Assembly: GCF_002803845.1 (NCBI RefSeq)
Contig: NZ_CP024985.1
Coordinates: forward strand, 6,955,501-7,019,500
Source of the DNA: Streptomyces lavendulae subsp. lavendulae
GTDB taxonomy: Bacteria; Actinomycetota; Actinomycetes; Streptomycetales; Streptomycetaceae
DNA length: 64,000 bases
Direction: 5' to 3'
Numbering within the stretch: position 1 is the first letter of the stretch; the number at the start of each line of letters is the position of its first letter. The position numbers and the translations under genes were made by a program. Under the pieces are notes generated by a model. It worked only from the letters and a program-made list of their open reading frames with translations. It was not told the DNA's origin and did not search any database. Of the stretch, positions 1 through 64,000 are shown piece after piece.

Positions 1-888
1 CAGCGACTTGCCGAGGCACATCACGTCCGGGGTGATCCCCGCGTGGTCGGCCGCGAACAGCGCGCCGGTGCGCCCGAACCCGGTGGCGATCTCGTCCAGG
101 ATCAGCAGGACCCCGTACTCGTCGCACAGTTCGCGCAGCACCCGCAGGTAGTCCGGGTTGTGGAAGCGCATGCCGCCCGCGCCCTGCACCACCGGCTCGA
201 CGATCACCGCGGCCAGCTCGTCCGCGTGGGCGGCGACCAAGGCGCGCAGGTGCTCGGCGTACGCCGGGTCCACGGGGCTGTCGAAGTCCCCGGGCGGGGC
301 GTCGGCGAAGACCTGCCGGGGCAGGTGGCCCTGCCACAGGTCGTGCATGCCGCCGTCGGGGTCGCAGACGGCCATCGGCTGCCAGGTGTCCCCGTGGTAG
401 CCGCCGCGCCAGGTCAGCAGCCGGGTCTTGCCGGTGCGGCCGAGCGAACGCCAGTACTGCAGGCACATCTTGACGGCGACCTCGACGGACACGGAGCCCG
501 AGTCGGCGAGGAAGACGTGCTCCAGTCCCGGCGGGGTGATCTCGACGAGCTTCGTCGCCAGCCGGACGGCGGGCTCGTGGGTGAGCCCGCCGAACATCAC
601 GTGCGACATGCGGCCCAGCTGCGCGGTCGCGGCCTCGTTCAGCACCGGGTGGTTGTAGCCGTGGATCGCCGACCACCAGGAGGACATGCCGTCGACCAGC
701 TCCTCCTGCCCCTGCGCGGGGGAGGCGAGCCGCAGTCTGACCCCCGAGGCGGAGGAGACCACGAGGGCCTCCTGCCGCCCGGGCATCGGACCGTACGGGT
801 GCCAGACGTGCCGGCGGTCCAGTTCGAGCAACCGCGCCGTGTCCGACGCCCGGTCGAGCGGGTCGTGCAGGGGGTACGGGTTACGCAT
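1..888 (-). CDS. bioA: Adenosylmethionine--8-amino-7-oxononanoate aminotransferase BioA (C-terminal part beyond the window edge)
   Basis: PLP enzyme that transfers the amino group of S-adenosylmethionine to 8-amino-7-oxononanoate, giving 7,8-diaminononanoate in cytosolic biotin synthesis. About 296 codons are visible. Seen: an HGYNHP stretch, [16 protein letters not shown], the PLP-aspartate motif [11 protein letters not shown] and, three residues from the edge, CLGKSL, whose lysine fits the Schiff-base position of the family. The ATG at 888 lies inside the end of bioB (ATGCGTAA, 8-nt overlap), so bioA is translationally coupled to bioB. The missing part should be the last quarter of the protein. 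The name is firm because of the motifs and the bioB/bioF neighbours. Confidence 0.95.
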
Positions 889-2116
889 TGGGGGCGAGGT
901 CCGTTCCCGCGCCGCGGCGGCGCACCGCCACCAGGTCCGGGCGCACCTCGCCGGCCTCGGCCTGGACGGGCGCGGGGGCCTCCTCGGCGTGACCGGAGCA
1001 GCCGCCGCACGCGGAACCGCAGCCCGCCTCGACGGAATCACCCTGTCCGCCCGAACCGCAGACCGACGCGCCGCCCGCGTGAGAGCCGCAGCCCCCGCCG
1101 GCGGCGACCTCGGAGCGGTGCGCGGGCAGGGTCGTCGTACCGGTGCCCTCCACCTCGAAACCGGCGTCCGCGATCATGTCGAGGTCGGCCTGGCCGGCCT
1201 GGCCCTCGCTGGTGAGGTAGTCACCGAGGAAGATCGAGTTGGCGATGTTCAGCGCGAGCGGCTGCATCGAGCGCAGGTGCACCTCGCGGCCGCCCGCGAT
1301 GCGGACCTCCACGTCGGGGCAGACGAACCGGACCATCGCCAGGATCCGCAGGCAGCGCTGCGGGGTGAGGTTCCACTCCTTGGCCAGCGGGGTGCCCTCG
1401 AAGGGGATCAGGAAGTTGACCGGCACCGAGTCCGAGTCGAGCTCGCGCAGCGAGTAGACGACGTCGACCAGGTCCTCGTCGCTCTCGCCCATGCCGGCGA
1501 TCAGACCCGAGCAGGCCGACAGGCCCGCCGCGTGCGCCTTCTGGACGGTGTCGACCCGGTCCGCGTAGGTGTGCGTCTTGGTGATCGCGCCGTACGTGGC
1601 CTCGGAGGTGTTGAGGTTGTGGTTGTAGGCATCCGCACCCGCGTCGCGCAGCTTCTCGGCCTGCCCGTCGGCGAGCAGACCCAGACAGGCGCACACCTCG
1701 ACGCCCTCGTTCTGCTCCTTGATGGCCGCGATGGTCTTGCCGACCCGCTCCACGTCCCGGTCCGTCGGACCGCGTCCGCTGGCCACCAGGCAGACCCGCT
1801 TGGCGCCGCCGGCGACACCCGCGGCGGCCGCCTGGGAGGCCTCCTCGGGCTTCAGCCACGTGTACTTGAGGATCTCGGCCTTCGAGCCGAGCCGCTGCGA
1901 GCAGTACGAGCAGTCCTCGGGGCAGAGGCCCGACTTCAGGTTGACCAGGTAATTCAGCTTGACACGGCGCCCGAACCACTGGCGGCGCACCTTGCCGGCA
2001 GCGGCCACCACGTCGAGCAGTTCGTCGTCGGAGGTCGCCAGTACGGCGAGCGCCTCTTCGCGGGTCGGCAGCTCGCGCCGCAGTCCCTTTTCCACCAGGG
2101 TGTTCAGCAGGTCCAT
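881..2116 (-). CDS. bioB: Biotin synthase BioB with cysteine/glycine-rich C-terminal tail
   Basis: Radical-SAM enzyme inserting sulfur into dethiobiotin. The 411-residue product carries the radical-SAM cluster motif CPEDCSYC (Cys65, Cys69, Cys72) and a normal BioB core up to about residue 325. A tail of about 85 residues follows, rich in Gly and Ala, with five Cys spaced over about 32 residues ([21 protein letters not shown]). E. coli BioB (about 346 residues) lacks it. The open frame runs upstream to 2260, but the ATG at 2116 starts the conserved N-terminus ([11 protein letters not shown]), so I chose it. bioB precedes bioA with an overlap, forming one leftward operon divergent from bioF. 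The tail may bind Fe-S or metal; that is inference. Confidence 0.95.
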
Positions 2117-2185
2117 GGGCCCGATCCTGGACCACGCGAGCACTCCCGGCCAAGGAGAGAACGGACAACATGGCCGGAAGGGAGT

Positions 2186-2201
2186 GTGTGGATCGCCACA
2201 C
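2186..2201. promoter_or_regulatory. Inverted repeat in the bioB/bioF divergent control region
   Basis: GTGTGG-ATCG-CCACAC, perfect 6-bp arms, 70 bp upstream of the bioB start. It lies in the only intergenic space serving both biotin transcripts, so it is a candidate operator. No known biotin repressor motif was recognised in it. Confidence 0.35.
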
Positions 2202-2239
2202 CAGTCCCACGGGCCCCGGCGGCTAGGGTCGAGCAGATC

Positions 2240-2254
2240 TGTCGACTGCCGACA
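2240..2254. promoter_or_regulatory. Inverted repeat just upstream of bioF
   Basis: TGTCG-ACTGC-CGACA, perfect 5-bp arms, ending 17 bp before the bioF ATG. Together with the repeat at 2186 it could bind the regulator that controls biotin synthesis. The assignment is inferred from position only. Confidence 0.35.
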
Positions 2255-2271
2255 AAACACGAGGACCGCCG

Positions 2272-3444
2272 ATGACGCAGCACACCCCGCAACCCGAGGA
2301 CGTCTTCGCCTGGATCGACGCCGCGGAGCGGGCCCGAGAGCAGGCGGGGCTGGTACGGACGCTGCGCCCGAGGCCCGCCTCCTCGCCGCTGCTGGACCTG
2401 GCGAGCAACGACTACCTGGGGCTGTCCCGGCATCCCGAGACCGTGCGGGGCGCGTGCGCGGCCGCCGAGCGCTGGGGCGCGGGGGCCACCGGATCCCGCC
2501 TGGTCACGGGGACGACGGAGCTGCACACCGAACTCGAACGGGAACTCGCCGATTTCGCCGGTTTCGAGGCGGCCCTGGTGCTTTCGTCCGGATATGCGGC
2601 CAACCTCGCCGCCGTGACGGCCCTCGGAGGCCGGGGCACGCTGGTGGTCTCCGACGCCGGGAACCACGCGTCGATCGTCGACGGCTGCCGGCTCTCGCGC
2701 GCCGAGGTCGCGGTCACCCCGCACGGCGATCCGGAATCCGTCCGCAAGACCCTCGCCGGCCACGCGGGACGCGCCCTGCTGGTGACCGACTCGGTCTTCT
2801 CGGTGGACGGGGACGCGGCCCCGCTCGCGGCCTACGCCGAGGCCTGCCGGGACGCGGGCGCCGCCCTGGTCGTGGACGACGCGCATGGTCTGGGGGTGCT
2901 GGGCGAGGGGGGCCGGGGCGCCCTGCACGCCGCGGGGCTGGCGGGCGCGCCGGGGGTGATCGCGACGATGACCCTCTCGAAGTCGCTGGGCAGTCAGGGC
3001 GGGGCGGTGCTGGGCCCGGCCAAGGTCATCCGGCACCTGGTCAACACCGCGCGCGCCTTCATCTTCGACACCGGGCTGGCTCCGGCCGCCGCGGGCGCCG
3101 CACTGGCGAGCCTGCGCCTGCTCCGGCGCGAACCGGAGCGCGCGGCCCGGGTCCGGGAGGTGGCCGCCGATCTGTACGGGCGGCTCACCGCGTCCGGCCT
3201 GACCGCGGCCCGGCCGGACGCGGCCGTGGTGTCGGTGCGGGCCCCGTCGGCCTCGGCGGCACTGCGCTGGGCCGCCGACTGCCGCGAGGCAGGTCTGTCC
3301 GTGGGGTGCTTCCGTCCGCCGTCGGTGCCGGACGGCATTTCCCGGCTGCGGCTGACCGCTCGGGCCGATCTCACGGGGGACGAGATCGTCCGGGCTGTCG
3401 GTACGGTCCTGCGGACCGCTCCGGCCGGAGCCACGGACCGATAG
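2272..3444 (+). CDS. bioF: 8-amino-7-oxononanoate synthase BioF
   Basis: PLP-dependent alpha-oxoamine synthase that condenses pimeloyl thioester with L-alanine at the start of the biotin ring pathway. The 390 residues are the usual length. Visible signatures: ASNDYLGLS near the N-terminus, [10 protein letters not shown] with the PLP aspartate, and [11 protein letters not shown] with the Schiff-base lysine. It is transcribed divergently from bioB-bioA across a 155-bp control region. Three bases separate its stop from the convergent small gene at 3448, so no room is left for a dedicated terminator. Confidence 0.95.
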
Positions 3445-3447
3445 GCG

Positions 3448-3687
3448 TCAGCGGCCCGGTGCGACCGGGTGGTGCAGGTCCGCCCGTACCGAGGCGAGGA
3501 AGCCGTCCCAGGCCGGCCCGGTGAAGAGCACGGCCGGGCCGTCCGTCCGCTTGGAGTCGCGGACGGCCAGCAGACCGCCGGTGAGGGCGGCCGCTTCCAC
3601 GCAGTTGTTCATTCCGGTGCTGCGGCTGCTCCGCCGCCACCGCGCGCTGTTCAGAAGTCCGCTGGTGGATAAGGGGGTTGCGGACAC
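3448..3687 (-). CDS. DUF397 small protein
   Basis: 79-residue protein with the DUF397 hallmark, an N-terminal WRRSSRS segment followed by a Cys-Val-Glu (NNCVEAA), then AVRDSK and a terminal block in the WDGF region. Start chosen at GTG 3687 because a perfect AAGGAGG lies 8 nt upstream; an in-frame extension to 3798 would run into the preceding gene and lacks such a site. It sits 13 bp downstream of an XRE/DUF5753 regulator. This pairing recurs dozens of times in Streptomyces genomes (WhiJ and AbaA types), where the small protein is thought to act with its regulator. The molecular role here is unknown. Confidence 0.85.
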   Translation of the reverse strand: MSATPLSTSGLLNSARWRRSSRSTGMNNCVEAAALTGGLLAVRDSKRTDGPAVLFTGPAWDGFLASVRADLHHPVAPGR

Positions 3688-3700
3688 GGGGGGTGCCTCC

Positions 3701-4585
3701 TTACGCGTCGTCAGCGAGTGAGCTGATGAGATCCGACGAGTCACGGGGCGGGAGGGCGTGCGCCTGGATGGTGCGGAACGCGGCGCCGTAGGCCTCAAGG
3801 TCTTCCTTCCGCTCCAGATAGAGGCTACTCGTCAAATGGTCGAGTACCACCACATCCAGATCGGCGATGTTCGGAAATGAGAAAATGACGAACGGGCCCG
3901 TCAGGCCGAGATGACCCCCCACCGTGAACGGCAGTACCTGTAGCCGCACTTGGGGCAGCCGGGCCACCTCCACCAGATGCCTCAGCTGCTCCCGCATCAC
4001 CCCCGGCCCTCCGATCTGCCGCCGCAGCACCGCCTCGTCCAGGACGGCGCTCAGCTCCAGGGGCGGGTCCGACCGCAGCACGGCCTGCCGGGCCAGCCGT
4101 ACGTCGACCAGCGCGTCCACCTTCGGCTCCGGCAGCCCGCCCAGCGCGGCCCGGGTCACGGCCCGCGCGTATTCCGGGGTCTGCAACAGGCCCGGCACGA
4201 CGGAGAGTTCCACCGTCCGCGCCGCGCGGGCCCCCGCCTCCAGGCTGATGAAGTCGCGGTACTCCTGCGGGAGCAGGCCCCGGTAGTCGTGCCACCACTG
4301 CCGCCCGCGCGCGGCGTCGCCGTGGGCCGCGGGGCCGGCCGCCGAGGCGCCCAGGGCCTCCAGCAGGGCGCGCTGCTGCGGACTCACCACCTCCCCGTAG
4401 GCGTCGAGCAGCAGCCTGATGTCCGCCGACTTCACGCCGCTGCGGCCCGTCTCGATGCGGCTGACTTTCGACTGGTGCCATCCGACGATCCGGGCGACCT
4501 CACCACTGGTGAGCCCGGAGCGGTCACGGAGGGCGCGCAGCTCCTCGCCGAGCTTGCGCCGACGCACCGCGGGACCGTGCTGCAT
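3701..4585 (-). CDS. XRE-family helix-turn-helix regulator with DUF5753 domain (WhiJ-like)
   Basis: 294-residue DNA-binding protein. Residues about 10-65 form an XRE helix-turn-helix (SGLTSGEVARIVGWHQSKVS), and the remainder is the DUF5753 ligand/partner domain with the family signature PGLLQTPEYARA. It heads a two-gene leftward unit with the DUF397 protein, and an anti-sigma-like ATPase lies divergently at 4783. WhiJ-type trios of this composition affect development and antibiotic production in Streptomyces. Whether this copy does so cannot be read from sequence. Confidence 0.85.
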   Translation of the reverse strand: MQHGPAVRRRKLGEELRALRDRSGLTSGEVARIVGWHQSKVSRIETGRSGVKSADIRLLLDAYGEVVSPQQRALLEALGASAAGPAAHGDAARGRQWWHDYRGLLPQEYRDFISLEAGARAARTVELSVVPGLLQTPEYARAVTRAALGGLPEPKVDALVDVRLARQAVLRSDPPLELSAVLDEAVLRRQIGGPGVMREQLRHLVEVARLPQVRLQVLPFTVGGHLGLTGPFVIFSFPNIADLDVVVLDHLTSSLYLERKEDLEAYGAAFRTIQAHALPPRDSSDLISSLADDA

Positions 4586-4671
4586 ACCCGCTCTCCTTCC
4601 ACCGGCGCGGCTCGCACCGGTCTGCCGTCCAAATACGCTCTTCCGTAGCAGAGTTCACCGCATTGAGCGAC

Positions 4672-4687
4672 AGATATATGCATATCT
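4672..4687. promoter_or_regulatory. AT-rich inverted repeat between the XRE regulator and the ATPase gene
   Basis: AGATAT-ATGC-ATATCT, a 6-bp-arm inverted repeat standing out as an AT-rich island in GC-rich DNA. It is 87 bp upstream of the XRE start and 96 bp upstream of the ATPase start, a good position for an autoregulatory operator or a promoter. Inferred from position and composition. Confidence 0.35.
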
Positions 4688-4782
4688 TGGGGGATCGGCG
4701 GAAACGGCGGCACGATGGGTGGCACTCTGGCGCTCAGCGTAGATCCGGGGCGGTTCCGTCCCGGTGGGAAAGGGACGTCGCC

Positions 4783-5232
4783 ATGGCAGATCAGCTGGAA
4801 GCATCCGTCACTCTGCCGAGCGATCCGGTCTCGGTCGCCGCCGCCCGCCGGTACGTCGCGCAGGTGCTCGGCGAATGGGGGCTTCCCGAGGACGCGGAGA
4901 CCGCCGACACCGTCCGGCTGATCGTCTCGGAGCTCGCGACCAACTCGGTCCAGCACACCTTCGGCCAGTCCCCGACCTTCACCGTCGACCTCCGCCTGGA
5001 GCGCGAGGAGTGGCTGCGCGTCGGCGTCACCGACAGCCACCCGCGCTGGCCCCGGAGGCTCCCCGCGGCCGTGCAGCAGGACAACGGCCGCGGGATGGTC
5101 ATCATCCGCTGGCTCGCGGCGGAGGCGGGCGGCAGGCTCTCGGTCAGCCCGACCGCGGACGGGGGCAAGACCGTGTGGATCGCCCTCCCCTGGCCGGCCG
5201 GAGCCCCCGCGCGGACCGCCCGCGGCTGCTGA
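4783..5232 (+). CDS. RsbW/SpoIIAB-like ATP-binding protein (HATPase_c_2)
   Basis: 149-residue GHKL-fold ATPase of the anti-sigma-factor kinase type. The N box SELATNSVQHT (residues about 45-56) and the G1-like NGRGMVI motif with its preceding Asp are visible; there is no sensor or transmembrane segment. Start chosen at ATG 4783, preceded by GAAAGGGA and beginning at the conserved fold, rather than a 40-residue low-complexity extension from 4663. Such proteins are the third member of XRE/DUF397/ATPase trios in Streptomyces and may bind a sigma factor or anti-anti-sigma protein. Its partner is not identifiable here. Confidence 0.8.
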   Translation: MADQLEASVTLPSDPVSVAAARRYVAQVLGEWGLPEDAETADTVRLIVSELATNSVQHTFGQSPTFTVDLRLEREEWLRVGVTDSHPRWPRRLPAAVQQDNGRGMVIIRWLAAEAGGRLSVSPTADGGKTVWIALPWPAGAPARTARGC

Positions 5233-5544
5233 GCCCGGCCCCTTCCCGGCCCGCCGTCGTATACGGCGGCCGCGCCGCCGCGGGCCCGGACAGGTGAACC
5301 GGGAGCCTTCCCGAAACGTGGGTTAACTCGGCGGAAAAGTGCGGGCCCTAACGTGAGGGGCCGGGCTCCTCCGCCAACGATCAGCCATGGGCCGGTAAAG
5401 GGCCGGTGATCGGTACGGAAAGCCTCTCCCTGCGTTGGGCAAGACATGCTTGGCATGGATATGCACAGGTCAACAGAGTGTTGAAGGCCGGTACGGTCAC
5501 TGCGGCGCGATGTTGATCATGTCCCGGAAGCTTGGTGATATCAG
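5233..5544. other. 312-bp intergenic region upstream of the urease operon
   Basis: No credible gene is seen. The left end holds a short hairpin (CCGCCGT-CGTAT-ACGGCGG, 5251-5269) that could terminate the preceding gene. Around 5311-5340 there is a GlnR-like pair of half sites. The last 110 bases are less GC rich and must contain the ureA promoter, but I cannot point to convincing -35 and -10 hexamers. Confidence 0.5.
5323..5338 (+). promoter_or_regulatory. Possible GlnR half-box pair upstream of ureA
   Basis: TTAAC-N6-GAAAA matches the actinobacterial GlnR a/b site pattern gTnAC-N6-GaAAC at most positions. A GAAAC also lies just upstream at 5313-5317 but in imperfect register. GlnR control of ureA is established in Streptomyces coelicolor, which makes the site plausible. 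The second a/b pair is not recognisable, so it remains a weak candidate. Confidence 0.3.
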
Positions 5545-5847
5545 GTGCAATTGACACCGCACGAACAAGAAAGACTCATGATCCACGTGGCGGCGGACGT
5601 GGCCGAGAAGCGCAGGTCGCGGGGGGTCCTGCTGAACCACCCCGAAGCCGTCGCGCTCATCACCTCGCACATCCTCGAAGGCGCCCGTGACGGGCGGACC
5701 GTGGCCGAGCTGATGGCCTCCGGCCGCACCGTGCTCACCCGCGCCCAGGTCATGGAGGGCATCCCCGAGATGATCCACGACGTCCAGGTCGAGGCCACGT
5801 TCCCGGACGGCACCAAGCTCGTCACCGTCCACGACCCCATCGTCTGA
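5545..5847 (+). CDS. ureA: Urease subunit gamma UreA
   Basis: Small structural subunit of the nickel enzyme urease (urea to ammonia and carbamate), 100 residues, the normal size for a separate gamma subunit. The sequence has the family start LTPHEQERL, the [10 protein letters not shown] block, VMEGIPEMI and the C-terminal VTVHDPI. A GTG at 5545 is the start and gives the conserved N-terminus. It leads the ureABCFGD operon, with ureB 14 bp downstream. Confidence 0.97.
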
Positions 5848-5861
5848 ACGGGAGCGACCAG

Positions 5862-6173
5862 ATGATCCCCGGCGAAATCGCCTTCGGGGACGGTCCGGTG
5901 CGCCTCAACGAGGGCCGCCCCGTCACCCGCCTCACCGTGCTCAACTCCGCCGACCGGCCCGTCCAGGTCGGCTCCCACTACCACTTCGCCGAGGCCAACC
6001 CCGGCCTCGACTTCGACCGCCGGGCGGCCCGCGGCCTGCGCCTGAACATCGCCGCCGGGACCGCCGTCCGCTTCGAGCCCGGCATCCCCGTCGCCGTCGA
6101 GCTCGTCCCGCTGGGCGGGCTGCGCACCGTACCGGGACTGCGCGGGGAGACCGGAGGGCCGCTCGATGGCTGA
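5862..6173 (+). CDS. ureB: Urease subunit beta UreB
   Basis: 103-residue beta subunit of urease. It contains IPGEI at the N-terminus, the [15 protein letters not shown] block typical of the subunit, and [15 protein letters not shown]. It follows ureA by 14 bp and overlaps ureC by 8 bp, so the three structural subunits are translated together. Separate gamma, beta and alpha genes are the usual bacterial arrangement. Confidence 0.97.
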
Positions 6174-7887
6174 GATCTCGCGCCGGCAGTACGCCGACCT
6201 GTTCGGACCGACGAAGGGCGACCGGATCCGGCTCGCCGACACCGACCTCTTCGTCGAGATCGAGCAGGACCTCAGCGGCGGACCCGGGAACTCCGGTGAC
6301 GAGGCCGTCTTCGGCGGTGGCAAGGTCATCCGCGAATCCATGGGACAGGCCCGCACGACCCGCGCCGAAGGCGCCCCCGACACGGTGATCACCGGTGTCG
6401 TGATCCTCGACCACTGGGGGATCGTCAAGGCCGACGTCGGCATCCGCGACGGCCGGATCTGCGGCATCGGCAAGGCGGGCAACCCCGACACCATGGACGG
6501 GGTGGAGCCGGCGCTCGTCATCGGCCCCGAGACCGAGATCATCGCCGGCAACGGGAAGATCGTCACCGCGGGCGCCATCGACACCCACATCCACTTCATC
6601 TCGCCGACCGTGATCGACGAGGCCCTCGCCTCCGGCATCACCACCCTCGTCGGCGGCGGCACCGGCCCGGCGGAGGGCTCCAAGGCCACCACCGTCACCC
6701 CCGGCCCCTGGCACCTGGCCCGCATGTTCGCGGCCCTGGAGGCCTACCCGGTCAACATCGGCCTGCTCGGCAAGGGCAACACCATGTCCCGCGAGGGCAT
6801 GCACTCCCAGCTGCGCGGCGGCGCCCTCGGCTTCAAGATCCACGAGGACTGGGGGGCCACCCCCGCCGTCATCGACGCCTGCCTGAGCGTCGCCGACGAG
6901 ACCGGTGCCCAGGTCGCCATCCACACCGACACCCTCAACGAGGCCGGGTTCGTGGGCGACACCCTCGCGGCCATCGCCGGGCGGACGATCCACTCGTACC
7001 ACACCGAGGGTGCGGGCGGCGGGCACGCGCCCGACATCATCACCGTGGTCTCCGAGCCGAACATCCTGCCCAGCTCGACCAACCCGACCCGGCCGCACAC
7101 CGTCAACACCGTCGAGGAACACCTCGACATGCTGATGGTCTGCCACCACCTCAACCCGGCCGTCCCCGAGGACCTCGCCTTCGCCGAGTCCCGGATCCGG
7201 CCCTCCACCATCGCCGCCGAGGACGTGCTCCACGACCTCGGAGCCATCTCCATCATCTCCTCCGACTCCCAGGCCATGGGCCGGGTCGGCGAGGTCGTGA
7301 TGCGGACCTGGCAGACCGCGCACGTGATGAAGAAGCGGCGCGGCTTCCTGCCCGGCGACGGCCCCGCCGACAACCAGCGGGCCCGCCGCTACGTCGCCAA
7401 GTACACGATCAACCCCGCCGTGGCCCAGGGCCTCTCCCGCGAGGTCGGATCGGTGGAGGTGGGCAAGCTCGCCGACCTGGTGCTGTGGACGCCGGCCTTC
7501 TTCGGCGTCAAGCCCGAGGTGGTCGTCAAGGGCGGCCAGATCGCCTACGCGCAGATGGGCGACGCCAACGCCTCCATCCCCACCCCGCAGCCGATCCTGC
7601 CCCGGCCCATGTTCGGCAGCATCGGCAGGGCACCCGCGCTGAACTCGCTCAACTTCACCGCGCAGGCCGCGCTCGACAACGGGCTGCCCGAACGGCTGGG
7701 TCTCGGCAAGCAGTTCACGGCGATCGAGAACACGCGCAAGGTGGGCAAGGCGGACATGCGCAACAACGACGCCATGCCGCGGGTCGAGGTCGACGCCGAC
7801 ACCTTCACCGTCACCATCGACGGGGAGGCCGTGGAACCGGCGCCCGCGACGGAACTGCCCATGGCACAGAGATACTTCCTCTTCTGA
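6166..7887 (+). CDS. ureC: Urease subunit alpha UreC (catalytic, dinickel)
   Basis: 573-residue catalytic subunit, full length for the family. All active-site features are visible: His141 and His143 in THIHF, the lysine carbamylated to bridge the nickels (Lys224 in FKIHEDWG), His253 ([11 protein letters not shown]), His279 in the [14 protein letters not shown] loop, the mobile-flap VCHHLNP and Asp367 (SSDSQAMGR). The ATG at 6166 overlaps the end of ureB. ureF begins 43 bp after the stop; the gap holds an in-frame-looking repeat of GATGCGGCCCACC at 7888-7914 with no visible function. Confidence 0.98.
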
Positions 7888-7930
7888 TGCGGCCCACCCC
7901 GATGCGGCCCACCCTGACGGAGCCCGGCCG

Positions 7931-8605
7931 ATGAGCCTCGCCACGCTGCTCGTGCTCGCGGACGGCCGCTTCCCCGCCGGAGGCCACGCGCACTCCGGCG
8001 GGGCGGAGGCCGCCTGCAAGGCGGGCCGGATCCACGACGCCGCGACCCTGGCCGACTTCTGCCGGGGCCGCCTCCACACCGCCGGGGTCACCGCCGCCGC
8101 CCTCGCGGCGGCGGCGGCCCTCGGCCTCGACCCGGTGGAGCTCGACGCCGCCGCCGACGCCCGTACGCCCTCGCCCGCCCTGCGCGCCGCCGCGCGCCGC
8201 CTGGGCCGCCAGCTCATGCGGGCCGCCCGCGCCACCTGGCCCGACCCCGGGCTCGACGCGCTGGCCGCGGCCTTCCCGCGCGGGGCGCACCAGCCCGTGG
8301 TGCTCGGGACCGCCGCCCGGGCGGCCGGGCTCGGGGCGCTCGACGCCGCCCACGTGGCGGCGTACGAGAGCGTCAGCGGCCCGGCGACCGCGACGGTCCG
8401 GCTGCTCGGCCTGGACCCGTTCGAGGCGAGCGGGGTGCTGGCGCGGCTGGCACCCGAGCTCGACGGCGTGGCCGCCGGGGCCGCCGAGGCCGCCCTGCTG
8501 GCCCGCACCGAGGGTCCGGACGCGTTGCCCGCCCCCTCCTCGCCCCTGCTGGAGATCGCGGCGCAGGTCCACGCCGACTGGCCGGTCCGCCTCTTCGCCT
8601 CCTGA
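7931..8605 (+). CDS. ureF: Urease accessory protein UreF
   Basis: 224-residue nickel-insertion factor acting with UreD and UreG on apo-urease. It shows the UreF N-terminal pattern [16 protein letters not shown] and the conserved [15 protein letters not shown] segment in the C-terminal half. The rest is alanine-rich helical sequence, as is usual in actinobacterial UreF. It follows ureC and precedes ureG by 46 bp, the latter with an AAGGAGA ribosome site. No ureE lies in the operon. Confidence 0.93.
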
Positions 8606-8651
8606 GCGGACCGGGCCCCGGCCACCCACACCACTTGCCAAGGAGAATCCC

Positions 8652-9338
8652 GTGCACCTCGACCACGACGTGACCTACCCCCAGCGCCACACCCACAGCG
8701 CGGACCCGCACCGCGCCGACGGCACGCGCCGCGCCCTGCGCATCGGACTCGGCGGACCCGTCGGCTCGGGCAAGACCGCGACCGTCGCGGCGCTCTGCCG
8801 GGCCCTGCGCGCCGAACTGTCCATGGCCGTCGTCACCAACGACATCTACACCCGTGAGGACGCCGAGTTCCTGCTCCGCGAGGCGGTCCTGCCGCCCGAG
8901 CGGATCAGTGCCGTCGAGACCGGGGCCTGCCCGCACACCGCCATCCGCGACGACATCTCCGCGAACCTGGAGGCCGTCGAGGAGCTGGAGGACAGCGTGG
9001 GACCCCTCGACCTGATCCTCGTCGAGTCCGGCGGCGACAACCTCACCGCCACCTTCTCCCGCGGGCTGGTCGACGCCCAGATCTTCGTCATCGACGTGGC
9101 CGGCGGCGACGACATCCCGCGCAAGGGCGGCCCCGGCGTCACCACCGCCGACCTGCTGGTCGTCAACAAGACCGACCTCGCCCCGCACGTCGGCTCCGAC
9201 CTGGAGCGGATGGCCCGCGACGCGGCCGCCCAGCGCGGGGAACTGCCCGTCGCCTTCCAGTCCCTGCGCGGCGGCGAGGGAGTGGCCCCGGTGGCCGCCT
9301 GGGTGCGCGAGCGGATCGCCGCCTGGGTCGTACGGTGA
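8652..9338 (+). CDS. ureG: Urease accessory GTPase UreG
   Basis: 228-residue SIMIBI-class GTPase that powers nickel delivery to urease. Visible: P-loop [10 protein letters not shown] (about residues 34-43), [13 protein letters not shown], the nickel-binding Cys-Pro-His in [20 protein letters not shown] and the guanine-specificity NKTDL. The first 20 residues carry five histidines, a mild His-rich extension that could bind nickel. Start ATG/GTG context: GTG at 8652 follows AAGGAGA. It overlaps ureD by 4 bp. Confidence 0.96.
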
Positions 9339-10126
9339 CCCCCGCGGCCCCCGCCACCACCCCGGCGCCCCCGGCCGGACTGCGGGCCACCGCCCGGATC
9401 GGCGCCGTCCGTGACGGGCGCGGCGGCACCGCCCTGCCCCTGCTGGCCGGGGAGGGGCCGCTGGCCCTGCGCCGCACCCGGGACGAGGGCGCCGAGGCCG
9501 GGGTGATGCTGGTCGGCGCGATGAGCGCCCCCCTCGGCGGCGACCACCTCACGGTGGAGGCCGACGCGGGGCCGGGCGCCCGGCTCGCGATGCGCTCGGC
9601 GGCCGCCACCCTGGCCCTGCCCGGCCGGGGCGGCGAGCCCGCACGGTACGACGTACGCCTCTCGCTCGCCGAGGACGCGCAGGTGCGCTGGCTCCCGGAG
9701 CAGCTGGTCTCCGTGCGCGGCAGCGACCTGCGCGTGCGCACCCGGGCCGAACTGGCCCCCACCGCCCGGCTGATGCTCCGTGAGGAACAGGTGCTGGGGC
9801 GTACCGGCGAGGCCCCCGGCACGCTGCGCGCCCGGCTCACGGTCATCCGGGGCGGCCGCCCCCTGCTGGACCAGGAACTGTCCTGCGGCCCCGGCGCCCC
9901 CGGCGGCTGGGACGGCCCGGCGGGGATCGCGGGCCACCGGGCGCTCGGTCAGCTGCTGGTGGTGGACCCGCGGTTCGACGCGGACCCGCCCGCCGCGCGG
10001 GTGCTCGGGGAGTTCGCGGCGGTCACCCCGCTGGCGGGTCCCGCCGTGCTCGTGACGGCCCTGGCCCCGGACGCGCTGCGGCTGCGCGAGCTGCTGGACG
10101 AGGCGGCGCGCGCGTACGGGTGGTGA
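9335..10126 (+). CDS. ureD: Urease accessory protein UreD (UreH)
   Basis: 263-residue scaffold of the UreDFG complex on apo-urease. Sequence similarity in this family is low, but the position at the end of ureABCFG, the length and blocks such as [25 protein letters not shown] and [14 protein letters not shown] are typical. The GTG start overlaps the ureG stop (GTGA). Downstream lies a 192-bp gap with a weak hairpin before tap. Confidence 0.92.
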
Positions 10127-10154
10127 CGGGCGGTCACGTCGGGGCGAAAGGGAC

Positions 10155-10167
10155 ACCGCTCAGCGGT
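10155..10167. terminator. Weak hairpin after ureD
   Basis: ACCGCT-C-AGCGGT, 28 bp after the ureD stop. The 6-bp stem with a one-base loop would need rearrangement to form, and no T-run follows, so it is only a weak terminator candidate. Confidence 0.25.
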
Positions 10168-10318
10168 ACACCCGTTTCCGGTTATCGGGTTGGCAAAGAA
10201 CTCGACCTTGCTCTGTTGTTGGGTATCGGTCAGGCGAAAGGATCCCCCTGCACGCCGACGACCGAACTCGACCGAATCCGGCCGCCCACGGCGGCACATG
10301 AGCAGGGGGAACAACCAC

Positions 10319-11983
10319 GTGATACGTACTGCGGCGCTGGGGAGCGCTGCCACTCTGATCACCGGCGCACTTGCGGCAGGCCTGCTGCTCGCGCCGTCCG
10401 CCTCGGCGGCTTCGGCCGGCCGGGACAACGGGGCCGCGGAAGCGGTCGGCGCCCAGATCGCCGCCGCCCGCGCCGCGCGCGCCGGCATCGACTGGAAGGA
10501 CTGTCCTGCCGACTGGGGCTTCGCGAAGCCGGTCCAGTGCGGCTGGGTGAAGGTCCCGCTCGACTACACCAAGCCCTTCGGCAAGACCATCGACCTCGCG
10601 GTCGACCGCGCCGTGAGCACCGGTACCAAGGAGGAGCGCCAGGGCGCGCTCGTCTACAACCCGGGCGGCCCGGGCGGCTCCGGCATGCGCTTCCCGCTCC
10701 GGATCACCAACAAGAGCCCGCTGTGGGTCAACACCTCGAAGGCCTACGACTTCGTGGGCTTCGACCCCCGCGGCGTCGGCCACTCCGCGCCGATCTCCTG
10801 CATCGACCCGCAGGAGTTCGTCAAGGCCCCCAAGGCCGACCCGGTCCCCTCCAACGAGGCCGACAAGCGCGCCCAGCGCAAGCTCGCCGCCGAGTACGCG
10901 GACGGCTGCAAGGAGCGCAGCGGCGAGATGCTGCCGCACATGACCACCACCAACACCGCGCGCGACCTGGACGTGATCCGGGCCGCCCTCGGTGAGCAGA
11001 AGCTGAACTACCTCGGCGTCTCCTACGGCACCTACCTGGGCGGGGTCTACGCGACCCTCTTCCCGTCCCACGTGCGCCGCATGATCGTCGACAGCGTGGT
11101 CAACCCCAAGCAGGACAACATCTGGTACCAGGCCAACCTGGAGCAGGACGTCGCCTTCCAGATGCGCTGGAACGACTGGGAGGACTGGGTCGCCAAGAAC
11201 GACGCCTCCTTCCACCTCGGTGACACCCGCGCCAAGGTCGAGGCCAAGTGGCTGGAGCTGCGCGGCAAGGCCAAGGCCAACCCGCTCGGCGGCGTGGCCG
11301 GTCCGAACGAGCTGCTCGGCTTCTTCCAGAAGGCGCCGTACTACGACTCCTCCTGGGTGCCGGTCGCGCAGGCGTTCAGCGCCTGGGCCGCCGGTGACGA
11401 GAAGCCGCTGATCGACGCCGTCGCCCCCGACATGTCCGACACCGCGGGCAACATCTCCGCGGAGAACGGCAACGCCGTCTACACCGCGGTCGAGTGCGCC
11501 GACGCCAAGTGGCCGACCAGCTGGGCCAAGTGGGACCGCGACAACACCGCGCTCCACAAGAAGTACCCGTTCCTGACCTGGTCGAACGCCTGGATGAACC
11601 TGCCCTGCGCGACCTGGAAGTCCAAGCAGAGCACCCCGATCGAGGTCGGTGCCAAGCGCGGCATCGCGCCGGTCCTGATCGTCCAGTCCGAGCGTGACGC
11701 GGCCACCCCGTACGAGGGTGGTGTCGAGCTGCACCGCCGCCTGGCCGGTTCGCGCCTGATCACCGAGCAGAACGCCGGCTCGCACGGTGTGACCAGCCTG
11801 GTCAACCCCTGCATCAACACCCGCGTGGACGCCTACCTGCTCACCGGCAAGGTCGACGCGCAGGACGTCAAGTGCGGTCCGCACGCCACCCCGGTGGCGC
11901 CGGCCCCGGCCGCCGCCAAGTCGCTCGCCCAGGCCCCGGCCGACGCGCTCGTGGCGCGTGAGGAGCTCCCGGCCGTCCGTTGA
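10319..11983 (+). CDS. tap: Secreted tripeptidyl aminopeptidase, S33 family (Tap-like)
   Basis: 554-residue exported alpha/beta-hydrolase releasing tripeptides from protein N-termini. A signal peptide (VIRTAALGSAAT, then a hydrophobic stretch ending AAGLLLAPSASA) precedes the mature enzyme. Seen: oxyanion segment NPGGPGGSG, nucleophile GVSYGTYLGG, catalytic-type Asp in QSERDAATP and His in SHGV. I chose GTG 10319, which follows AGGGGGA by 8 nt and starts the signal peptide; ATG 10298 is a possible alternative. In Streptomyces lividans the enzyme is a major secreted aminopeptidase that also trims heterologous proteins. Monocistronic, convergent with the acyltransferase. Confidence 0.9.
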   Translation: MIRTAALGSAATLITGALAAGLLLAPSASAASAGRDNGAAEAVGAQIAAARAARAGIDWKDCPADWGFAKPVQCGWVKVPLDYTKPFGKTIDLAVDRAVSTGTKEERQGALVYNPGGPGGSGMRFPLRITNKSPLWVNTSKAYDFVGFDPRGVGHSAPISCIDPQEFVKAPKADPVPSNEADKRAQRKLAAEYADGCKERSGEMLPHMTTTNTARDLDVIRAALGEQKLNYLGVSYGTYLGGVYATLFPSHVRRMIVDSVVNPKQDNIWYQANLEQDVAFQMRWNDWEDWVAKNDASFHLGDTRAKVEAKWLELRGKAKANPLGGVAGPNELLGFFQKAPYYDSSWVPVAQAFSAWAAGDEKPLIDAVAPDMSDTAGNISAENGNAVYTAVECADAKWPTSWAKWDRDNTALHKKYPFLTWSNAWMNLPCATWKSKQSTPIEVGAKRGIAPVLIVQSERDAATPYEGGVELHRRLAGSRLITEQNAGSHGVTSLVNPCINTRVDAYLLTGKVDAQDVKCGPHATPVAPAPAAAKSLAQAPADALVAREELPAVR

Positions 11984-12016
11984 GGACCCGGTGAAGTGAC
12001 GGAGAAGTGACCAGGG

Positions 12017-12049
12017 AGAAGGCTCAGCGCGGTCCGCGCCGGGCCTTCT
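12017..12049. terminator. Bidirectional terminator between tap and the acyltransferase
   Basis: Two nested perfect arms, AGAAGGC/GCCTTCT outside and GCGCGG-T-CCGCGC inside, form a strong stem between convergent genes. It overlaps the last codons of the acyltransferase and is followed by a pyrimidine-rich stretch on the plus strand. Confidence 0.7.
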
Positions 12050-12734
12050 TCCGCTTCTCCTCCTCCTCGGCCTTGACCTCGGCGGCGTACCGGTCCACGT
12101 ACTCCTGGCCCGAGAGGCCCAGGATCGCGTACATGATCTCGTCCGTGACGGCGCGCAGGACGGCCCGCTCCCGCTCCATGCCCGCGTAGCGGGAGAACTC
12201 CATCGGGGCGCCGAAGCGGATCGTCACCCGCCGGATCTTCGGGATCCTCCGTCCGGGCGGCTGGATCTCGAAGGTGCCGACCATCGCGCACGGCACCACC
12301 GGCACCCCGGCGCCGAGCGCCATCGCCGCCACCCCGACCTTGCCCTTGTAGAGCCGCCCGTCGTGCGAGCGCGTGCCCTCCGGGTAGATCCCGAGCAGCT
12401 CGCCCCGGGCGAGCACCCCGAGCCCCTCGCGCAGGGCCGCCTGACCGGCGTCCTTGCCGGAGCGGTCCACCGGGATCTGGCCGGCGCTGCGGAAGAACGC
12501 GGCGGTCAGCCTGCCCTTGAGGCCCGGCCCGGTGAAGTACTCGGCCTTCGCCAGGAAGGTGATCCTGCGCTTCAGGATCGCGGGCATCAGGAAATGGTCG
12601 GAGAAGGACAGGTGGTTGCCCGCGACGATCGCCGCCCCCTCCGCGGGGATGTTCTCCAGCCCCTCGATCCGCGGCCGGAACAGCATCCGCAGCAGCGGTC
12701 CGAGCAGCACGTGCTTGAGCAAGTGGTAGAACAC
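12024..12734 (-). CDS. 1-acyl-sn-glycerol-3-phosphate acyltransferase (PlsC family)
   Basis: 236-residue membrane-associated acyltransferase of phospholipid synthesis. It has the HX4D catalytic motif (His41...Asp46 in NHLSFSDHF) and the substrate-binding YPEGTRS around residues 117-123. The tail is highly charged (EEEEKRKKARRG). GTG 12734 is taken as start because it follows GAAGGGAAG and gives the usual length; an open frame continues upstream without conserved sequence. Several paralogues are normal in Streptomyces, so the precise acyl preference is unknown. Confidence 0.88.
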   Translation of the reverse strand: MFYHLLKHVLLGPLLRMLFRPRIEGLENIPAEGAAIVAGNHLSFSDHFLMPAILKRRITFLAKAEYFTGPGLKGRLTAAFFRSAGQIPVDRSGKDAGQAALREGLGVLARGELLGIYPEGTRSHDGRLYKGKVGVAAMALGAGVPVVPCAMVGTFEIQPPGRRIPKIRRVTIRFGAPMEFSRYAGMERERAVLRAVTDEIMYAILGLSGQEYVDRYAAEVKAEEEEKRKKARRGPR

Positions 12735-12799
12735 CCGGTGCTTCCCTTCGCCCGACGGTCGCCCCGCGGCCGGCCGGGAGCGAGGCGTACGCGGCCCGC

Positions 12800-12958
12800 T
12801 CAGGCGCTGCCGGCGGCGGCCATCCCCAGGGTCAGCAGGCCCAGCACCACCCAGCCGAACCACAGCCAGCCGTTGCTGCCGAGCGCCACGGAGTACGCGG
12901 AGACGGCCACCAGGGCGGCGAAGGTCGTCACCGCCATCGCCTTAACGGATCCGGTCAT
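12800..12958 (-). CDS. Small two-helix membrane protein
   Basis: 52-residue protein with two hydrophobic segments (AVTTFAALVAVSAYSVAL and WLWFGWVVLGLLTLGMAA) separated by a short Gly/Asn loop. It starts 32 bp after the ctaG stop on the same strand and is probably cotranscribed with it. A function linked to cytochrome oxidase assembly or membrane copper handling is suggested only by that neighbour. No family name is recognised. Confidence 0.6.
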   Translation of the reverse strand: MTGSVKAMAVTTFAALVAVSAYSVALGSNGWLWFGWVVLGLLTLGMAAAGSA

Positions 12959-12990
12959 GCCCCATGGTGGCGCCTGGGACGGCCCGAGCG

Positions 12991-13965
12991 CTACTGGCCG
13001 CGCCCTTGGAGCGAGGCGAGGTACGCGTTGTACGCCTCCAGCTCCTGGTCGCCGTTGCGCTCCTCGGCCCGGTCCGAGCGCTTCGCCGCCCGCTGCTCCG
13101 AGTGGTACCACTGGTAGACCAGCGCGATCAGCACCAGCACCGAGGGGATCTCGCTGAACGCCCAGGCGATGCCGCCGCCCCACTGCTGGTCGAGCAGGGC
13201 GTCGACGCCGAGGGAGGCCGGCGGGTTCCGGTACGTCCCGATCATCGGCTCGCTCGCCATCATCAGGGCGATCCCGAAGAAGGCGTGGAAGGGCATGCCC
13301 GCGAAGAGCTCCAGCATCCGCATCACGTAGCCGGGGCGGTGCGGGCCCGGGTCCACGCCCATGATCGGCCAGAAGAAGATCAGGCCGACCGCGAGGAAGT
13401 GGACCATCATCGCGATGTGGCCGGTTTTCGACTCCATCAGGAAGTCGAAGAGCGGGGTGAAGTACAGGCCGTAGAGGCTGGCGATGAACATCGGGATGGT
13501 GAAGGCCGGGTGCGTGACGATCCGCATGTACCGGCTGTGCAGCAGCATCAGGAGCAGCTCGCGCGGGCCCTTGGTGCCGCGGGCGGCGGGCGGCAGCGCG
13601 CGCAGCGCCAGCGTGACCGGCGCGCCCAGCAGCAGCAGGATCGGGCTGATCATGCTGATCACCATGTGCTGGACCATGTGGACGCTGAACATGACCATGC
13701 CGTAGTCGTTCAGCTTGGTGCACATCACCAGCGCCACGCTCAGCACGCCCGTCACGAAGCCGATCGTCCGGCCCACCGGCCAGGCGTCCCCGCGCCGGCG
13801 CAGGCGCAGCACGCCCCACCCGTACAGGGCGAGCCCGATCAGGGAGCCGAACAGGAAGAAGGCGTCGAAGGAGAACTCCAGCCCCCGCCCCAGGGTGAAC
13901 GGCGGCAGGTCCATGTTCATGTCCATATCCATGTCCATGCTCATGCCGTGACCGCTGTGATCCAT
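12991..13965 (-). CDS. Cytochrome c oxidase assembly protein CtaG (copper-delivery membrane protein)
   Basis: 324-residue polytopic protein of the caa3-type CtaG family, implicated in maturing the copper centre of cytochrome oxidase. The N-terminus before the first helix is packed with Met, His and Asp (MDHSGHGMSMDMDMDMNMD), a likely Cu-binding tail. Some seven or more hydrophobic helices follow, with conserved histidines in VHMVQHMVI and WYHSEQ. ATG 13965 follows AAGGGAG at the right distance. The frame continues upstream to 14040 but only through the terminator palindrome of pfkA. Confidence 0.88.
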   Translation of the reverse strand: MDHSGHGMSMDMDMDMNMDLPPFTLGRGLEFSFDAFFLFGSLIGLALYGWGVLRLRRRGDAWPVGRTIGFVTGVLSVALVMCTKLNDYGMVMFSVHMVQHMVISMISPILLLLGAPVTLALRALPPAARGTKGPRELLLMLLHSRYMRIVTHPAFTIPMFIASLYGLYFTPLFDFLMESKTGHIAMMVHFLAVGLIFFWPIMGVDPGPHRPGYVMRMLELFAGMPFHAFFGIALMMASEPMIGTYRNPPASLGVDALLDQQWGGGIAWAFSEIPSVLVLIALVYQWYHSEQRAAKRSDRAEERNGDQELEAYNAYLASLQGRGQ

Positions 13966-13980
13966 CTGTTCACTCCCTTG

Positions 13981-14001
13981 ACTGTGGCGCTCCACCACAG
14001 T
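13981..14001. promoter_or_regulatory. Inverted repeat upstream of ctaG
   Basis: ACTGTGG-N7-CCACAGT, perfect 7-bp arms, 15 bp before the ctaG start and abutting the pfkA terminator. It is placed where an operator would overlap the promoter or leader. It does not look like the CsoR copper motif. Confidence 0.35.
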
Positions 14002-14002
14002 A

Positions 14003-14040
14003 GTGCCGCCCCCGGACGCGATCGCGTCCGGGGGCGGCAC
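14003..14040. terminator. 38-bp perfect palindrome terminating pfkA
   Basis: GTGCCGCCCCCGGACGCG and its exact reverse complement flank a central AT, giving a perfect 38-bp palindrome 17 bp after the pfkA stop. The stem is extremely stable and would act in either direction. Confidence 0.8.
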
Positions 14041-14057
14041 TCAGCAGGGGGGAAACA

Positions 14058-15086
14058 TCACAGGACGTTCTGTGCCTCTTCGTACCGGTCCGCCGGGACC
14101 GTCTTCAGGGTCGACGTGGCCTCCGCCAGCGGCACCATCACGATGTCGGTGCCGCGCAGCGCCGTCAGCATCCCGAACTGGCCCCGGTGCGCCGCCTCCA
14201 CCGCGTGCCAGCCGAAGCGGGTGGCGAGGACGCGGTCGTAGGCGGTGGGGGTGCCGCCGCGCTGGACGTGGCCGAGGATGACCGGGCGGGCCTCCTTGCC
14301 GAGCCGGGCCTCCAGCTCGACGGCGAGCCGGTTGCCGATGCCGGCGAACCGCTCGTGGCCGTACATGTCCGTACCGCCCTCCTCGACGGCCATCGAGGAG
14401 CCCGGAGCGGGCTTGGCGCCCTCGGCGACCACGACGATCGCGAACCGCTTGCCCGCCGAGAAGCGCTCGCCGACGATCGCCGTCAGCTCCTCGATGTCGA
14501 AGGGGCGCTCCGGCACGACGATCGCGTGCGCGCCCGCCGCCATGCCCGAGTGCAGGGCGATCCAGCCGGTGTGGCGGCCCATGACCTCCACGACCATCAC
14601 GCGCTGGTGGGACTCGGCGGTGGTCTTCAGCCGGTCCAGGGCCTCGGTGGCGACGCCCACGGCCGTGTCGAAGCCGAAGGTGACGTCCGTCGAGGCGATG
14701 TCGTTGTCGATGGTCTTCGGCACGCCGACGATCGGCAGCCCGCCCTGCGCGAGCAGGTTGGCGGCCTTCAGGGTGCCCTCGCCGCCGATCGGGATGATCG
14801 CGTCCAGGCCGAGGTCCGCGACGTGCCCGCGGGCCCGCTCCACGCCGTCGCGCAGGTGCGCGGGCTGGACGCGGGAGGAGCCGAGGATGGTGCCGCCGCG
14901 GGCCAGGATGCCGCCCACGGCGTCGAGGTCGAGCTTGCGGTAGTCGCACTCCAGCAGGCCGCGCCAGCCGTCGTGGAAGCCGATGACCTCGTCGCCGTGG
15001 TCGACCACGGCGCGGTGCACGACGGAACGGATGACGGCATTGAGGCCGGGGCAGTCGCCGCCGGAAGTGAGCACACCAATGCGCAT
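14058..15086 (-). CDS. pfkA: 6-phosphofructokinase
   Basis: 342-residue glycolytic kinase converting fructose 6-phosphate to the 1,6-bisphosphate. Motifs: LTSGGDCPGLNAVIR at the N-terminus, GGEGTLKAA, the catalytic PKTIDNDI, and MGRHTGWIALHSGM. Glycine follows GGE where PPi-dependent enzymes carry Asp, so ATP use is likely; the lysine in PKTIDND is the form typical of the actinobacterial group, where E. coli has Gly. ATG 15086 starts the conserved fold; the frame runs 14 codons further upstream without merit. Streptomyces usually have two or three paralogues. Confidence 0.95.
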   Translation of the reverse strand: MRIGVLTSGGDCPGLNAVIRSVVHRAVVDHGDEVIGFHDGWRGLLECDYRKLDLDAVGGILARGGTILGSSRVQPAHLRDGVERARGHVADLGLDAIIPIGGEGTLKAANLLAQGGLPIVGVPKTIDNDIASTDVTFGFDTAVGVATEALDRLKTTAESHQRVMVVEVMGRHTGWIALHSGMAAGAHAIVVPERPFDIEELTAIVGERFSAGKRFAIVVVAEGAKPAPGSSMAVEEGGTDMYGHERFAGIGNRLAVELEARLGKEARPVILGHVQRGGTPTAYDRVLATRFGWHAVEAAHRGQFGMLTALRGTDIVMVPLAEATSTLKTVPADRYEEAQNVL

Positions 15087-15223
15087 GGCAGGAAGAACCT
15101 TTGCAACGTGGGCCGACGACCGGACCACGTCGTCCGGTTGGAACTACCCGCCAGCCTACAAGCGGATTCCCGGTGGACTGAACCATCCTCCACATGCTGG
15201 TCAGAACAATCGTACGAACGGAC

Positions 15224-15257
15224 GTCGGCCCGGACCCCCTGGGGGATCCGGGCCGAC
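15224..15257. terminator. Terminator after gatD
   Basis: GTCGGCCCGGA and its exact reverse complement flank a C5/G5 inner stem, making a very strong hairpin 27 bp beyond the gatD stop. It separates the murT-gatD operon from pfkA. Confidence 0.75.
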
Positions 15258-15283
15258 GGACGGTGCGGGAGGCGCCGGGCGGG

Positions 15284-16012
15284 CTACGCGGGCTGCGTGG
15301 CCGCCGCGATCCGCTCGTTGCGCAGGGCCTCGTACCAGCGGTCGTCCAGGGGCGGCAGCGCGTTCACGTCGAGGGCCAGCTTCAGCAGCAGGTCCGCGAT
15401 CAGCGGGTTGCGCGCCATCACGGGGCCGTGCATGTACGTGCCGAAGACGGTGTCGCTGTACGCGCCCTCGGTGCCGTCGCCCGTACCGTTGCCGCGGCCC
15501 AGCCGGGTCCGGGCGAAGGGCTTGGCCGTCGGCCCCAGGTGCGTGACGCCCTGGTGGTTCTCGAAGCCCGTCAGCGGCGGCAGGTTCAGCCGCGGGTCGA
15601 TGTCCGCCAGCACGTCGCCGACGCACCGCTCGCCCTCGCCGCGCACGGTCACGACGTCCAGCAGGCCCAGCCCCTCCTGGCGCTGGCCCATGTCGTTGAC
15701 GAACTCCTTGCCGAGGATCTGGTACCCGGCGCACACGGAGAAGACGATCGCCCCGTTCGAGACGGCGCGCTCCAGGCCGCCGTCGCGCAGCAGCCGCTCC
15801 GCGGCCAGCCGCTGCGGCCGGTCCTCGCCGCCGCCGATCAGGTAGATGTCGCCCGAGGTGGGGATCGGCTGGTCGCTGCGCACGTCCACGCGCTGGACGT
15901 CCAGGCCGCGCTGGCGTGCCCGGCGCTCCACCACGAGGGCGTTGCCCTGGTCTCCGTACGTGCTGAGCAGGTCCGGGTAGACCCACACCAGACGCAGGCT
16001 GTTGTCGCTCAT
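15284..16012 (-). CDS. gatD: Lipid II isoglutaminyl synthase, glutaminase subunit GatD
   Basis: 242-residue class-I (triad) glutamine amidotransferase of the CobQ/CobB-like type. It supplies ammonia to MurT, which amidates the D-glutamate of lipid II to isoglutamine at the inner face of the membrane. The nucleophile is Cys94 in FSVCAGYQILG, the same position as in characterised GatD. Downstream of murT by 30 bp on the same strand and followed by a strong terminator. Older annotation calls such genes cobyric acid synthase; the MurT neighbour rules that out. Confidence 0.93.
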   Translation of the reverse strand: MSDNSLRLVWVYPDLLSTYGDQGNALVVERRARQRGLDVQRVDVRSDQPIPTSGDIYLIGGGEDRPQRLAAERLLRDGGLERAVSNGAIVFSVCAGYQILGKEFVNDMGQRQEGLGLLDVVTVRGEGERCVGDVLADIDPRLNLPPLTGFENHQGVTHLGPTAKPFARTRLGRGNGTGDGTEGAYSDTVFGTYMHGPVMARNPLIADLLLKLALDVNALPPLDDRWYEALRNERIAAATQPA

Positions 16013-16042
16013 GCTCTTGTCCTCTGCGGTTCTGACGGGGTG

Positions 16043-17281
16043 CTAGTTGCCGACGCGGCGGCGCACGTCCTGGAAGGCGGTGTAGTTGGCGATCAGCTCG
16101 ATCTGACCGGGCGGCGCCAGCTGCACGGCCTCGTCGAGGGTCTCGCAGACCCGGAAGTCCAGACCGGCCACTTCCAGGCGGACCGCGAGGTCCAGCTTGC
16201 GGTCGCCGATCACGAAGATCGGGTGCCCCGCGAGGCGCGGGTAGTCCACGTCCCACAGCCAGGACGTGTCCGTGCCGTCGGCGCCGCGCGCGTTCACCGA
16301 AAGGATCACCGGCGTGGGCGGCGGGTCGATCAGCGAAAACGTTTCGAGCCAGCCCGCCGGGTTCTTCGCCAGCAGCAGCCGCAGCTCGCGGCCCATGAAG
16401 TTCACCACGTCGTACCGTCCGGCCACGGCCTGGACCTGGTACATCCGCTCCAGCGCGACCTGCGGGGGCACGCCGAACACGGCGGCCACGGCGGCCGAGG
16501 TGGCGGCGTTGGCCTTGTTCGCGCGGCCCGGCAGCTGGAGGTGGATCGGCCAGGCGCTGCCGTGCGGGTCGAGCACGTGGTCGCCCGAGAGCACCCAGCT
16601 CGGGGTGGGGCGGCGGAAGCCGCACTCGCCGCAGAACCAGTCGTCGCCCGGCCGCTGCATGACGCCACCGCAGGAGGGGCACGACCAGGCGTCGTCCTTC
16701 CACTCCTGGCCGGCCGCCACCCACACCACGTTCTGCGAGGACGACGCCGACCACACGATCAGCGGGTCGTCGCAGTTCGCCACGATGACGGCCTTGGAGC
16801 CCTGGAGGCCCTCGCGCCACTTCTCGGCGAGCATGCGGGTCTCGGCCGCGCGGTCCAGCTGGTCGCGGGAGAGGTTCAGCAGGGCGATCACCTTGGGGGT
16901 GACGTCCCGGGCCACCCCGGCCAGGTACTTCTCATCGACTTCGATGACGCCGTACTTGGCGTCCGAGCCGCCGGCCAGGGCGGAGGTGATGCCCGCCGGC
17001 ATGTTGGCGCCCAGCGCGTTCGAGACGACCGGACCGCTGGCCCGCAGGGCCTCCGCGATCAGCCGGGTCGTCGTGGTCTTGCCGTTCGTCGCGGAGACGA
17101 GGACGACATCGAGATGCTGCGCCAGCGCGCCGAGAAGATCGGGGTCCAGCCTGAGTGCGACCTTGCCACCGATCACCGATCCGCTTCCGCGTCCCGCGGC
17201 CCGCGACACCGCCGCCGCGGCCTTGCCCGCCGTCACGGCCAGCTTGGCCCGCGGCGAAAGCGGCTCCGTGTTGCCTGCCAT
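16043..17281 (-). CDS. murT: Lipid II isoglutaminyl synthase, Mur-ligase-like subunit MurT
   Basis: 412-residue ATP-dependent ligase subunit. The P-loop SATNGKTTTTR is at residues about 63-73. A MurT-specific zinc ribbon lies inside the central domain (Cys201, Cys204, Cys217, Cys220 in CPSCGG and FCGECG), and the C-terminal DUF1727 domain ends RRRVGN. ATG 17281 is preceded by AAGGAGG/AAGGGA. Partner of GatD in amidating peptidoglycan precursor, which actinobacteria need for cross-linking. The same frame stays open antisense through the deformylase gene, but that extension is not coding. Confidence 0.94.
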   Translation of the reverse strand: MAGNTEPLSPRAKLAVTAGKAAAAVSRAAGRGSGSVIGGKVALRLDPDLLGALAQHLDVVLVSATNGKTTTTRLIAEALRASGPVVSNALGANMPAGITSALAGGSDAKYGVIEVDEKYLAGVARDVTPKVIALLNLSRDQLDRAAETRMLAEKWREGLQGSKAVIVANCDDPLIVWSASSSQNVVWVAAGQEWKDDAWSCPSCGGVMQRPGDDWFCGECGFRRPTPSWVLSGDHVLDPHGSAWPIHLQLPGRANKANAATSAAVAAVFGVPPQVALERMYQVQAVAGRYDVVNFMGRELRLLLAKNPAGWLETFSLIDPPPTPVILSVNARGADGTDTSWLWDVDYPRLAGHPIFVIGDRKLDLAVRLEVAGLDFRVCETLDEAVQLAPPGQIELIANYTAFQDVRRRVGN

Positions 17282-17404
17282 CGTCCCTTGTCCTCCTTGC
17301 GTCGGTCGGCCCCAGCCTATCCAGTACCGGCCGGAGCCTTGACCGCGGCGCCCCCGGGCCGCCGCGGATCTCCTCATATATTCGCCCGTCGTACCCTTAC
17401 GGCC

Positions 17405-17962
17405 ATGCGACAGCGCCTCATCCCCGGTACCACCGGACTCGTCCGCACCATGAGCCTGCTGGGTGATCCGGTGCTCCGTTCCGCCTGCGCGGAGGTCACC
17501 GCCTTCGGCCCCGAACTCGACCGTCTCATCGAGGACATGTTCGCCACGATGTACGCCGCCCAGGGCGTCGGCCTCGCCGCGAACCAGGTCGGCGTGGGGC
17601 AGCGGGTCTTCGTCTACGACTGCCCCGACGACGATGACGTCCGCCACGTCGGCCACGTCGTCAATCCGCGTCTGGTCCTCGCCGACGGGGACGAGTTCCG
17701 CGGACCGGAGGGCTGTCTGTCCCTGCCGGGCCTGGAGGCGGGCACCGTACGCTTCGACCGGGCGGTCGTCGAGGGCGTGACCTCGGACGGGTCCCCGGTA
17801 CGGATCGAGGGCACCGGGTTCTTCGCCCGGTGCCTCCAGCACGAGTGCGACCACCTCGACGGCACCGTGTACGCGGACCGGGTGACAGGGCTGCGCGCCC
17901 GCCGGCTGCGCCGGGCCATCCGCAAGGCGCCGTGGGGCCCCGCCGGCGACGACAGGGACTAG
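17405..17962 (+). CDS. def: Peptide deformylase
   Basis: 185-residue metalloenzyme removing the N-formyl group from nascent proteins. The three family motifs are intact: GVGLAANQVG, EGCLSLP with the metal Cys, and HECDHLDG with the catalytic Glu and two metal His. Divergent from murT with 123 bp between. Its TAG overlaps the stop of the tetR gene tail to tail by 3 bp inside CTAG. Streptomyces carry several deformylases; this is one of them. Confidence 0.95.
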   Translation: MRQRLIPGTTGLVRTMSLLGDPVLRSACAEVTAFGPELDRLIEDMFATMYAAQGVGLAANQVGVGQRVFVYDCPDDDDVRHVGHVVNPRLVLADGDEFRGPEGCLSLPGLEAGTVRFDRAVVEGVTSDGSPVRIEGTGFFARCLQHECDHLDGTVYADRVTGLRARRLRRAIRKAPWGPAGDDRD

Positions 17963-18603
17963 AACCCGGGGCCGTCCACGCGGTTGCCCGCGGTGGCGAG
18001 ACGGCCCCAGAGCAGGTCCGTGAGCCCGGCCACGAGCTCGGCCCGGCCGCAGGGGCGCTCGCCGAGCCACCAGTCCCCGGCCGCGTGCATCATGCCGACG
18101 ATGCCGTGGCCCCAGATCCGGGCCGTGCGCTCGCCGCCCGGTCCGAGGTCGACCCGCTCGCCGATGACCTGGGCCAGTTCCTCGCCGAGGCGGCGCAGCA
18201 GCGGGGCCGAGTGCAGGCCGACGTCGAAGCCGCGCTCGGTGCTCTGCGAGTCCTCGGCCGGGTGCATCAGGAAGCGGTAGACCTGGGGCCGGGCCTCGAT
18301 GGCGGCGAGATAGGTGTCCAGGGTGGCCTCGACCCGGCGGCGCCGCTCGGCGGGGGCGTCGAGGGCGGCCCGCAGCGAGTCCAGCAGGGCGTCGGTGTGC
18401 CGGACCGCGAGGGCCTGGTAGAGCCCTGCCTTGTCACCGAAGTGCCGGTAGAGGATGGGCTTCGTGATGCCCGCCTCGGCGGCGATGGCGTTCATCGAGG
18501 CCTTGGGGCCGTCCCTCAGCACGACGCGGTCCGCCGCCTCCAGAAGCTCCCGCCGACGGCGTTCGGCCGCTCCCGGCTCACCGGCCTGCGCAGTGGTGTG
18601 CAT
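17959..18603 (-). CDS. TetR-family repressor of the divergent acyl-CoA dehydrogenase
   Basis: 214-residue regulator. The N-terminal helix-turn-helix spans residues about 15-60 (AIAAEAGITKPILYRHFGDK), and the larger C-terminal part is the ligand-binding domain. The start at ATG 18603 gives the standard N-terminal arm; the frame runs upstream but crosses the operator. A perfect palindrome between this gene and the acyl-CoA dehydrogenase is the likely binding site, so it should repress both. An acyl-CoA or fatty acid ligand is inferred from the target. Confidence 0.88.
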   Translation of the reverse strand: MHTTAQAGEPGAAERRRRELLEAADRVVLRDGPKASMNAIAAEAGITKPILYRHFGDKAGLYQALAVRHTDALLDSLRAALDAPAERRRRVEATLDTYLAAIEARPQVYRFLMHPAEDSQSTERGFDVGLHSAPLLRRLGEELAQVIGERVDLGPGGERTARIWGHGIVGMMHAAGDWWLGERPCGRAELVAGLTDLLWGRLATAGNRVDGPGF

Positions 18604-18701
18604 GACGTGTTTCTCTCCCCGCCCTTGCGATGGTGCGTGACGCCCACGCAACGTAACACCCCGCACACCCTCGCGATCGAATCGGCGTCGCTTGACAGTG
18701 C

Positions 18702-18715
18702 TTACCGGCCGGTAA
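18702..18715. promoter_or_regulatory. Palindromic TetR operator overlapping the acd promoter
   Basis: TTACCGGCCGGTAA, a perfect 14-bp palindrome four bases after a consensus -35 element TTGACA (18692-18697). It therefore lies in the spacer/-10 area of the rightward promoter. It sits between the divergent TetR gene and the acyl-CoA dehydrogenase gene, 99 and 85 bp from their starts. Confidence 0.75.
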
Positions 18716-18799
18716 CAGACTGTGGCCATTGTTCGGGTTACCCGCAGTAACTCACGTGTGTGGGTCTGCCGGTTGCGGTGTGAGACAGCTGGAGGGGAC

Positions 18800-20029
18800 A
18801 TGGCGGAGTTCACCATGGAGCTCAACGACGACCAGAAGCAGGTCCGGGACTGGATCCACGGCTTCGCCGCGGACGTGATCAGGCCCGCGGCCGCGGAATG
18901 GGACGAGCGCGAAGAGACTCCGTGGCCCGTCATCCAGGAGGCCGCCAAGGTCGGCATCTACTCCCTGGACTTCTACGCCCAGCAGTTCTTCGACCCCACC
19001 GGCCTCGGCGTCCCGATGGCCATGGAGGAGCTCTTCTGGGGCGACGCGGGCATCGCCCTGTCGATCGTGGGCACCGGACTCGCGGCCATCGGCGTCGTCG
19101 CCAACGGCACCGAGGAGCAGATCGGCACCTGGATCCCGCAGATGTACGGCACCCCGGACGACGTGAAGGTCGCCGCCTTCTGCTCCTCCGAGCCGGACGC
19201 CGGATCCGACGTCGGCGCCATGCGCACCCGGGCCGTGTACGACCAGGCCAAGGACGAGTGGGTGCTCAACGGCACCAAGACCTGGGCGACCAACGGCGGC
19301 ATAGCCAACGTCCACATCGTCGTCGCCGTGGTCGACCCGGAGCTCGGCACCAAGGGGCACGCCTCCTTCATCGTGCCGCCGGGCACGCCCGGCCTCTCGC
19401 AGGGCCAGAAGTTCAAGAAGCACGGCATCCGCGCCTCGCACACCGCGGAAGTGGTCCTGGAGGACGTACGGGTGCCCGGGTCCTGCCTGCTCGGCGGCAA
19501 GGAGAAGCTCGACGAGCGCCTCGCGCGGGCCCGCGAGCGGGCGGCGGCGGGCGGCGGCGAGCGGGTGAAGAACGCCGCGATGGCCACCTTCGAGGCCTCC
19601 CGTCCCGCGGTCGGGGCGATGGCGGTCGGCACGGCCCGCGCCGCCTACGAGGTCGCCCTCGACTACGCCAGGACCCGCACCCAGTTCGGCCGCCCGATCA
19701 TCGACAACCAGGGCGTGGCCTTCCAGCTCGCGGACATGCGCACGCAGATCGACGCGGCCAGGCTGCTGGTGTGGCGCGCCTCGTGGATGGCGGTCGCGGG
19801 CAAGCCGTTCACCGCGGCGGAGGGCTCGATGTCGAAGCTGTACGCGAGCGAGGTGGCCAAGAAGGTCACCGCGCAGGCGGTGCAGATCCTCGGCGGCAAC
19901 GGCTTCACCCGGGAGTACCCGGTGGAGCGGATGCACCGCGACGCGGCCATCTACACGATCTTCGAGGGGACGAGCGAGATCCAGCGCCTGGTGATCGCGC
20001 GGACGATCTCCGGCATGCCGATCCGCTAG
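18800..20029 (+). CDS. Acyl-CoA dehydrogenase
   Basis: 409-residue FAD enzyme catalysing the first oxidation of acyl-CoA beta-oxidation or a branched-chain step. Seen: [11 protein letters not shown] and WATNGG of the FAD/substrate region, [16 protein letters not shown] and the C-terminal [15 protein letters not shown], whose Glu after Phe is the catalytic base. ATG 18800 follows GGAGGGG by three bases' spacing from the end; an in-frame start at 18722 lies on the promoter and is rejected. Control by the adjacent TetR is likely. Chain-length preference cannot be read. Confidence 0.93.
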
Positions 20030-20149
20030 CCGCGGCGGTACGGGGCCGCAGGGCGGCACCCGTGCGCCCGTGGCGCGGTGGTGTGCGGGCCCCCGTGGGC
20101 GCCCCCGCCGAGGGTGGCGTGAGGGCCCTTGGGGCCGGGCCCGCCGCGT

Positions 20150-20211
20150 GCGGGCCCCGGGCCCCGGGCGGGGCTCAGCTGCGGGCCCCAGGCCCCGGGC
20201 GGGGCTCAGCC
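20150..20211. repeat. Two tandem 31-bp GC-rich repeats
   Basis: Two adjacent copies of a 31-bp unit beginning GCGGGCCCC and ending GGGGCTCAGC, 29 of 31 positions identical. They lie between the convergent acyl-CoA dehydrogenase and SRPBCC genes, followed by a further GC inverted repeat (CGCTCGC/GCGAGCG, 20217-20241). Together these may terminate both genes. Confidence 0.6.
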
Positions 20212-20253
20212 GCGCCCGCTCGCGTCTGACGCGGGCGAGCGCGCGGCCGGGGT

Positions 20254-20676
20254 TCAGTCGTGCAGGAGGCGGGTGAGGGCGCGGGCGAACAGGGCGTGGC
20301 CGACGCGGGCCGTCAGGGGGTCCAGGAGCCGGGGCAGGCCCCGCACCCGGACCTCCTCCCGCCAGAGGACCTCCGAGCCCCCGCCGGGGCCCGGGCGGAC
20401 CTCGATCTCGGCCCAGCCCGTCACCGCCCGGCCGCGCTTTTCGAGCCGGACCAGCCGGGGCGGCTCCCAGCGCACGACCTCCATCGGGTCGTCGAAGGTG
20501 ATTCCGGCCACTCCGGTGCGCGCCGTGAAGCGGGTTCCGGCGCGCGTCGGCGGCGGCGTCCGGATGATCGTCCGGGTCAGCGGGACCTGCGCGCCGTGGC
20601 GTTCCCAGTCCGTCACCCGCCTCCAGGCCTCGGCCGGTGAGAGCGGACTGCTGCGAATGATCCGGATGACGGGCAT
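20254..20676 (-). CDS. SRPBCC-superfamily protein (polyketide cyclase/START-like)
   Basis: 140-residue single-domain protein of the helix-grip fold. The N-terminal strand VIRIIRSSPLSPAEAWRR and the WERHG, GTRF and MEVVRWEPPRLVRLE segments are typical of the polyketide cyclase/dehydrase group, which binds small hydrophobic molecules. ATG 20676 starts at the first strand. An in-frame ATG at 20697 would add seven residues and cannot be excluded, since neither has a strong ribosome site. Function unknown. Confidence 0.75.
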   Translation of the reverse strand: MPVIRIIRSSPLSPAEAWRRVTDWERHGAQVPLTRTIIRTPPPTRAGTRFTARTGVAGITFDDPMEVVRWEPPRLVRLEKRGRAVTGWAEIEVRPGPGGGSEVLWREEVRVRGLPRLLDPLTARVGHALFARALTRLLHD

Positions 20677-20831
20677 GAGCGCATGGTAAGCGGGCATACA
20701 CACCCTGAACTGGACCTCGAATATGGGTTCCGTCCGGGGGTGGCGATCAGTAATACTCACCGCCACCGTGGATCGCGGATTCGACCGGGTGACCACCGGC
20801 CCTCCCGCCCCACACTGCGAGGAGGTGCGCC

Positions 20832-21017
20832 ATGTGCTCCCACCAGCCCCCCTGCCCGCCCGCCGACAGCGCCGACCACGAGGCCGCGCGCGTCGTGGCC
20901 TCCCATCCCGAACAGGGCTGGAGCCTGCTCTGCAACGGCGTGGTGGTGTTCGACGACACCGGTGAACTGCTCCCCGAAGGCCGGACGGTGGAACCCCGTC
21001 GGCCGGCCCTGGTCTGA
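20832..21017 (+). CDS. DUF5999 small protein
   Basis: 61-residue protein with the family pattern: a Cys/His/Pro N-terminus (MCSHQPPCPPADSADHEA), then ARVVASHPEQGWSLLCNGVV and FDDTGELLP. Three cysteines and three histidines could bind a metal, which is inference. Preceded by AGGAGGTG at correct spacing. The family is widely conserved in Streptomyces without known function. A 30-codon gene follows 13 bp downstream. Confidence 0.85.
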   Translation: MCSHQPPCPPADSADHEAARVVASHPEQGWSLLCNGVVVFDDTGELLPEGRTVEPRRPALV

Positions 21018-21030
21018 GCGAGGAGGCAGC

Positions 21031-21123
21031 ATGCGCCAGCAGCTGATCCGCAAGCCCGTCCCCAAGCCCGCCCCCCGAGACCTGGATCTGCGCACCCCGT
21101 CGGGCAGACCCCTCCCGTACTGA
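21031..21123 (+). CDS. 30-residue basic, proline-rich small protein downstream of DUF5999
   Basis: ATG at 21031 is preceded by GAGGAGG, as good a ribosome site as any in the window, and lies 13 bp after the DUF5999 stop. The product starts MRQQLIRKPVPKPAPRD and ends RPLPY; it is basic and Pro-rich, with no membrane segment. Probably translated from the same transcript. Coding status rests on the ribosome site and spacing. Confidence 0.55.
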   Translation: MRQQLIRKPVPKPAPRDLDLRTPSGRPLPY

Positions 21124-21160
21124 CGGGAGCCCCGGCATTACGGCGTCCACCGGAAGAGCA

Positions 21161-23290
21161 TCAGCCGGTGGACGCCTCCGTACCGCCCAGGAACGCGGTC
21201 TCGTACGCCGCGTCGCCGATCGCGGCCCGCGCCTGCCGTTCGCCCCGGTCCCGCAGGGCCGTCAGCGAGGGCGAGCCCATCTGGGGCCGGCCGACCGTGC
21301 GCCACCAGGCGTGGCCGGTGCCGAGCAGCCGCGCGGCCAGCTCCCCGTCGCCCAGGGCCGCCACCGCGGCCGCGAGCACGTCCAGGCCCAGTGCGATGCC
21401 GAAGCGGTCGCCGAGCAGCCGCTTCCCGGAGAGCATCGCCCGCACGTGCCGGGCCGCCTCCCCGTGCTGGCCCAGCCCCAGCGCCGCGACGGCCAGGATG
21501 TAGTCCGCGTAGGCCCGCAGCCAGCGCTCGCCCAGCTCCGCGCAGGACTCCCGCAGCCCGCGGGCCTCCTCGGCGGCCTCCTCGTAGCGCCCGAGGTCGC
21601 ACAGGGCGTATCCGGTGGCCAGCCGGCACAGCAGCCAGCCCGTGCCGCTGGTGTGGCCGCCGTGGCCCGCCCGTGCCCGGGGTCCGGCCAGCGCGATCGC
21701 CGTCGTCGGGTCGCCCGGCATCAGGACCGACACGGCCCGCAGGTAGGCGGCGCGCAGCTCCGGCTCCGGGTCGTCGAGCGGGGCGGCCGCGCGGGCGCAC
21801 CGCAGGCCGGTCTCCCTGGCGGGGCCCATGTCGCCCTGGAGCAGCATCGTCAGGCCGAGGGCCCACAGCCCCTGGGCCCGGGCGGCGTCCCCGGGCGGGG
21901 CCCCGTCCAGGGCCCGTTCCAGGAAGCGGCGGCCCTCGTGGACGTGGCCGCAGGCGAACCAGAAGAACCACAGGGCGCCGGCCATCTCCAGGGCCGCGGC
22001 CGGGTCGGCGGCGAGCAGGTGCTCCAGGGCGGTGCGCAGCTGCGCGTGCTCGGCGGTCATCCTGCGGTACCAGTCCACCTGGCCCGGCCCCATCCAGCCC
22101 TCGTCGGCGGCCAGGGACAGCGCGGCGTACCAGTGGGCGTGCCGGTCGGCGACGGCCCGCACCTCGCCCAGCTCCGCCAGCCAGTCGTGGCCGAACTCGC
22201 GGATCGTGTCCAGCATCAGGTAGCGGGCGCCCGCACCCCGTTCCTGGGAACGGCGCACGACGGACTTGGCGACCAGCCCCTCCAGCACCCGTTCCACCCG
22301 CCCCGGGGCCAGCGGCCCGCCGGAGCACACGGCCCGGGCGGCGGCCACGTCGAAGTCCCCGGTGAACACCGACAGCCGGGACCACAGCAGCCGCTCCACG
22401 GGCTTGCACAGCTCGTGGCTCCACCCGATCGCGGTGCGCATGGTCTGGTGGCGGGGCAGGTGCGCGGCCCGGGTGTCGGCGAGCACCTCGAAGCGGGCGC
22501 CCAGACGCTGCGCCACCTGTTCCAGGGTCCAGAGCCGCAGCCGGGCGCCCGCCAGTTCCAGGGCGAGCGGGATGCCGTCCAGGCGGCGGCAGACCTCGGC
22601 CGCGGTACGGGTACGGTCCGGGTCGGCGAAGACGGCGGCGGCGGCCTCCGGGGCGGCGGCCAGGGCGCGGGCCCGGAAGAGGGCCAGGGCGTCGCTGTCG
22701 GGGCCCTCGGAGGGCAGCGGGCGGACCTCGACGACCCGTTCGCCGGGGGATCCCAGCCGCTCCCGGGAGGTGGTCAGCACCGTCAGGCCCGGTGCGGACT
22801 GCAGGAGTTCGCCCGCCAGGTGCCGGACCTCGGAGACGAGGTGTTCGCACGTGTCGAGGACGAGGAGGATCTCCTTGTCGGCCATCCACGCGCACAGTTC
22901 CTCGTCGAGGGGCTGGGACGAGTGGTCGGCGAGACCGACGGCGTGGGCCACGGTGGTGGTGAGCAGCCGGGGGTCGCGCAGCGGCGAGAGCTGCACCCAC
23001 CAGACCCCGTCGCGGCGGGCCGCGGCCCGGCCGACGGCGCGCCGGGCGAGGCGGGACTTGCCCACGCCGCCCACCCCTGTCAGGGTGATCAGTCTTCGTT
23101 CGCTCAACACGCGGTCGAGCAGGGTTAGTTCACCCTCCCGACCGATGAAGCTCGCCACGTCAGGCGGCAGATTTCCCGGCACGGCGCCAGAGTCTGGCGC
23201 AGGGCCCGCGCCCGCGGAGTCTGCCTGATTGTCGTTGACCGAGTACTCACCGAACACGGATGTATTGTGCGCGATCTTCTTTCGCGGCAC
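21161..23290 (-). CDS. STAND-type NB-ARC ATPase with TPR-like C-terminus
   Basis: 709-residue signalling ATPase of the AfsR/LuxR-associated class. A 45-residue Pro/Ala lead is followed by NLPPDVASFIGREGEL, the P-loop TGVGGVGKSR (residues about 71-80), Walker B ILLVLDTCEHL, TTSRERLG and a GIPLALELAGARLR motif. The rest is alanine-rich helical repeat sequence. Relatives usually carry an N-terminal SARP or a C-terminal LuxR DNA-binding domain; here the protein ends at TEASTG with neither. It may therefore act through a partner. The GTG at 23290 gives the longest product, but no clear ribosome site decides the start. Confidence 0.78.
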   Translation of the reverse strand: MPRKKIAHNTSVFGEYSVNDNQADSAGAGPAPDSGAVPGNLPPDVASFIGREGELTLLDRVLSERRLITLTGVGGVGKSRLARRAVGRAAARRDGVWWVQLSPLRDPRLLTTTVAHAVGLADHSSQPLDEELCAWMADKEILLVLDTCEHLVSEVRHLAGELLQSAPGLTVLTTSRERLGSPGERVVEVRPLPSEGPDSDALALFRARALAAAPEAAAAVFADPDRTRTAAEVCRRLDGIPLALELAGARLRLWTLEQVAQRLGARFEVLADTRAAHLPRHQTMRTAIGWSHELCKPVERLLWSRLSVFTGDFDVAAARAVCSGGPLAPGRVERVLEGLVAKSVVRRSQERGAGARYLMLDTIREFGHDWLAELGEVRAVADRHAHWYAALSLAADEGWMGPGQVDWYRRMTAEHAQLRTALEHLLAADPAAALEMAGALWFFWFACGHVHEGRRFLERALDGAPPGDAARAQGLWALGLTMLLQGDMGPARETGLRCARAAAPLDDPEPELRAAYLRAVSVLMPGDPTTAIALAGPRARAGHGGHTSGTGWLLCRLATGYALCDLGRYEEAAEEARGLRESCAELGERWLRAYADYILAVAALGLGQHGEAARHVRAMLSGKRLLGDRFGIALGLDVLAAAVAALGDGELAARLLGTGHAWWRTVGRPQMGSPSLTALRDRGERQARAAIGDAAYETAFLGGTEASTG

Positions 23291-23354
23291 GGCCGTTCGC
23301 TTCGGATCGCCGTGCGCCGTGCGGGTGACGGCGGGCCCGCCGCCGGCGGCCGCC

Positions 23355-24323
23355 TCAGCCCGCGAGGGTGATCCGGCGCTCCTCGCAGAAGGCCCCCCAG
23401 TTGCCGTCGGGCAGACGGGCCCGGAGTTTCAGGGTCCAGGCCGTCCCGGCCGGTTCGGCCGTGCTCAGCCGGTAGGAGGCCCGGCCCACCGGTACGGCTC
23501 CGGCCCCGAACTGGATGACGGTGACGGGCCGGTCGTTGACGTAGAGCTCGTACTCGGCCGTCGGGCGGCCCGTGTCCGGAGGGTTCCAGCCCAGGTCGAC
23601 CGAGCCGGGGGAGGGGGTCGCGGTGAAGGCGCCGGGCGCGGTGTCCGGGGCCTGGCCGGGGTCGGCCGGGGTGGTCACGGCGACGGCGGGGCCGTCGGGC
23701 GAGGAGTTGTCGGCCCCGTCGCGGGCCCGGACGGTGAAGGAGTAGGCGGTGCCCGGCTGCAGGCCGGTCAGCGCGGTGCCCCGCTCGGCGGCGCCGGCCG
23801 TGTGGATGCGGACGCCGCCCTGGTAGACGTCGTACGCCGTCACGCCCGTGTCGTCCGTGGCCGGGGTCCAGTCGAGCCGGACGGTCCGGGGGCCCTCGGC
23901 GCGGCCGGTGGTGGCGGGCGGGGCGGTGGGGGGCACGCGGTCCTCGGGCCGTGCCTCGGGAGTGGTGGCCCGTACGGGCGCGCTGGGGGCGGAGCGGTTC
24001 CCGGCGGCGTCCCGGGCGCGGACGGTGAAGTCGTAGGCCGTCCGCGGGGCGAGCCCCGTCACGTCCACCATCGTCCGGTCGGCCGGCAGCTCCTTGACCA
24101 GCTGTCCGGCCTGGAAGACCTGGTAGCCGGTGACCCCGTCGGCGGGCGGGGCCGACTCCCACATCACGTGGACCGAAGTGGCGCTGCCCGCCCGTGCGGT
24201 GAGCCCGGCGGGCGCGTGCGGGGGGCGGGTGTCGCCGGAGCCGCCGCACCCGGCCAGCGCGCCGGCCGCGAGGCAGAGCGCGAGGGCCAGGGGGAGGGGG
24301 TGCGGGGGAGCGGTGCGTCGCAC
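23355..24323 (-). CDS. Lipoprotein with three fibronectin type III-like domains
   Basis: 322-residue exported protein. A signal peptide with lipobox LAGC (Cys26) anchors it to the outer face of the membrane. Three repeats of roughly 90 residues follow (about 37-118, 130-212 and 225-322). The first two have the FN3 pattern of a buried Trp, GYQVF/AYDVY and GLAPRTAYDFTVRARD / GLQPGTAYSFTVRARD; the third is more divergent. Such domains in Streptomyces are mostly linkers in chitinases and other carbohydrate-active enzymes, but no catalytic domain is present. A DasR-like half site lies upstream. Confidence 0.82.
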   Translation of the reverse strand: MRRTAPPHPLPLALALCLAAGALAGCGGSGDTRPPHAPAGLTARAGSATSVHVMWESAPPADGVTGYQVFQAGQLVKELPADRTMVDVTGLAPRTAYDFTVRARDAAGNRSAPSAPVRATTPEARPEDRVPPTAPPATTGRAEGPRTVRLDWTPATDDTGVTAYDVYQGGVRIHTAGAAERGTALTGLQPGTAYSFTVRARDGADNSSPDGPAVAVTTPADPGQAPDTAPGAFTATPSPGSVDLGWNPPDTGRPTAEYELYVNDRPVTVIQFGAGAVPVGRASYRLSTAEPAGTAWTLKLRARLPDGNWGAFCEERRITLAG

Positions 24324-24365
24324 GGGGGGCCTTCCTGCGCTTCCTTGCCACGGTGACCTCGTAAA

Positions 24366-24374
24366 GGTCTAGAC
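24366..24374. promoter_or_regulatory. Possible DasR (dre-like) core upstream of the FN3 lipoprotein
   Basis: GGTCTAGAC matches the palindromic core of the DasR response element (TGGTCTAGACCA), 43 bp upstream of the lipoprotein start. The outer positions match poorly, so this is a low-confidence site. Confidence 0.25.
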
Positions 24375-24500
24375 ATATATGGCACGCGCGGCGCCGGCCG
24401 GGCAAGACCCGCGCTGCGGGCGGGTGGTGGCCGGGTGTGGCACAGGGTGCCGGAGGCGGGTGGTGTGGCCGGATTCGTCTTCTTCTGAACCCGTCTGACA

Positions 24501-24523
24501 TTATTGCGATCTCTTTGCAATAA
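24501..24523. promoter_or_regulatory. Nur (nickel uptake regulator) box upstream of nikA
   Basis: TTATTGC-N9-GCAATAA is a perfect 7-bp-arm inverted repeat. Inside it, 24504-24520 reads TTGCGA-TCTCT-TTGCAA, one mismatch from the Streptomyces Nur consensus tTGCaa-N5-ttGCAA. Nur is a Fur-family repressor that, with nickel bound, shuts off nickel importers. The site ends 30 bp before the nikA start, where it would block the promoter. Confidence 0.8.
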
Positions 24524-24553
24524 CAGATGACCGTAAACAGGGATGTGCACAGC

Positions 24554-26143
24554 ATGACGGCCCGGACAGTACGGGGAGCGGCCGGAGCCGCGCTCGCCAC
24601 CGCACTCATCACGGGCGTGACGGCCTGCGCGAACCCCTCGGGGCCGGCCCGGCCGGCCGATTCCGCCGTGGTCGGCATCGCGACCGAGCCGCAGACCCTC
24701 AGCCCGCTGCTGGGCTACGGCAAGGACGGCAACTCCAAGATCTTCGACGGGCTGCTCACCCACGACGCGGACATGAAGCTCAGGCCCGCCCTCGCCGAGG
24801 CCCTGCCCGAGGTCTCCGCCGACGGCCGCACGTACACGTACCGGCTGCGCCAGGGCGTGAAGTTCAGCGACGGGGAGCCCTTCACGGCCGCCGACGTCGA
24901 GTTCACCTACCGGACCATCCTGGACCCGGCGACGAACAACGCCTCCAAGACCGAACTCGACGCGATCGAGAGCGTCACCGCCCAGGGCCCGGACCGGGTC
25001 GTCTTCACCCTGAAGTACCCCTACGCCCCCTTCGCCGAACGCACCGTCCTGCCCATCGCCCCGCAGCACGTCGCCGGGAAGCAGGACGTCAACGGCGGCG
25101 GGTTCGGCACCCGGCCCGTCGGCACCGGACCGTACGTGCTCACCGGCTGGTCCAAGGGCGAGAAGATCTCCTTCAGGGCCAACCCGTCCTACTGGGGCGG
25201 CGAGCCCGCCGTGAAGAAGTTCACGATGGCCGTGATCAAGGACGACGACGTGCGCGCCACCCGGCTGCGCTCGGGCGAACTGGACGCCGCGGTCCTGCCC
25301 CCGAACCTGGCCGAGGGCTTCGCCGGGGACCGCACGCGCAGGACGTTCGCCGCGAAGACCTTCGACTACCGCAACGTCACCCTCCCGACGCAGCACCCCG
25401 TCACCGGCGACCCGGCCGTCCGGCAGGCCCTGGACGTCGCCGTCGACCGCGCGACCATGGTCGACAAGCTCCTGGACGGCGCGGGCAAGGCCGCCTACGG
25501 CCCGGTGCCCACGGACAGCCCCTGGTTCACGCCCGGCACGGAACGCGCGTACGACCTCGGCCGGGCGAAGCGGATCCTCGACGACGCCGGCTGGAAGCCC
25601 GGCGAGGACGGCGTCCGCGTCAAGGACGGGGTCCGCGCATCCTTCCCGCTCTGGTACACCACCGGCGACAAGATCCGCCAGGACCACGCGCTGGCCTTCG
25701 CCTCCGACGCCCGCAAGGCGGGCGTCGAGGTCACGACCGAGGCCGGGACCTGGGAGGTCATCGAACCCCGGATGAAGACCGACGCCGTCCTCGCCGGCGG
25801 CGGATCCCCGGCCGACCCCGACTTCGACCAGTACCTGCTGCTGACCTCCTCCCTCGCGGGCGACGGCTTCAACAACATGGCCCGGTACGACAACCCGGTG
25901 GTCGACCGGGCGCTGACCGACGCCCGCAGGAGCGGCGACCCGGCCGTCCGCAAGGCCGCGTACGACACCGTGCAGCGCGAGCTGGTCAAGAACCCCGGCT
26001 ACGTCTTCCTCACCCACATCGACCACCTCTACGTCGTGAACGACCGGTGGGACGGCCCCGGCACGCAGGTCGAACCGCACGACCACGGCCTCGGCTCCGG
26101 CCCCTGGTGGAACGTCGAGCACTGGAAGCCCAAGCAGAAGTGA
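24554..26143 (+). CDS. nikA: Nickel-type ABC importer, substrate-binding lipoprotein (NikA-like)
   Basis: 529-residue cluster-C (SBP_bac_5) binding protein. Signal peptide with lipobox VTAC (Cys25) for attachment outside the membrane; then TEPQTLSPLLGY and the family's conserved RPALAEALPEV, YRLRQGVKFSDGEPFTAADV and GTGPY segments. Start ATG 24554 chosen because it follows CAGGGATG and gives a proper signal sequence; 24527 lies against the operator. SBP_bac_5 proteins bind peptides or nickel; nickel is inferred here from the Nur box. First gene of a five-gene overlapping operon. Confidence 0.85.
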   Translation: MTARTVRGAAGAALATALITGVTACANPSGPARPADSAVVGIATEPQTLSPLLGYGKDGNSKIFDGLLTHDADMKLRPALAEALPEVSADGRTYTYRLRQGVKFSDGEPFTAADVEFTYRTILDPATNNASKTELDAIESVTAQGPDRVVFTLKYPYAPFAERTVLPIAPQHVAGKQDVNGGGFGTRPVGTGPYVLTGWSKGEKISFRANPSYWGGEPAVKKFTMAVIKDDDVRATRLRSGELDAAVLPPNLAEGFAGDRTRRTFAAKTFDYRNVTLPTQHPVTGDPAVRQALDVAVDRATMVDKLLDGAGKAAYGPVPTDSPWFTPGTERAYDLGRAKRILDDAGWKPGEDGVRVKDGVRASFPLWYTTGDKIRQDHALAFASDARKAGVEVTTEAGTWEVIEPRMKTDAVLAGGGSPADPDFDQYLLLTSSLAGDGFNNMARYDNPVVDRALTDARRSGDPAVRKAAYDTVQRELVKNPGYVFLTHIDHLYVVNDRWDGPGTQVEPHDHGLGSGPWWNVEHWKPKQK

Positions 26144-27132
26144 CCCGCCGCCTCCCCTGGGGGCCGATGGCGCGCATGGCGGGGCGGCGGACCCTGTTCG
26201 CCGCCCCCGTCCTGCTCCTCGTCACCTTCGGCGTCTTCGCCGTCGCCGCCCTGTCCCCCTTCGACCCCGTCAAGGCCTACGCCGGCACCGCGGGCCTGAC
26301 CGCATCCCAGGCCGAACTCGACCAGCTGCGCGCCAACCTCGGCGTGGACCGGCCGTTCACCGCGCGCTGGTGGGACTGGCTCACCTCGGCGCTCACCGGA
26401 GACCTCGGCATCTCCGCCGTCCTGCGCCAGCCCGTCGCCGACGTCATCGCCGGACGCGTGGGCTGGTCGGCCATGCTCGCCTGTTGCGCCTTCGTCGCGG
26501 CCCTGCTGCCGGCCACGGTCCTCGGCGTGCTCGCCGCCCGCCGCCGGGGCGGCCTCCTCGACCGCGCCGCCACCGCCCTCGCCTACGTCCTGGAGGCGGC
26601 CCCCGCCTTCTGGCTCGGACTGCTGGCCGTCTGGCTGTTCGCGGTCCGCCTCGGCGCACTGCCGTCCGGCGGACTCACCGACGCCGCCGCCGACACGGTC
26701 ACCGCCGGGCAGGTCGCCCCGCACCTGGTGCTGCCCGTACTGGTCCTCGCCCTCTCCCAACTGCCGTGGTTCTACCTCTACGTGCGCCAGGGCGTGGCCG
26801 ACGCGCTGGAGGAGGACCCCGTACGCGGGGCCCGCGCGCGGGGCCTGTCCGAGCGACGGGTCCTGCTGGGCCACGCTCTGCGCTCCGGGATGCTCCCCGT
26901 GCTCACCCTCATCGGCTCCCGGGTGCCGGAGCTGATCACCGGAGCCCTGCTGGTGGAGACCGTGTTCAGCTGGCCCGGCATCGCCGCCGCCACCGTTCAG
27001 GCGGCCACCTCGGTGGACTTCCCGCTGCTGGCCGCCCTGACCGTGCTGGCCACCGCCGCGGTGCTGGCCGGGAACCTGCTGTCCGACCTGCTGTACGGAC
27101 TGGCGGACCCGAGGGTGGGCTTCGATGGCTGA
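26140..27132 (+). CDS. nikB: Nickel-type ABC importer permease (NikB-like)
   Basis: 330-residue inner-membrane permease of the DppB/NikB type. A first helix (LFAAPVLLLVTFGVFAVAAL) is followed by a long extracytoplasmic loop with the family's ANLGVDRPF and GDLGIS, five more helices and the EAA coupling loop (DPVRGARARGLSERRVLLGHALRSG). GTG start overlaps nikA by 4 bp (GTGA). It pairs with NikC to form the membrane channel. Confidence 0.87.
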   Translation: MTRRLPWGPMARMAGRRTLFAAPVLLLVTFGVFAVAALSPFDPVKAYAGTAGLTASQAELDQLRANLGVDRPFTARWWDWLTSALTGDLGISAVLRQPVADVIAGRVGWSAMLACCAFVAALLPATVLGVLAARRRGGLLDRAATALAYVLEAAPAFWLGLLAVWLFAVRLGALPSGGLTDAAADTVTAGQVAPHLVLPVLVLALSQLPWFYLYVRQGVADALEEDPVRGARARGLSERRVLLGHALRSGMLPVLTLIGSRVPELITGALLVETVFSWPGIAAATVQAATSVDFPLLAALTVLATAAVLAGNLLSDLLYGLADPRVGFDG

Positions 27133-28042
27133 CCTCCCTGACCGGTCTGAGACCACCGGCCTTCCCGACGCCCCGGCGGCTCCCGTGCGGTGGCGCCGCC
27201 ACGGGCCCGACCGCCGCTCCACACACGCCCTGCGGCTGCGCGCCTCGGCCGCCGTACTGGCCCTGCTCGCCCTGGCCGTCCTGCTGGTGCCCCCGCTGGC
27301 CCACCTCGACCAGCAGGCCGTCGACCTCTCCGCCAAGCTGCTGCCGCCATCCTGGCAGCACCCCTTCGGCACCGACGACGTGGGCCGCGACCTGCTGCTG
27401 CGCTGCGTCTACGGGCTGCGCGTCTCCCTGCTGGTCGGCCTGGTGGCGGCGCTCGCCGCGACCGTGGTCGGCACGGCGGTGGGCGCGGCCGCCGGGGCGC
27501 TGGGCGGCTGGACCGACCGGCTCGTCATGCGCGGCGTCGACGCGCTCTCCTCGGTCCCGCACCTGCTGCTCGGCATCTTCGTCGTGGCCCTGTTCCGGCC
27601 CGGCGTCTGGCCCGTGGTGGTGTCCGTGGCGCTGACCCACTGGCTGTCCACCGCCCGGATCGTGCGCGCCGAGGTGCTCTCCCTGCGCGGGCGCCCGTAC
27701 GTGGACGCGGCCGTCTCCGGCGGCGCCTCGCGGTGGCGGGTCGCCGTACGCCACCTGGTGCCCGGGGTGCTGCCCCGGGCCGGGCTGGCCGCGGTGCTGA
27801 TGATCCCGCACGCCATGTGGCACGAGTCCGCCCTCTCCTTCCTCGGCCTCGGCCTGCCCGCCCGCCAGGCCAGCCTCGGCACCCTCGTCCAGGACGCGCG
27901 CGGCTCCCTCCTGGCCGGCGACTGGTGGCCCACCCTCTTCCCCGGGCTGCTGCTCATCGTCCCCACCCTGGCCCTCGCCGGGCTCGCCGGCGCCTGGCGC
28001 GACCGGCTCGACCCCCGGCGCCGTTCGGAGCTGACCCTGTGA
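27125..28042 (+). CDS. nikC: Nickel-type ABC importer permease (NikC-like)
   Basis: 305-residue second permease of DppC/NikC type. N-terminal helix, the typical HPFGTDDVGRDLLLRCVYGLR segment reaching into the first transport helix, and an EAA loop (YVDAAVSGGASRWRVAVRHL). The ATG start overlaps nikB by 8 bp. The C-terminal end overlaps nikD by 4 bp. Confidence 0.87.
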   Translation: MADLPDRSETTGLPDAPAAPVRWRRHGPDRRSTHALRLRASAAVLALLALAVLLVPPLAHLDQQAVDLSAKLLPPSWQHPFGTDDVGRDLLLRCVYGLRVSLLVGLVAALAATVVGTAVGAAAGALGGWTDRLVMRGVDALSSVPHLLLGIFVVALFRPGVWPVVVSVALTHWLSTARIVRAEVLSLRGRPYVDAAVSGGASRWRVAVRHLVPGVLPRAGLAAVLMIPHAMWHESALSFLGLGLPARQASLGTLVQDARGSLLAGDWWPTLFPGLLLIVPTLALAGLAGAWRDRLDPRRRSELTL

Positions 28043-29016
28043 CCCCGCACCCCGCACCGCCGCCCGCCGGGCAGGCACCCCCCGTCCTGCGCGTCGCGGG
28101 ACTCCACGTCCGCTTCCGGATGCGCGGCGGCCGCCACGTCGAGGCCGTCACCGACGCGGCCTTCGAACTGGGCTCCGGCAGCTGCCTCGCCCTCGTCGGC
28201 GAGAGCGGCTGCGGCAAGTCCGTCCTCGCCTCCGCGCTCCTCGGCCTGCTCCCCGGCAACGCCGAGACCGCCGGATCGGCCCTGCTCGCCGACGGCCTCG
28301 ACCTGCTCGCCGCCGACGAGCGGACCCTGGCCCGCACCGTCCGCGGCCGACGCGTGGGCCTGGTCCCGCAGAGCCCCGCCGCGCACCTCACCCCGGTGCG
28401 CACCGTCCGCTCCCAGCTCCAGGAGACCGTCCGGGAACTGCTCGCCCCGAAGGGCGGGAAGGCGCGGCTGCGCGCGGCCGGCGAGAGCGCCGCCGCGCGG
28501 GCCGCCTTCCCCGCCGACCACCTCGACCACCACCCCCACGAACTCTCCGGCGGCCTCGCCCAGCGCGCCGCCACCGCGCTCGCGCTCGTCGGGGACGCCC
28601 CCCTGCTCCTCGCCGACGAGCCGACCACCGGCCTCGACCGCGACCTCGTCGACCGCACCGTCGACGAACTGCGCGCCCACACCAGGGACGCCGGCCGGGC
28701 CCTGCTGATGATCACCCACGACCTGGCCGCGGCACGCCGCGTCGCCGACACCGTCGCCGTCATGTACGCGGGCCGGATCGTGGAGATCGCCCCCGCCGAC
28801 GCCTTCTTCGGCGCACCCGGCCCCCGCCACCCCTACGCCCGCGGCCTGCTCGACGCCCTCCCCGAACGCGCCTTCACCCCGATCCCCGGAGCCCCGCCCG
28901 AACTCGGCGACCTGCCGCCCGGCTGCGCCTTCGCCGCCCGCTGCGCCCTCGCCGACGCCACCTGCCGGGCCGTGCGGCCCCCGCTGACCGAAGGGGTGGC
29001 CTGCCACCGTGCTTGA
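28039..29016 (+). CDS. nikD: Nickel-type ABC importer ATPase (NikD-like)
   Basis: 325-residue ATPase of the DppD/NikD type. Walker A GESGCGKS, signature LSGGLAQR (with Leu in place of the usual Gln at the fourth position), Walker B LLLADEPTTGLD and the H-loop ITHDLAAA are present. The C-terminal oligopeptide-transporter extension is complete with GCAFAARCALA and its cysteines, a region that can hold an Fe-S or zinc site in relatives. GTG start overlaps nikC (GTGA). Confidence 0.87.
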   Translation: MTPHPAPPPAGQAPPVLRVAGLHVRFRMRGGRHVEAVTDAAFELGSGSCLALVGESGCGKSVLASALLGLLPGNAETAGSALLADGLDLLAADERTLARTVRGRRVGLVPQSPAAHLTPVRTVRSQLQETVRELLAPKGGKARLRAAGESAAARAAFPADHLDHHPHELSGGLAQRAATALALVGDAPLLLADEPTTGLDRDLVDRTVDELRAHTRDAGRALLMITHDLAAARRVADTVAVMYAGRIVEIAPADAFFGAPGPRHPYARGLLDALPERAFTPIPGAPPELGDLPPGCAFAARCALADATCRAVRPPLTEGVACHRA

Positions 29017-29668
29017 GCTCCAGGGCATCACCGCCGGCTACGACCCCCGCCGCCCCGTCGTGCGCGACGCGCACCTCGCGCTGCGACCCGGCGAGGCCCT
29101 CGGCCTGGTCGGGCCCAGCGGCTGCGGCAAGTCCACCCTGGCCCGGGTCGCCGCCCTGCTGCACCGGCCCGACCGGGGGACGGTGGTCCTCGGCGGCCGC
29201 ACCGTCACCGGCTTCCGGCACCGGGCCCCGCGTTCCCTGCGCACCGAGGTCGGCGTCGTCTTCCAGCAGCCCAGGCTCTCCGCGGACCCCCGCCTGAGGC
29301 TGCGCGACCTCATCGCGGAGCCACTGCGGGCCACGGGTCGCCGGCGTGGGGCGCAGGAGGCCGTCGCCGAGCCGGCCGAGCGGGTCGGCCTCGGCCCGGA
29401 CCTGCTCGCCCGGCGCCCCCACGAGGTCAGCGACGGCCAGCTGCAACGCGCCTGCCTGGCCCGCGCGCTGGTGCTGCGGCCGCGCTGGCTGGTCTGCGAC
29501 GAGATGACCGCGATGCTCGACGCCTCCACCACGGCGGCCCTGGTGGCGGTGGTGGAGGAGTACCGGAGGGAGACGGGGGCCGGTCTGCTCGCGGTGGGAC
29601 ACGATCCGGTGCTGCTCGGCCGGTGGTGCGACCGTACGGTCCACTGGGGCGACATCGCGGACAGTTGA
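29009..29668 (+). CDS. nikE: Nickel-type ABC importer ATPase (NikE-like)
   Basis: 219-residue ATPase of the DppF/NikE type, somewhat shorter than the usual 250 or more. Walker A GPSGCGKST and Walker B WLVCDEMTAMLD are normal, and the H-loop reads VGHD. The ABC signature is SDGQLQR, with Asp for the first Gly of SGGQ. GTG start overlaps nikD by 8 bp. The stop codon lies inside a 16-bp palindrome. With its partner NikD it would form an asymmetric ATPase pair. Confidence 0.83.
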   Translation: MLELQGITAGYDPRRPVVRDAHLALRPGEALGLVGPSGCGKSTLARVAALLHRPDRGTVVLGGRTVTGFRHRAPRSLRTEVGVVFQQPRLSADPRLRLRDLIAEPLRATGRRRGAQEAVAEPAERVGLGPDLLARRPHEVSDGQLQRACLARALVLRPRWLVCDEMTAMLDASTTAALVAVVEEYRRETGAGLLAVGHDPVLLGRWCDRTVHWGDIADS

Positions 29669-29676
29669 TCAACTGT
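29661..29676. promoter_or_regulatory. 16-bp perfect palindrome over the nikE stop codon
   Basis: ACAGTTGATCAACTGT, AT-rich relative to its surroundings, embeds the TGA stop of nikE. It could be a weak terminator or a protein site for the following gene, which starts 122 bp downstream. No regulator is recognised. Confidence 0.3.
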
Positions 29677-29797
29677 TGCGCCTTCGTGAATCATCCGGTT
29701 CTTCCATGGACTCCTCGGACAGTGCGATCTAGCGTCTGGCGGCGGCGCGATGTCAGACGCAATGTCAACAACACTGTGGAACAAGGAGGATGACCGG

Positions 29798-31366
29798 ATG
29801 TTCCGAAGAGCGCTGAACTGCGCCGTGGTCCCCGCCATCGCCGCCCTGACGGTGATCGGCGGGATCTCCCCGGCCCAGGCCGACGAGATCCCCCAGGCCC
29901 CCGGCCACCGCCTGGTCAGCCACTACGAGGGAGCACCCGCCACCGCGGCCCCGCTGCCGGGCGAAGCCCCGCCGCAGCACCCCTTCCTCGCGCCCAACGG
30001 CCGCAGCGGCATGCACTCCGACGCGGCCGGCAGCGCCACCTCTCCCTGGTCCGGCCCGCTCGGCAAGAACCCGCAGGTCACCAGCGAGAAGATCGCCGCG
30101 CTCGGCGGTGAGTGCGCCACCGCCACCTTCGACGCGGGCGGCCGGCTCGTCACCGTCTGCGGCACCTTCTCCGGCTTCAAGGTCAAGCTCCTGGAGCCCC
30201 GTACGCTCGCCACGCTCGCGGAGTACCAGCTCCCGCAGCGTTCTTCCACGGTCGAGGCGATCACCTCCCTCGACTTCGCGAAGATCTTCAAGGACACCTC
30301 CGGCGGCGCCTACTTCTACCTGGACAACCAGGACCGCGCCGTGCTGGCCGACTCCCGCCAGCACGTCCTGCGCCTCGCGCACAGCCAGAACCCCGACGGC
30401 AGCTGGAAGTTCACCGTCGAGAACGACTGGGACCTCACCGGCCGGGTGCCCCACGACTGCGTCAGCTGGACCAACCTGTGGCCCAGCGGCACCTGTGACC
30501 CGGTCACCTCCGTCATGCCCGACTGGAACGGCCGCATCTGGTGGGTCACCCGCCAGGGCCGCGTCGGCACCGTCGACCCGGGCACGGGCACGATCCGGTC
30601 GATCCGCCTGGAGGGCGAGGAGATCCAGAACTCCTTCTCGGTCGCCGAGGACGGGGTCTCCATCGTCACCGACCACGCGCTCTACAGCTTCCGCGCCACC
30701 GCCGACGGCACCCCCGAGGCGCAGTGGCGCCAGACGTACGACCGCGGGACCGGCACCAAGCCCGGCTCCGTGAACCAGGGTTCGGGCACCACCCCGGACC
30801 TCTTCGGCAACGGCTACGTCGCCATCACCGACAACGCCGACGACCGGATGAACGTCCTGGTCTACAAGCGGGGCGCGGACGTCCCCGCGGACCAGCGGCT
30901 GGTCTGCAAGGTGCCCGTCTTCGGCTCCGGCGCCTCGACCACCGACAACTCCCTGATCACCTGGGGCAACAGCATCGTCGTCGAGAACAACTACGGCTAC
31001 GAGAACCCCACCTCCCTGCTCCTCGGCAAGTCGGTCACCGGCGGCGTCAGCCGCATCGACGTCCGCGCCGACGGCAGCGGCTGCGACACGGTGTGGCAGA
31101 GCGCGATCCGCTCGCCCTCCGTCGTCCCCAAGCTCTCCACCGGCAACGGGCTGCTCTACTTCTACGAGAAGGAGCCCAACTTCTGGGGCATCGACGCCTG
31201 GTACCTCACCGCGGTGGACTTCCGCACCGGTGAGCGCCGCTGGCGGCAGCTGACCGGAACCGGTCCGCTGTACGACAACAACTGGGCGCCGATCACCCTC
31301 GGCCCCGACGGCACCGCCTACGTCGGCGTGTTCAACGGCATCGTCGCCGTCCGCGACGGCGGCTGA
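29798..31366 (+). CDS. Secreted protein of unknown function, propeller-like
   Basis: 522-residue exported protein. The signal peptide (MFRRALNCAVVPAIAALTV ... SPAQADE) is clear. The mature part alternates beta-strand-like segments with Gly/Asp/Trp motifs (DWNGRIWWVTRQGRVGTVDPG, WGNSIVVENNYGY), as in PQQ- or NHL-type beta-propellers. It has several Cys that could form disulfides outside the cell. ATG 29798 follows AAGGAGG at good spacing; in-frame starts upstream lack one. No catalytic motif is recognised. Confidence 0.7.
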   Translation: MFRRALNCAVVPAIAALTVIGGISPAQADEIPQAPGHRLVSHYEGAPATAAPLPGEAPPQHPFLAPNGRSGMHSDAAGSATSPWSGPLGKNPQVTSEKIAALGGECATATFDAGGRLVTVCGTFSGFKVKLLEPRTLATLAEYQLPQRSSTVEAITSLDFAKIFKDTSGGAYFYLDNQDRAVLADSRQHVLRLAHSQNPDGSWKFTVENDWDLTGRVPHDCVSWTNLWPSGTCDPVTSVMPDWNGRIWWVTRQGRVGTVDPGTGTIRSIRLEGEEIQNSFSVAEDGVSIVTDHALYSFRATADGTPEAQWRQTYDRGTGTKPGSVNQGSGTTPDLFGNGYVAITDNADDRMNVLVYKRGADVPADQRLVCKVPVFGSGASTTDNSLITWGNSIVVENNYGYENPTSLLLGKSVTGGVSRIDVRADGSGCDTVWQSAIRSPSVVPKLSTGNGLLYFYEKEPNFWGIDAWYLTAVDFRTGERRWRQLTGTGPLYDNNWAPITLGPDGTAYVGVFNGIVAVRDGG

Positions 31367-31385
31367 CCGCAGGCCGCCCGGACCG

Positions 31386-31408
31386 GCCCCCGCCCGACCG
31401 GCGGGGGC
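31386..31408. terminator. Bidirectional terminator
   Basis: GCCCCCGCC-CGACC-GGCGGGGGC, a perfect 9-bp stem with a 5-base loop, placed exactly between two convergent genes (stops at 31366 and 31409). Confidence 0.75.
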
Positions 31409-32041
31409 TCAGTCCCCGGGCCGCCACAGCGGATGCGCGGAGTCGGCCCACCACCGCCCGACGAAACCGGTGCGCATCCCGCGCCGGGCCTCCGGGTCGC
31501 CCAGGGCCTTGCCGATGTGCCCGGCCAGTACGACCCCCAGCGCCAGGGCCAGCCAGTCGTGGACGAAGGTGGCTCCGGTCCGCCACAGCAGCGGCGCGAG
31601 CCGGGTGAACCACATCAGCAGCCCGGTGCCCAGCATCACCAGCACCGCCCCGGTGAGCCAGGCCGCCCAGAGCTTCTGCCCGGCGTTGAACTTCCCGGCC
31701 GGGCGCGGTCCCCGGCGGCGCAGCGCGGAGCGCAGCCAGACCCCGTCGTGCGGGCCGAAGCGGTTCAGCACCCGCAGGTCGGCCCGGAAGGCGCGTGAGG
31801 CGAGCCCCAGCAGGACGGGTACGGGCAGCGCCAGACCGGCCCACTCGTGCACCGTGACCACCAGGCGCCGGCGCCCGACCAGCTCGGCGAGCGGCGGCAG
31901 GTACAGGCAGCCGGCGGTGACCAGGCAGACCCCCATCAGGGCTGCCGTGGCCCGGTGCACCCAGCGTTCGGCCGGGGTGAACCGCCGCACCTGCGCGGAG
32001 GGCCGGGCCCCGGACGGCCGGGCCTCAGACGGTCGGGGCAT
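31409..32041 (-). CDS. Cytochrome b561-like membrane subunit (partner of the molybdopterin protein)
   Basis: 210-residue membrane protein with four or five hydrophobic helices. Histidines suited to heme b ligation occur in ERWVHRA, VTVHEWAG, FVHDWLAL and AGHIGKAL. The start (ATG 32041) lies inside the end of the upstream molybdopterin gene (17-bp overlap), implying coupled translation. By analogy to the MsrP/MsrQ pair it may pass quinone electrons to, or take them from, the exported molybdenum subunit; that is inference. Confidence 0.75.
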   Translation of the reverse strand: MPRPSEARPSGARPSAQVRRFTPAERWVHRATAALMGVCLVTAGCLYLPPLAELVGRRRLVVTVHEWAGLALPVPVLLGLASRAFRADLRVLNRFGPHDGVWLRSALRRRGPRPAGKFNAGQKLWAAWLTGAVLVMLGTGLLMWFTRLAPLLWRTGATFVHDWLALALGVVLAGHIGKALGDPEARRGMRTGFVGRWWADSAHPLWRPGD

Positions 32042-32762
32042 CGTCGCGTCCGTTCGACCGGCCGACCCAGGCGTCCACGTCATAGCCGAGCTCCTCCCAG
32101 TAGCCGGGTTCGGCCTCGCGGGTCACGGTGATGCCCGAGAGCCACTTCGCCGACTTGTAGAAGTACATCGGCGCCACGTACAGCCGGGCCGGCCCGCCGT
32201 GGCCGTGCTCCAGCGGCCGGTCCTGCATGCTCAGCGCCACCATGACGTCGTCGCGCCGTGCCTGCGGGAGGGTGAGGCTCTCCGTGTACGTCCCGTCGAA
32301 GCAGGTGAACCGGATGGCCCGGCCCTCGGGCCGCACCCCCGCCGCGTCGAGCAGCCGCATCACCGGGACGCCCTCGAAGGAGGTGCCGGGGACCCGCCAG
32401 CCGGTCACGCACTGCACGTCGCGGACCACCCGGGTCTGCGGCATCCCGCGCAGCGCGGCCAGGTCGTACGTCATCGGCCGCTCCACCAGGCCGTCGACGC
32501 GCAGCCGGTAGTCGGCCGGTCCGCGCTCCGGCACGGACGCGGCCACCGAGTAGTACCGGAACCCGCCGCCGTTCGGCAGCAGCCCGGTCAGGCCGGTCGG
32601 ATCCCGGTCGGCCGCCGCCCCCAGCCCGGCCTCCAGGCCCCGGCGCAGGACGGGCGCGGCGACCAGTGCGGCGGCGCCGGCCGCGACGGTGCCGAGGAGG
32701 AGCCGCCGCCCGACGGGGGCACCGTGCCCGTCGGGGTCCTGCGTACGCGTGTCCGTGCTCAC
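32025..32762 (-). CDS. Exported molybdopterin-dependent oxidoreductase (sulfite oxidase/MsrP-like domain)
   Basis: 245-residue protein of the oxidoreductase molybdopterin-binding fold. A Tat-type leader (GRRLLLGTVAAGAAALVAAP) directs the folded protein outside. The molybdenum-coordinating cysteine is in RDVQCVTGW, followed by GTSFEGVPVMRLLDAAG and the late FYKSAKWLSGI. GTG start at 32762. With the overlapping cytochrome b gene it forms a two-gene redox unit. Substrate unknown; methionine sulfoxide or sulfite are the precedents. Confidence 0.85.
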   Translation of the reverse strand: MSTDTRTQDPDGHGAPVGRRLLLGTVAAGAAALVAAPVLRRGLEAGLGAAADRDPTGLTGLLPNGGGFRYYSVAASVPERGPADYRLRVDGLVERPMTYDLAALRGMPQTRVVRDVQCVTGWRVPGTSFEGVPVMRLLDAAGVRPEGRAIRFTCFDGTYTESLTLPQARRDDVMVALSMQDRPLEHGHGGPARLYVAPMYFYKSAKWLSGITVTREAEPGYWEELGYDVDAWVGRSNGRDDAPTV

Positions 32763-32859
32763 CCGGTGATTCGACCACCGCCGGGGGCTCGGACGCCAGG
32801 CCGGGCGGCCGTCCGTCAGACTTCCGTCACATCCCGTCGGGCCCCGGCGGCGGGAGCGG

Positions 32860-33777
32860 CTAGCGGGCCGATTCGAGCTGGCGCTCCTGCTCCCGGTCCG
32901 GGAGGGCCTTAGCCGTGGCGGGGATCAGGGACAGGCTCGCCTCCAGGTCGTCCAGGGCGAGGCGGGCCGCCACGATCCGGTCCCGGACCTCGTCGGCCGG
33001 ATCCATGTCGTTCGCCGCGCGCTCCCGGGCCCGGGCTTCGGCCTCCTCCATCTCGCGCGCCTCGTCGAGCGAGTTGAGCACCACGCCGATCAGGACGTTG
33101 ACCAGCACGAAGGAGGCGAGCAGCGCGTAGGAGGCGTAGTAGACGATGCTGAACCGGGAGATCTCCAGACCGGCGCGGACGGCATCGGTCAGGCCGTCCA
33201 GGGTGGTCAGCAGGAACAGGGTGAGCATGGCCCGCCCGATCGAACCGTAGTGGCCCGGGTCGGACTGCGCGAAGCAGACCCAGCCGACCATCGCGTACAC
33301 GTACAGCACCAGCGCCCCGACGAACAGGAAGCTGGCCGTGCCCGGCAGGCTCCGCCCGACGGCCAGCAGCAGGATCCGCAGGTGGGGCAGGAACCGGGCG
33401 GTGCGCAGCACGCGGGCCAGCCGCAGCAGCCGCAGCACGGTGGTGTTCTCGCGCAGGAACGGCAGGAAGGCCGAGGCGACGATCAGCAGGTCGAAGATGT
33501 TCCAGGGGTCCCGGAAGAATGCTTTCGGCCGGTCCGCGTACGCCCCCAGGCGCAGCAGCATCTCCAGGGTGAACAGGGTGAGGCAGCCGTTCTCCGCCAG
33601 CTGCAGGACCTGGCGGTGCGCGTCGGCCAGCCCGCTGTAGGTCTCGGCTCCCATCAGTCCCGCGTTGAGCAGGATCACGACGAAGACGGCCATCCCGAAG
33701 GACGGGTCCTCGGCGATCCTGCGGCAGTGGACCGCCAGTCTCCTGCGGCCCGGTCCGGCCTGCGTGGGCTGGTTCAT
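32860..33777 (-). CDS. Voltage-gated-type ion channel, NaChBac-like six-helix subunit
   Basis: 305-residue single-domain channel subunit (tetramer expected). S1 begins near residue 28. S4 carries arginines at every third position (116, 119, 122, 125, 128), a canonical voltage sensor. S5, the pore loop and S6 ([14 protein letters not shown]) follow, then an acidic coiled coil ([14 protein letters not shown]). The filter reads TTLDGLT (191-197), while NaChBac/NavAb channels have TLESW, so ion selectivity may differ. Monocistronic, same strand as the molybdopterin gene. Confidence 0.85.
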
Positions 33778-33964
33778 CTCGCTCCTCGTACTCGTTCGTG
33801 GCGCTCGTATGGGCAGGGGCCCGACCGGCGCGGGGCCCGTGCGCCCACGCCGCTCCGCCCTTCTAACGCCGCACGGCCGAACGGGTTTCAGCAGGCCGGG
33901 CCCGCCCCGGGGCGTACGTCCGGGGGCCGATGCCCGGGCGGGAGGCCCCCGTTACTGTCGCGGC

Positions 33965-35161
33965 ATGGACAGAACAACGCAGAGCGCGCCCCCGACGACG
34001 GGCCGCACACCCGGATCGGCCCTCCTGGACTGGGGCGGGGCGCTCCTCTACGCGTTCACCGCGCTGCTGCTCATCGGCGGGACCCCCTTCGCCTCCGGAC
34101 TGCTGAGGGCGAGCGTCCTGACCCTGGCGCTGAGCCTGCTCGTGGGCCTGCTGCGGCGCCGGCCCCTCGCGGCCCTGGGCCTCACCCTGACCGCCGCCAC
34201 GGTCGTGGCCTACGGGGCCCAGTGGGGCAACCTGACGCCCGACCGCCACCTCGTCTTCGTTCCCGTGGCCATCGTCTTCGGGGTCGTCGTGGCCACCCGC
34301 ACCCGCCGGGCCGTGGCCGTCGCCGGAACCGTCGTGGCCCTCCTCGAACCGGCCGCCGTCGCGGGCCTCGCCCACGGCCCGTACGAGTTGACCGGCAACC
34401 TGCTCGTCACCGTCCTGACGCTGGGCGCCTGCGCCATGGCCGGCCTGCTGTTGCGCCAGCGCCGCGAACACCGCGCGGAGCTGCGCGAGTCGGCGGTGGC
34501 GGAGGCGCTGACCGCCGAACGGCTGCGCATAGCCCGGGAGCTGCACGACATGGTCGCCCACAGCATCGGCGTGATCGCCATCCAGGCGGGGGTCGGCAGC
34601 CGGGTCATCGAGACCCAGCCGGCCGAGGCGCGGAAGGCCCTCGACGCCATCGAGGCCACCAGCCGGGAGACCCTGGCGGGCCTGCGCCGGACCCTGGTCG
34701 CCCTGCGCCGGGCCCAGCCCGACGAGGGCGCCGGCCACGTCCCGACGGGGCCCGCGCCCGGCCTGGCCGACCTCGGCGCCCTCGCGGCCTCGCTGGCCGA
34801 CTCCGGGGTGCGGGTCGAGGTACGCACCACGGGCGAGCGGCGCGACCTCCCGCCGGACATCGACCTGTCGGTGTACCGCATCGTGCAGGAGGCGCTGACG
34901 AACGTGGTCCGGCACGCGGGCGGCGGTGTCCGGGCCCGGGTGGGCCTCGACTTCTCGGCGGAGGAACTGCGCGTGGAGGTCCTCGACGACGGCCGGGGGA
35001 TGTCCGCGGGCGCCGGGAAGACCGGCTTCGGCATCACCGGCATGTACGAACGGGTCAGCCTGCTCCACGGCCGCTTCAGCGCCGGCCCCCGCCCCGAGGG
35101 CGGATTCCGCGTGGCGGCCGAACTGCCGCTGCCCGCCCCGCGGACGGAGGCGGCCCGATGA
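33965..35161 (+). CDS. Two-component sensor histidine kinase (NarL-type partner)
   Basis: 398-residue kinase with an N-terminal membrane part of about five helices (residues 20-160), a HisKA_3 dimerisation helix with phospho-acceptor His in [14 protein letters not shown] box [10 protein letters not shown] and G box DDGRGM...GFGITGM. No extracytoplasmic sensor domain of size, so the signal is probably sensed in the membrane. ATG 33965 starts before the first helix. It overlaps the response regulator by 4 bp (ATGA). Signal and targets unknown. Confidence 0.9.
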
Positions 35162-35841
35162 CCGCTCCCGTACGCGTGCTGCTCGTCGACGACCAGCCGC
35201 TGGTGCGCTCCGGGCTGCGCGTGCTCATCGCCGACACCGCCGATCTGGAGGTGGTGGCCGAGGCCGGCACCGGCGCGGACGCCGTCGTGCTCGCGGCCGA
35301 ACACGCCCCCGACGTGGTGGTGATGGACATCAGGATGCCCGGCATGGACGGCATCGAGGCCACCCGGCGGATCACCGCGCAGCCGGGCGCGCCCAGGATC
35401 CTCGTCCTGACCACCTTCGACGAGGACGAGCACGTCTACGGGGCGCTGCGCGCCGGTGCGAGCGGGTTCGCGGTCAAGGACATGGCCCTGGACGACATCC
35501 TCGCCGCCATCCGGGTCGTGGCCGCCGGGGACTCCCTGATCGCCCCCGGGGTCACGCGCCGGCTGATCGCGGACTTCGTCCGGAGCCCGCAGCCGGGGGC
35601 GGGGGCCGGGGCGGTGGCGCGGCCGGTGCGCCCGCTCCCGGGGGTCACCGACCGGGAGCGGGAGGTGCTCGTCCTGGTCGGGCGGGGTCTGTCGAACACC
35701 GAGATAGCCGAGGAGCTGTTCATCTCCGTGGCCACGGCCAAGGCGCACGTGGCGCGGCTGTTCAGCAAACTGGCCGCCCGGGACCGGGTCCAGCTGGTGA
35801 TCACGGCCTACGAGGCGGGGCTGGTCGCACCGCCCGGCTGA
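35158..35841 (+). CDS. NarL/FixJ-family response regulator
   Basis: 227 residues: receiver domain with phosphorylatable Asp57 ([12 protein letters not shown]), Thr and Lys switch residues (TTFDED, VKDMA) and a C-terminal LuxR helix-turn-helix ([21 protein letters not shown]). Translationally coupled to the kinase gene, forming an unmistakable cognate pair. A short palindrome follows the stop. Confidence 0.93.
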
Positions 35842-35842
35842 G

Positions 35843-35856
35843 CCGCCGCGCGGCGG
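35843..35856. terminator. Short GC palindrome between the response regulator and DinB genes
   Basis: CCGCCGCGCGGCGG, perfect but loop-less 14-bp palindrome two bases after the stop. It could fold into a 5-bp stem, a modest bidirectional terminator. Confidence 0.4.
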
Positions 35857-35863
35857 GCCGTGC

Positions 35864-36463
35864 TCAGGGCGCCGAGCCGTCGAGGCGGCCGGCCTCCCGG
35901 GCCGCCCGCTCCACCCGGGCCCGGTGGGCCGCCCACCAGGCCGCGTCGCGCGACGGCAGGCTCTCGCTCCCGGTCCGCAGACCGGTGGTCCCGTCGATGA
36001 GCTCCCGTACGACGTCCGCGTGCCCGGCGTGCCGGTCGGTCTCGGCGATCATGTGGACGAGGCTGTGGTGGAGGGTCACCTCGTTGCGGGCCCCCCAGGG
36101 CACCCGGCCCACGGCGTCGAGGTCGAGCGCGGCGATCGTCTCGTCCGCGTGCGCGCAGGCCGCGCGGTAGAGGCCGGTGATCTGCTCGCGGGTCTCGTCG
36201 GCCGTGGCCCACAGGTCCGCGTTGGGTTCTGCGTCGCCGGTGATCCACAGAGCCGTCGCCGCGAAGGGCCGCCCGAAGGCGGCGCCGAAGTACAGGGCCT
36301 CGGCGCCGGCCGCGTGCTTGACCAGGCCCAGCAGATTGGTGCCCGTCGGGGTCACGGGCCGGCGGACGTCGTACTCGGACAGTCCGTCGAGCTTCCACAG
36401 GAGGACCTCGCGGGCGTCCTGGAGGTAGGTCCGCAGGTCCTTCTTGGCATCTGATGTGATCAT
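35864..36463 (-). CDS. DinB/DUF664-family protein
   Basis: 199-residue four-helix-bundle protein of the DinB superfamily, often metal-dependent thiol transferases or of unknown role. Metal-ligand-type histidines occur in LVKHAAGAE and in the HMIAETDRHAGHADVVRE segment, the typical 3-His arrangement. The ATG at 36463 starts the conserved helix (LRTYLQDAREVLLWKLDGLS). Convergent with the response regulator. Confidence 0.82.
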   Translation of the reverse strand: MITSDAKKDLRTYLQDAREVLLWKLDGLSEYDVRRPVTPTGTNLLGLVKHAAGAEALYFGAAFGRPFAATALWITGDAEPNADLWATADETREQITGLYRAACAHADETIAALDLDAVGRVPWGARNEVTLHHSLVHMIAETDRHAGHADVVRELIDGTTGLRTGSESLPSRDAAWWAAHRARVERAAREAGRLDGSAP

Positions 36464-36530
36464 CGGGCCAGTCTTGCGGCGGGAGCTCCGCCAGGCACCG
36501 GATTTTCGGCGGGCGCCGCCGGGGTCCCGC

Positions 36531-36549
36531 GCCCCGGGGCTCCCGGGGC
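36531..36549. terminator. Terminator after the DUF5997 gene
   Basis: GCCCCGGG-GCT-CCCGGGGC, perfect 8-bp stem with a 3-base loop, nine bases beyond the stop of the leftward DUF5997 gene. Confidence 0.65.
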
Positions 36550-36557
36550 CGCGGGGC

Positions 36558-36962
36558 CTACTGGGAGTCGCCCGCCTGCTTCTGCGCCTTCTGGGCGTTC
36601 TTCTCCTTGATGCGCACGGCTTCCTTGCGCACGTCGGCCTGGGTGGCGCGCTCCTTCTGCAGCCACTCGGGGTCGTCCTGCTTGATGGCCTCGATCTGCT
36701 CGGTGGTCAGGGCCTCGGTGACCCCGCCGCGCGCGAGACCGGCGATGGACACGCCGAGCTTGGCCGCGACGACGGGCCGCGGGTGCGGGCCGTTGCGGCG
36801 CAGCTCCACCAGCCACGCGGGCGGCTCGGACTGGAGTGCGTTCAGCTCGGAGCGGGAAACCACACCCTCCTGGAACTCGGCGGGGGTGGCTTCGAGGTAC
36901 ACACCCAGCTTCTTGGCCGCGGTCGCGGGCTTCATCGTCTGGGTGTTCTGGTGGGACGTCAT
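36558..36962 (-). CDS. DUF5997 protein
   Basis: 134-residue protein conserved across Streptomyces. It opens MKPATAAKKLGVYLEATPAE, has a central PPAWLVELRRNGPHPRPVVAAKLGVS helical region that resembles a DNA-binding helix-turn-helix (VAAKLGVSIAGLARGGV), and ends in a lysine-rich coil. ATG 36962 is the conserved start. It is divergent, by 58 bp, from the LysR-ligand-domain protein, a pairing I recall as common in the genus. Function unknown. Confidence 0.8.
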   Translation of the reverse strand: MTSHQNTQTMKPATAAKKLGVYLEATPAEFQEGVVSRSELNALQSEPPAWLVELRRNGPHPRPVVAAKLGVSIAGLARGGVTEALTTEQIEAIKQDDPEWLQKERATQADVRKEAVRIKEKNAQKAQKQAGDSQ

Positions 36963-37020
36963 GGTGTCAAGGGTATCGAGCGTGTGCGCCACCTCCGACC
37001 ACGACCGGTAACCTGGCGGA

Positions 37021-37839
37021 GTGACAGGCTCGGATGTACCCCCTTCGTTCCGGCTCGCCTATGTCCCGGGAGTGACGCCCACGAAGTGGGTGCGGATCTG
37101 GAACGAGCGGCTGCCCGACGTCCCGCTGACCCTCGTGGGCGTGTCCGCCGCCGAGGCGTTCGACACGCTGCGCGGCAGCGGCGCCGACGCGGGCTTCGTC
37201 CGGCTGCCCGTGGACCGGGCGGACCTCAGCGCGATCCCCCTCTACACGGAGACGACCGTGGTGGTGATCCCTAAGGACCACCTGGTGGCCGCCGTGGAAG
37301 AGGTGTCGACCGCCGACCTGGCCGACGAGATCGTGCTGCACCCCCTCGACGACGTCCTCGGCTGGGAGACCCTCCCGGGCCGTCCCGCCTTCGAACGCCC
37401 GGCCACGACGGCGGACGCGATCGAGCTGGTGGCCGCGGGCATCGGCGTCCTCGTCGTCCCGCAGTCCCTCGCCCGGCTGCACCACCGCAAGGACCTCACC
37501 TACCGGACGGTCACCGACGCCCCCGAGTCGCGCATCGCGCTGTCCTGGCCCGAGGAGCGGACCACCGATCTGGTGGAGGAGTTCATCGGCATCGTCCGGG
37601 GACGCACCGTGAACAGCACCCGCGGCCGTCCGCCGACGCCGCCCCAGCCCAAGCAGCGCAAGGCCGGTGCGGCCAAGTCGGGCGCGGGCAAGTCCTCGGG
37701 CGCGGGCAAGCAGGGCACGGGCCGGACCGGCGGGAAGCCGGGCGGCGCGGCGGGCAAGCCGACCGGGAAGACGTCCGGCAAGAACCCCCGTGGCGGATCC
37801 GCCGCCCCCAAGCGCGGCAAGCCGCGCCGCCGTCCCTGA
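37021..37839 (+). CDS. LysR-type ligand-binding domain fused to a basic, AT-hook-like tail
   Basis: 272 residues. The first ~195 are a periplasmic-binding fold of LysR regulators (FRLAYVPGVTPTKWVRIWNERLP, GFVRLPVD, VVVIPKDHLVA, AIELVAAGIGVLVVPQSLAR), but no winged helix-turn-helix precedes it; the protein starts at this domain. The last ~75 residues are almost only Lys, Arg, Pro, Gly, Ala, Ser and Thr, include RGRPP (an AT-hook core) and end KRGKPRRRP, resembling histone H1-like tails. It may thus bind DNA through the tail. Divergent from DUF5997, with which it may work. Confidence 0.8.
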   Translation: MTGSDVPPSFRLAYVPGVTPTKWVRIWNERLPDVPLTLVGVSAAEAFDTLRGSGADAGFVRLPVDRADLSAIPLYTETTVVVIPKDHLVAAVEEVSTADLADEIVLHPLDDVLGWETLPGRPAFERPATTADAIELVAAGIGVLVVPQSLARLHHRKDLTYRTVTDAPESRIALSWPEERTTDLVEEFIGIVRGRTVNSTRGRPPTPPQPKQRKAGAAKSGAGKSSGAGKQGTGRTGGKPGGAAGKPTGKTSGKNPRGGSAAPKRGKPRRRP

Positions 37840-37870
37840 CGCCGGGCCGTCCCTGACGCCGGGCCGTCCC
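37830..37870. repeat. 17-bp tandem repeat over the stop codon
   Basis: CCGTCCCTGACGCCGGG occurs twice in tandem plus a 7-base partial third copy. The first copy contains the TGA stop of the LysR-domain gene, and the array ends two bases before the stop of the convergent gene. It looks like a local slippage duplication. Confidence 0.6.
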
Positions 37871-37871
37871 C

Positions 37872-38462
37872 TCAGCGCTGCGCCGTCTCCTCCGGGGGCA
37901 CGGCGTCGCTGACGTGCACCAGCCGGTAGGCGTGGCCGCGCCGGGGCCGGCGGTCGTTCCCGCGCAGGCCCCGGGCCTGCTGGACGGCCGCGTCGAGGAG
38001 CGCCGAGACCTGCGGGTTGGCCCGCCGCAGCCGCAGCAGCTGGTCGGAGCGCAGGCCGACGATCGCCGCGGCGGTCCCGGCGTGCACCCCCTTGGCCACG
38101 GACTGGAGCAGCAGGCGCAGGCCGAAACCGCCGACCTTGCCGGGCGGCGCGACCCGGTGCGCCTCGGCCAGGGCGGAGGCCGAGGCGAGCGCCGCGTCGA
38201 AGGCCGGGTCCTGGGCGCGCCAGCCGGCCAGCATCGGCTCAGGGATCCCGGCCGCGGCCGCGCACCCGGCGGGCCCCAGGCCCAGGGCCGCCGCGTGGAC
38301 GGCGCGGGCCCGGCGGACGCTGTTCTCGGCGCCCAGGTCAGGGTGCGGGTCGAGCGCCGTGGTGAGCGCGCGGTCGACGTCCTCGGCCGCGCCCAGGCCC
38401 GCCAGCACCGTCGCCGCCCATTGCCCGCGGTCGCCCGCCGGGTCCTGTTCCCGCTCGTCCAC
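37872..38462 (-). CDS. Hypothetical protein with helix-turn-helix-like segment
   Basis: 196-residue, alanine-rich, mostly helical protein that I do not recognise. A motif around AAAAGIPEPMLAGWRAQDPAFDAAL resembles the DNA-binding region of small terminase or phBC6A51-type helix-turn-helix proteins, and a second, VGLRSDQLLRLRRANPQVSALL, repeats the pattern. No membrane or export signals. GTG start at 38462 with a GGGAGG about 12 nt upstream. Convergent with the LysR-domain gene. Confidence 0.6.
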   Translation of the reverse strand: MDEREQDPAGDRGQWAATVLAGLGAAEDVDRALTTALDPHPDLGAENSVRRARAVHAAALGLGPAGCAAAAGIPEPMLAGWRAQDPAFDAALASASALAEAHRVAPPGKVGGFGLRLLLQSVAKGVHAGTAAAIVGLRSDQLLRLRRANPQVSALLDAAVQQARGLRGNDRRPRRGHAYRLVHVSDAVPPEETAQR

Positions 38463-38704
38463 TGACTGCGCGCCTCCCGCCGTGTCCGTCCGGCCCGGTC
38501 CCCTGCTCCCATTGTGCGGCCGGGAGGGGGCCGGGGGGATGCCGGTCTCAGCAGGTGGCCGGTGCGGGGTGGGCCGACGCGCGATGGTGATCCGCAGCAG
38601 GCACAGGGCCTGTGAGGTAGGGCAGACCCTGTTCGCCGGTCGACTGGGGTCGGTATTCGGACATGCGTCCCATCACGTTCGGTAACTTGCGGGGGTGGTT
38701 GTTA

Positions 38705-38723
38705 TTAGGGTAGGCAAACCTAA
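38705..38723. promoter_or_regulatory. DmdR1/IdeR iron box
   Basis: TTAGGGTAGGCAAACCTAA matches the 19-bp actinobacterial iron-box consensus TTAGGTTAGGCTAACCTAA at 17 positions. It ends 37 bp before the start of the importer operon, in promoter position. DmdR/IdeR with ferrous iron represses siderophore and iron-uptake genes through such sites, so this operon should be expressed under iron starvation. Confidence 0.88.
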
Positions 38724-38760
38724 GCACCCACCTCATTGCTTCAGCGGAACGAGGGCGTAC

Positions 38761-40317
38761 GTGGACATCAACAGGCGTCAAGTGCTGTGGGCCGGCGGGG
38801 CGATGGGTGCGGCGGCCCTGCTCGCCGCCTGCTCCTCGGGGGACGGCGGCACCACCGACGGGAAGGCCGGCGGGGACGGCGCGCCCAAGAACGGCGGCAC
38901 GCTCCGTATCGGCGCGCTCGGCCGCGCCGGAGCCATCACCCGCGACCCCCACGGCACCCAGGCCAACGAGAGCGACTACCTCGTCATCGCCCTCGTCTTC
39001 GACACCCTCGCCATGCCGGGCGCCAAGACCAACACGGTGCCCCGCCTGGCCGCCTCCTGGGAGCCCTCCGCCGACCTGAGGACCTGGCGCTTCAAGCTCG
39101 CCGAGGGCGCCGCCTTCCACGACGGCACCCCGGTCACCGCCGAGGACGTCGTCTGGTCGCTGCGCCGGCTGCGCGCCACCCCCTCCGGCGCGGCCCGCCT
39201 GCCCGGGGTCAAGGCGCCCGAGAGCATCACGGCCGACGGCGCGGGCACGGTCGTCATCGTCTCCGACTACGCCAACGCCGACTTCCCGCTCCTGACGCGC
39301 CTGGCCACCTTCGTGATGAAGAAGGACACCCCGGACAACGCCCTCGACAAGGCCCCCGGCACCGGCCCGTTCATGCTCGACTGGTACCGGGGCGGCAACG
39401 CCCGCCTGGTCCGCAACGACAAGTGGTACGGCGGGACCGTGCGCCTCGACGCCATCGAGGTCACCATGTTCGAGACCCCACAGGCCATGGCCAACGCCCT
39501 GCTGGCCGGCCAGATCGACGTGGCCTCCAACGCCGGCGCCGTCGCCGCCCGCACGGCCGCGACCCGCAAGGACATCCAGGTCCTGCGCCGCCCCGACGAC
39601 ATGGCGATGCCGATCGTCATGCGCACCGCCGCCGGCAGCCCCTTCGCCGACCCGCGCGTGCGCGAGGCGATGCGCCTGGTCGTCGACCGCGACGCCATGG
39701 TCAAGCAGGTCCTCTCCGGCTACGGCACGGTCGCCAACGACATCATGGGCACCGGCGACCCCGCCTACGCCAAGGATGTCCCGCAGCGCGAGCGGGACCT
39801 GGAGAAGGCCCGGAAGCTCCTCGCCGAGGCCAATTTCGACCTGTCGAGGACCTACTCCCTCGTCACGACCGAGGACGTCTCCGGACTCGCCGAGTCCGCG
39901 ACCCTCTTCGCCAACCAGGCCCGTGAGGCCGGGATCAAGGTCGAGGTCGTCAAGCAGGAGTCCGGAGCCTTCTGGGACAAGACCTGGAAGACCGGCGACC
40001 TCTACACGACCTACTGGGGCACCAACGACTCCGTGGTCTTCTTCGCCTCCAAGACCATGGTCTCCGAGGCCGGGCAGAACGAGGCCGGCTGGAACGACCC
40101 CGCCTTCGACGCCGCCTACCGCAAGGCCACCGCCACCGCCGACGAGAAGGAGCGGGCCGCCGCCCTCAAGGAGCTCCAGCAGATCGAGCACGAGCGCTCC
40201 GGCTACCTCCTGTGGGGCATGGCCGACGGCATCGACCTCGCCGTCGCCAAGGTCAGGGGCCTGCCCACGCTGCCCGGTTACGGCCGCGTCCAACTGGAGC
40301 ACGCGTGGCTGGCCTGA
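38761..40317 (+). CDS. Iron-box-controlled ABC importer, SBP_bac_5 substrate-binding lipoprotein
   Basis: 518-residue cluster-C binding protein. The leader has a twin arginine (NRRQVLW) and a lipobox LAAC (Cys24), so it is probably Tat-exported and lipid-anchored. The SBP_bac_5 core includes TWRFKLAEGAAFHDGTPVTAEDV and GTGPFMLDWYRGG. GTG 38761 follows GAGGG; a GTG at 38695 would lie upstream of the iron box and is rejected. Substrates of this family are peptides, nickel, heme or metal-opine complexes; the iron box suggests an iron chelate, which is inference. Confidence 0.85.
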   Translation: MDINRRQVLWAGGAMGAAALLAACSSGDGGTTDGKAGGDGAPKNGGTLRIGALGRAGAITRDPHGTQANESDYLVIALVFDTLAMPGAKTNTVPRLAASWEPSADLRTWRFKLAEGAAFHDGTPVTAEDVVWSLRRLRATPSGAARLPGVKAPESITADGAGTVVIVSDYANADFPLLTRLATFVMKKDTPDNALDKAPGTGPFMLDWYRGGNARLVRNDKWYGGTVRLDAIEVTMFETPQAMANALLAGQIDVASNAGAVAARTAATRKDIQVLRRPDDMAMPIVMRTAAGSPFADPRVREAMRLVVDRDAMVKQVLSGYGTVANDIMGTGDPAYAKDVPQRERDLEKARKLLAEANFDLSRTYSLVTTEDVSGLAESATLFANQAREAGIKVEVVKQESGAFWDKTWKTGDLYTTYWGTNDSVVFFASKTMVSEAGQNEAGWNDPAFDAAYRKATATADEKERAAALKELQQIEHERSGYLLWGMADGIDLAVAKVRGLPTLPGYGRVQLEHAWLA

Positions 40318-41324
40318 GCCGCACGGCCCGGGAGCCCGCGCCGGCCGCCCCCGCCGCGACGGGGGCGGCCGCCGCGGCGCGCCGCGTCCGCCCCCTGCGG
40401 CGCCTCGCGGCCGCCGTGGCCCGCCGGGCCCTCATGCTGGTCCTCCTGCTGGCCCTGGTGTTCGCCGCGGTCGAGCTGCTGCCCGGGGACGCGGCGAGCG
40501 CGAGCTCCGAGCGCGGGGACAGCGCCGCCGACGTCGAGGCCCGCCGGCACCTGCTCGGCCTCGACCGCCCGGTCTGGGAGCGCTTCGCCGACTGGATGAC
40601 CGCCCTGCCCACCGGGGACCTCGGCACCGGCGCGCGCGGCCAGAAGGTCACCGACCTCCTCGCCGATCCGCTCCCCAACACCCTGCTGCTCGGCGGCACC
40701 GCCTTCCTCCTCACCGTCCTCGCCTCGCTCGCCCTGGGCTGCTGGGCCGCCTGCCGCCCCGGCCGGCTCGCCGACCGGATCGTCTCGCACACCGCCACGG
40801 CGGCCTTCGCCGTACCCGAGTTCGTCGTCTCCGTCGGGCTGCTCCTGGTCCTCGCCCTGTGGAGCGGCCTGCTGCCCGCCGTCACCCTCACCGGCCCCGA
40901 CGGCGCGCCCGACTCCTGGACCATGCTGGTGATGCCGGTCCTGGCCCTGGTGATCCCGCAGACCGGCTGGAACACCCGGATCGTCCGCGGAGCCCTCGCC
41001 GACCAGGCCCGCACCCCGCACGTGGAGGCGGCCCACCTCGACGGGCTGCCCGCGCGCCGGATCGTCCTGCGCCACGCGCTGCCCGGCGCCGTCCCCGCGA
41101 TCGCCACCGGCATCGCCACCTCCACCGGCATGCTGCTCGGCGGCGCCGTCGTGGTCGAGACCCTCTTCAACTACCCCGGCATCGGCAGTGTCCTCGCCTC
41201 GGCGGTCAGCGGCCGCGACACCCCGCTCATCGCGGGCGTCGTCGCCTGCGCGGGCGCCGCCATCAGCCTCGTCCTGCTGGCCGCCGACCTGCTGCGGGAC
41301 GGCATCCTGGGAGACCACCCGTGA
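40305..41324 (+). CDS. Opp/Nik-family permease 1 of the iron-regulated importer
   Basis: 339-residue DppB-type permease. After a basic N-terminus, the first helix (LMLVLLLALVFAAVELLPG) leads to the HLLGLDRPVWERF and GDLGTG extracytoplasmic segment, five further helices and an EAA loop (PHVEAAHLDGLPARRIVLRHALPGA). GTG 40305 overlaps the binding-protein gene by 13 bp and is the likely start. Followed by the second permease with a 4-bp overlap. Confidence 0.84.
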   Translation: MAGLSRTAREPAPAAPAATGAAAAARRVRPLRRLAAAVARRALMLVLLLALVFAAVELLPGDAASASSERGDSAADVEARRHLLGLDRPVWERFADWMTALPTGDLGTGARGQKVTDLLADPLPNTLLLGGTAFLLTVLASLALGCWAACRPGRLADRIVSHTATAAFAVPEFVVSVGLLLVLALWSGLLPAVTLTGPDGAPDSWTMLVMPVLALVIPQTGWNTRIVRGALADQARTPHVEAAHLDGLPARRIVLRHALPGAVPAIATGIATSTGMLLGGAVVVETLFNYPGIGSVLASAVSGRDTPLIAGVVACAGAAISLVLLAADLLRDGILGDHP

Positions 41325-42232
41325 GCGCGGCCGACGTGCCTGCCGGCACCCCCGCCGACGCCCCCGCCGAGGTGTCGGCCGGTCCGGCCGGGCGCCCGGC
41401 CGCCGGGTCCCGAGTCCGGACCCTGCGCCGGATCGCGCCGGGCCTGCTCCTGGTGCTGCTGGCCCTCACCGGCCCCTGGCTCGCCGCGCACCCCCTCGAC
41501 ACCCCGGTCACGGCCCCCTACGCCGCCGCCGGGGACGGAGCCGTCCTGGGCGGCGACCAGCTCGGGCGCGACGTACTGAGCCGTCTGCTCCACGGGGGCG
41601 GCGCCCTGATCGGCGGCGCCCTCCTGATCGCCGTCGCCGTGACCCTGCTCGCCACCGTGCTGGGCTGCTTCGCGGTGCTGCACCCCACGCTCGGCCGCGC
41701 CGTGGAACGCGCCGCCGACGTCCTCATCCTGCTCCCGCCGGTCCTCGGCATCATGCTCGTCGCCCTGGCCTGGCCGGGCGGCGGCCGGTGGGCCGTCATG
41801 GCGGCCGCCGTGGTCCTCGGCACCCCGTACGCCGTGCGCATCGTCGCCTCCGCCGCGGCGCCCCTGGCCCGCGCCGGCTACGTGGAGGCCGCCACCGCCC
41901 GGGGCGAGCGGCTCTCCTCCATCGCCCTTCGCGAGCTGCTGCCCAACCTGCGCTCCACCGTGCTCGCCCTGTTCGGCCTGCGGTTCGTGGAGGCCGTGTA
42001 CGTGATCTCGATGGCCGGGTTCCTCCAGATCGGCCCGCAGCCGCCCGCCGCGGACTGGGCCCTGATGGTCCGTGAGAACGCGCCCGGCATCCTGCTCAAC
42101 CCCTGGGCCGTCCTCGCCCCCAGCCTGGCCATCGCCGTCCTGGCCATCAGCTTCAACCTCGCCTCCGCCTCCCTCTCCTCCCGTCCTTCCCACTCCATCC
42201 GTCCCTCCCGCAAGGCGGTCACCACCCCGTGA
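41321..42232 (+). CDS. Opp/Nik-family permease 2 of the iron-regulated importer
   Basis: 303-residue DppC-type permease with an N-terminal helix (GLLLVLLALTGPWLAAHPL), the GGDQLGRDVLSRLLHGG signature leading into the transport helices, and an EAA loop (YVEAATARGERLSSIALREL). A 33-residue Ala/Pro lead precedes the first helix. GTG start overlaps permease 1 (GTGA), and the stop overlaps the ATPase gene in the same way. Confidence 0.84.
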   Translation: MSAADVPAGTPADAPAEVSAGPAGRPAAGSRVRTLRRIAPGLLLVLLALTGPWLAAHPLDTPVTAPYAAAGDGAVLGGDQLGRDVLSRLLHGGGALIGGALLIAVAVTLLATVLGCFAVLHPTLGRAVERAADVLILLPPVLGIMLVALAWPGGGRWAVMAAAVVLGTPYAVRIVASAAAPLARAGYVEAATARGERLSSIALRELLPNLRSTVLALFGLRFVEAVYVISMAGFLQIGPQPPAADWALMVRENAPGILLNPWAVLAPSLAIAVLAISFNLASASLSSRPSHSIRPSRKAVTTP

Positions 42233-43716
42233 GCGACCTCGACCAGAGCCCTGACGCGTCCGACGCCCCCGTCGCCGAGGTACGCGGCCTGGAGATCCGC
42301 GTCCCCGGCGGCCCGGTCCTGCTGCGGCCGGTCTCCCTGACCGTCCCCGCGGGCCGGATCACCGCCCTGACCGGCCCCTCCGGATCCGGGAAGACCACCC
42401 TGCTGCGCGCGCTGACCGGCCACCTCCCCGAGGGCGCCGCCGTCACCGCGGGAACCCTGGAGGTCCTGGGCACCGAGCCAGGCTCCCTGGGCGCCGAGGA
42501 GCTCCGCCTGCTGCGCCGCAACCGGGTCGCCTACGTCGGCCAGGACCCCGGCTCCGCCCTCAACCCCCGCATGCGGATCCGCAGGATCGTCGCGGAGACC
42601 GCCACCGACCCGGGCGCGGCCGCCGTCCTCGCCCTGCTGCGCGAATGCCTGCTCCCGGTCGACGACGGCCTGCCCGATCGCCGGCCCACCGCCGTCTCCG
42701 GCGGCCAGCAACGGCGCGTGGCCCTGGCCAGGGCGCTGGCCCGCGAGCCGGAGCTGCTGCTGCTGGACGAGCCCACCGCCGGGCTGGACCCCGCCCTGCG
42801 CGACGAGATCGGCGTGCTGCTGCGGCACCTGGCCGCCGCCCGCGGGCTGACCGTCGTGATGGCCTGCCACGACCCCGAACTGGTCGAGGCCTGCGCCGAC
42901 CGGGTGGTCCGGCTCCCGGGTCCGCCCGTACCGGTGCCGGAGTCCCCCTCGGTGCCCCGGCCGCCCGGCCCGCCCGCCGCACCGGGGCCCGCCGGGTCCG
43001 GGAGCGGGCTCCGCGCCCGAGGGGTCGGCGTGGCCTTCGCGCACCGGGCCGGGCGCCACCGGGCCCTGGACTCGGTGGACTTCGACGCGGAACCCGGCAC
43101 GGCCACCGCCGTCGTCGGCCCCTCCGGCTCCGGCAAGACCACCCTGCTGCGGGTACTGGCCGGGCTCCACCCCGCCGACTCCGGCACGCTCACCCTGGAC
43201 GGCGTCCCGCTCGCCGCCACGGCCCGCCGGCGCACCCGGGAGCACCGCCGCAGGGTGCAGCTGGTCCCGCAGAACCCGCTGGACGCGCTGAACCCGGCCC
43301 GTACGGTGGGCTCCGCCCTGGCGCGGCCCCTGCGGCTGCACGGGGGCCTGCGGGGTCCGCGTAGCGCGGCCGAGGTCGCCCGGCTGCTCGAACAGGTGGA
43401 GCTGCCCGCCGGGTTCGCGGGCCGCTACCCGGCCGAGCTGTCCGGCGGGCAGCGCCAGCGCGTCTCCCTCGCCCGCGCCCTGGCCACCGCCCCGGACGTG
43501 CTGCTGTGCGACGAGATCACCTCGGCCCTGGACCCGGACACCTCCGTCGCGGTCATGGAGCTGCTGCGCCGCCTGCGCACCGAACGGCGGATGACCGTGG
43601 TGCTGGTCAGCCACGAGCCGCACCTGGTCGCCGCCTACACGCGGACCGCGCACCTGCTGGAGGCGGGCAGGCTCTCCGCGTCCGGTCCCACGGAGAAGGT
43701 TCTGACCGGGCTGTGA
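42229..43716 (+). CDS. Fused double ABC ATPase of the iron-regulated importer
   Basis: 495-residue protein with two complete nucleotide-binding domains in one chain, equal to DppD plus DppF. Domain 1: GPSGSGKTT, SGGQQRR, LLLLDEPTAGLD. Domain 2: GPSGSGKTT, LSGGQRQR, VLLCDEITSALD. A Pro-rich linker (SPSVPRPPGPPAAPGP) joins them near residues 240-260. The GTG start overlaps permease 2 (GTGA). Fusion distinguishes this operon from the separate NikD/NikE of the nickel system. Confidence 0.88.
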   Translation: MSDLDQSPDASDAPVAEVRGLEIRVPGGPVLLRPVSLTVPAGRITALTGPSGSGKTTLLRALTGHLPEGAAVTAGTLEVLGTEPGSLGAEELRLLRRNRVAYVGQDPGSALNPRMRIRRIVAETATDPGAAAVLALLRECLLPVDDGLPDRRPTAVSGGQQRRVALARALAREPELLLLDEPTAGLDPALRDEIGVLLRHLAAARGLTVVMACHDPELVEACADRVVRLPGPPVPVPESPSVPRPPGPPAAPGPAGSGSGLRARGVGVAFAHRAGRHRALDSVDFDAEPGTATAVVGPSGSGKTTLLRVLAGLHPADSGTLTLDGVPLAATARRRTREHRRRVQLVPQNPLDALNPARTVGSALARPLRLHGGLRGPRSAAEVARLLEQVELPAGFAGRYPAELSGGQRQRVSLARALATAPDVLLCDEITSALDPDTSVAVMELLRRLRTERRMTVVLVSHEPHLVAAYTRTAHLLEAGRLSASGPTEKVLTGL

Positions 43717-43829
43717 CGGGGTGTCCGGAGTCACCGGTCTGGGTGTGGACCCCGGCCGCATCCGGACGGCCGCGGTGCTGCTGTCCATCGTGCTGTCCGC
43801 CGGGGCGGTCGCCGTCCCCGACCGCGATC

Positions 43830-43866
43830 GTCTACAGTGCGGTAGACCGTCTACGTGATGGTAGTC
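43830..43866. promoter_or_regulatory. Tandem operator of four half sites upstream of dedA
   Basis: GTCTAC-N6-GTAGAC, one base, then GTCTAC-N6-GTAGTC: two 18-bp inverted repeats in tandem with a 19-bp period, one mismatch in the last arm. They end 84 bp before the dedA start. The CTAC/GTAG half sites resemble those of BlaI/MecI-type repressors. No such regulator gene is in the window. Confidence 0.6.
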
Positions 43867-43950
43867 GCCGGGTGCTCCCCACCCGGGCCGCCCCCTGCCC
43901 GGCCGCGCCCCGCCGCGCGGCGACGGACAGCCAGTGAGAGGCCGACCGCC

Positions 43951-44619
43951 ATGGCCCTGCCAGCCCTCGCCGCAGCCCCGCTCGCGGTGAACCTCCTCGA
44001 CGCCCAGTCCCTGCTGTCGACCTTCGGCGTCCTCGGCATCGCGGTGGTGATGTTCGCCGAAACCGGTCTGCTGATCGGGTTCTTCCTGCCCGGCGACTCG
44101 CTGCTGTTCACCGCCGGACTGCTCTGCGCGGGCGCCTCCGGGCAGGGCCCGTCGCTGTCCCTGCCCGCGGTCCTGGCCGCCGCCGCGGCCGGCGCGCTCG
44201 CCGGCGCCCAGTGCGGCTACCTGATCGGCCGCCGCGCCGGAGCCTCCCTGCTGGACCGCAGCCGCTCCCGGCGCCTGCACGAGGGCGCCGAGCGCGCCGG
44301 GGAACTGCTGGAGCGCTACGGGCACGCCAAGGCCATCGTGCTGGCCCGCTTCGTCCCCGTGGTGCGCACCGTCCTCAACCCGCTGGCCGGAGCCCTGGAG
44401 GTGCCGGTCCGGGTCTTCACCCTCTGGCAGGTCGCGGGCGGCCTGGTCTGGACGGTGGGCCTGGTGCTCGCCGGGTACGGCCTCGGCTCCTCCATCCCGA
44501 ACGTCGACCGCTACCTGCTGCCGATCATCGCCGTGATCGTGGCCGTCTCGCTGCTGCCCCTGGCGGTCGAACTGCTCCGCTCCCGGCGGGCCGCCGCCCA
44601 GCGGGACGGATCCCTGTGA
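43951..44619 (+). CDS. DedA-family membrane protein
   Basis: 222-residue polytopic protein of the DedA/SNARE-associated family, whose members act in membrane-lipid carrier recycling (undecaprenyl phosphate or phospholipid flipping). Visible: FAETGLLIGFFLPGDSLLF with the membrane-embedded acidic residue and PGDS, the GYLIGRRAG segment and the ARFVPVVRTVLNPLAG motif with its two arginines. ATG 43951 follows GAGAGG. The tandem operator upstream suggests stress-dependent control. Confidence 0.86.
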   Translation: MALPALAAAPLAVNLLDAQSLLSTFGVLGIAVVMFAETGLLIGFFLPGDSLLFTAGLLCAGASGQGPSLSLPAVLAAAAAGALAGAQCGYLIGRRAGASLLDRSRSRRLHEGAERAGELLERYGHAKAIVLARFVPVVRTVLNPLAGALEVPVRVFTLWQVAGGLVWTVGLVLAGYGLGSSIPNVDRYLLPIIAVIVAVSLLPLAVELLRSRRAAAQRDGSL

Positions 44620-44758
44620 CGGTGGGCGCCCTGGCGGCCCTGCCCGCTGCGGCCCCTGCTGAGTCCCGCGGCCCGAGCCGGCCGGCCGGTCCACGCGTTG
44701 CGCGGCGGCGGCCGGCGGGGGAGGGTCGGTGGGGGTTCCCTCGCAGGAAGGCCGGACC

Positions 44759-46159
44759 ATGCCCATCGCCACCGTCAACCCCACCACCGGCACCACGCTG
44801 CTGACCTTCGACGAGCTCGACGCCGACGGCATCGAGCTCGCCCTGGCGGAGGCCGCGCGGACCGCCGCCTCCTACCGCCTCACCACCTTCGCCGAACGCT
44901 CCGCGCTGCTCCTCCGCGCCGCCGACCTCCTGGAGGCCGAGGCGGAGGACATCGCCAGCACCATGACCGTCGAGATGGGCAAGCCCCTCGCCGCGGCCCG
45001 CGCCGAGGCCCTGAAGTGCGTGAAGGCGATGCGCTGGTACGCCGACCGCGCCGAGTCCCTCCTCGCCGACGAGCGGCCCGCCGACGCCGACGTGGCCGAC
45101 GCGGGAGCCGCGGCCGTCCGGGTGAGCTACCGGCCGATCGGCGTCGTCCTCGCCGTGATGCCCTGGAACTTCCCGCTCTGGCAGGTCGTGCGGTTCGCCG
45201 CGCCCGCCCTGATGGCAGGCAACGTCGGTCTGCTGAAACACTCCTCGAACGTCCCCCAGACGGCCCTGTACCTCGGGGACCTCTTCGAACGGGCCGGTTT
45301 CCCGCGCGGCTGCTTCCAGACCCTGCTGATCGGCTCGGCCGCGGTCGAGGCGGTCCTGCGCGACCCGCGGGTGGCCGCCGCCACGCTGACCGGCAGCGAA
45401 CCGGCCGGCCGCGCGGTCGCCTCCGTCGCCGGGGACGAGGTGAAGAAGACCGTCCTGGAACTCGGCGGCAGCGACCCCTACATCGTGATGCCCTCGGCCG
45501 ACGTGGCCCGCGCGGCCCGCACCGCCGTGACCGCCCGGGTGCAGAACAACGGCCAGTCCTGCATCGCCGCCAAGCGGTTCATCGTCCACACCGACGTCTA
45601 CGACGAGTTCGCCCGGCTCTTCACCGAGGGCATGGCCGCCCTGACCGTCGGCGACCCGATGCTCGCGTCCACCGACGTCGGCCCGCTGGCCACCGAGGCC
45701 GGGCGCGCGGACGTGGAGGAGCTCGTGGAGGACGCCGTCCGGCACGGGGCCGCGGTGCTGTGCGGTGGCCGGCGCCCGCCCGCCCTGCCGGACGGCTGGT
45801 TCTACGAGCCCACGGTCCTGGCCGACGTCACCCCGGGCATGCGGATCGACCTGGAGGAGACCTTCGGCCCCGTGGCCACCCTGTACCGGGTGGGCAGCCT
45901 CGACGAGGCGGTCGAACGGGCCAACCACACGCCCTTCGGCCTGAGTTCCAACGTCTGGACCCGCGACGAGGCCGAGCTCGAACGCTTCGCCCGCGACCTG
46001 GAGGCCGGCGGTGTCTTCGTCAACGGCATGACCGCCTCCCACCCCGCGCTGCCCTTCGGCGGGGTCAAGCGCTCCGGGTACGGGCGGGAGCTGTCCGGGC
46101 ACGGCATCCGGGAGTTCTGCAACATCACCACCGTGTGGCGGGCAGCGGATCCGCACTGA
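44759..46159 (+). CDS. NAD(P)-dependent aldehyde dehydrogenase, succinate-semialdehyde type
   Basis: 466-residue aldehyde dehydrogenase. Seen: the coenzyme-binding MPWNFPLWQ, LTGSEPAG, the general-base Glu in LELGGSDPYIV, the nucleophile Cys in NNGQSCIAAKRF, and EETFGPV. The pattern fits GabD/NADP-dependent succinate-semialdehyde dehydrogenases, though short-chain aldehydes are possible. ATG 44759 follows AGGAAGG. Its 3' end overlaps the convergent tetR gene by 35 bp. Confidence 0.9.
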   Translation: MPIATVNPTTGTTLLTFDELDADGIELALAEAARTAASYRLTTFAERSALLLRAADLLEAEAEDIASTMTVEMGKPLAAARAEALKCVKAMRWYADRAESLLADERPADADVADAGAAAVRVSYRPIGVVLAVMPWNFPLWQVVRFAAPALMAGNVGLLKHSSNVPQTALYLGDLFERAGFPRGCFQTLLIGSAAVEAVLRDPRVAAATLTGSEPAGRAVASVAGDEVKKTVLELGGSDPYIVMPSADVARAARTAVTARVQNNGQSCIAAKRFIVHTDVYDEFARLFTEGMAALTVGDPMLASTDVGPLATEAGRADVEELVEDAVRHGAAVLCGGRRPPALPDGWFYEPTVLADVTPGMRIDLEETFGPVATLYRVGSLDEAVERANHTPFGLSSNVWTRDEAELERFARDLEAGGVFVNGMTASHPALPFGGVKRSGYGRELSGHGIREFCNITTVWRAADPH

Positions 46160-46784
46160 GCGGGCCGTCGGCGCCGCCCGGCCGCGCGTCCGCCGGTTCC
46201 ATCAGGCCGACGACGTGGTCGGTGACCAGGTCGAGGAGGTCGGCCGTGGCCCTGGCGTCCCCGAGGACGAGGGCGTTCAGGGTCATGCCGTCGGTCATGG
46301 CGGCCAGGTAGCGGGCCAGCACGGCGACCGGCACGCGCGGTTCGAGCCGCATGTCGCGGCCCAGCTGCCCGAGGAGCTCCGCGTACGTCTCGCAGTACAG
46401 CTCGTACTGGCGGCGCGCCAGGTGCTCGAACCCGGGCCGGCGCAGGGCGTACTGGGTGAGCTCGTAGGTCAGCATGTGCTCGCCGGGCCGCTCGCAGACG
46501 TGGTCCCAGTACGCCTGGAAGCCGGCCCGGACCGTCTCGCGCAGGGTGGGCCTCGGGCGGATCGCCTCCCGCACCACGGTGATGTAGTGGGCGGTGATCG
46601 CCTCGATGACGGATTCGAGGAGGGCCTGCTTGGACGCGAAGCAGTAGTGGAAGACGCTCAGGGACACCCCCGCCTCGGCGGCGATGGAGCGGGTCGTGGT
46701 CCGGGCGACGCCGTCGCGGGTCATCGCGCGGATCGCCGCTTCGGTCAGCTGGCGCCGCCGCTCGGCCGAGGGCATCCGGGCCAT
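46125..46784 (-). CDS. TetR-family transcriptional regulator
   Basis: 219-residue repressor-type protein, with its helix-turn-helix at residues about 20-60 (SIAAEAGVSLSVFHYCFASK) and a ligand domain after it. ATG 46784 follows GAAAGGATCC. It converges on, and overlaps, the aldehyde dehydrogenase gene. Upstream lies a hexanucleotide repeat and, beyond it, a strong terminator, so it has its own promoter in 46785-46875. Target unknown; the aldehyde dehydrogenase or the dipeptidase-like gene are candidates. Confidence 0.85.
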   Translation of the reverse strand: MARMPSAERRRQLTEAAIRAMTRDGVARTTTRSIAAEAGVSLSVFHYCFASKQALLESVIEAITAHYITVVREAIRPRPTLRETVRAGFQAYWDHVCERPGEHMLTYELTQYALRRPGFEHLARRQYELYCETYAELLGQLGRDMRLEPRVPVAVLARYLAAMTDGMTLNALVLGDARATADLLDLVTDHVVGLMEPADARPGGADGPLSADPLPATRW

Positions 46785-46797
46785 GGGGATCCTTTCG

Positions 46798-46845
46798 GTG
46801 CAGGTGCAGGTGCAGGTGCAGGTGCAGGTGCAGGTGCAGGTGCGG
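46798..46845. repeat. Hexanucleotide microsatellite (GTGCAG)7 upstream of tetR
   Basis: Seven perfect GTGCAG units followed by one GTGCGG, starting 13 bp upstream of the tetR ATG and covering its leader/promoter area (CTGCAC on the coding strand). Copy-number change would alter promoter or leader spacing, not a reading frame. Confidence 0.9.
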
Positions 46846-46875
46846 TAGTGGTTCCGGGTTGCGGGTGGGGGAACG

Positions 46876-46921
46876 CGGCGGGGCCGGACGGCCGGGAGGT
46901 CCCGGCCGTCCGGCCCCGCCG
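46876..46921. terminator. 22-bp perfect hairpin after the dipeptidase-like gene
   Basis: Positions 46876-46897 pair without a mismatch to 46900-46921 around a two-base loop, four bases after the stop at 46926. One of the strongest terminators in the window. Confidence 0.85.
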
Positions 46922-46925
46922 GGCG

Positions 46926-49019
46926 TCAGCCGCCGTAGACGCCCACCTCGTGGAGGGAGTAGCCCCACTGGGTGCCGCGCTGCACGCCGTGGACGCGCAC
47001 GTAGCGGGCCGGGGTGGCGGCGAACCGGGCGGTGTCCACCCCGCCGTCGCCGGTCGTCGTGGACCAGGCCGTCTGCCAGTTGCTGCCGTCGGACGAGACC
47101 TCGATGCGGTACGACTTCGCGTACGCGGCCTCCCAGTCGAGGGTGACGCGCCGGATCGTGTGCGCCGACCCGAGGTCGAACTGCACCCACTGGTCGTCGT
47201 TCCACTCACTGGCCCAGCGGGTGCCGGTGTCCCCGTCGACGGCCTTGCCCGGCGAGTAGTCGACGAAGGGGTTCCACCACTCGGTGGTGCTGGCCGAGGC
47301 CGGGGTCCGGGAGGCGAGGTTGACCTCGGCCCGGTGGCTCTCGGTGGCCCCCCAGGTGTGCAGGTAGGACTCGGCGCCCCGCATCAGGTCGTCGACCACG
47401 CCCTGGCCGCCGACCTGCTTGATGTCCTCGATCCAGTCGGGGACCATGCCGTAGTGCGCGGCCCCGTCGGTGTTGAGGTCCCAGGTCCGCGAGCCGGTGG
47501 TCTGCCGGTCGACCACCGAACCGCCGTCGGCGGTGCGGAAGGGGTAGCGGACCGGGTTGGGGGTGTTCGCGCCGCGGGGACCCGGCCAGCCGCCGACCCC
47601 GTTCATGTCGGTGCCGTACCCGTAGCCCACGTCGTACTTGTCGCGCAGGGCCTTGGTCCGGGCCGCCTCGGCGGTGAAGCCCTCGGAGCCGTTCATGTAC
47701 TGGGCGGCGAACCCGCCGAGCTTGTACAGCCGCTCGGTCCAGCCCAGGTCCATCCAGCTGTGCGAGGAGATCACACCGGGGTAGGACTCGGACTCCATGA
47801 TGTCGAAGGCCTGACCCGCGGCCTTGACGCCCATGTGGTCGATCTCCAGCATCATGTTGCGCTTCATCATGCCGCGCACCGCGTAGGCGCCGAGGTCGGT
47901 CAGCCCGCGCGCGTTGCACTGCGCGCCCGCGGCGTAGGAGGGCACCGTGACGCCCGCCGGGAGTTCCTTCTGGGCCTGCGGAGCCGGTGCGAGGCCGATG
48001 GGGTTGTCGTGCTGGGGGCCGGTGCACTGCTCGGTCTTCCAGAAGGTGCCGGTGGACAGGAACTGGCCCACGTTGATCGCCGTGCCGAGCGCGCCCTCGT
48101 CGAAGCGGACGCCGCACAGGGCGTTGTCGAACTTGTGGCACAGGAACATGCTGCGCACGCCGAGCCCGTAGAGCTCGTCCAGGCCGCGGTCGATGTCCGC
48201 CTTGCTGCACTGGGCGACGTCCAGGATCTGCTTGCAGCCGAAGGGCTCGGAGGTCTCCACGCCGAGGACGACGGCCAGCTTGCCCTGCTTGATCACCTCA
48301 CGGGCCTGCGCGGAGTCGGTGACGATCCGGAACCAGCCCTTTCCGGGACCGCCGTACATCTTGTCGATGTAGGCCTGCATGTCGTACGTCTTCTGCGCCT
48401 CCAGGCGGATGGCGGTCATCTCGTCGCAGCCGCGGTCCTTGAAGAAGTAGACCGAGCAGATCACGCCGTTGGTGACGAGGTCGTTGACGAGGACGCGCTC
48501 GCCGCCGCGCCAGGCACGTTCGATCCAGGCGTAGTAGTTCTGCTGGTGGGTGAGCGAGTCGTGGGCGGGCCAGTCCTTGAAGGTGGGCCAGCCGACGGGG
48601 TCGTGCTTGCCGTCACCGCCCTTGGTGATCATGTCGAACACCGCGAGGGAGCCGTCGGGGTAGTGCTCGGGACAGTCCTTGAGCGCGTCGGCGACCCCGA
48701 GGTCGGAGAAGGCCTTGCCGCAGATCAGGCGGCCGCCGAAGCCCTCGTTGGACATGATGTGGTCGTGGGCGTCGACGAAGCCGCGGACCCGTCCCTTGTC
48801 GTCGGTGCCCTTGAAGGGCTCGCCGGTGACGTTGATGTCGGAGTCGGGCTGAGGGCGTGCGGTCGGGGTCCACCAGCCGGCGTCGGCGGAGGAACTGGGC
48901 ACGGGCCCCAGCACCATGGCCAGTACGGCGGCGAGGAGCAGCGACAGGAGTGCGAGGGGCCGGTGCCTGCGGCGGGGCCGCGGCGGGCGTGGGGAGCGAG
49001 GGTGAGGGGTCAAGGTCAT
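46926..49019 (-). CDS. Secreted membrane-dipeptidase/amidohydrolase-like protein with C-terminal F5/8 (discoidin) domain
   Basis: 697-residue exported protein. After a basic leader with a long hydrophobic core (ALLSLLLAAVLAMVLG) comes an amidohydrolase-type domain: HDHIMS (HxH metal site), LEIDHMG, SSHSWMD and GTDMNGVG supply further metal and catalytic residues. The last ~140 residues are a discoidin/CBM32-type domain (DYSPGKAVDGDTGTRWASEW, VQFDLGSAHTIRRV, RYVRVHG) likely to bind glycan at the cell wall. Relatives are annotated as renal-dipeptidase-like; the substrate is unknown. ATG 49019 gives the leader; GTG 49022 is equally possible. Confidence 0.82.
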   Translation of the reverse strand: MTLTPHPRSPRPPRPRRRHRPLALLSLLLAAVLAMVLGPVPSSSADAGWWTPTARPQPDSDINVTGEPFKGTDDKGRVRGFVDAHDHIMSNEGFGGRLICGKAFSDLGVADALKDCPEHYPDGSLAVFDMITKGGDGKHDPVGWPTFKDWPAHDSLTHQQNYYAWIERAWRGGERVLVNDLVTNGVICSVYFFKDRGCDEMTAIRLEAQKTYDMQAYIDKMYGGPGKGWFRIVTDSAQAREVIKQGKLAVVLGVETSEPFGCKQILDVAQCSKADIDRGLDELYGLGVRSMFLCHKFDNALCGVRFDEGALGTAINVGQFLSTGTFWKTEQCTGPQHDNPIGLAPAPQAQKELPAGVTVPSYAAGAQCNARGLTDLGAYAVRGMMKRNMMLEIDHMGVKAAGQAFDIMESESYPGVISSHSWMDLGWTERLYKLGGFAAQYMNGSEGFTAEAARTKALRDKYDVGYGYGTDMNGVGGWPGPRGANTPNPVRYPFRTADGGSVVDRQTTGSRTWDLNTDGAAHYGMVPDWIEDIKQVGGQGVVDDLMRGAESYLHTWGATESHRAEVNLASRTPASASTTEWWNPFVDYSPGKAVDGDTGTRWASEWNDDQWVQFDLGSAHTIRRVTLDWEAAYAKSYRIEVSSDGSNWQTAWSTTTGDGGVDTARFAATPARYVRVHGVQRGTQWGYSLHEVGVYGG

Positions 49020-49268
49020 CACTCGTGTCTTCGGTCGGCGGTGGGGCGCGGTCGAATCCGGGCATGAATTGTCATGCCCCGCACAAACGGTGCGTCGAGA
49101 ATCGCGAGTGGCGCGGTAGGAGTCAAGGGTCCGGGACGGATGACCTGATGGGCCGTCGGATTTCCCGCCCCGGCGCGACCGGCTCTCAAGCGGGTGCGGC
49201 CGCCCCCGGGGGAACCCGGGCCCTCCCCGGCGGGTGCCGGGCCGCCCGTCCCCGCCTATCGTCGAGGT

Positions 49269-49532
49269 ATGAGCGAGACGGTCGTGGTGTACGAGTACCC
49301 CGCCGCACACTCCCCCTCCGAGGGCGAGCGGCCGCCGCTGCGGGTGCACGCGGCGCCCGCGGCCCCGGGCCGGACCTCCGTACGGGGGCCGAGGACCCTG
49401 TGCGGCAGGGACACCTTCGCGATGGAGACGGCCCCCTGGCGGCCCGCCGAACACCCGGACGCCCCCTGGTACCCGCCGCGGTACGCCGACCGGGTCTGCC
49501 CCACCTGCGACGAGGCGGCCGGGGAGGGCTGA
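49269..49532 (+). CDS. Small hypothetical protein with C-terminal CxxC
   Basis: 87-residue soluble protein. It has VVVYEYPAAHSPSEGERPPL at the start, a TLCGRDTF segment and a C-terminal RVCPTCDEAAG, so three Cys that could bind zinc. ATG 49269 follows GAGGT. Divergent from the dipeptidase-like gene by 249 bp and convergent with GNAT. I do not recognise the family, but the composition is typical of short Streptomyces proteins. Confidence 0.6.
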   Translation: MSETVVVYEYPAAHSPSEGERPPLRVHAAPAAPGRTSVRGPRTLCGRDTFAMETAPWRPAEHPDAPWYPPRYADRVCPTCDEAAGEG

Positions 49533-49545
49533 CCGCGGGGGCGGG

Positions 49546-50001
49546 TCAGCGACCGGGGGCCATGTCGTAGGTGACCCACATGGTGCGCGTCGCCACCTGG
49601 TCGTACTTCGCGCGCGCCCGGTGGTTGTCGTCGGCGGTGATCCAGCGCACCACGCTCCACCCGCGCTCCCCGGCCAGCTCGCGCAGCGCCCCCAGCAGCA
49701 GGTCGGCGGCGCCCGAACCCCGGTGTTCCGGGGCCACGAACAGGTCGTCCAGGAAGCAGCCCACCGTCGCGGACAGCGGCCGGGCGAAGGGACGGTAGTG
49801 GGCCAGCCCGAGGAGGCGGCCCGACGCGTCCTCGGCGACCAGCGCGCCGACCTCGTGCCCGGGGTCGTTCACCCACGCCCACACCGTCGTGGCCGCCTCC
49901 TCGGTCTGCTCCACGCGGTAGAAGTCGGCGTAGCCGCGGTAGAGGGCGCGCCACTGGTCGAAGTCCCCGGGACGGGCGGCGCGGACGGTGATGTCGGACA
50001 T
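49546..50001 (-). CDS. GNAT-family N-acetyltransferase
   Basis: 151-residue acetyl-CoA-dependent acyltransferase. The fold is clear: ITVRAARPGDFDQWRALYRGY, the beta-4 strand CFLDDLFVAPEHRGSGAADLLL with the acetyl-CoA pyrophosphate loop, and a C-terminal ARAKYDQVA. ATG 50001 starts at the first strand. Substrate cannot be inferred; it is separated from the hydrogenase cluster by a terminator. Confidence 0.87.
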   Translation of the reverse strand: MSDITVRAARPGDFDQWRALYRGYADFYRVEQTEEAATTVWAWVNDPGHEVGALVAEDASGRLLGLAHYRPFARPLSATVGCFLDDLFVAPEHRGSGAADLLLGALRELAGERGWSVVRWITADDNHRARAKYDQVATRTMWVTYDMAPGR

Positions 50002-50160
50002 GGCGGTGCGGCTCCTGTGATCGGGGGCGGGTGAGCGGGCGGAGGGATCCTCCTCCGAGGCCACCGATCATGCTGGAGCCGGGCGCCGCGCGGCCCTGCC
50101 GCCGTGTCGAAACGCCGGCCGCGAGCCCGCCGCCGTGGACAGGTCGGCGGGCCTCGCGGA

Positions 50161-50179
50161 GGTGCACCGGCGGTGCACC
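50161..50179. terminator. Hairpin at the end of the hydrogenase/hyp operon
   Basis: GGTGCACC-GGC-GGTGCACC, an 8-bp perfect stem with a 3-base loop, 17 bp beyond the hypE stop on the leftward transcript. Confidence 0.6.
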
Positions 50180-50195
50180 CGGGGTGCCGGGTCCC

Positions 50196-51272
50196 TCAGC
50201 AGATCCGCGGCAGCTGCTCCCCGACCGGCAGGTCGACCACCCGGGTGCCGCCGAGTCCGGTCCGCGCCACGACCATGCCCGGGTGATCGGCGACGACCTC
50301 GCCGATCACCGCCGCATGCCGGCCCAGGGGGTGGGCGCGCAGGGCGTCGAGGACGGCGTCGGCGTGCTCGCGGGGCACGAAGGCGACGAGCTTGCCCTCG
50401 TTGGCCACGTAGAGCGGGTCGAGTCCGAGGATCGCGCAGGCGTTCGCGACGGCCTCCGGGACCGGGACGCGGCCCTCGTGCAGGACGACCCCGGTGCCGG
50501 AGGCGGCGGCGATCTCGTTGAGGGAGGCCGCCAGCCCGCCCCGGGTGGGGTCGCGCAGGACGTGCAGGTCCGGGGTGACCGCGAGCATGCTCTGCACGAG
50601 CCCGCCCAGGGCCGCGCAGTCGCTCTCGATGTCGACGCCGAACTCCAGTCCCTCGCGGACGCTCATGATCGCCACGCCGTGGAGGCCGATCTCGCCGCTG
50701 ACGATCACCACGTCGCCGGGGACCACCCGCTGCGGGCGCAGGTCCACCCCCTGCGGGATCAGCCCGATCCCGGCCGTGTTGACGTAGATCCCGTCCCCGT
50801 GGCCCGCCTCGACGACCTTGGTGTCCCCGGTCGCGATCTCCACGCCCGCGGTCCGGGCGGCGGCCCCCATGGCCTCGGCCACGCGCGCCACCACGGACAT
50901 CTCGACGCCCTCCTCCAGGATGAACCCGCAGGACAGGTAGGCCGCGCGGGCTCCGCTCATGGCCAGGTCGTTGACCGTGCCGTTGACCGCCAGGTCCCCG
51001 ATGCTCCCGCCGGGGAAGAACAGCGGCCGCACGACGTAGGAGTCGGTGGAGAAGGCCAGGCGTACGCCACCCAGCGAGACGGCCGCCGAGTCCCCGAGCT
51101 GGGCCAGTGCCTCACCGCCGAAGGCGGGGGCGAACAGGTGCTGGACCAGTTCGGCGGAGAGCGCGCCGCCCCCGCCGTGGCCCATCACCACCCGGGGGTG
51201 GTCGCGCAGGGGGGCGGGACAGGTCCAGCCGGTGACGTCGAGGACGGCCTCGGACGGTGCGGTCTCAGGCAA
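50196..51272 (-). CDS. hypE: Hydrogenase maturation protein HypE (thiocarboxamide dehydratase)
   Basis: 358 residues. HypE receives a carbamoyl group from HypF on its C-terminal cysteine and dehydrates it to cyanide, a ligand of the active-site iron. The product ends PRIC, the obligatory C-terminal Cys. The AIR-synthase-type ATP site is seen in [14 protein letters not shown] and [12 protein letters not shown] at 51272 is chosen as start: it follows GGAGG at 9 nt and overlaps hypD by 8 bp; the frame's upstream part belongs to the hypD region. Last gene of the leftward cluster. Confidence 0.93.
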
Positions 51273-52485
51273 CGGGGCTCGCCTCCAGCGAGGTCGTCGA
51301 AGCGGCGGCCGGCACGGCCTGCGGCGCGGGGTCGGGCACCGGGTCCGGAGCCGGGTCCGGCTCGGCGCCGGAGGCCGCCCGCGGTACGGCGGCGGGCAGG
51401 TCGAGGCGGCGGTAGAGGTAGTACGCCGCGCAGGCGCCCTCACTGGACACCATGGTGGCGCCCAGCGGGTTGCGCGGGGTGCACGGACCGCCGAAGGCCT
51501 CGCACTCGTGCGGCTTCAGCAGCCCCTGGAGCACCTCCCCGCTGCGGCACTCGGCCGGCTCCCGGGTGGTGATGCCGGTGACCGAGAAGCGGTGTTCGGC
51601 GTCGAACTCCCGGTAGCGCGGCGACAGCCGCCAGCCGCTGCGCGGGATGACCCCGATGCCCCGCCAGGCCCGGTCGGTGACCTCGAAGACGTCCTCCAGC
51701 ATGGCGAGCGCGGCCGGGTTGCCCTCCGGGCGCACGGCCCGCGCGTAGGCGTTGTCGACGGTGTGCTCGCCGCGCTCCAGCTGCAGCACGGTCCTGCGCA
51801 CGCCTTCGAGGATGTCCAGCGGCTCGAAGCCGGTGACCACGATCGGCACCCGGTGACGGGCCGCCAGCTCCGGGTACTCGCCCGTCCCCATCACGCTGCA
51901 CACGTGCCCGGCGGCCAGGAAGCCCTGCACCCGGCAGCTCGGCGACCGCATGATCGCCTCGATCGCGGGGGGCACCCGCACGTGGGAGACCAGCAGGCTG
52001 AAGTTGCGGATGCCGAGCCTGCGCGCCTGGTACACGGTCATGGCGTTGGGCGGGGCGGTGGTCTCGAAGCCGATGCCGAAGAAGACCACCTCCCGCCCCG
52101 GGTTCTCCCGCGCGATCCGCAGGGCGTCCAGCGGCGAGTAGACGACCCGTACGTCACCGCCCTCGCCGCGCACCCGGAACAGGTCGCGGCCGGTGCCGGG
52201 GACGCGGAGCATGTCCCCGAAGGAACAGAAGATCACCTCGGGGCGGGAGGCGATCTCCAGCGCCTTGTCGATGACCTCCAGCGGAGTGACGCACACCGGA
52301 CAGCCGGGCCCGTGGATCAACTCGACCTGATCGGGCAGGAGCTGGTCGATGCCGTGCCGGATGATGGTGTGGGTCTGGCCGCCGCAGACCTCCATCAGCG
52401 CCCAGGGCCGGGTCACCGTGGAGCGGATCTCGTCGAGGAGCCGGCGGGCCAGTGCCGGGTCCTGGAACTCGTCGAGGTACTTCAC
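51265..52485 (-). CDS. hypD: Hydrogenase maturation protein HypD (Fe(CN)2CO scaffold)
   Basis: 406-residue Fe-S protein on which, with HypC, the Fe(CN)2CO unit is assembled. Motifs: [40 protein letters not shown] and the cluster cysteines in the C-terminal half ([20 protein letters not shown]). The last ~45 residues are a Pro/Ala/Asp-rich tail ([16 protein letters not shown]) outside the normal family length. GTG 52485 follows AGGAGG and overlaps the hypC stop (GTGA). Confidence 0.95.
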
Positions 52486-52850
52486 CGCGGTGCTTCCTCC
52501 TGCCGGACCTCGGTCCCGTGGGTTGTGGCGGCCCGAGCGGCGGGTGCCGCCGGGTCGTCGGCGAAGGGCCAGTCGCCGTCGCCGGCCTGGGCCGCCTGCT
52601 CCCAGGGGTCGCCGAACTCCTCCTGGAGCATGCCGAGCTGAGCGAACAGTTCCAGGGTCTGGAGGGCCGATTCCTCGTCCAGCCGCTGGAGGGCGAAGCC
52701 CACGTGGACGATGGCGTACTCGCCGACCCGCAGGTCGGGCAGGTACTCCAGGCACACCTCCTTGTGGACGCCTCCGAAGTCGACGGTCGCCATGCGCGTG
52801 CCGTCCCTCTCCCCGATCTCAAGCACTTTGCCGGGTACCGCCAGGCACAT
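52482..52850 (-). CDS. hypC: Hydrogenase maturation chaperone HypC
   Basis: 122-residue HypC/HupF-family chaperone that holds the iron-ligand unit with HypD and delivers it to the large-subunit precursor. It begins [12 protein letters not shown] with the essential Cys2, followed by the family's [17 protein letters not shown] and [20 protein letters not shown]-terminal extension of about 45 residues ([20 protein letters not shown]...) is longer than in the usual 75-95-residue protein. Its start lies 32 bp inside the end of hypF. Confidence 0.94.
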
Positions 52851-55181
52851 GGGCTCCTCCTCGATGTGGGTGTTCCGAGACGTGTCCGGCCGCCGCGACC
52901 ATGAGCTGGCCGAGCGCCAGCCCGCCGTCGCCCGGCGGCACCGTGCGGTGCCGCAGGACGGTGAACCCCCGTTCGCGCAGCAGGCGGGCGCAGGCGGAGG
53001 AGAGCAGGGTGTTGGCGAAGACCCCGCCGGTGAGGGCGACCGTGTCCAGGCCGTGCCGCTCGCGGGCGAGTCCGCAGAGCGTGCCGACGAGGTCCGCGAC
53101 GCCGGCGTGGAAGCGGGCGGCGATGACCGGCCGGCCGGTCCCCGCCCGTACGTCGGCCACCACGCCCGCCAGTACGGGCGCCGGATCGGCGACGACCGGG
53201 CCGGCCGCGGGCACCCGTACGGCGAAGGTGTAGCCGGGACCGGCGGCGGGCGCCCCGAACGCGGCGCCCTCCAGCTCGATGGCGGCCTGCGCCTCGTACC
53301 CGGCGTGCTGGCAGACGCCCGCCAGGGAGGAGACGGCGTCGAAGAGCCGGCCCATGCTGGAGGTGGGGACGCAGTTCAGCCCGCGCTCCAACTGGGTTTC
53401 CAGCACCCGCAGTTCGGTGGGCGGGCAGGCTGCGGTGCAGGGCAGGTCCGGTGCCCGGTCCAGCCCGGCGGCCCGCAGGTGGGACAGGGCCATCCGGTAG
53501 GGCCGGTGCACGGCCGCGTCGCCGCCGGGCAGCGGTACGTAGGCCAGGTGCGCGAAGCGCGTGTAGCCGGCGTAGTCGGCGAGGAGGACCTCCCCGCCCC
53601 AGACGGCGCCGTCGTCCCCGTACCCGGTGCCGTCGAAGGCGACGCCGATCACCCGCCGGGAGCCGTCGAGGCCGTGTTCGGCGAGCGCGGAGGCGACGTG
53701 CGCGTGGTGGTGCTGTACGCCGGCCCGCGGGCGGTCTCCCGCCCGCTCGCGGGCCCAGCGGCCGGAACGGTAGCCGGGGTGCAGGTCGGCGGCGAGGAGC
53801 ACCGGGGTGACGCCGGTGAGGGACTCCAGCTGCCGCTCCGCCCGCTCGAAGGCGTACCGGGTGGCCAGGTCGTCCATGTCGCCGGTGTGGGCCGACAGCC
53901 AGGCCCGGCGTCCCTCGCCGAGGCAGAAGGCGTTCTTGAGGTCGCCGCCCACGGCGAGGGTGGCGGGGACCGGCAGCGGCAGGGTCAGGGGCAGCGGCGC
54001 GTATCCGCGCGAGCGGCGCAGGACCAGGGGCTCGCCGTCGCAGACCCGGACGACGGAGTCGTCGCAGGGCACGTGGATCGGCCGGTCGTGCGTCAGCCAG
54101 GCGTCGGCGAGTCCGGAGAGCCGCTCCAGTGCCTCGGCGTCGTCGGTGACGATGGGCTCGCCCGAGAGGTTCCCGCTGGTCATCACCAGCAGGCGCGGGC
54201 CCTGCGGATCCCCGTCCAGGCCGAGCAGCAGGTGGTGCAGGGGGGTGTACGGCAGCATCACGCCCAGGTCGGGGCTGCCGGGGGCGACCCCCGGCAGCGG
54301 GGGGCCGTCGGGGCGGCGGCGCAGCAGCACGATGGGCCGCACCCCGCCGGTGAGCAGCTCCCGCTCCTCGGGGCCGAGGCGGGCGAGGGCCTCGACGTCG
54401 GTGAGGTCCCGGGCCATCAGCGCGAAGGGCTTGTCCCCGCGGTCCTTGCGGCGGCGCAGTTCGGCGACGGCCCCGGGCAGGGTGGCGTCGCAGGCCAGGT
54501 GGTACCCGCCGAGCCCCTTGACGGCCAGGACCGCCCCCGAGGCCAGCAGCGCCCGGGCCTCCGCGACGGGATCGGCGCAGGCCTCCCCGCCGGGCGGGCG
54601 GCCGGTCAGCAGCCGCAGCCGCGGCCCGCAGGCCGGGCAGGCCACGGGCTGCGCGTGGAAGCGGCGGTCGGCCGGGTCGGCGTACTCGCGGGCGCAGTCG
54701 GCGCACATCGGGAAGCGGGCCATCGTGGTGTGGGCCCGGTCGTAGGGCAGCCCGGTGACGATGGTGAAGCGCGGCCCGCAGTGCGTGCAGGTGATGAAGG
54801 GGTGGCGGTGGCGGCGGTCGGCCGGGTCCGCGAGCTCGGCGAGGCAGTCCGCGCAGGTGGCGACGTCGGGGGAGACCAGCGTCCGGGCCGGGCCGCCGGA
54901 CCGGGAGGCGACGATGGTGAAGCCGGCGCCGCCCCGGAGGGGGACCGGCCGGTGGTCGACGGTGTCCACCACGGCCAGCGGCGGGGCGTCCGCCGCGAGG
55001 CGTGCGCAGAACTCCGAGACGGCGGCGGCGGAGCCCTCCACCTCGGCGACCACGCCCTCCGGGGTGTTGGTGACGTGCCCGGCGAGGCCGAGGCCGGTGG
55101 CGCGGGTGTAGACGTAGGGCCGGAAGCCGACGCCCTGCACCACGCCCCGTACGGTGACCCGCCGGCGTTCCGGGGACTCCA

Positions 55182-55182
<1 letters not shown>
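52819..55182 (-). CDS. hypF: Carbamoyltransferase HypF
   Basis: 787-residue enzyme making the carbamoyl group for HypE from carbamoyl phosphate and ATP. Domains in order: acylphosphatase-like ([15 protein letters not shown], residues 8-90), two zinc-finger motifs (CADCLAEL...CTHCGPRF and CADCAREY...CPACGPR), a YrdC-like ATP domain ([18 protein letters not shown]) and the Kae1-like carbamoyltransferase ([36 protein letters not shown]). The ATG shares one base with the hypB stop. Complete, with no broken domain. Confidence 0.96.
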
Positions 55183-56033
<851 letters not shown>

Positions 56034-56036
56034 GGT

Positions 56037-56432
56037 TCAGGCCTCCTCGGAGATCGGTTCGCGGCAGGAGTCCGCGGCCGGGGCGTCCTCCCAGGTCACG
56101 TTGAGGATGCGCAGTTCGCGCCCGGTGAGCAGCTCGACCTCCGTGGCCCGTCCGCAGACGGGGCAGCACAGGTCGGGCGGCATGCCCACCGCCCACGCGC
56201 CGGCGCAGTCCGCGCAGCGGGCGCTGGCCGTCACGGACCGCGTGACGAGTTCGGCGCCTTCGAGGACCGTTCCGGCACAGGCCAGTTCGAAACAGAAGGC
56301 CAGGGAGTCCGGCACCACCCCGGCCAACTCCCCGACCTGGAGCTCCACACGGCGCACGGCGCTCGCCGCACCCGCCCGCGCCGCCTCTTCCACCTGGCCC
56401 ACGACGGCCATGGCGATCGACATCTCGTGCAT
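56037..56432 (-). CDS. hypA: Nickel metallochaperone HypA
   Basis: 131-residue partner of HypB. It begins [11 protein letters not shown] with the nickel ligand His2, has [21 protein letters not shown], and the structural zinc site CADC...CPVCG. It ends 3 bp upstream of hypB. A 113-bp gap separates it from the DUF6893 gene upstream; within it no strong promoter is seen. Confidence 0.95.
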
Positions 56433-56545
56433 CGGACTCCGTCCTGCCGGGGCTCATTACACCGGCAGGACACGGGCGGCGCGGGCGGGCACGCCGGTGC
56501 GCCGCACCCCCCGTACGCCATTCGGGCGCCGGGGCGGGGCGGGGC

Positions 56546-56650
56546 TCACATGCAGCGCATGCGCAGGTAGCGCTTGAGGTCGGGGAGGACCTGCGCGAGT
56601 ACGGCGACCAGGGCCACGGCGGCGGCTGTGCCGATGACGGCCTTCTTCAT
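56546..56650 (-). CDS. DUF6893 small membrane-anchored protein
   Basis: 34-residue protein: one hydrophobic helix ([21 protein letters not shown]) followed by a basic tail ([12 protein letters not shown]). The start follows GAGGAGA and overlaps the protease gene by 4 bp (ATGA), so it is translated within the hydrogenase operon. It matches the DUF6893 family of tiny Streptomyces proteins as I recall it. A role in tethering or regulating a membrane-bound partner is possible; none is known. Confidence 0.75.
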
Positions 56651-57246
56651 GGGGTTCTCCTCGGTTCGCTGAGGTTCGGGTGGGCGGTGGCGGTGGCGGT
56701 GGCGACTGCTACGGCTACGGCGTTCTCGGCGGCCCCCTGCGGTTCCTCCTCCCGGAGCAGGTCCAGGAGCATCCGGACGGCCTCCGGCACCGCGGCGGCC
56801 ACCGGGCCGCTCAGCCCGATGCCCTCCTCGACGCAGGCGGGTTCGCAGCCGACGACGAGGATCCGCCGGGGCGGGGTGGCGCCGGTGCCCGCGCACAGGG
56901 TGCCCAGCAGGGCCAGGACGGTGTCGGGGGACATGTGGTGGCCGTCGAGGACGGCGGCGCCGGGGGAGGCGGGACCCGGGGACAGGGGTCCCGCCTCCCC
57001 GGTGGACGCGTCGATCAGGTACAGCGTGCCGGGGGCGCCGCCGCGCGCGGTGGCGTCGACCAGGACGAGGGTGTCGTAGCCGTCCAGGAGCTGGTAGGCC
57101 AGGTGGACCCCGCGCACCCCGAAGTCCACCGCCTCCACGTGCCCCGGCAGCGGGTGCGCCGCCAGGGCGCGCACCGCCTCGACGCCGAAGCCGTCGTCGC
57201 CGAGGAAGACGTTGCCGATGCCGGCGACCAGGACCGCGCCGCTCAC
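56647..57246 (-). CDS. hupD: Hydrogenase maturation protease (HupD/HyaD family)
   Basis: 199-residue nickel-dependent endopeptidase that trims the C-terminus of the large subunit after metal insertion. The family start LVAGIGNVFLGDDGFGVE (with the Glu/Asp nickel ligands), VDFGVRG with Asp, and the GHHMSPDTVLALL histidine region are present. The C-terminal ~35 residues (AVAVAVATATAT...) are low-complexity and probably unstructured. GTG 57246 overlaps the preceding gene (GTGA). Substrate: the HhyL precursor encoded upstream. Confidence 0.93.
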   Translation of the reverse strand: MSGAVLVAGIGNVFLGDDGFGVEAVRALAAHPLPGHVEAVDFGVRGVHLAYQLLDGYDTLVLVDATARGGAPGTLYLIDASTGEAGPLSPGPASPGAAVLDGHHMSPDTVLALLGTLCAGTGATPPRRILVVGCEPACVEEGIGLSGPVAAAVPEAVRMLLDLLREEEPQGAAENAVAVAVATATATAHPNLSEPRRTP

Positions 57247-58661
57247 GCGTCCTCCAGCGGGGCGACCTCGTCGGGCTGGAAGTACAGGAACCGGCCCTGC
57301 TCCCGGCGGATGTCGGCGCCCGGGTCCCCCTCCACCGTGACGGCGAGGTGCACCCCGCCGTCCACGTCGTGCAGGACGGTCTCGACCAGGGCGGTGCGGT
57401 CCCGCAGGAAGAGGTCCTGGGCGTCGGTGCGCCGCAGGCCCGGCCGCAGCAGCACCCGGCTGCCGGGTCCCACGCTGACCCCGTCGACCAGGATCCGCTC
57501 GGGCGCCGGATCCGCTCCCGCCGGGTCCCACCAGGGGGCCTCCGGCCGGAACACGGCTTCCCCGTCCGGGACCTCCGTCAGGGTGGACGGCCCGTCGAAG
57601 GAGTCCGGGCCGGTGACCTCCCGCAGTCCGCGCACCGCGCCGTGCAGCCGCTCCAGGACCTCGGGCGGCATCGAGTCGGCGAGCTCGATCACGGCGGCCG
57701 CGCGGGCGTCCGTCCCGCGCGCCTCGCGCTTCTCCTCCTCGGTCAGGGTCGCGGTGCGCAGCGCGAGGATCTCGTCGATCTCCAGGGCGTCGTACATCGC
57801 CCCGGCGCTCTCCGGCGCGATCGCGGGGTGGTCCTCCAGGATGATCGGGGAGGACAGGACCACGTCGGCGCGGCCTTCGCCGCCCGCCAGCACCGGCCAG
57901 GTGTGCCGGTTGTCGCATGCGGCGACGGCGTCCCGGGCCCACTCCGGCGGGTCGGTCATCGACAGGAAGGAGCCGGCGTCCAGCCCCATCAGGAGGTGGG
58001 CGGCGACGAGCGAACGCGGCAGGGCCGCCTCGCGGGTGGCCCCGTCGCCGTCGGCGGGGGTCCAGGCGCTGGTGTTCTCCACGACCGCGGTCAGCTTCAG
58101 CACCCGGTAGGGGCCGTCGAGTTCGGCCGCCGAGACCCGTACCCGGCCCTCGGCCTCCTCGGTGCGCAGCAGCAGGCGGCCGATGGCGCGCCCCGAGCCG
58201 TCCAGCACCGGTTCGCTCTCCTCGCGGGCCGGCCGGGTGAAGGGGAGCACCACCCCCTCACCGGCCAGGGCGGCCACGGGGACGGCCAGTGCGACCCGTT
58301 CCTCGGTGCCCTCGTCCCAGGGGACCAGGATCCGGTCGGGCAGGTGCAGTTCGCCGACGTCGGCGTACCTGCCGTCCTCGTACAGCCGCTGGACGGTGCG
58401 GCGCCGGCCGTGCAGGAAGCGCAGCTCCAGGTGGAGCGTCGCCTCGCCGCGGGGTTCCATCAGGACCTCGGTCCGCTGGTAGGCGTGCTCGCCGTGTTCG
58501 GGCGCCCAGGCGGGCGGCACCAGGACCCCGAACTGCCAGCGCAGCCGGTTCTTGGCCGCCGAGGCCCGGTACGGGTAGAGCACGTAGCCCTCGAAGAGGA
58601 CGGCGTCCGCCACGTGCCGGGCGGTGTCGAAGCGGGAGTCCCGCTCGGTGGTGGTGGTCAC
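57243..58661 (-). CDS. Conserved hydrogenase-associated protein of unknown function (472 residues)
   Basis: 472-residue soluble protein without signal peptide or membrane helix and with a single Cys (VAACDNRH). The N-terminal 170 residues look beta-rich (LFEGYVLYPYRASAAKNRLRW, WQFGVLVPPAWAP), the middle has SSPIILEDHPAIAPESAG and YDALEIDEILALRTATLTEEEK, and the C-terminus is again beta-rich, ending in Phe/Asp/Glu. I have seen the middle motif in other unnamed proteins encoded next to group 1h hydrogenases, but I know of no function. GTG 58661 overlaps the DUF6084 stop by 4 bp; it overlaps the protease gene similarly. Confidence 0.8.
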   Translation of the reverse strand: MTTTTERDSRFDTARHVADAVLFEGYVLYPYRASAAKNRLRWQFGVLVPPAWAPEHGEHAYQRTEVLMEPRGEATLHLELRFLHGRRRTVQRLYEDGRYADVGELHLPDRILVPWDEGTEERVALAVPVAALAGEGVVLPFTRPAREESEPVLDGSGRAIGRLLLRTEEAEGRVRVSAAELDGPYRVLKLTAVVENTSAWTPADGDGATREAALPRSLVAAHLLMGLDAGSFLSMTDPPEWARDAVAACDNRHTWPVLAGGEGRADVVLSSPIILEDHPAIAPESAGAMYDALEIDEILALRTATLTEEEKREARGTDARAAAVIELADSMPPEVLERLHGAVRGLREVTGPDSFDGPSTLTEVPDGEAVFRPEAPWWDPAGADPAPERILVDGVSVGPGSRVLLRPGLRRTDAQDLFLRDRTALVETVLHDVDGGVHLAVTVEGDPGADIRREQGRFLYFQPDEVAPLEDA

Positions 58662-59374
58662 GGAGCGGTCCTCTCGGTGACGCGCGGCAGTACGGCCCCC
58701 AGCCGCAGCGGCGGGGGCGGGGCGGCGGCCGGGACGGCCCCGGCGGCCGAGTCGAGCAGCGCCCGTACCGTCGCCTCCCAGGAGGCGAGCGCGTGCCGGG
58801 AGCGGTAGGCGAGCAGCTCCGCCATCGTGTCGCGGGGCAGCCGCAGCCACCCGCAGCCCGGGAAGTGCTGCTCGACCATCTCCCGCCACACCGCGGCGGG
58901 CATCCGGTACGAGGCCTCCCGGTCCCAGGGCACCGGCTCGACCCGGAACCCGCCCTCGCCGGTGAAGGCCGTGCCGGAGAAGAGCATCAGCAGCGGTGCC
59001 TCGCCGTCCTCCAGGGCGCCGAAGTAGCGGGAGGCCGCGATGTCCATGTCGTAGGTGCAGGGGACGACCAGATCGGTCTCGGTCTCCCCGGTGAAGCTCG
59101 GCACCATCACCGACACCTGGGCGAACTGCACCGGCTGGAGGGTGTTGCCCCAGCGGGAACGCTCCCCGAACAGGTCGGCCAGGCCCTCGGCCTCGGCGTC
59201 CGAGTAGCCCCGCCGGGCGGGCTCGATCCGCAGCTGGACCCGCAGGGCCAGCGCGTGCACCCGCACCCCCGCCCCCGCGGCGACGCGCAGCCGGAAGACG
59301 AGGGTGGGGCCCGCGGCGTACGGGTCGGCGCGCACCCCCGTGCAGGTGAAGGCGAACTCCGTGGCGGCCGTCAT
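58658..59374 (-). CDS. DUF6084 hydrogenase-associated protein
   Basis: 238-residue protein, predicted soluble. Conserved-looking blocks: FAFTCTGVRADPYAAGPTL, VHALALRVQLRIEP, RWGNTLQPVQFAQVSVMVPS, LLMLFSGTAFTGEGGFRVEP and WREMVEQHFPGCGWLRL. No export signal. ATG 59374 overlaps the DUF5947 stop (ATGA) and its own stop overlaps the next gene. The family occurs in [NiFe]-hydrogenase operons; function not known to me. It could form part of a complex with DUF5947 and the 472-residue protein, with which it is translationally coupled. Confidence 0.8.
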   Translation of the reverse strand: MTAATEFAFTCTGVRADPYAAGPTLVFRLRVAAGAGVRVHALALRVQLRIEPARRGYSDAEAEGLADLFGERSRWGNTLQPVQFAQVSVMVPSFTGETETDLVVPCTYDMDIAASRYFGALEDGEAPLLMLFSGTAFTGEGGFRVEPVPWDREASYRMPAAVWREMVEQHFPGCGWLRLPRDTMAELLAYRSRHALASWEATVRALLDSAAGAVPAAAPPPPLRLGAVLPRVTERTAP

Positions 59375-60021
59375 GACACCGGCCCCGGAGCGAGCACCCG
59401 GGCACGCCGCCCGACCTCGGCGAAGAACGCGTCCAGCGCGGCCCGGGCCTCGGCGCCGCCGTCGAAGCCCTGCCACAGCAGCCGCATCCGCCCCACCAGC
59501 TCATAGCAGACGTCGATCGGCACCAGGTGACAGCTGGTGCGGCCCTCCGAGCGGCGCAACAGCAGCGCCTCCACGTCGGGTTCCAGCAGCTCGGACAGCC
59601 GGCCGGAGCCCAGTACGTCCTGCCAGGTCTGCGGGTCGAGCTCGCTCTCGGTGGCCCCCGCCGGGCTCGGGTAGAGGGCGACCAGCCGGTCGAGCGCGGC
59701 GTTGCGGAAGAAGAACGCCACGCCGACCGGGATCTGGAGCCGCTCCCACGCCCCGTCGTCGAGCCGGTGCGCGGGATCGGCCAGGTACCGCTGGGGGACG
59801 GCGCGGAACCGGCCCGTCACGATGCCCGGCCGGTCGAACAGCAGGGCGCAGCCGGTGCAGGCGCACACCAGGCTCCGCTTCTCGGTCTCCACGAGGTGGC
59901 GGTGGCCGTCCCCGGCCACCGCGGTCCCGCACAGCTCGCAGCTCTCGGGACGGGGCGGACGGGGGCCCGTGAACCGGCGCAGGCCGCGCGGGCCGCCCGC
60001 CAGGAGGCCGGGCCCCGTCAC
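59371..60021 (-). CDS. DUF5947 hydrogenase-associated protein with cysteine motifs
   Basis: 216-residue soluble protein. Near the N-terminus it has CELCG, then GHRHLVETEKRSLVCACTGC: in all five Cys and two His within ~35 residues, a metal or iron-sulfur site reminiscent of a rubredoxin-like or zinc-ribbon centre. The central IPVGVAFFFRN and YPSPAGATES blocks and the C-terminal FFAEVGRRARVL are typical of the family as I recall it. GTG start at 60021 overlaps the nifU-like gene (GTGA). A redox partner role for the hydrogenase is plausible but unproven. Confidence 0.8.
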   Translation of the reverse strand: MTGPGLLAGGPRGLRRFTGPRPPRPESCELCGTAVAGDGHRHLVETEKRSLVCACTGCALLFDRPGIVTGRFRAVPQRYLADPAHRLDDGAWERLQIPVGVAFFFRNAALDRLVALYPSPAGATESELDPQTWQDVLGSGRLSELLEPDVEALLLRRSEGRTSCHLVPIDVCYELVGRMRLLWQGFDGGAEARAALDAFFAEVGRRARVLAPGPVS

Positions 60022-60539
60022 GGCACCCGCACCGGTGCGGGCGGCCGGACGGAGATCTGCAGCAGGGGCTGCTGCGGGGCCGGGGCGGCCTCCGCCTCCA
60101 CCGCCGTCACCTCGGGGGCGAAGCAGGCCAGGGCCTCCTCCAGGACCCGGGCGGAGTCCGCCGGGGAACCGCACCCGCAACCGGAGGCGGCCGCGCGGGG
60201 GCGTACCCGCAGCACCCCGGTGGCCTCGTCGAAGGCGACCCGCTCCACCGTGTCCCCGGCGGCGCCGAGGGCCCGCCCGATCCGGGTGCCGACGTCCTCG
60301 GGGTGCAGGTCGTGCAGCGAGAGCAGGCTCGCGACGAGCTCGTCGTCCAGCACCGGCGAGAGCGTCTCCCCGCCGAGCCGCTCCACGATCCGGGCGAGCC
60401 CGGCCCCGTAGAAGTCCATGAGGACGCGCACCAGTTCCTCGGCGGCCGCGCACGCCCGCCGGTCCCCGCCGGAGGCCAGGCCCTCCAGGACCTCCTCCAC
60501 CCGTGCGCCCGCCTGCCGGGCGTCCAGGGCGGCGCTCAT
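60018..60539 (-). CDS. NifU-like domain protein of the hydrogenase operon
   Basis: 173-residue protein. The middle part has a helical lead (YGAGLARIVERLGGE, LDDELVASLLSLHDLHP) and then the NifU C-terminal-like fold with AASGCGCGSPADSARVLEEAL. The two cysteines stand as CxC, while canonical NifU domains have CxxC, so Fe-S handling may differ. ATG 60539 overlaps hhyL (ATGA), its stop overlaps DUF5947. It may build or hold an Fe-S cluster for the hydrogenase or its partner. Confidence 0.83.
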   Translation of the reverse strand: MSAALDARQAGARVEEVLEGLASGGDRRACAAAEELVRVLMDFYGAGLARIVERLGGETLSPVLDDELVASLLSLHDLHPEDVGTRIGRALGAAGDTVERVAFDEATGVLRVRPRAAASGCGCGSPADSARVLEEALACFAPEVTAVEAEAAPAPQQPLLQISVRPPAPVRVP

Positions 60540-62320
60540 CCGCCCAGTCCGCTCAGGCCGGTGGGCACGTGCATCGTCTTGACCGTCTTGCCGCCGCCCA
60601 CGTACATGTGCACGCCGCAGGGCAGGCACGGGTCGAAGCTGCGGACCGCGCGCATGATGTCGATGCCCTTGAAGTTCTCCGGGGAGTTCTCCTCGAAGAT
60701 CGGGGTGTTCTGCACCGCGTCCTCGTACGGGCCGGGGGTGCCGAAGGTGTCCCGGGTGCTGGCGTTCCACGGGGTCGGCGGGTACGGGTGGTAGTTGGCG
60801 ATCTTGCCGTCGCGGATCACCATGTGGTGCGAGAGCACCCCGCGCACGGCCTCGGTGAAGCCGACGCCCAGGCCCTCGTCCGGGACCTCGAACTTCTCCC
60901 AGGTCTGGGTGCGTCCGGCGCGGACCTCCGCCAGGCCCTTCTCGGCGCAGTGCAGCGCGATCGCGGCGGCGTACGCCTGGAAGTACGTGCGGGCGCGGTT
61001 GCGCTCCAGCGCGTTGGACCACTTCGGGATCTTCCATTCGAAGCGGGTCTCGGGCTTGGTCATCGTGCGCGGCAGGGTGATGACCACGCTGTGGCCGGTG
61101 GCCTGCACGTAGTCGGTCTGCACCAGCCCGGACAGGGCGGTGGACCACAGGCGCGCGATGGGGCCGCCGCCGGTGTCCAGCGCGAGGTGGTCCTTGCCGT
61201 CGAACCAGCGCGGAGACATCACCCAGCTGTACTTGTCGTCGAAGTTCCGCTTCTGCGGGGCCGGGATGGTGTGCTGGTTCCACGGGTGGCGCGGGTCGAC
61301 CGGGTTGCCGAGCGGGTCGTGCGTGACGAACTGCTCCCGGCCCTCCCAGTCGTCGTAGTACGAGCTGCCCAGCAGGATGCGGATGCCGAGGTTGATCTCG
61401 GTGAGGTCGTTGGTGACCAGCTTGCCGTCCACGATCACGCCCGGGGTGACGAACATCTTCCGTCCCCAGTCGGTCATGTTGGCGTACGTGAAGTCGCAGT
61501 GCTCGGGGTCGTTGAGCGCGCCCCAGCAGCCGAGCAGCACGCGCCGGCGGCCGACCTCCTCGTACCCGGGCAGGGCCTCGTAGAAGAAGTCGAAGAGGTC
61601 GTCGTGGAGCGGCACGACCCGCTTCATGAACTCGCAGTACCGCATCAGGCGGCTCATGTAGTCCGTGAAGAGCTGCACGGAGGCGATGGTGCCGACGCCG
61701 CCCGGGTAGAGGGTGGAGGGGTGCACGTGGCGCCCCTCCATCAGACAGAACATCTCGCGCGTGTACCGGCTGACCTGGAGGGCCTCGCGGTAGAACTCGC
61801 CCTCGATGGGGTTGAGGGAGCGCATGATGTCGGCGATGGTCTTGAAGCCGTGCTCACCGGCGTGCGGGGCGGGGGTGCGCTCGGCCTTCTCCAGGACGCC
61901 CGGGTTGGTCTCGCGGACCATCTTCTCGCAGTAGTCGACCCCGACCAGGTTCTCCTGGAAGATGTTGTGGTCGAACATGTACTCCGCCGACTCGCCGAGG
62001 TTGATGATCCACTCGGCGAGGTGCGGCGGCTTCACCCCGTAGGCCATGTTCTGCGCGTACACGGAGCACGTGGCGTGGTTGTCACCGCAGATCCCGCAGA
62101 TCCGGCTGGTGATGAAGTGCGCGTCGCGGGGGTCCTTGCCGCGCATGAAGACGCTGTAGCCGCGGAAGACCGACGAGGTGCTGTAGCACTCCGCGACCCG
62201 CTTCTGCTTGAAGTCGATCTTCGTGTGGATGCCGAGGCTGCCCACGATCCGGGTGATCGGATCCCAGGCCATCTCGACCAGGCCGCTGCCGTCTCCGGCC
62301 GCCTTCGTCTTCGGTGTCAT
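60536..62320 (-). CDS. hhyL: [NiFe]-hydrogenase large subunit, group 1h (HhyL)
   Basis: 594-residue catalytic subunit oxidising H2 in the cytoplasmic-facing enzyme. The nickel ligands are four Cys: RICGICGDNHATC near the N-terminus (Cys75, Cys78) and DPCLPCGVH near the C-terminus (Cys565, Cys568). A 23-residue C-terminal peptide follows His571, the expected cut point for the maturation protease. DPRDAHFITSRICGICG and the full sequence fit the group 1h/5 actinobacterial enzymes able to scavenge atmospheric H2. It is 67 bp downstream of hhyS, and overlaps the NifU-like gene. Confidence 0.96.
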   Translation of the reverse strand: MTPKTKAAGDGSGLVEMAWDPITRIVGSLGIHTKIDFKQKRVAECYSTSSVFRGYSVFMRGKDPRDAHFITSRICGICGDNHATCSVYAQNMAYGVKPPHLAEWIINLGESAEYMFDHNIFQENLVGVDYCEKMVRETNPGVLEKAERTPAPHAGEHGFKTIADIMRSLNPIEGEFYREALQVSRYTREMFCLMEGRHVHPSTLYPGGVGTIASVQLFTDYMSRLMRYCEFMKRVVPLHDDLFDFFYEALPGYEEVGRRRVLLGCWGALNDPEHCDFTYANMTDWGRKMFVTPGVIVDGKLVTNDLTEINLGIRILLGSSYYDDWEGREQFVTHDPLGNPVDPRHPWNQHTIPAPQKRNFDDKYSWVMSPRWFDGKDHLALDTGGGPIARLWSTALSGLVQTDYVQATGHSVVITLPRTMTKPETRFEWKIPKWSNALERNRARTYFQAYAAAIALHCAEKGLAEVRAGRTQTWEKFEVPDEGLGVGFTEAVRGVLSHHMVIRDGKIANYHPYPPTPWNASTRDTFGTPGPYEDAVQNTPIFEENSPENFKGIDIMRAVRSFDPCLPCGVHMYVGGGKTVKTMHVPTGLSGLGG

Positions 62321-62387
62321 CGTTTCTGCCGTGACCCTTCTTCGGTGCGGGGGTTGGTGCGCTGGGTGCGGGGGAAGACGGCGGTGC

Positions 62388-63446
62388 TCACCAGGGCGGG
62401 CGGTAGCCCGTGGTCAGCGTCCGGCCGCTCTGGCGCCACTTCGGCTCCTGGTCGACGGTGTGTTCCGTGATCGAGCGGAGCCGGCGGACCACCGCTCCGT
62501 ACACGCCGCTGGCCTTGCTGGAGACCTTGGCGCCGGGCGGTTCGTCCATGAACGGCATGAACTTGTCGGGGAAGCCGGGCATCGTGCAGGCGATGCAGAT
62601 GCCGCCGACGTTGGGGCAGCCGCCGATGCCGTTCATCCAGCCGCGCTTGGGCACGTTGCACTTGACGACCGGACCCCAGCAGCCCAGCTTGACCAGGCAC
62701 TGGGGGGAGTCGTAGGTCTGCGCGAACTGGCCCTGCTCGTAGTAGCCGGCGCGGTCGCAGCCCTCGTGGACGGTGGCGCCGAACAGCCAGGTCGGGCGCA
62801 GCTTGTCGTCCAGCGGGATCATCGGGGCCGAGCCCGCCGCCTGGTACAGCAGGTAGGTGAGGGTCTCGGAGAAGTTGTCGGGCTGGATCGGACAGCCCGG
62901 CACGCACACGATCGGGATCCCGGCCTTCGAGGTCCAGTTCCAGCCGAGGTAGTCCGGCACGCCCATCGCGCCCGTCGGGTTGCCCTCCATGGCGTGGATG
63001 CCGCCGTACGTGGCGCACGTGCCGATGGCCACGACCGCGAGGGCCTTGGGGGCCAGCCGGTCGATCCACTCGCTGGTGGTGATGGGCTGGCCGGTCTCCG
63101 GGTCGTCGCCGAACCCGCACCAGTAGCCCTCGGGCTTGATCTTCTCGTTGGGGATCGAGCCCTCGACCACCAGCACGAACGGGTCGATCTCGCCCCGCTC
63201 GCCCTTGAAGAACCACTCGATGAACGTGTCCGCGCCCCCGACGGGGCCGCATTCGAAGTCGATCAGGGGCCAGTGCACGGCGATCTTGGGGAGTCCCGGC
63301 AGGACCCCCATGACGATCTCCTCGATGCTGGGCTGCATCGCTGCCGTGAGGGACACGGAATCGCCGTCGCAGCTCAGCCCCGCGTTGATCCAGAGGATGT
63401 GGATCGGGGGGTCCTCTGCCGGGGCGGCGGTCGGTGCTGCATCCAT
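62388..63446 (-). CDS. hhyS: [NiFe]-hydrogenase small subunit, group 1h (HhyS)
   Basis: 352-residue Fe-S electron-transfer subunit. The N-terminus has no Tat signal, so the enzyme stays inside the cell. The proximal-cluster motif is LSCDGDS: Cys26 and, where other hydrogenases have a second Cys, Asp29. This 3-Cys/1-Asp ligation is the hallmark of the oxygen-tolerant group 1h enzyme of Ralstonia eutropha. Further ligands are in IGTCATYGG, CVPGCPIQPDN, FGATVHEGCDRAGYYE and the GGCPNVGGICIACTMPGFPD end. A perfect AAGGAGG precedes ATG 63446. Forms the heterodimer with HhyL. Confidence 0.96.
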   Translation of the reverse strand: MDAAPTAAPAEDPPIHILWINAGLSCDGDSVSLTAAMQPSIEEIVMGVLPGLPKIAVHWPLIDFECGPVGGADTFIEWFFKGERGEIDPFVLVVEGSIPNEKIKPEGYWCGFGDDPETGQPITTSEWIDRLAPKALAVVAIGTCATYGGIHAMEGNPTGAMGVPDYLGWNWTSKAGIPIVCVPGCPIQPDNFSETLTYLLYQAAGSAPMIPLDDKLRPTWLFGATVHEGCDRAGYYEQGQFAQTYDSPQCLVKLGCWGPVVKCNVPKRGWMNGIGGCPNVGGICIACTMPGFPDKFMPFMDEPPGAKVSSKASGVYGAVVRRLRSITEHTVDQEPKWRQSGRTLTTGYRPPW

Positions 63447-63533
63447 GCGGATGCCTCCTTGGGGAAGGGGGGCGGAGCGGTGTTCAGGGCGGGGTGCGCG
63501 GCGGGCCGGACTGCCCCGGCCACACCTTTCTTG

Positions 63534-64000
63534 CTAACAGCCCTCCGCCCCCGGTGCTCCGTCATGTACGGCCAGTGAGGTGATGGCGGCTCCGGGCCGC
63601 CCGGGCACGGGACGGGTCAGGTGCGGCGGGGTTGCGGCCGCCGCCTCCTTGCGCACGAAGGCGCGGCGCAGGGCGTGGTACGGGGCCGCGGGGTCGAAGA
63701 AGGTGCGGTGCATCAGCGCCAGCTCCGCCTCCCGGTAGGAGGCCAGCGGCCGGACGGCCTCGTCGCGCTCGCGCAGGGCCTTCTTCGCGGCGATCCGGGA
63801 CTGGGCGGCGGGCAGCGCCGCCAGGTGCGCCGCCAGCCGCGCGGTCTCGCCGGCGAAGGCCTGCGGCGCGCAGGGCACCGTACGGTCGACCAGCCCGAGC
63901 CGGAGCGCGCCGGCCGCGCTCACCGGCAGGGCCTCGGTGGTCAGGCGGTCCGCGGCGGCGGCCCCGACGCGGCGCGGCAGCGTGTACGTCCAGTACTCGG
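63534..64000 (-). CDS. hypX: HypX (HoxX) C-terminal part, enoyl-CoA-hydratase-like domain; N-terminal part beyond the window edge
   Basis: 154 residues are visible. The fragment starts EYWTYTLPRRVGAAAADRL, then ALPVSAAGALRLGLVDRTVP, KKALRERDEAVRPLASYREAEL and AFVRKE. A plain enoyl-CoA hydratase does not carry the EYWTYTLPRRVG or the terminal AxVRKE pattern; both are typical of HypX. In HypX this domain and an N-terminal formyltransferase-like domain make the CO ligand of the active site under aerobic conditions. Gene order hypX-hhyS (87 bp apart, same strand) supports it. An isolated enoyl-CoA hydratase cannot be fully excluded until the rest is seen. Confidence 0.82.
   Translation of the reverse strand, partial: EYWTYTLPRRVGAAAADRLTTEALPVSAAGALRLGLVDRTVPCAPQAFAGETARLAAHLAALPAAQSRIAAKKALRERDEAVRPLASYREAELALMHRTFFDPAAPYHALRRAFVRKEAAAATPPHLTRPVPGRPGAAITSLAVHDGAPGAEGC

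Follow-up and report, generated by a model that had tools for sequence, protein, structure and literature searches.

Which substrate does a five-gene ABC transporter import when its family allows either peptides or nickel, and can a short inverted repeat in front of its first gene provide the answer? Both the transporter and the repeat lie in the stretch of DNA analysed here (the window; 64,000 nt, C1:6955501-7019500 of an 8.93 Mb genome). We read the repeat at 24501-24523 as an operator for Nur, a member of the Fur family, in the promoter region of nikA, and the operon as a system for nickel uptake, with a probability of about 0.94. From sequence, we infer for this organism that nickel would serve both as co-repressor and as transported metal: nickel-bound Nur dimers would bind the repeat and repress the nikABCDE importer operon, and when nickel is scarce Nur would leave the operator and the importer would be made. 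The sodF gene would be under the same type of operator and would also yield s-SodF, an RNA antisense to sodN, and nickel uptake and the switch between Ni-SOD and Fe-SOD would share one sensor. Nur-controlled nikABCDE is already known from S. coelicolor; the extended set of box targets is less expected.

Table 1 Positions of the putative operator, the operon and further features (positions without a prefix refer to the window)
Feature	Position	Strand	Remarks
Putative Nur-type operator TTATTGCGATCTCTTTGCAATAA	24501..24523	.	Perfect inverted repeat TTATTGC-N9-GCAATAA; PWM score 29.5
Conserved leader between box and nikA	24529..24546	+	Genus consensus around GATCTTCAnnAGGGGTG
nikA-like lipoprotein, SBP_bac_5 substrate-binding protein, 529 aa	24554..26143	+	PF00496, 302 bits
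nikB-like permease, 321 aa	26167..27132	+	After nikA in 80/80 named loci
nikC-like permease, 305 aa	27125..28042	+	Overlaps nikB
nikD-like ATPase, 325 aa, GTG start	28039..29016	+	Overlaps nikC; 79/80 named loci
nikE-like ATPase, 219 aa, GTG start	29009..29668	+	Overlaps nikD; 79/80 named loci
CbiMN fusion gene, then CbiQ, then ATPase gene	L272:1241-3930; C1:4995740 onward		Boxed; ECF-type, labelled cobalt by family models
Second tsaD gene (TsaD2)	L023:1501-2658; C1:7061691 onward		Nur-type box directly upstream
Free-standing sodF_sRNA copy	L299:1504-1643 (G101)		84.6 bits; own Nur-type box
Free-standing sodF_sRNA copy	L306:1414-1521 (G067)		76.3 bits; own Nur-type box
Free-standing sodF_sRNA copy	L296:1198-1521 (G045)		73.3 bits; own Nur-type box
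Free-standing sodF_sRNA copy	L289:1398-1521 (G112)		43.8 bits, slightly under the gathering score (46); own Nur-type box
Cluster of s-SodF, sodF, NiCoT permease, tsaD2 and GNAT genes	L275:2570-6436 (G067)

The operon, its box and their conservation

The operon (24554-29668) is a complete nikABCDE-type ABC set of five overlapping or closely spaced genes, sharing the five-subunit organisation of E. coli NikABCDE. It differs from the E. coli NikR system in that the regulator site is of the Fur-family type and the NikA equivalog cut-off is missed; the NikR operator, given as GTATGA-N16-TCATAC (PMC7055735), had 0 matches at ≤3 mismatches in the window. The best NCBIfam match of the binding protein is TIGR02294 (nickel_nikA), at 180.6 bits against a cut-off of 393, so that the protein is filed only as working like NikA and not as a NikA equivalog, and its matches to the nickel, staphylopine and oligopeptide models all stay below cut-off. 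This agrees with the sequence-only reading, which held that without the box the operon could be called only peptide or nickel transport.

The repeat TTATTGC/GCAATAA that had been described at 24501-24523 is present there, with perfect arms of 7 bp each and a spacer of 9 bp. Nur operators follow the consensus tTGCaa-N5-ttGCAA, and the inner 17-mer TTGCGATCTCTTTGCAA (24504-24520) lies one mismatch from TTGCAA-N5-TTGCAA, likewise as claimed. What lifts the box above chance is its position and conservation, not its repeat geometry or a consensus count. Perfect 7-bp inverted repeats with a 9-bp spacer occur 23 times in the window and are thus not rare. The 17-mer is the only consensus match at ≤3 mismatches in the window, which is no evidence on its own since shuffles average 2.09, and the 8.93 Mb genome contains no further match to the 23-mer at ≤2 mismatches, a count equally devoid of evidence because a reversed control pattern also scores 1. 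Scanning the genome with the 17-bp consensus (≤2 mismatches) gave 17 sites, fewer than the 20 obtained with the reversed pattern; this approach was consequently dropped as evidence, and a PWM and a 27-position model were used instead.

The gap between the box and the start codon of nikA (24554) measures 30 nt; an alternative in-frame ATG lies upstream at 24527. When 57 upstream regions were aligned on the box, information was concentrated in two places, the box itself and the leader behind it (at about +26 to +43), and was near background farther upstream. The leader is probably the ribosome-binding region and/or a promoter element of nikA, judging from this alignment. Consensus scans found no sigma-70 promoter at nikA and no terminator.

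A nikA orthologue, 63-100% identical, was found in 57 of 121 genus genomes (one as a contig-edge fragment) by a search that scored ≤12 candidates per genome. All 57 carry the box upstream of nikA at ≤3 mismatches, and in 44 of them it begins 46-60 nt ahead of the matched start. Dinucleotide shuffles of the same upstream regions gave a mean of 1.15/57 and a maximum of 3 in 20 rounds. The box is also present in 80/80 named loci (taken as the top 80 of 287, possibly overlapping with the 57-genome set), 79 of whose records are titled Streptomyces; the S. coelicolor nik operon, which we take to be SCO6451-6455, is not among them. For the PWM the threshold was 15; the highest score among random 410-nt pieces cut from the window was 1.3. 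Gene order is completely nikABCDE in 79 of the named loci and the remaining one ends at a contig end, while the gene downstream of the operon is kept in 30/80 and the upstream gene in 13/80, some loci being cut short. The box was absent (0/20) upstream of binding-protein paralogues drawn from the upper end of the paralogue list. The compared genomes are related, so these counts are not independent events. Absences of nik, cbiM and tsaD2 are less firm, since only part of the first-look candidates was scored in most genomes; those of Nur, SodF and Ni-SOD are firmer, as all first-look candidates were scored.

Since the box is kept in relatives and matches the box at sodF (see below), nickel is very probably what the five-gene importer takes up. 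The alternative that survives best, a minor possibility, grants the operator and has the transporter import cobalt, a nickel-chelator complex or a peptide in place of free nickel. The family models above leave this choice ambiguous, and a CbiM system is also present in 49 of the 57 nik genomes, so that these genomes have more than one candidate importer. The top two solved relatives of the binding protein are named only family 5 or putative peptide-binding, the third in the profile search is an oligopeptide-binding protein, and the best relatives include AppA, which binds oligopeptides; however, the solved relatives also include the nickel-binding NikA and YntA, control by a nickel sensor fits import of nickel or of a nickel chelate, and chelate import would still be nickel uptake. 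An ambiguous peptide/nickel transporter thereby becomes a testable nickel importer.

Nur, sodF and other candidate regulators

The genome encodes six Fur-family proteins, whose boxes are probably alike in general form. One of these proteins (L003) matches PDB 3eyy at 273.7 bits over 138 residues, against 78.6 for the next best Fur relative, and is identical to it at 120 of 138 aligned residues (87%). Its histidines at 33, 70, 72, 86, 88, 90 and 126 are presumably metal ligands. A gene with a GCV_T domain adjoins this nur homologue, and YgfZ has the GCV_T fold. Structure 3EYY is the Nur of S. coelicolor (PMC7055735), where nur has a YgfZ neighbour (PMC4531530), which the GCV_T-domain neighbour fits.

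The sequence-only reading had proposed to look for the motif at the iron superoxide dismutase gene, and the one Fe-SOD gene detected in the genome indeed has a box, TTGCGCATTAATTGCAA (L008, L082), which starts 53 nt before the start codon. All 30 sodF loci examined have a box; they represent the 30 best of the 106 genomes that gave a match (3 of the 106 being fragments). In S. coelicolor, Nur with nickel represses both sodF and nickel-uptake genes (PMC3919588), and the Nur-repressed nikABCDE of that species goes back to Ahn et al. 2006 (cited via PMC7055735, PMC4186839 and PMC3919588). The present system is like it in its Nur homologue, its boxed five-gene nik-type operon and its boxed sodF, and the site found here is one base off the quoted Nur consensus. 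Taken together, the sodF box, the Nur homologue and the conservation of the box with the operon uphold, as a computational prediction, the earlier proposal that the box marks the operon as nickel uptake.

Could the box instead be occupied by a different Fur-family member of this genome (Zur, FurA or CatR type), with the operon serving another metal or the response to oxidative stress? The number of Fur-family proteins and the likeness of their boxes give this idea some ground, but we regard it as very improbable, because the motif also precedes sodF, which is Nur-repressed in S. coelicolor, and because of the company that the box keeps. A sequence-only model built from 53 boxes and run on 16 chosen genomes at E≤1 returned only nik, cbiM, tsaD2 and sodF in the genome studied (150 of 287 candidates scored). 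The four own boxes (L025, L082, L212, L242) were among the 53 training rows and their recovery was expected; only the absence of further sites is therefore informative, and it is not exhaustive.

The distribution of Nur points in the same direction. Nur (≥74% identity) was found in 118 of the 121 genus genomes, as was Ni-SOD. One genome (G113) has neither, and lacks nik and cbiM as well; it has kept sodF, and the 53-box model reported no site in it at E≤1 (150 of 178 candidates scored), which also argues against another Fur-family protein. Three genomes count against the Nur reading: no Nur was found in G046 (99% complete), yet it has boxes (L083, L216, L260), none was detected in G050 (82% complete), yet it has a box (L064), and G081 has Nur and a boxed nik operon with no Ni-SOD found. 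For the boxes in G046 and G050, an assembly gap or a different regulator is possible.

An ArsR-family nickel regulator like SrnR/SrnQ of S. griseus, where SrnRQ with nickel represses sodF (PMC7055735), is a very improbable occupant of the site given the presence of Nur throughout nearly all of the genus. A functionless chance repeat, favoured by the frequency of such repeats in the window and by a 17-bp consensus lacking genome-wide enrichment, has next to no credibility, being contradicted by the box at one position in 57/57 genomes and 80/80 loci (the best 80 of 287) and in none of the 20 paralogues.

Candidate targets beyond nik and sodF

We consider it likely that Nur also represses (i) cbiMN-Q-O, as a nickel importer, (ii) in at least 32 of the 121 genomes tsaD2, whose product, a copy of a tRNA-modification enzyme, would then be restricted to times of nickel scarcity, and (iii) free-standing s-SodF in some species; in three genomes without a detected sodF, this RNA alone would be under Nur, antisense to sodN, having outlived or separated from its mRNA. 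The box profile is sharp enough for much of the Nur regulon to be read from sequence. With nik and sodF boxes as its training set, the PWM gives high scores (23.3 and 21.9) to two further sites in the genome studied; one lies before cbiM and the other before tsaD2, and neither had been used in training. Of the 17 consensus sites, 15 were PWM-scored, and the 11 besides nik, sodF, cbiM and tsaD2 score ≤14.0. Nur control of cbiM or tsaD was not found reported in open-licence literature, which is weak evidence of novelty.

In the cbiM cluster, the ATPase gene after CbiQ is read as CbiO by its motifs. A cbiM orthologue was found in 109 of 121 genus genomes, and the box precedes it in 30/30 loci (the best 30 of the 109); no cobalamin riboswitch was found before cbiM at gathering thresholds. 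The joint distribution of nik and cbiM gave no support for mutual exclusion (both in 49 genomes, nik only in 8, cbiM only in 60, neither in 4; Fisher p=0.22).

TsaD2 scores 400.2 bits with TIGR03723, above the cut-off of 296.1. The H-x3-H and D motifs of TsaD are its metal ligands, and as TsaD2 has kept them in 30/30, a working spare copy for nickel limitation would be the simplest reading. The gene is present in at least 32 of the 121 genus genomes, two of them with partial copies, and the box precedes it in 29 of 30 loci, the sole unboxed one (L267) belonging to the Nur-less G113. The housekeeping tsaD1 has no box in 12 stretches of 1.4-1.6 kb, where the best score was 3.9. In G105, tsaD2 and sodF lie side by side in divergent orientation, and both are boxed. 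The TsaD family was formerly named gcp. In cluster I Frankia, nur adjoins gcp (PMC4531530), which provides an independent link between Nur and TsaD. Why a paralogue for tRNA t6A synthesis should be placed under nickel limitation is a question that the extended regulon raises.

A NiCoT permease gene may be a further target. In G067, such a gene (PF03824, 339 bits) adjoins sodF and tsaD2 and the group is boxed, and in G117, which is without nik and cbiM, a box precedes a NiCoT gene (PF03824, 340.9 bits, read from Met29). A weak box (E 0.57) in G110 (L304:438-2100) has a ParA/ArsA-type ATPase gene (PF01656, 31.1 bits; PF02374, 25.0 bits) on one side and, judged by eye, what may be a GNAT-like gene on the other. 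The ATPase may be CooC-like, and a nickel-insertion ATPase would fit the box.

Copies of the sodF small RNA under their own box

In the genome studied, the 3'UTR of sodF contains sodF_sRNA (RF02790, 77.6 bits), with 19 nt of perfect antisense to the sodN leader. The RNA was found in 29 of 30 sodF loci; it was not found in L103, nor in the sodF-fragment loci L309 and L310. The 16 chosen genomes contain six model sites outside nik, sodF, cbiM and tsaD2, and four of these lead to sodF_sRNA copies (Table 1). No SodF match was found in G101, G045 or G112 (the last 91% complete, in 810 contigs), and G067 also has a sodF with its own sRNA. The copies lie ≤30 nt from their box in G101, G067 and G112 and about 220 nt from it in G045. 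Each is perfectly antisense to the sodN leader of its own genome, over 19 nt in G101 and G067 and 15 nt in G045 and G112, whereas none of the 300 decoys built with the RNA of G101 exceeds 11 nt. The G101 copy (L299) folds better than all 200 of its shuffles. Three other genomes without intact sodF (G013, G110 and G117, the last with a fragment) had no sRNA-linked site at E≤1.

The control of sodN by Nur and s-SodF was described in S. coelicolor by Kim et al. 2014 (PMC3919588), and the present genome is like that system in having RF02790 after sodF and the 19-nt sodN antisense. It is in some relatives that a difference appears, where a boxed s-SodF is free-standing and, in three cases, sodF itself was not detected. 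Passages of the review PMC9438474 describe s-SodF only as released from sodF mRNA, and PMC3919588 reports a large in-frame deletion in sodF2 of S. bingchenggensis. How a small RNA derived from a 3'UTR becomes an independent gene is a second question raised by the extended regulon. The cluster of G067 includes a GNAT gene behind tsaD2, and in L280, too, tsaD2 is followed by such a gene.
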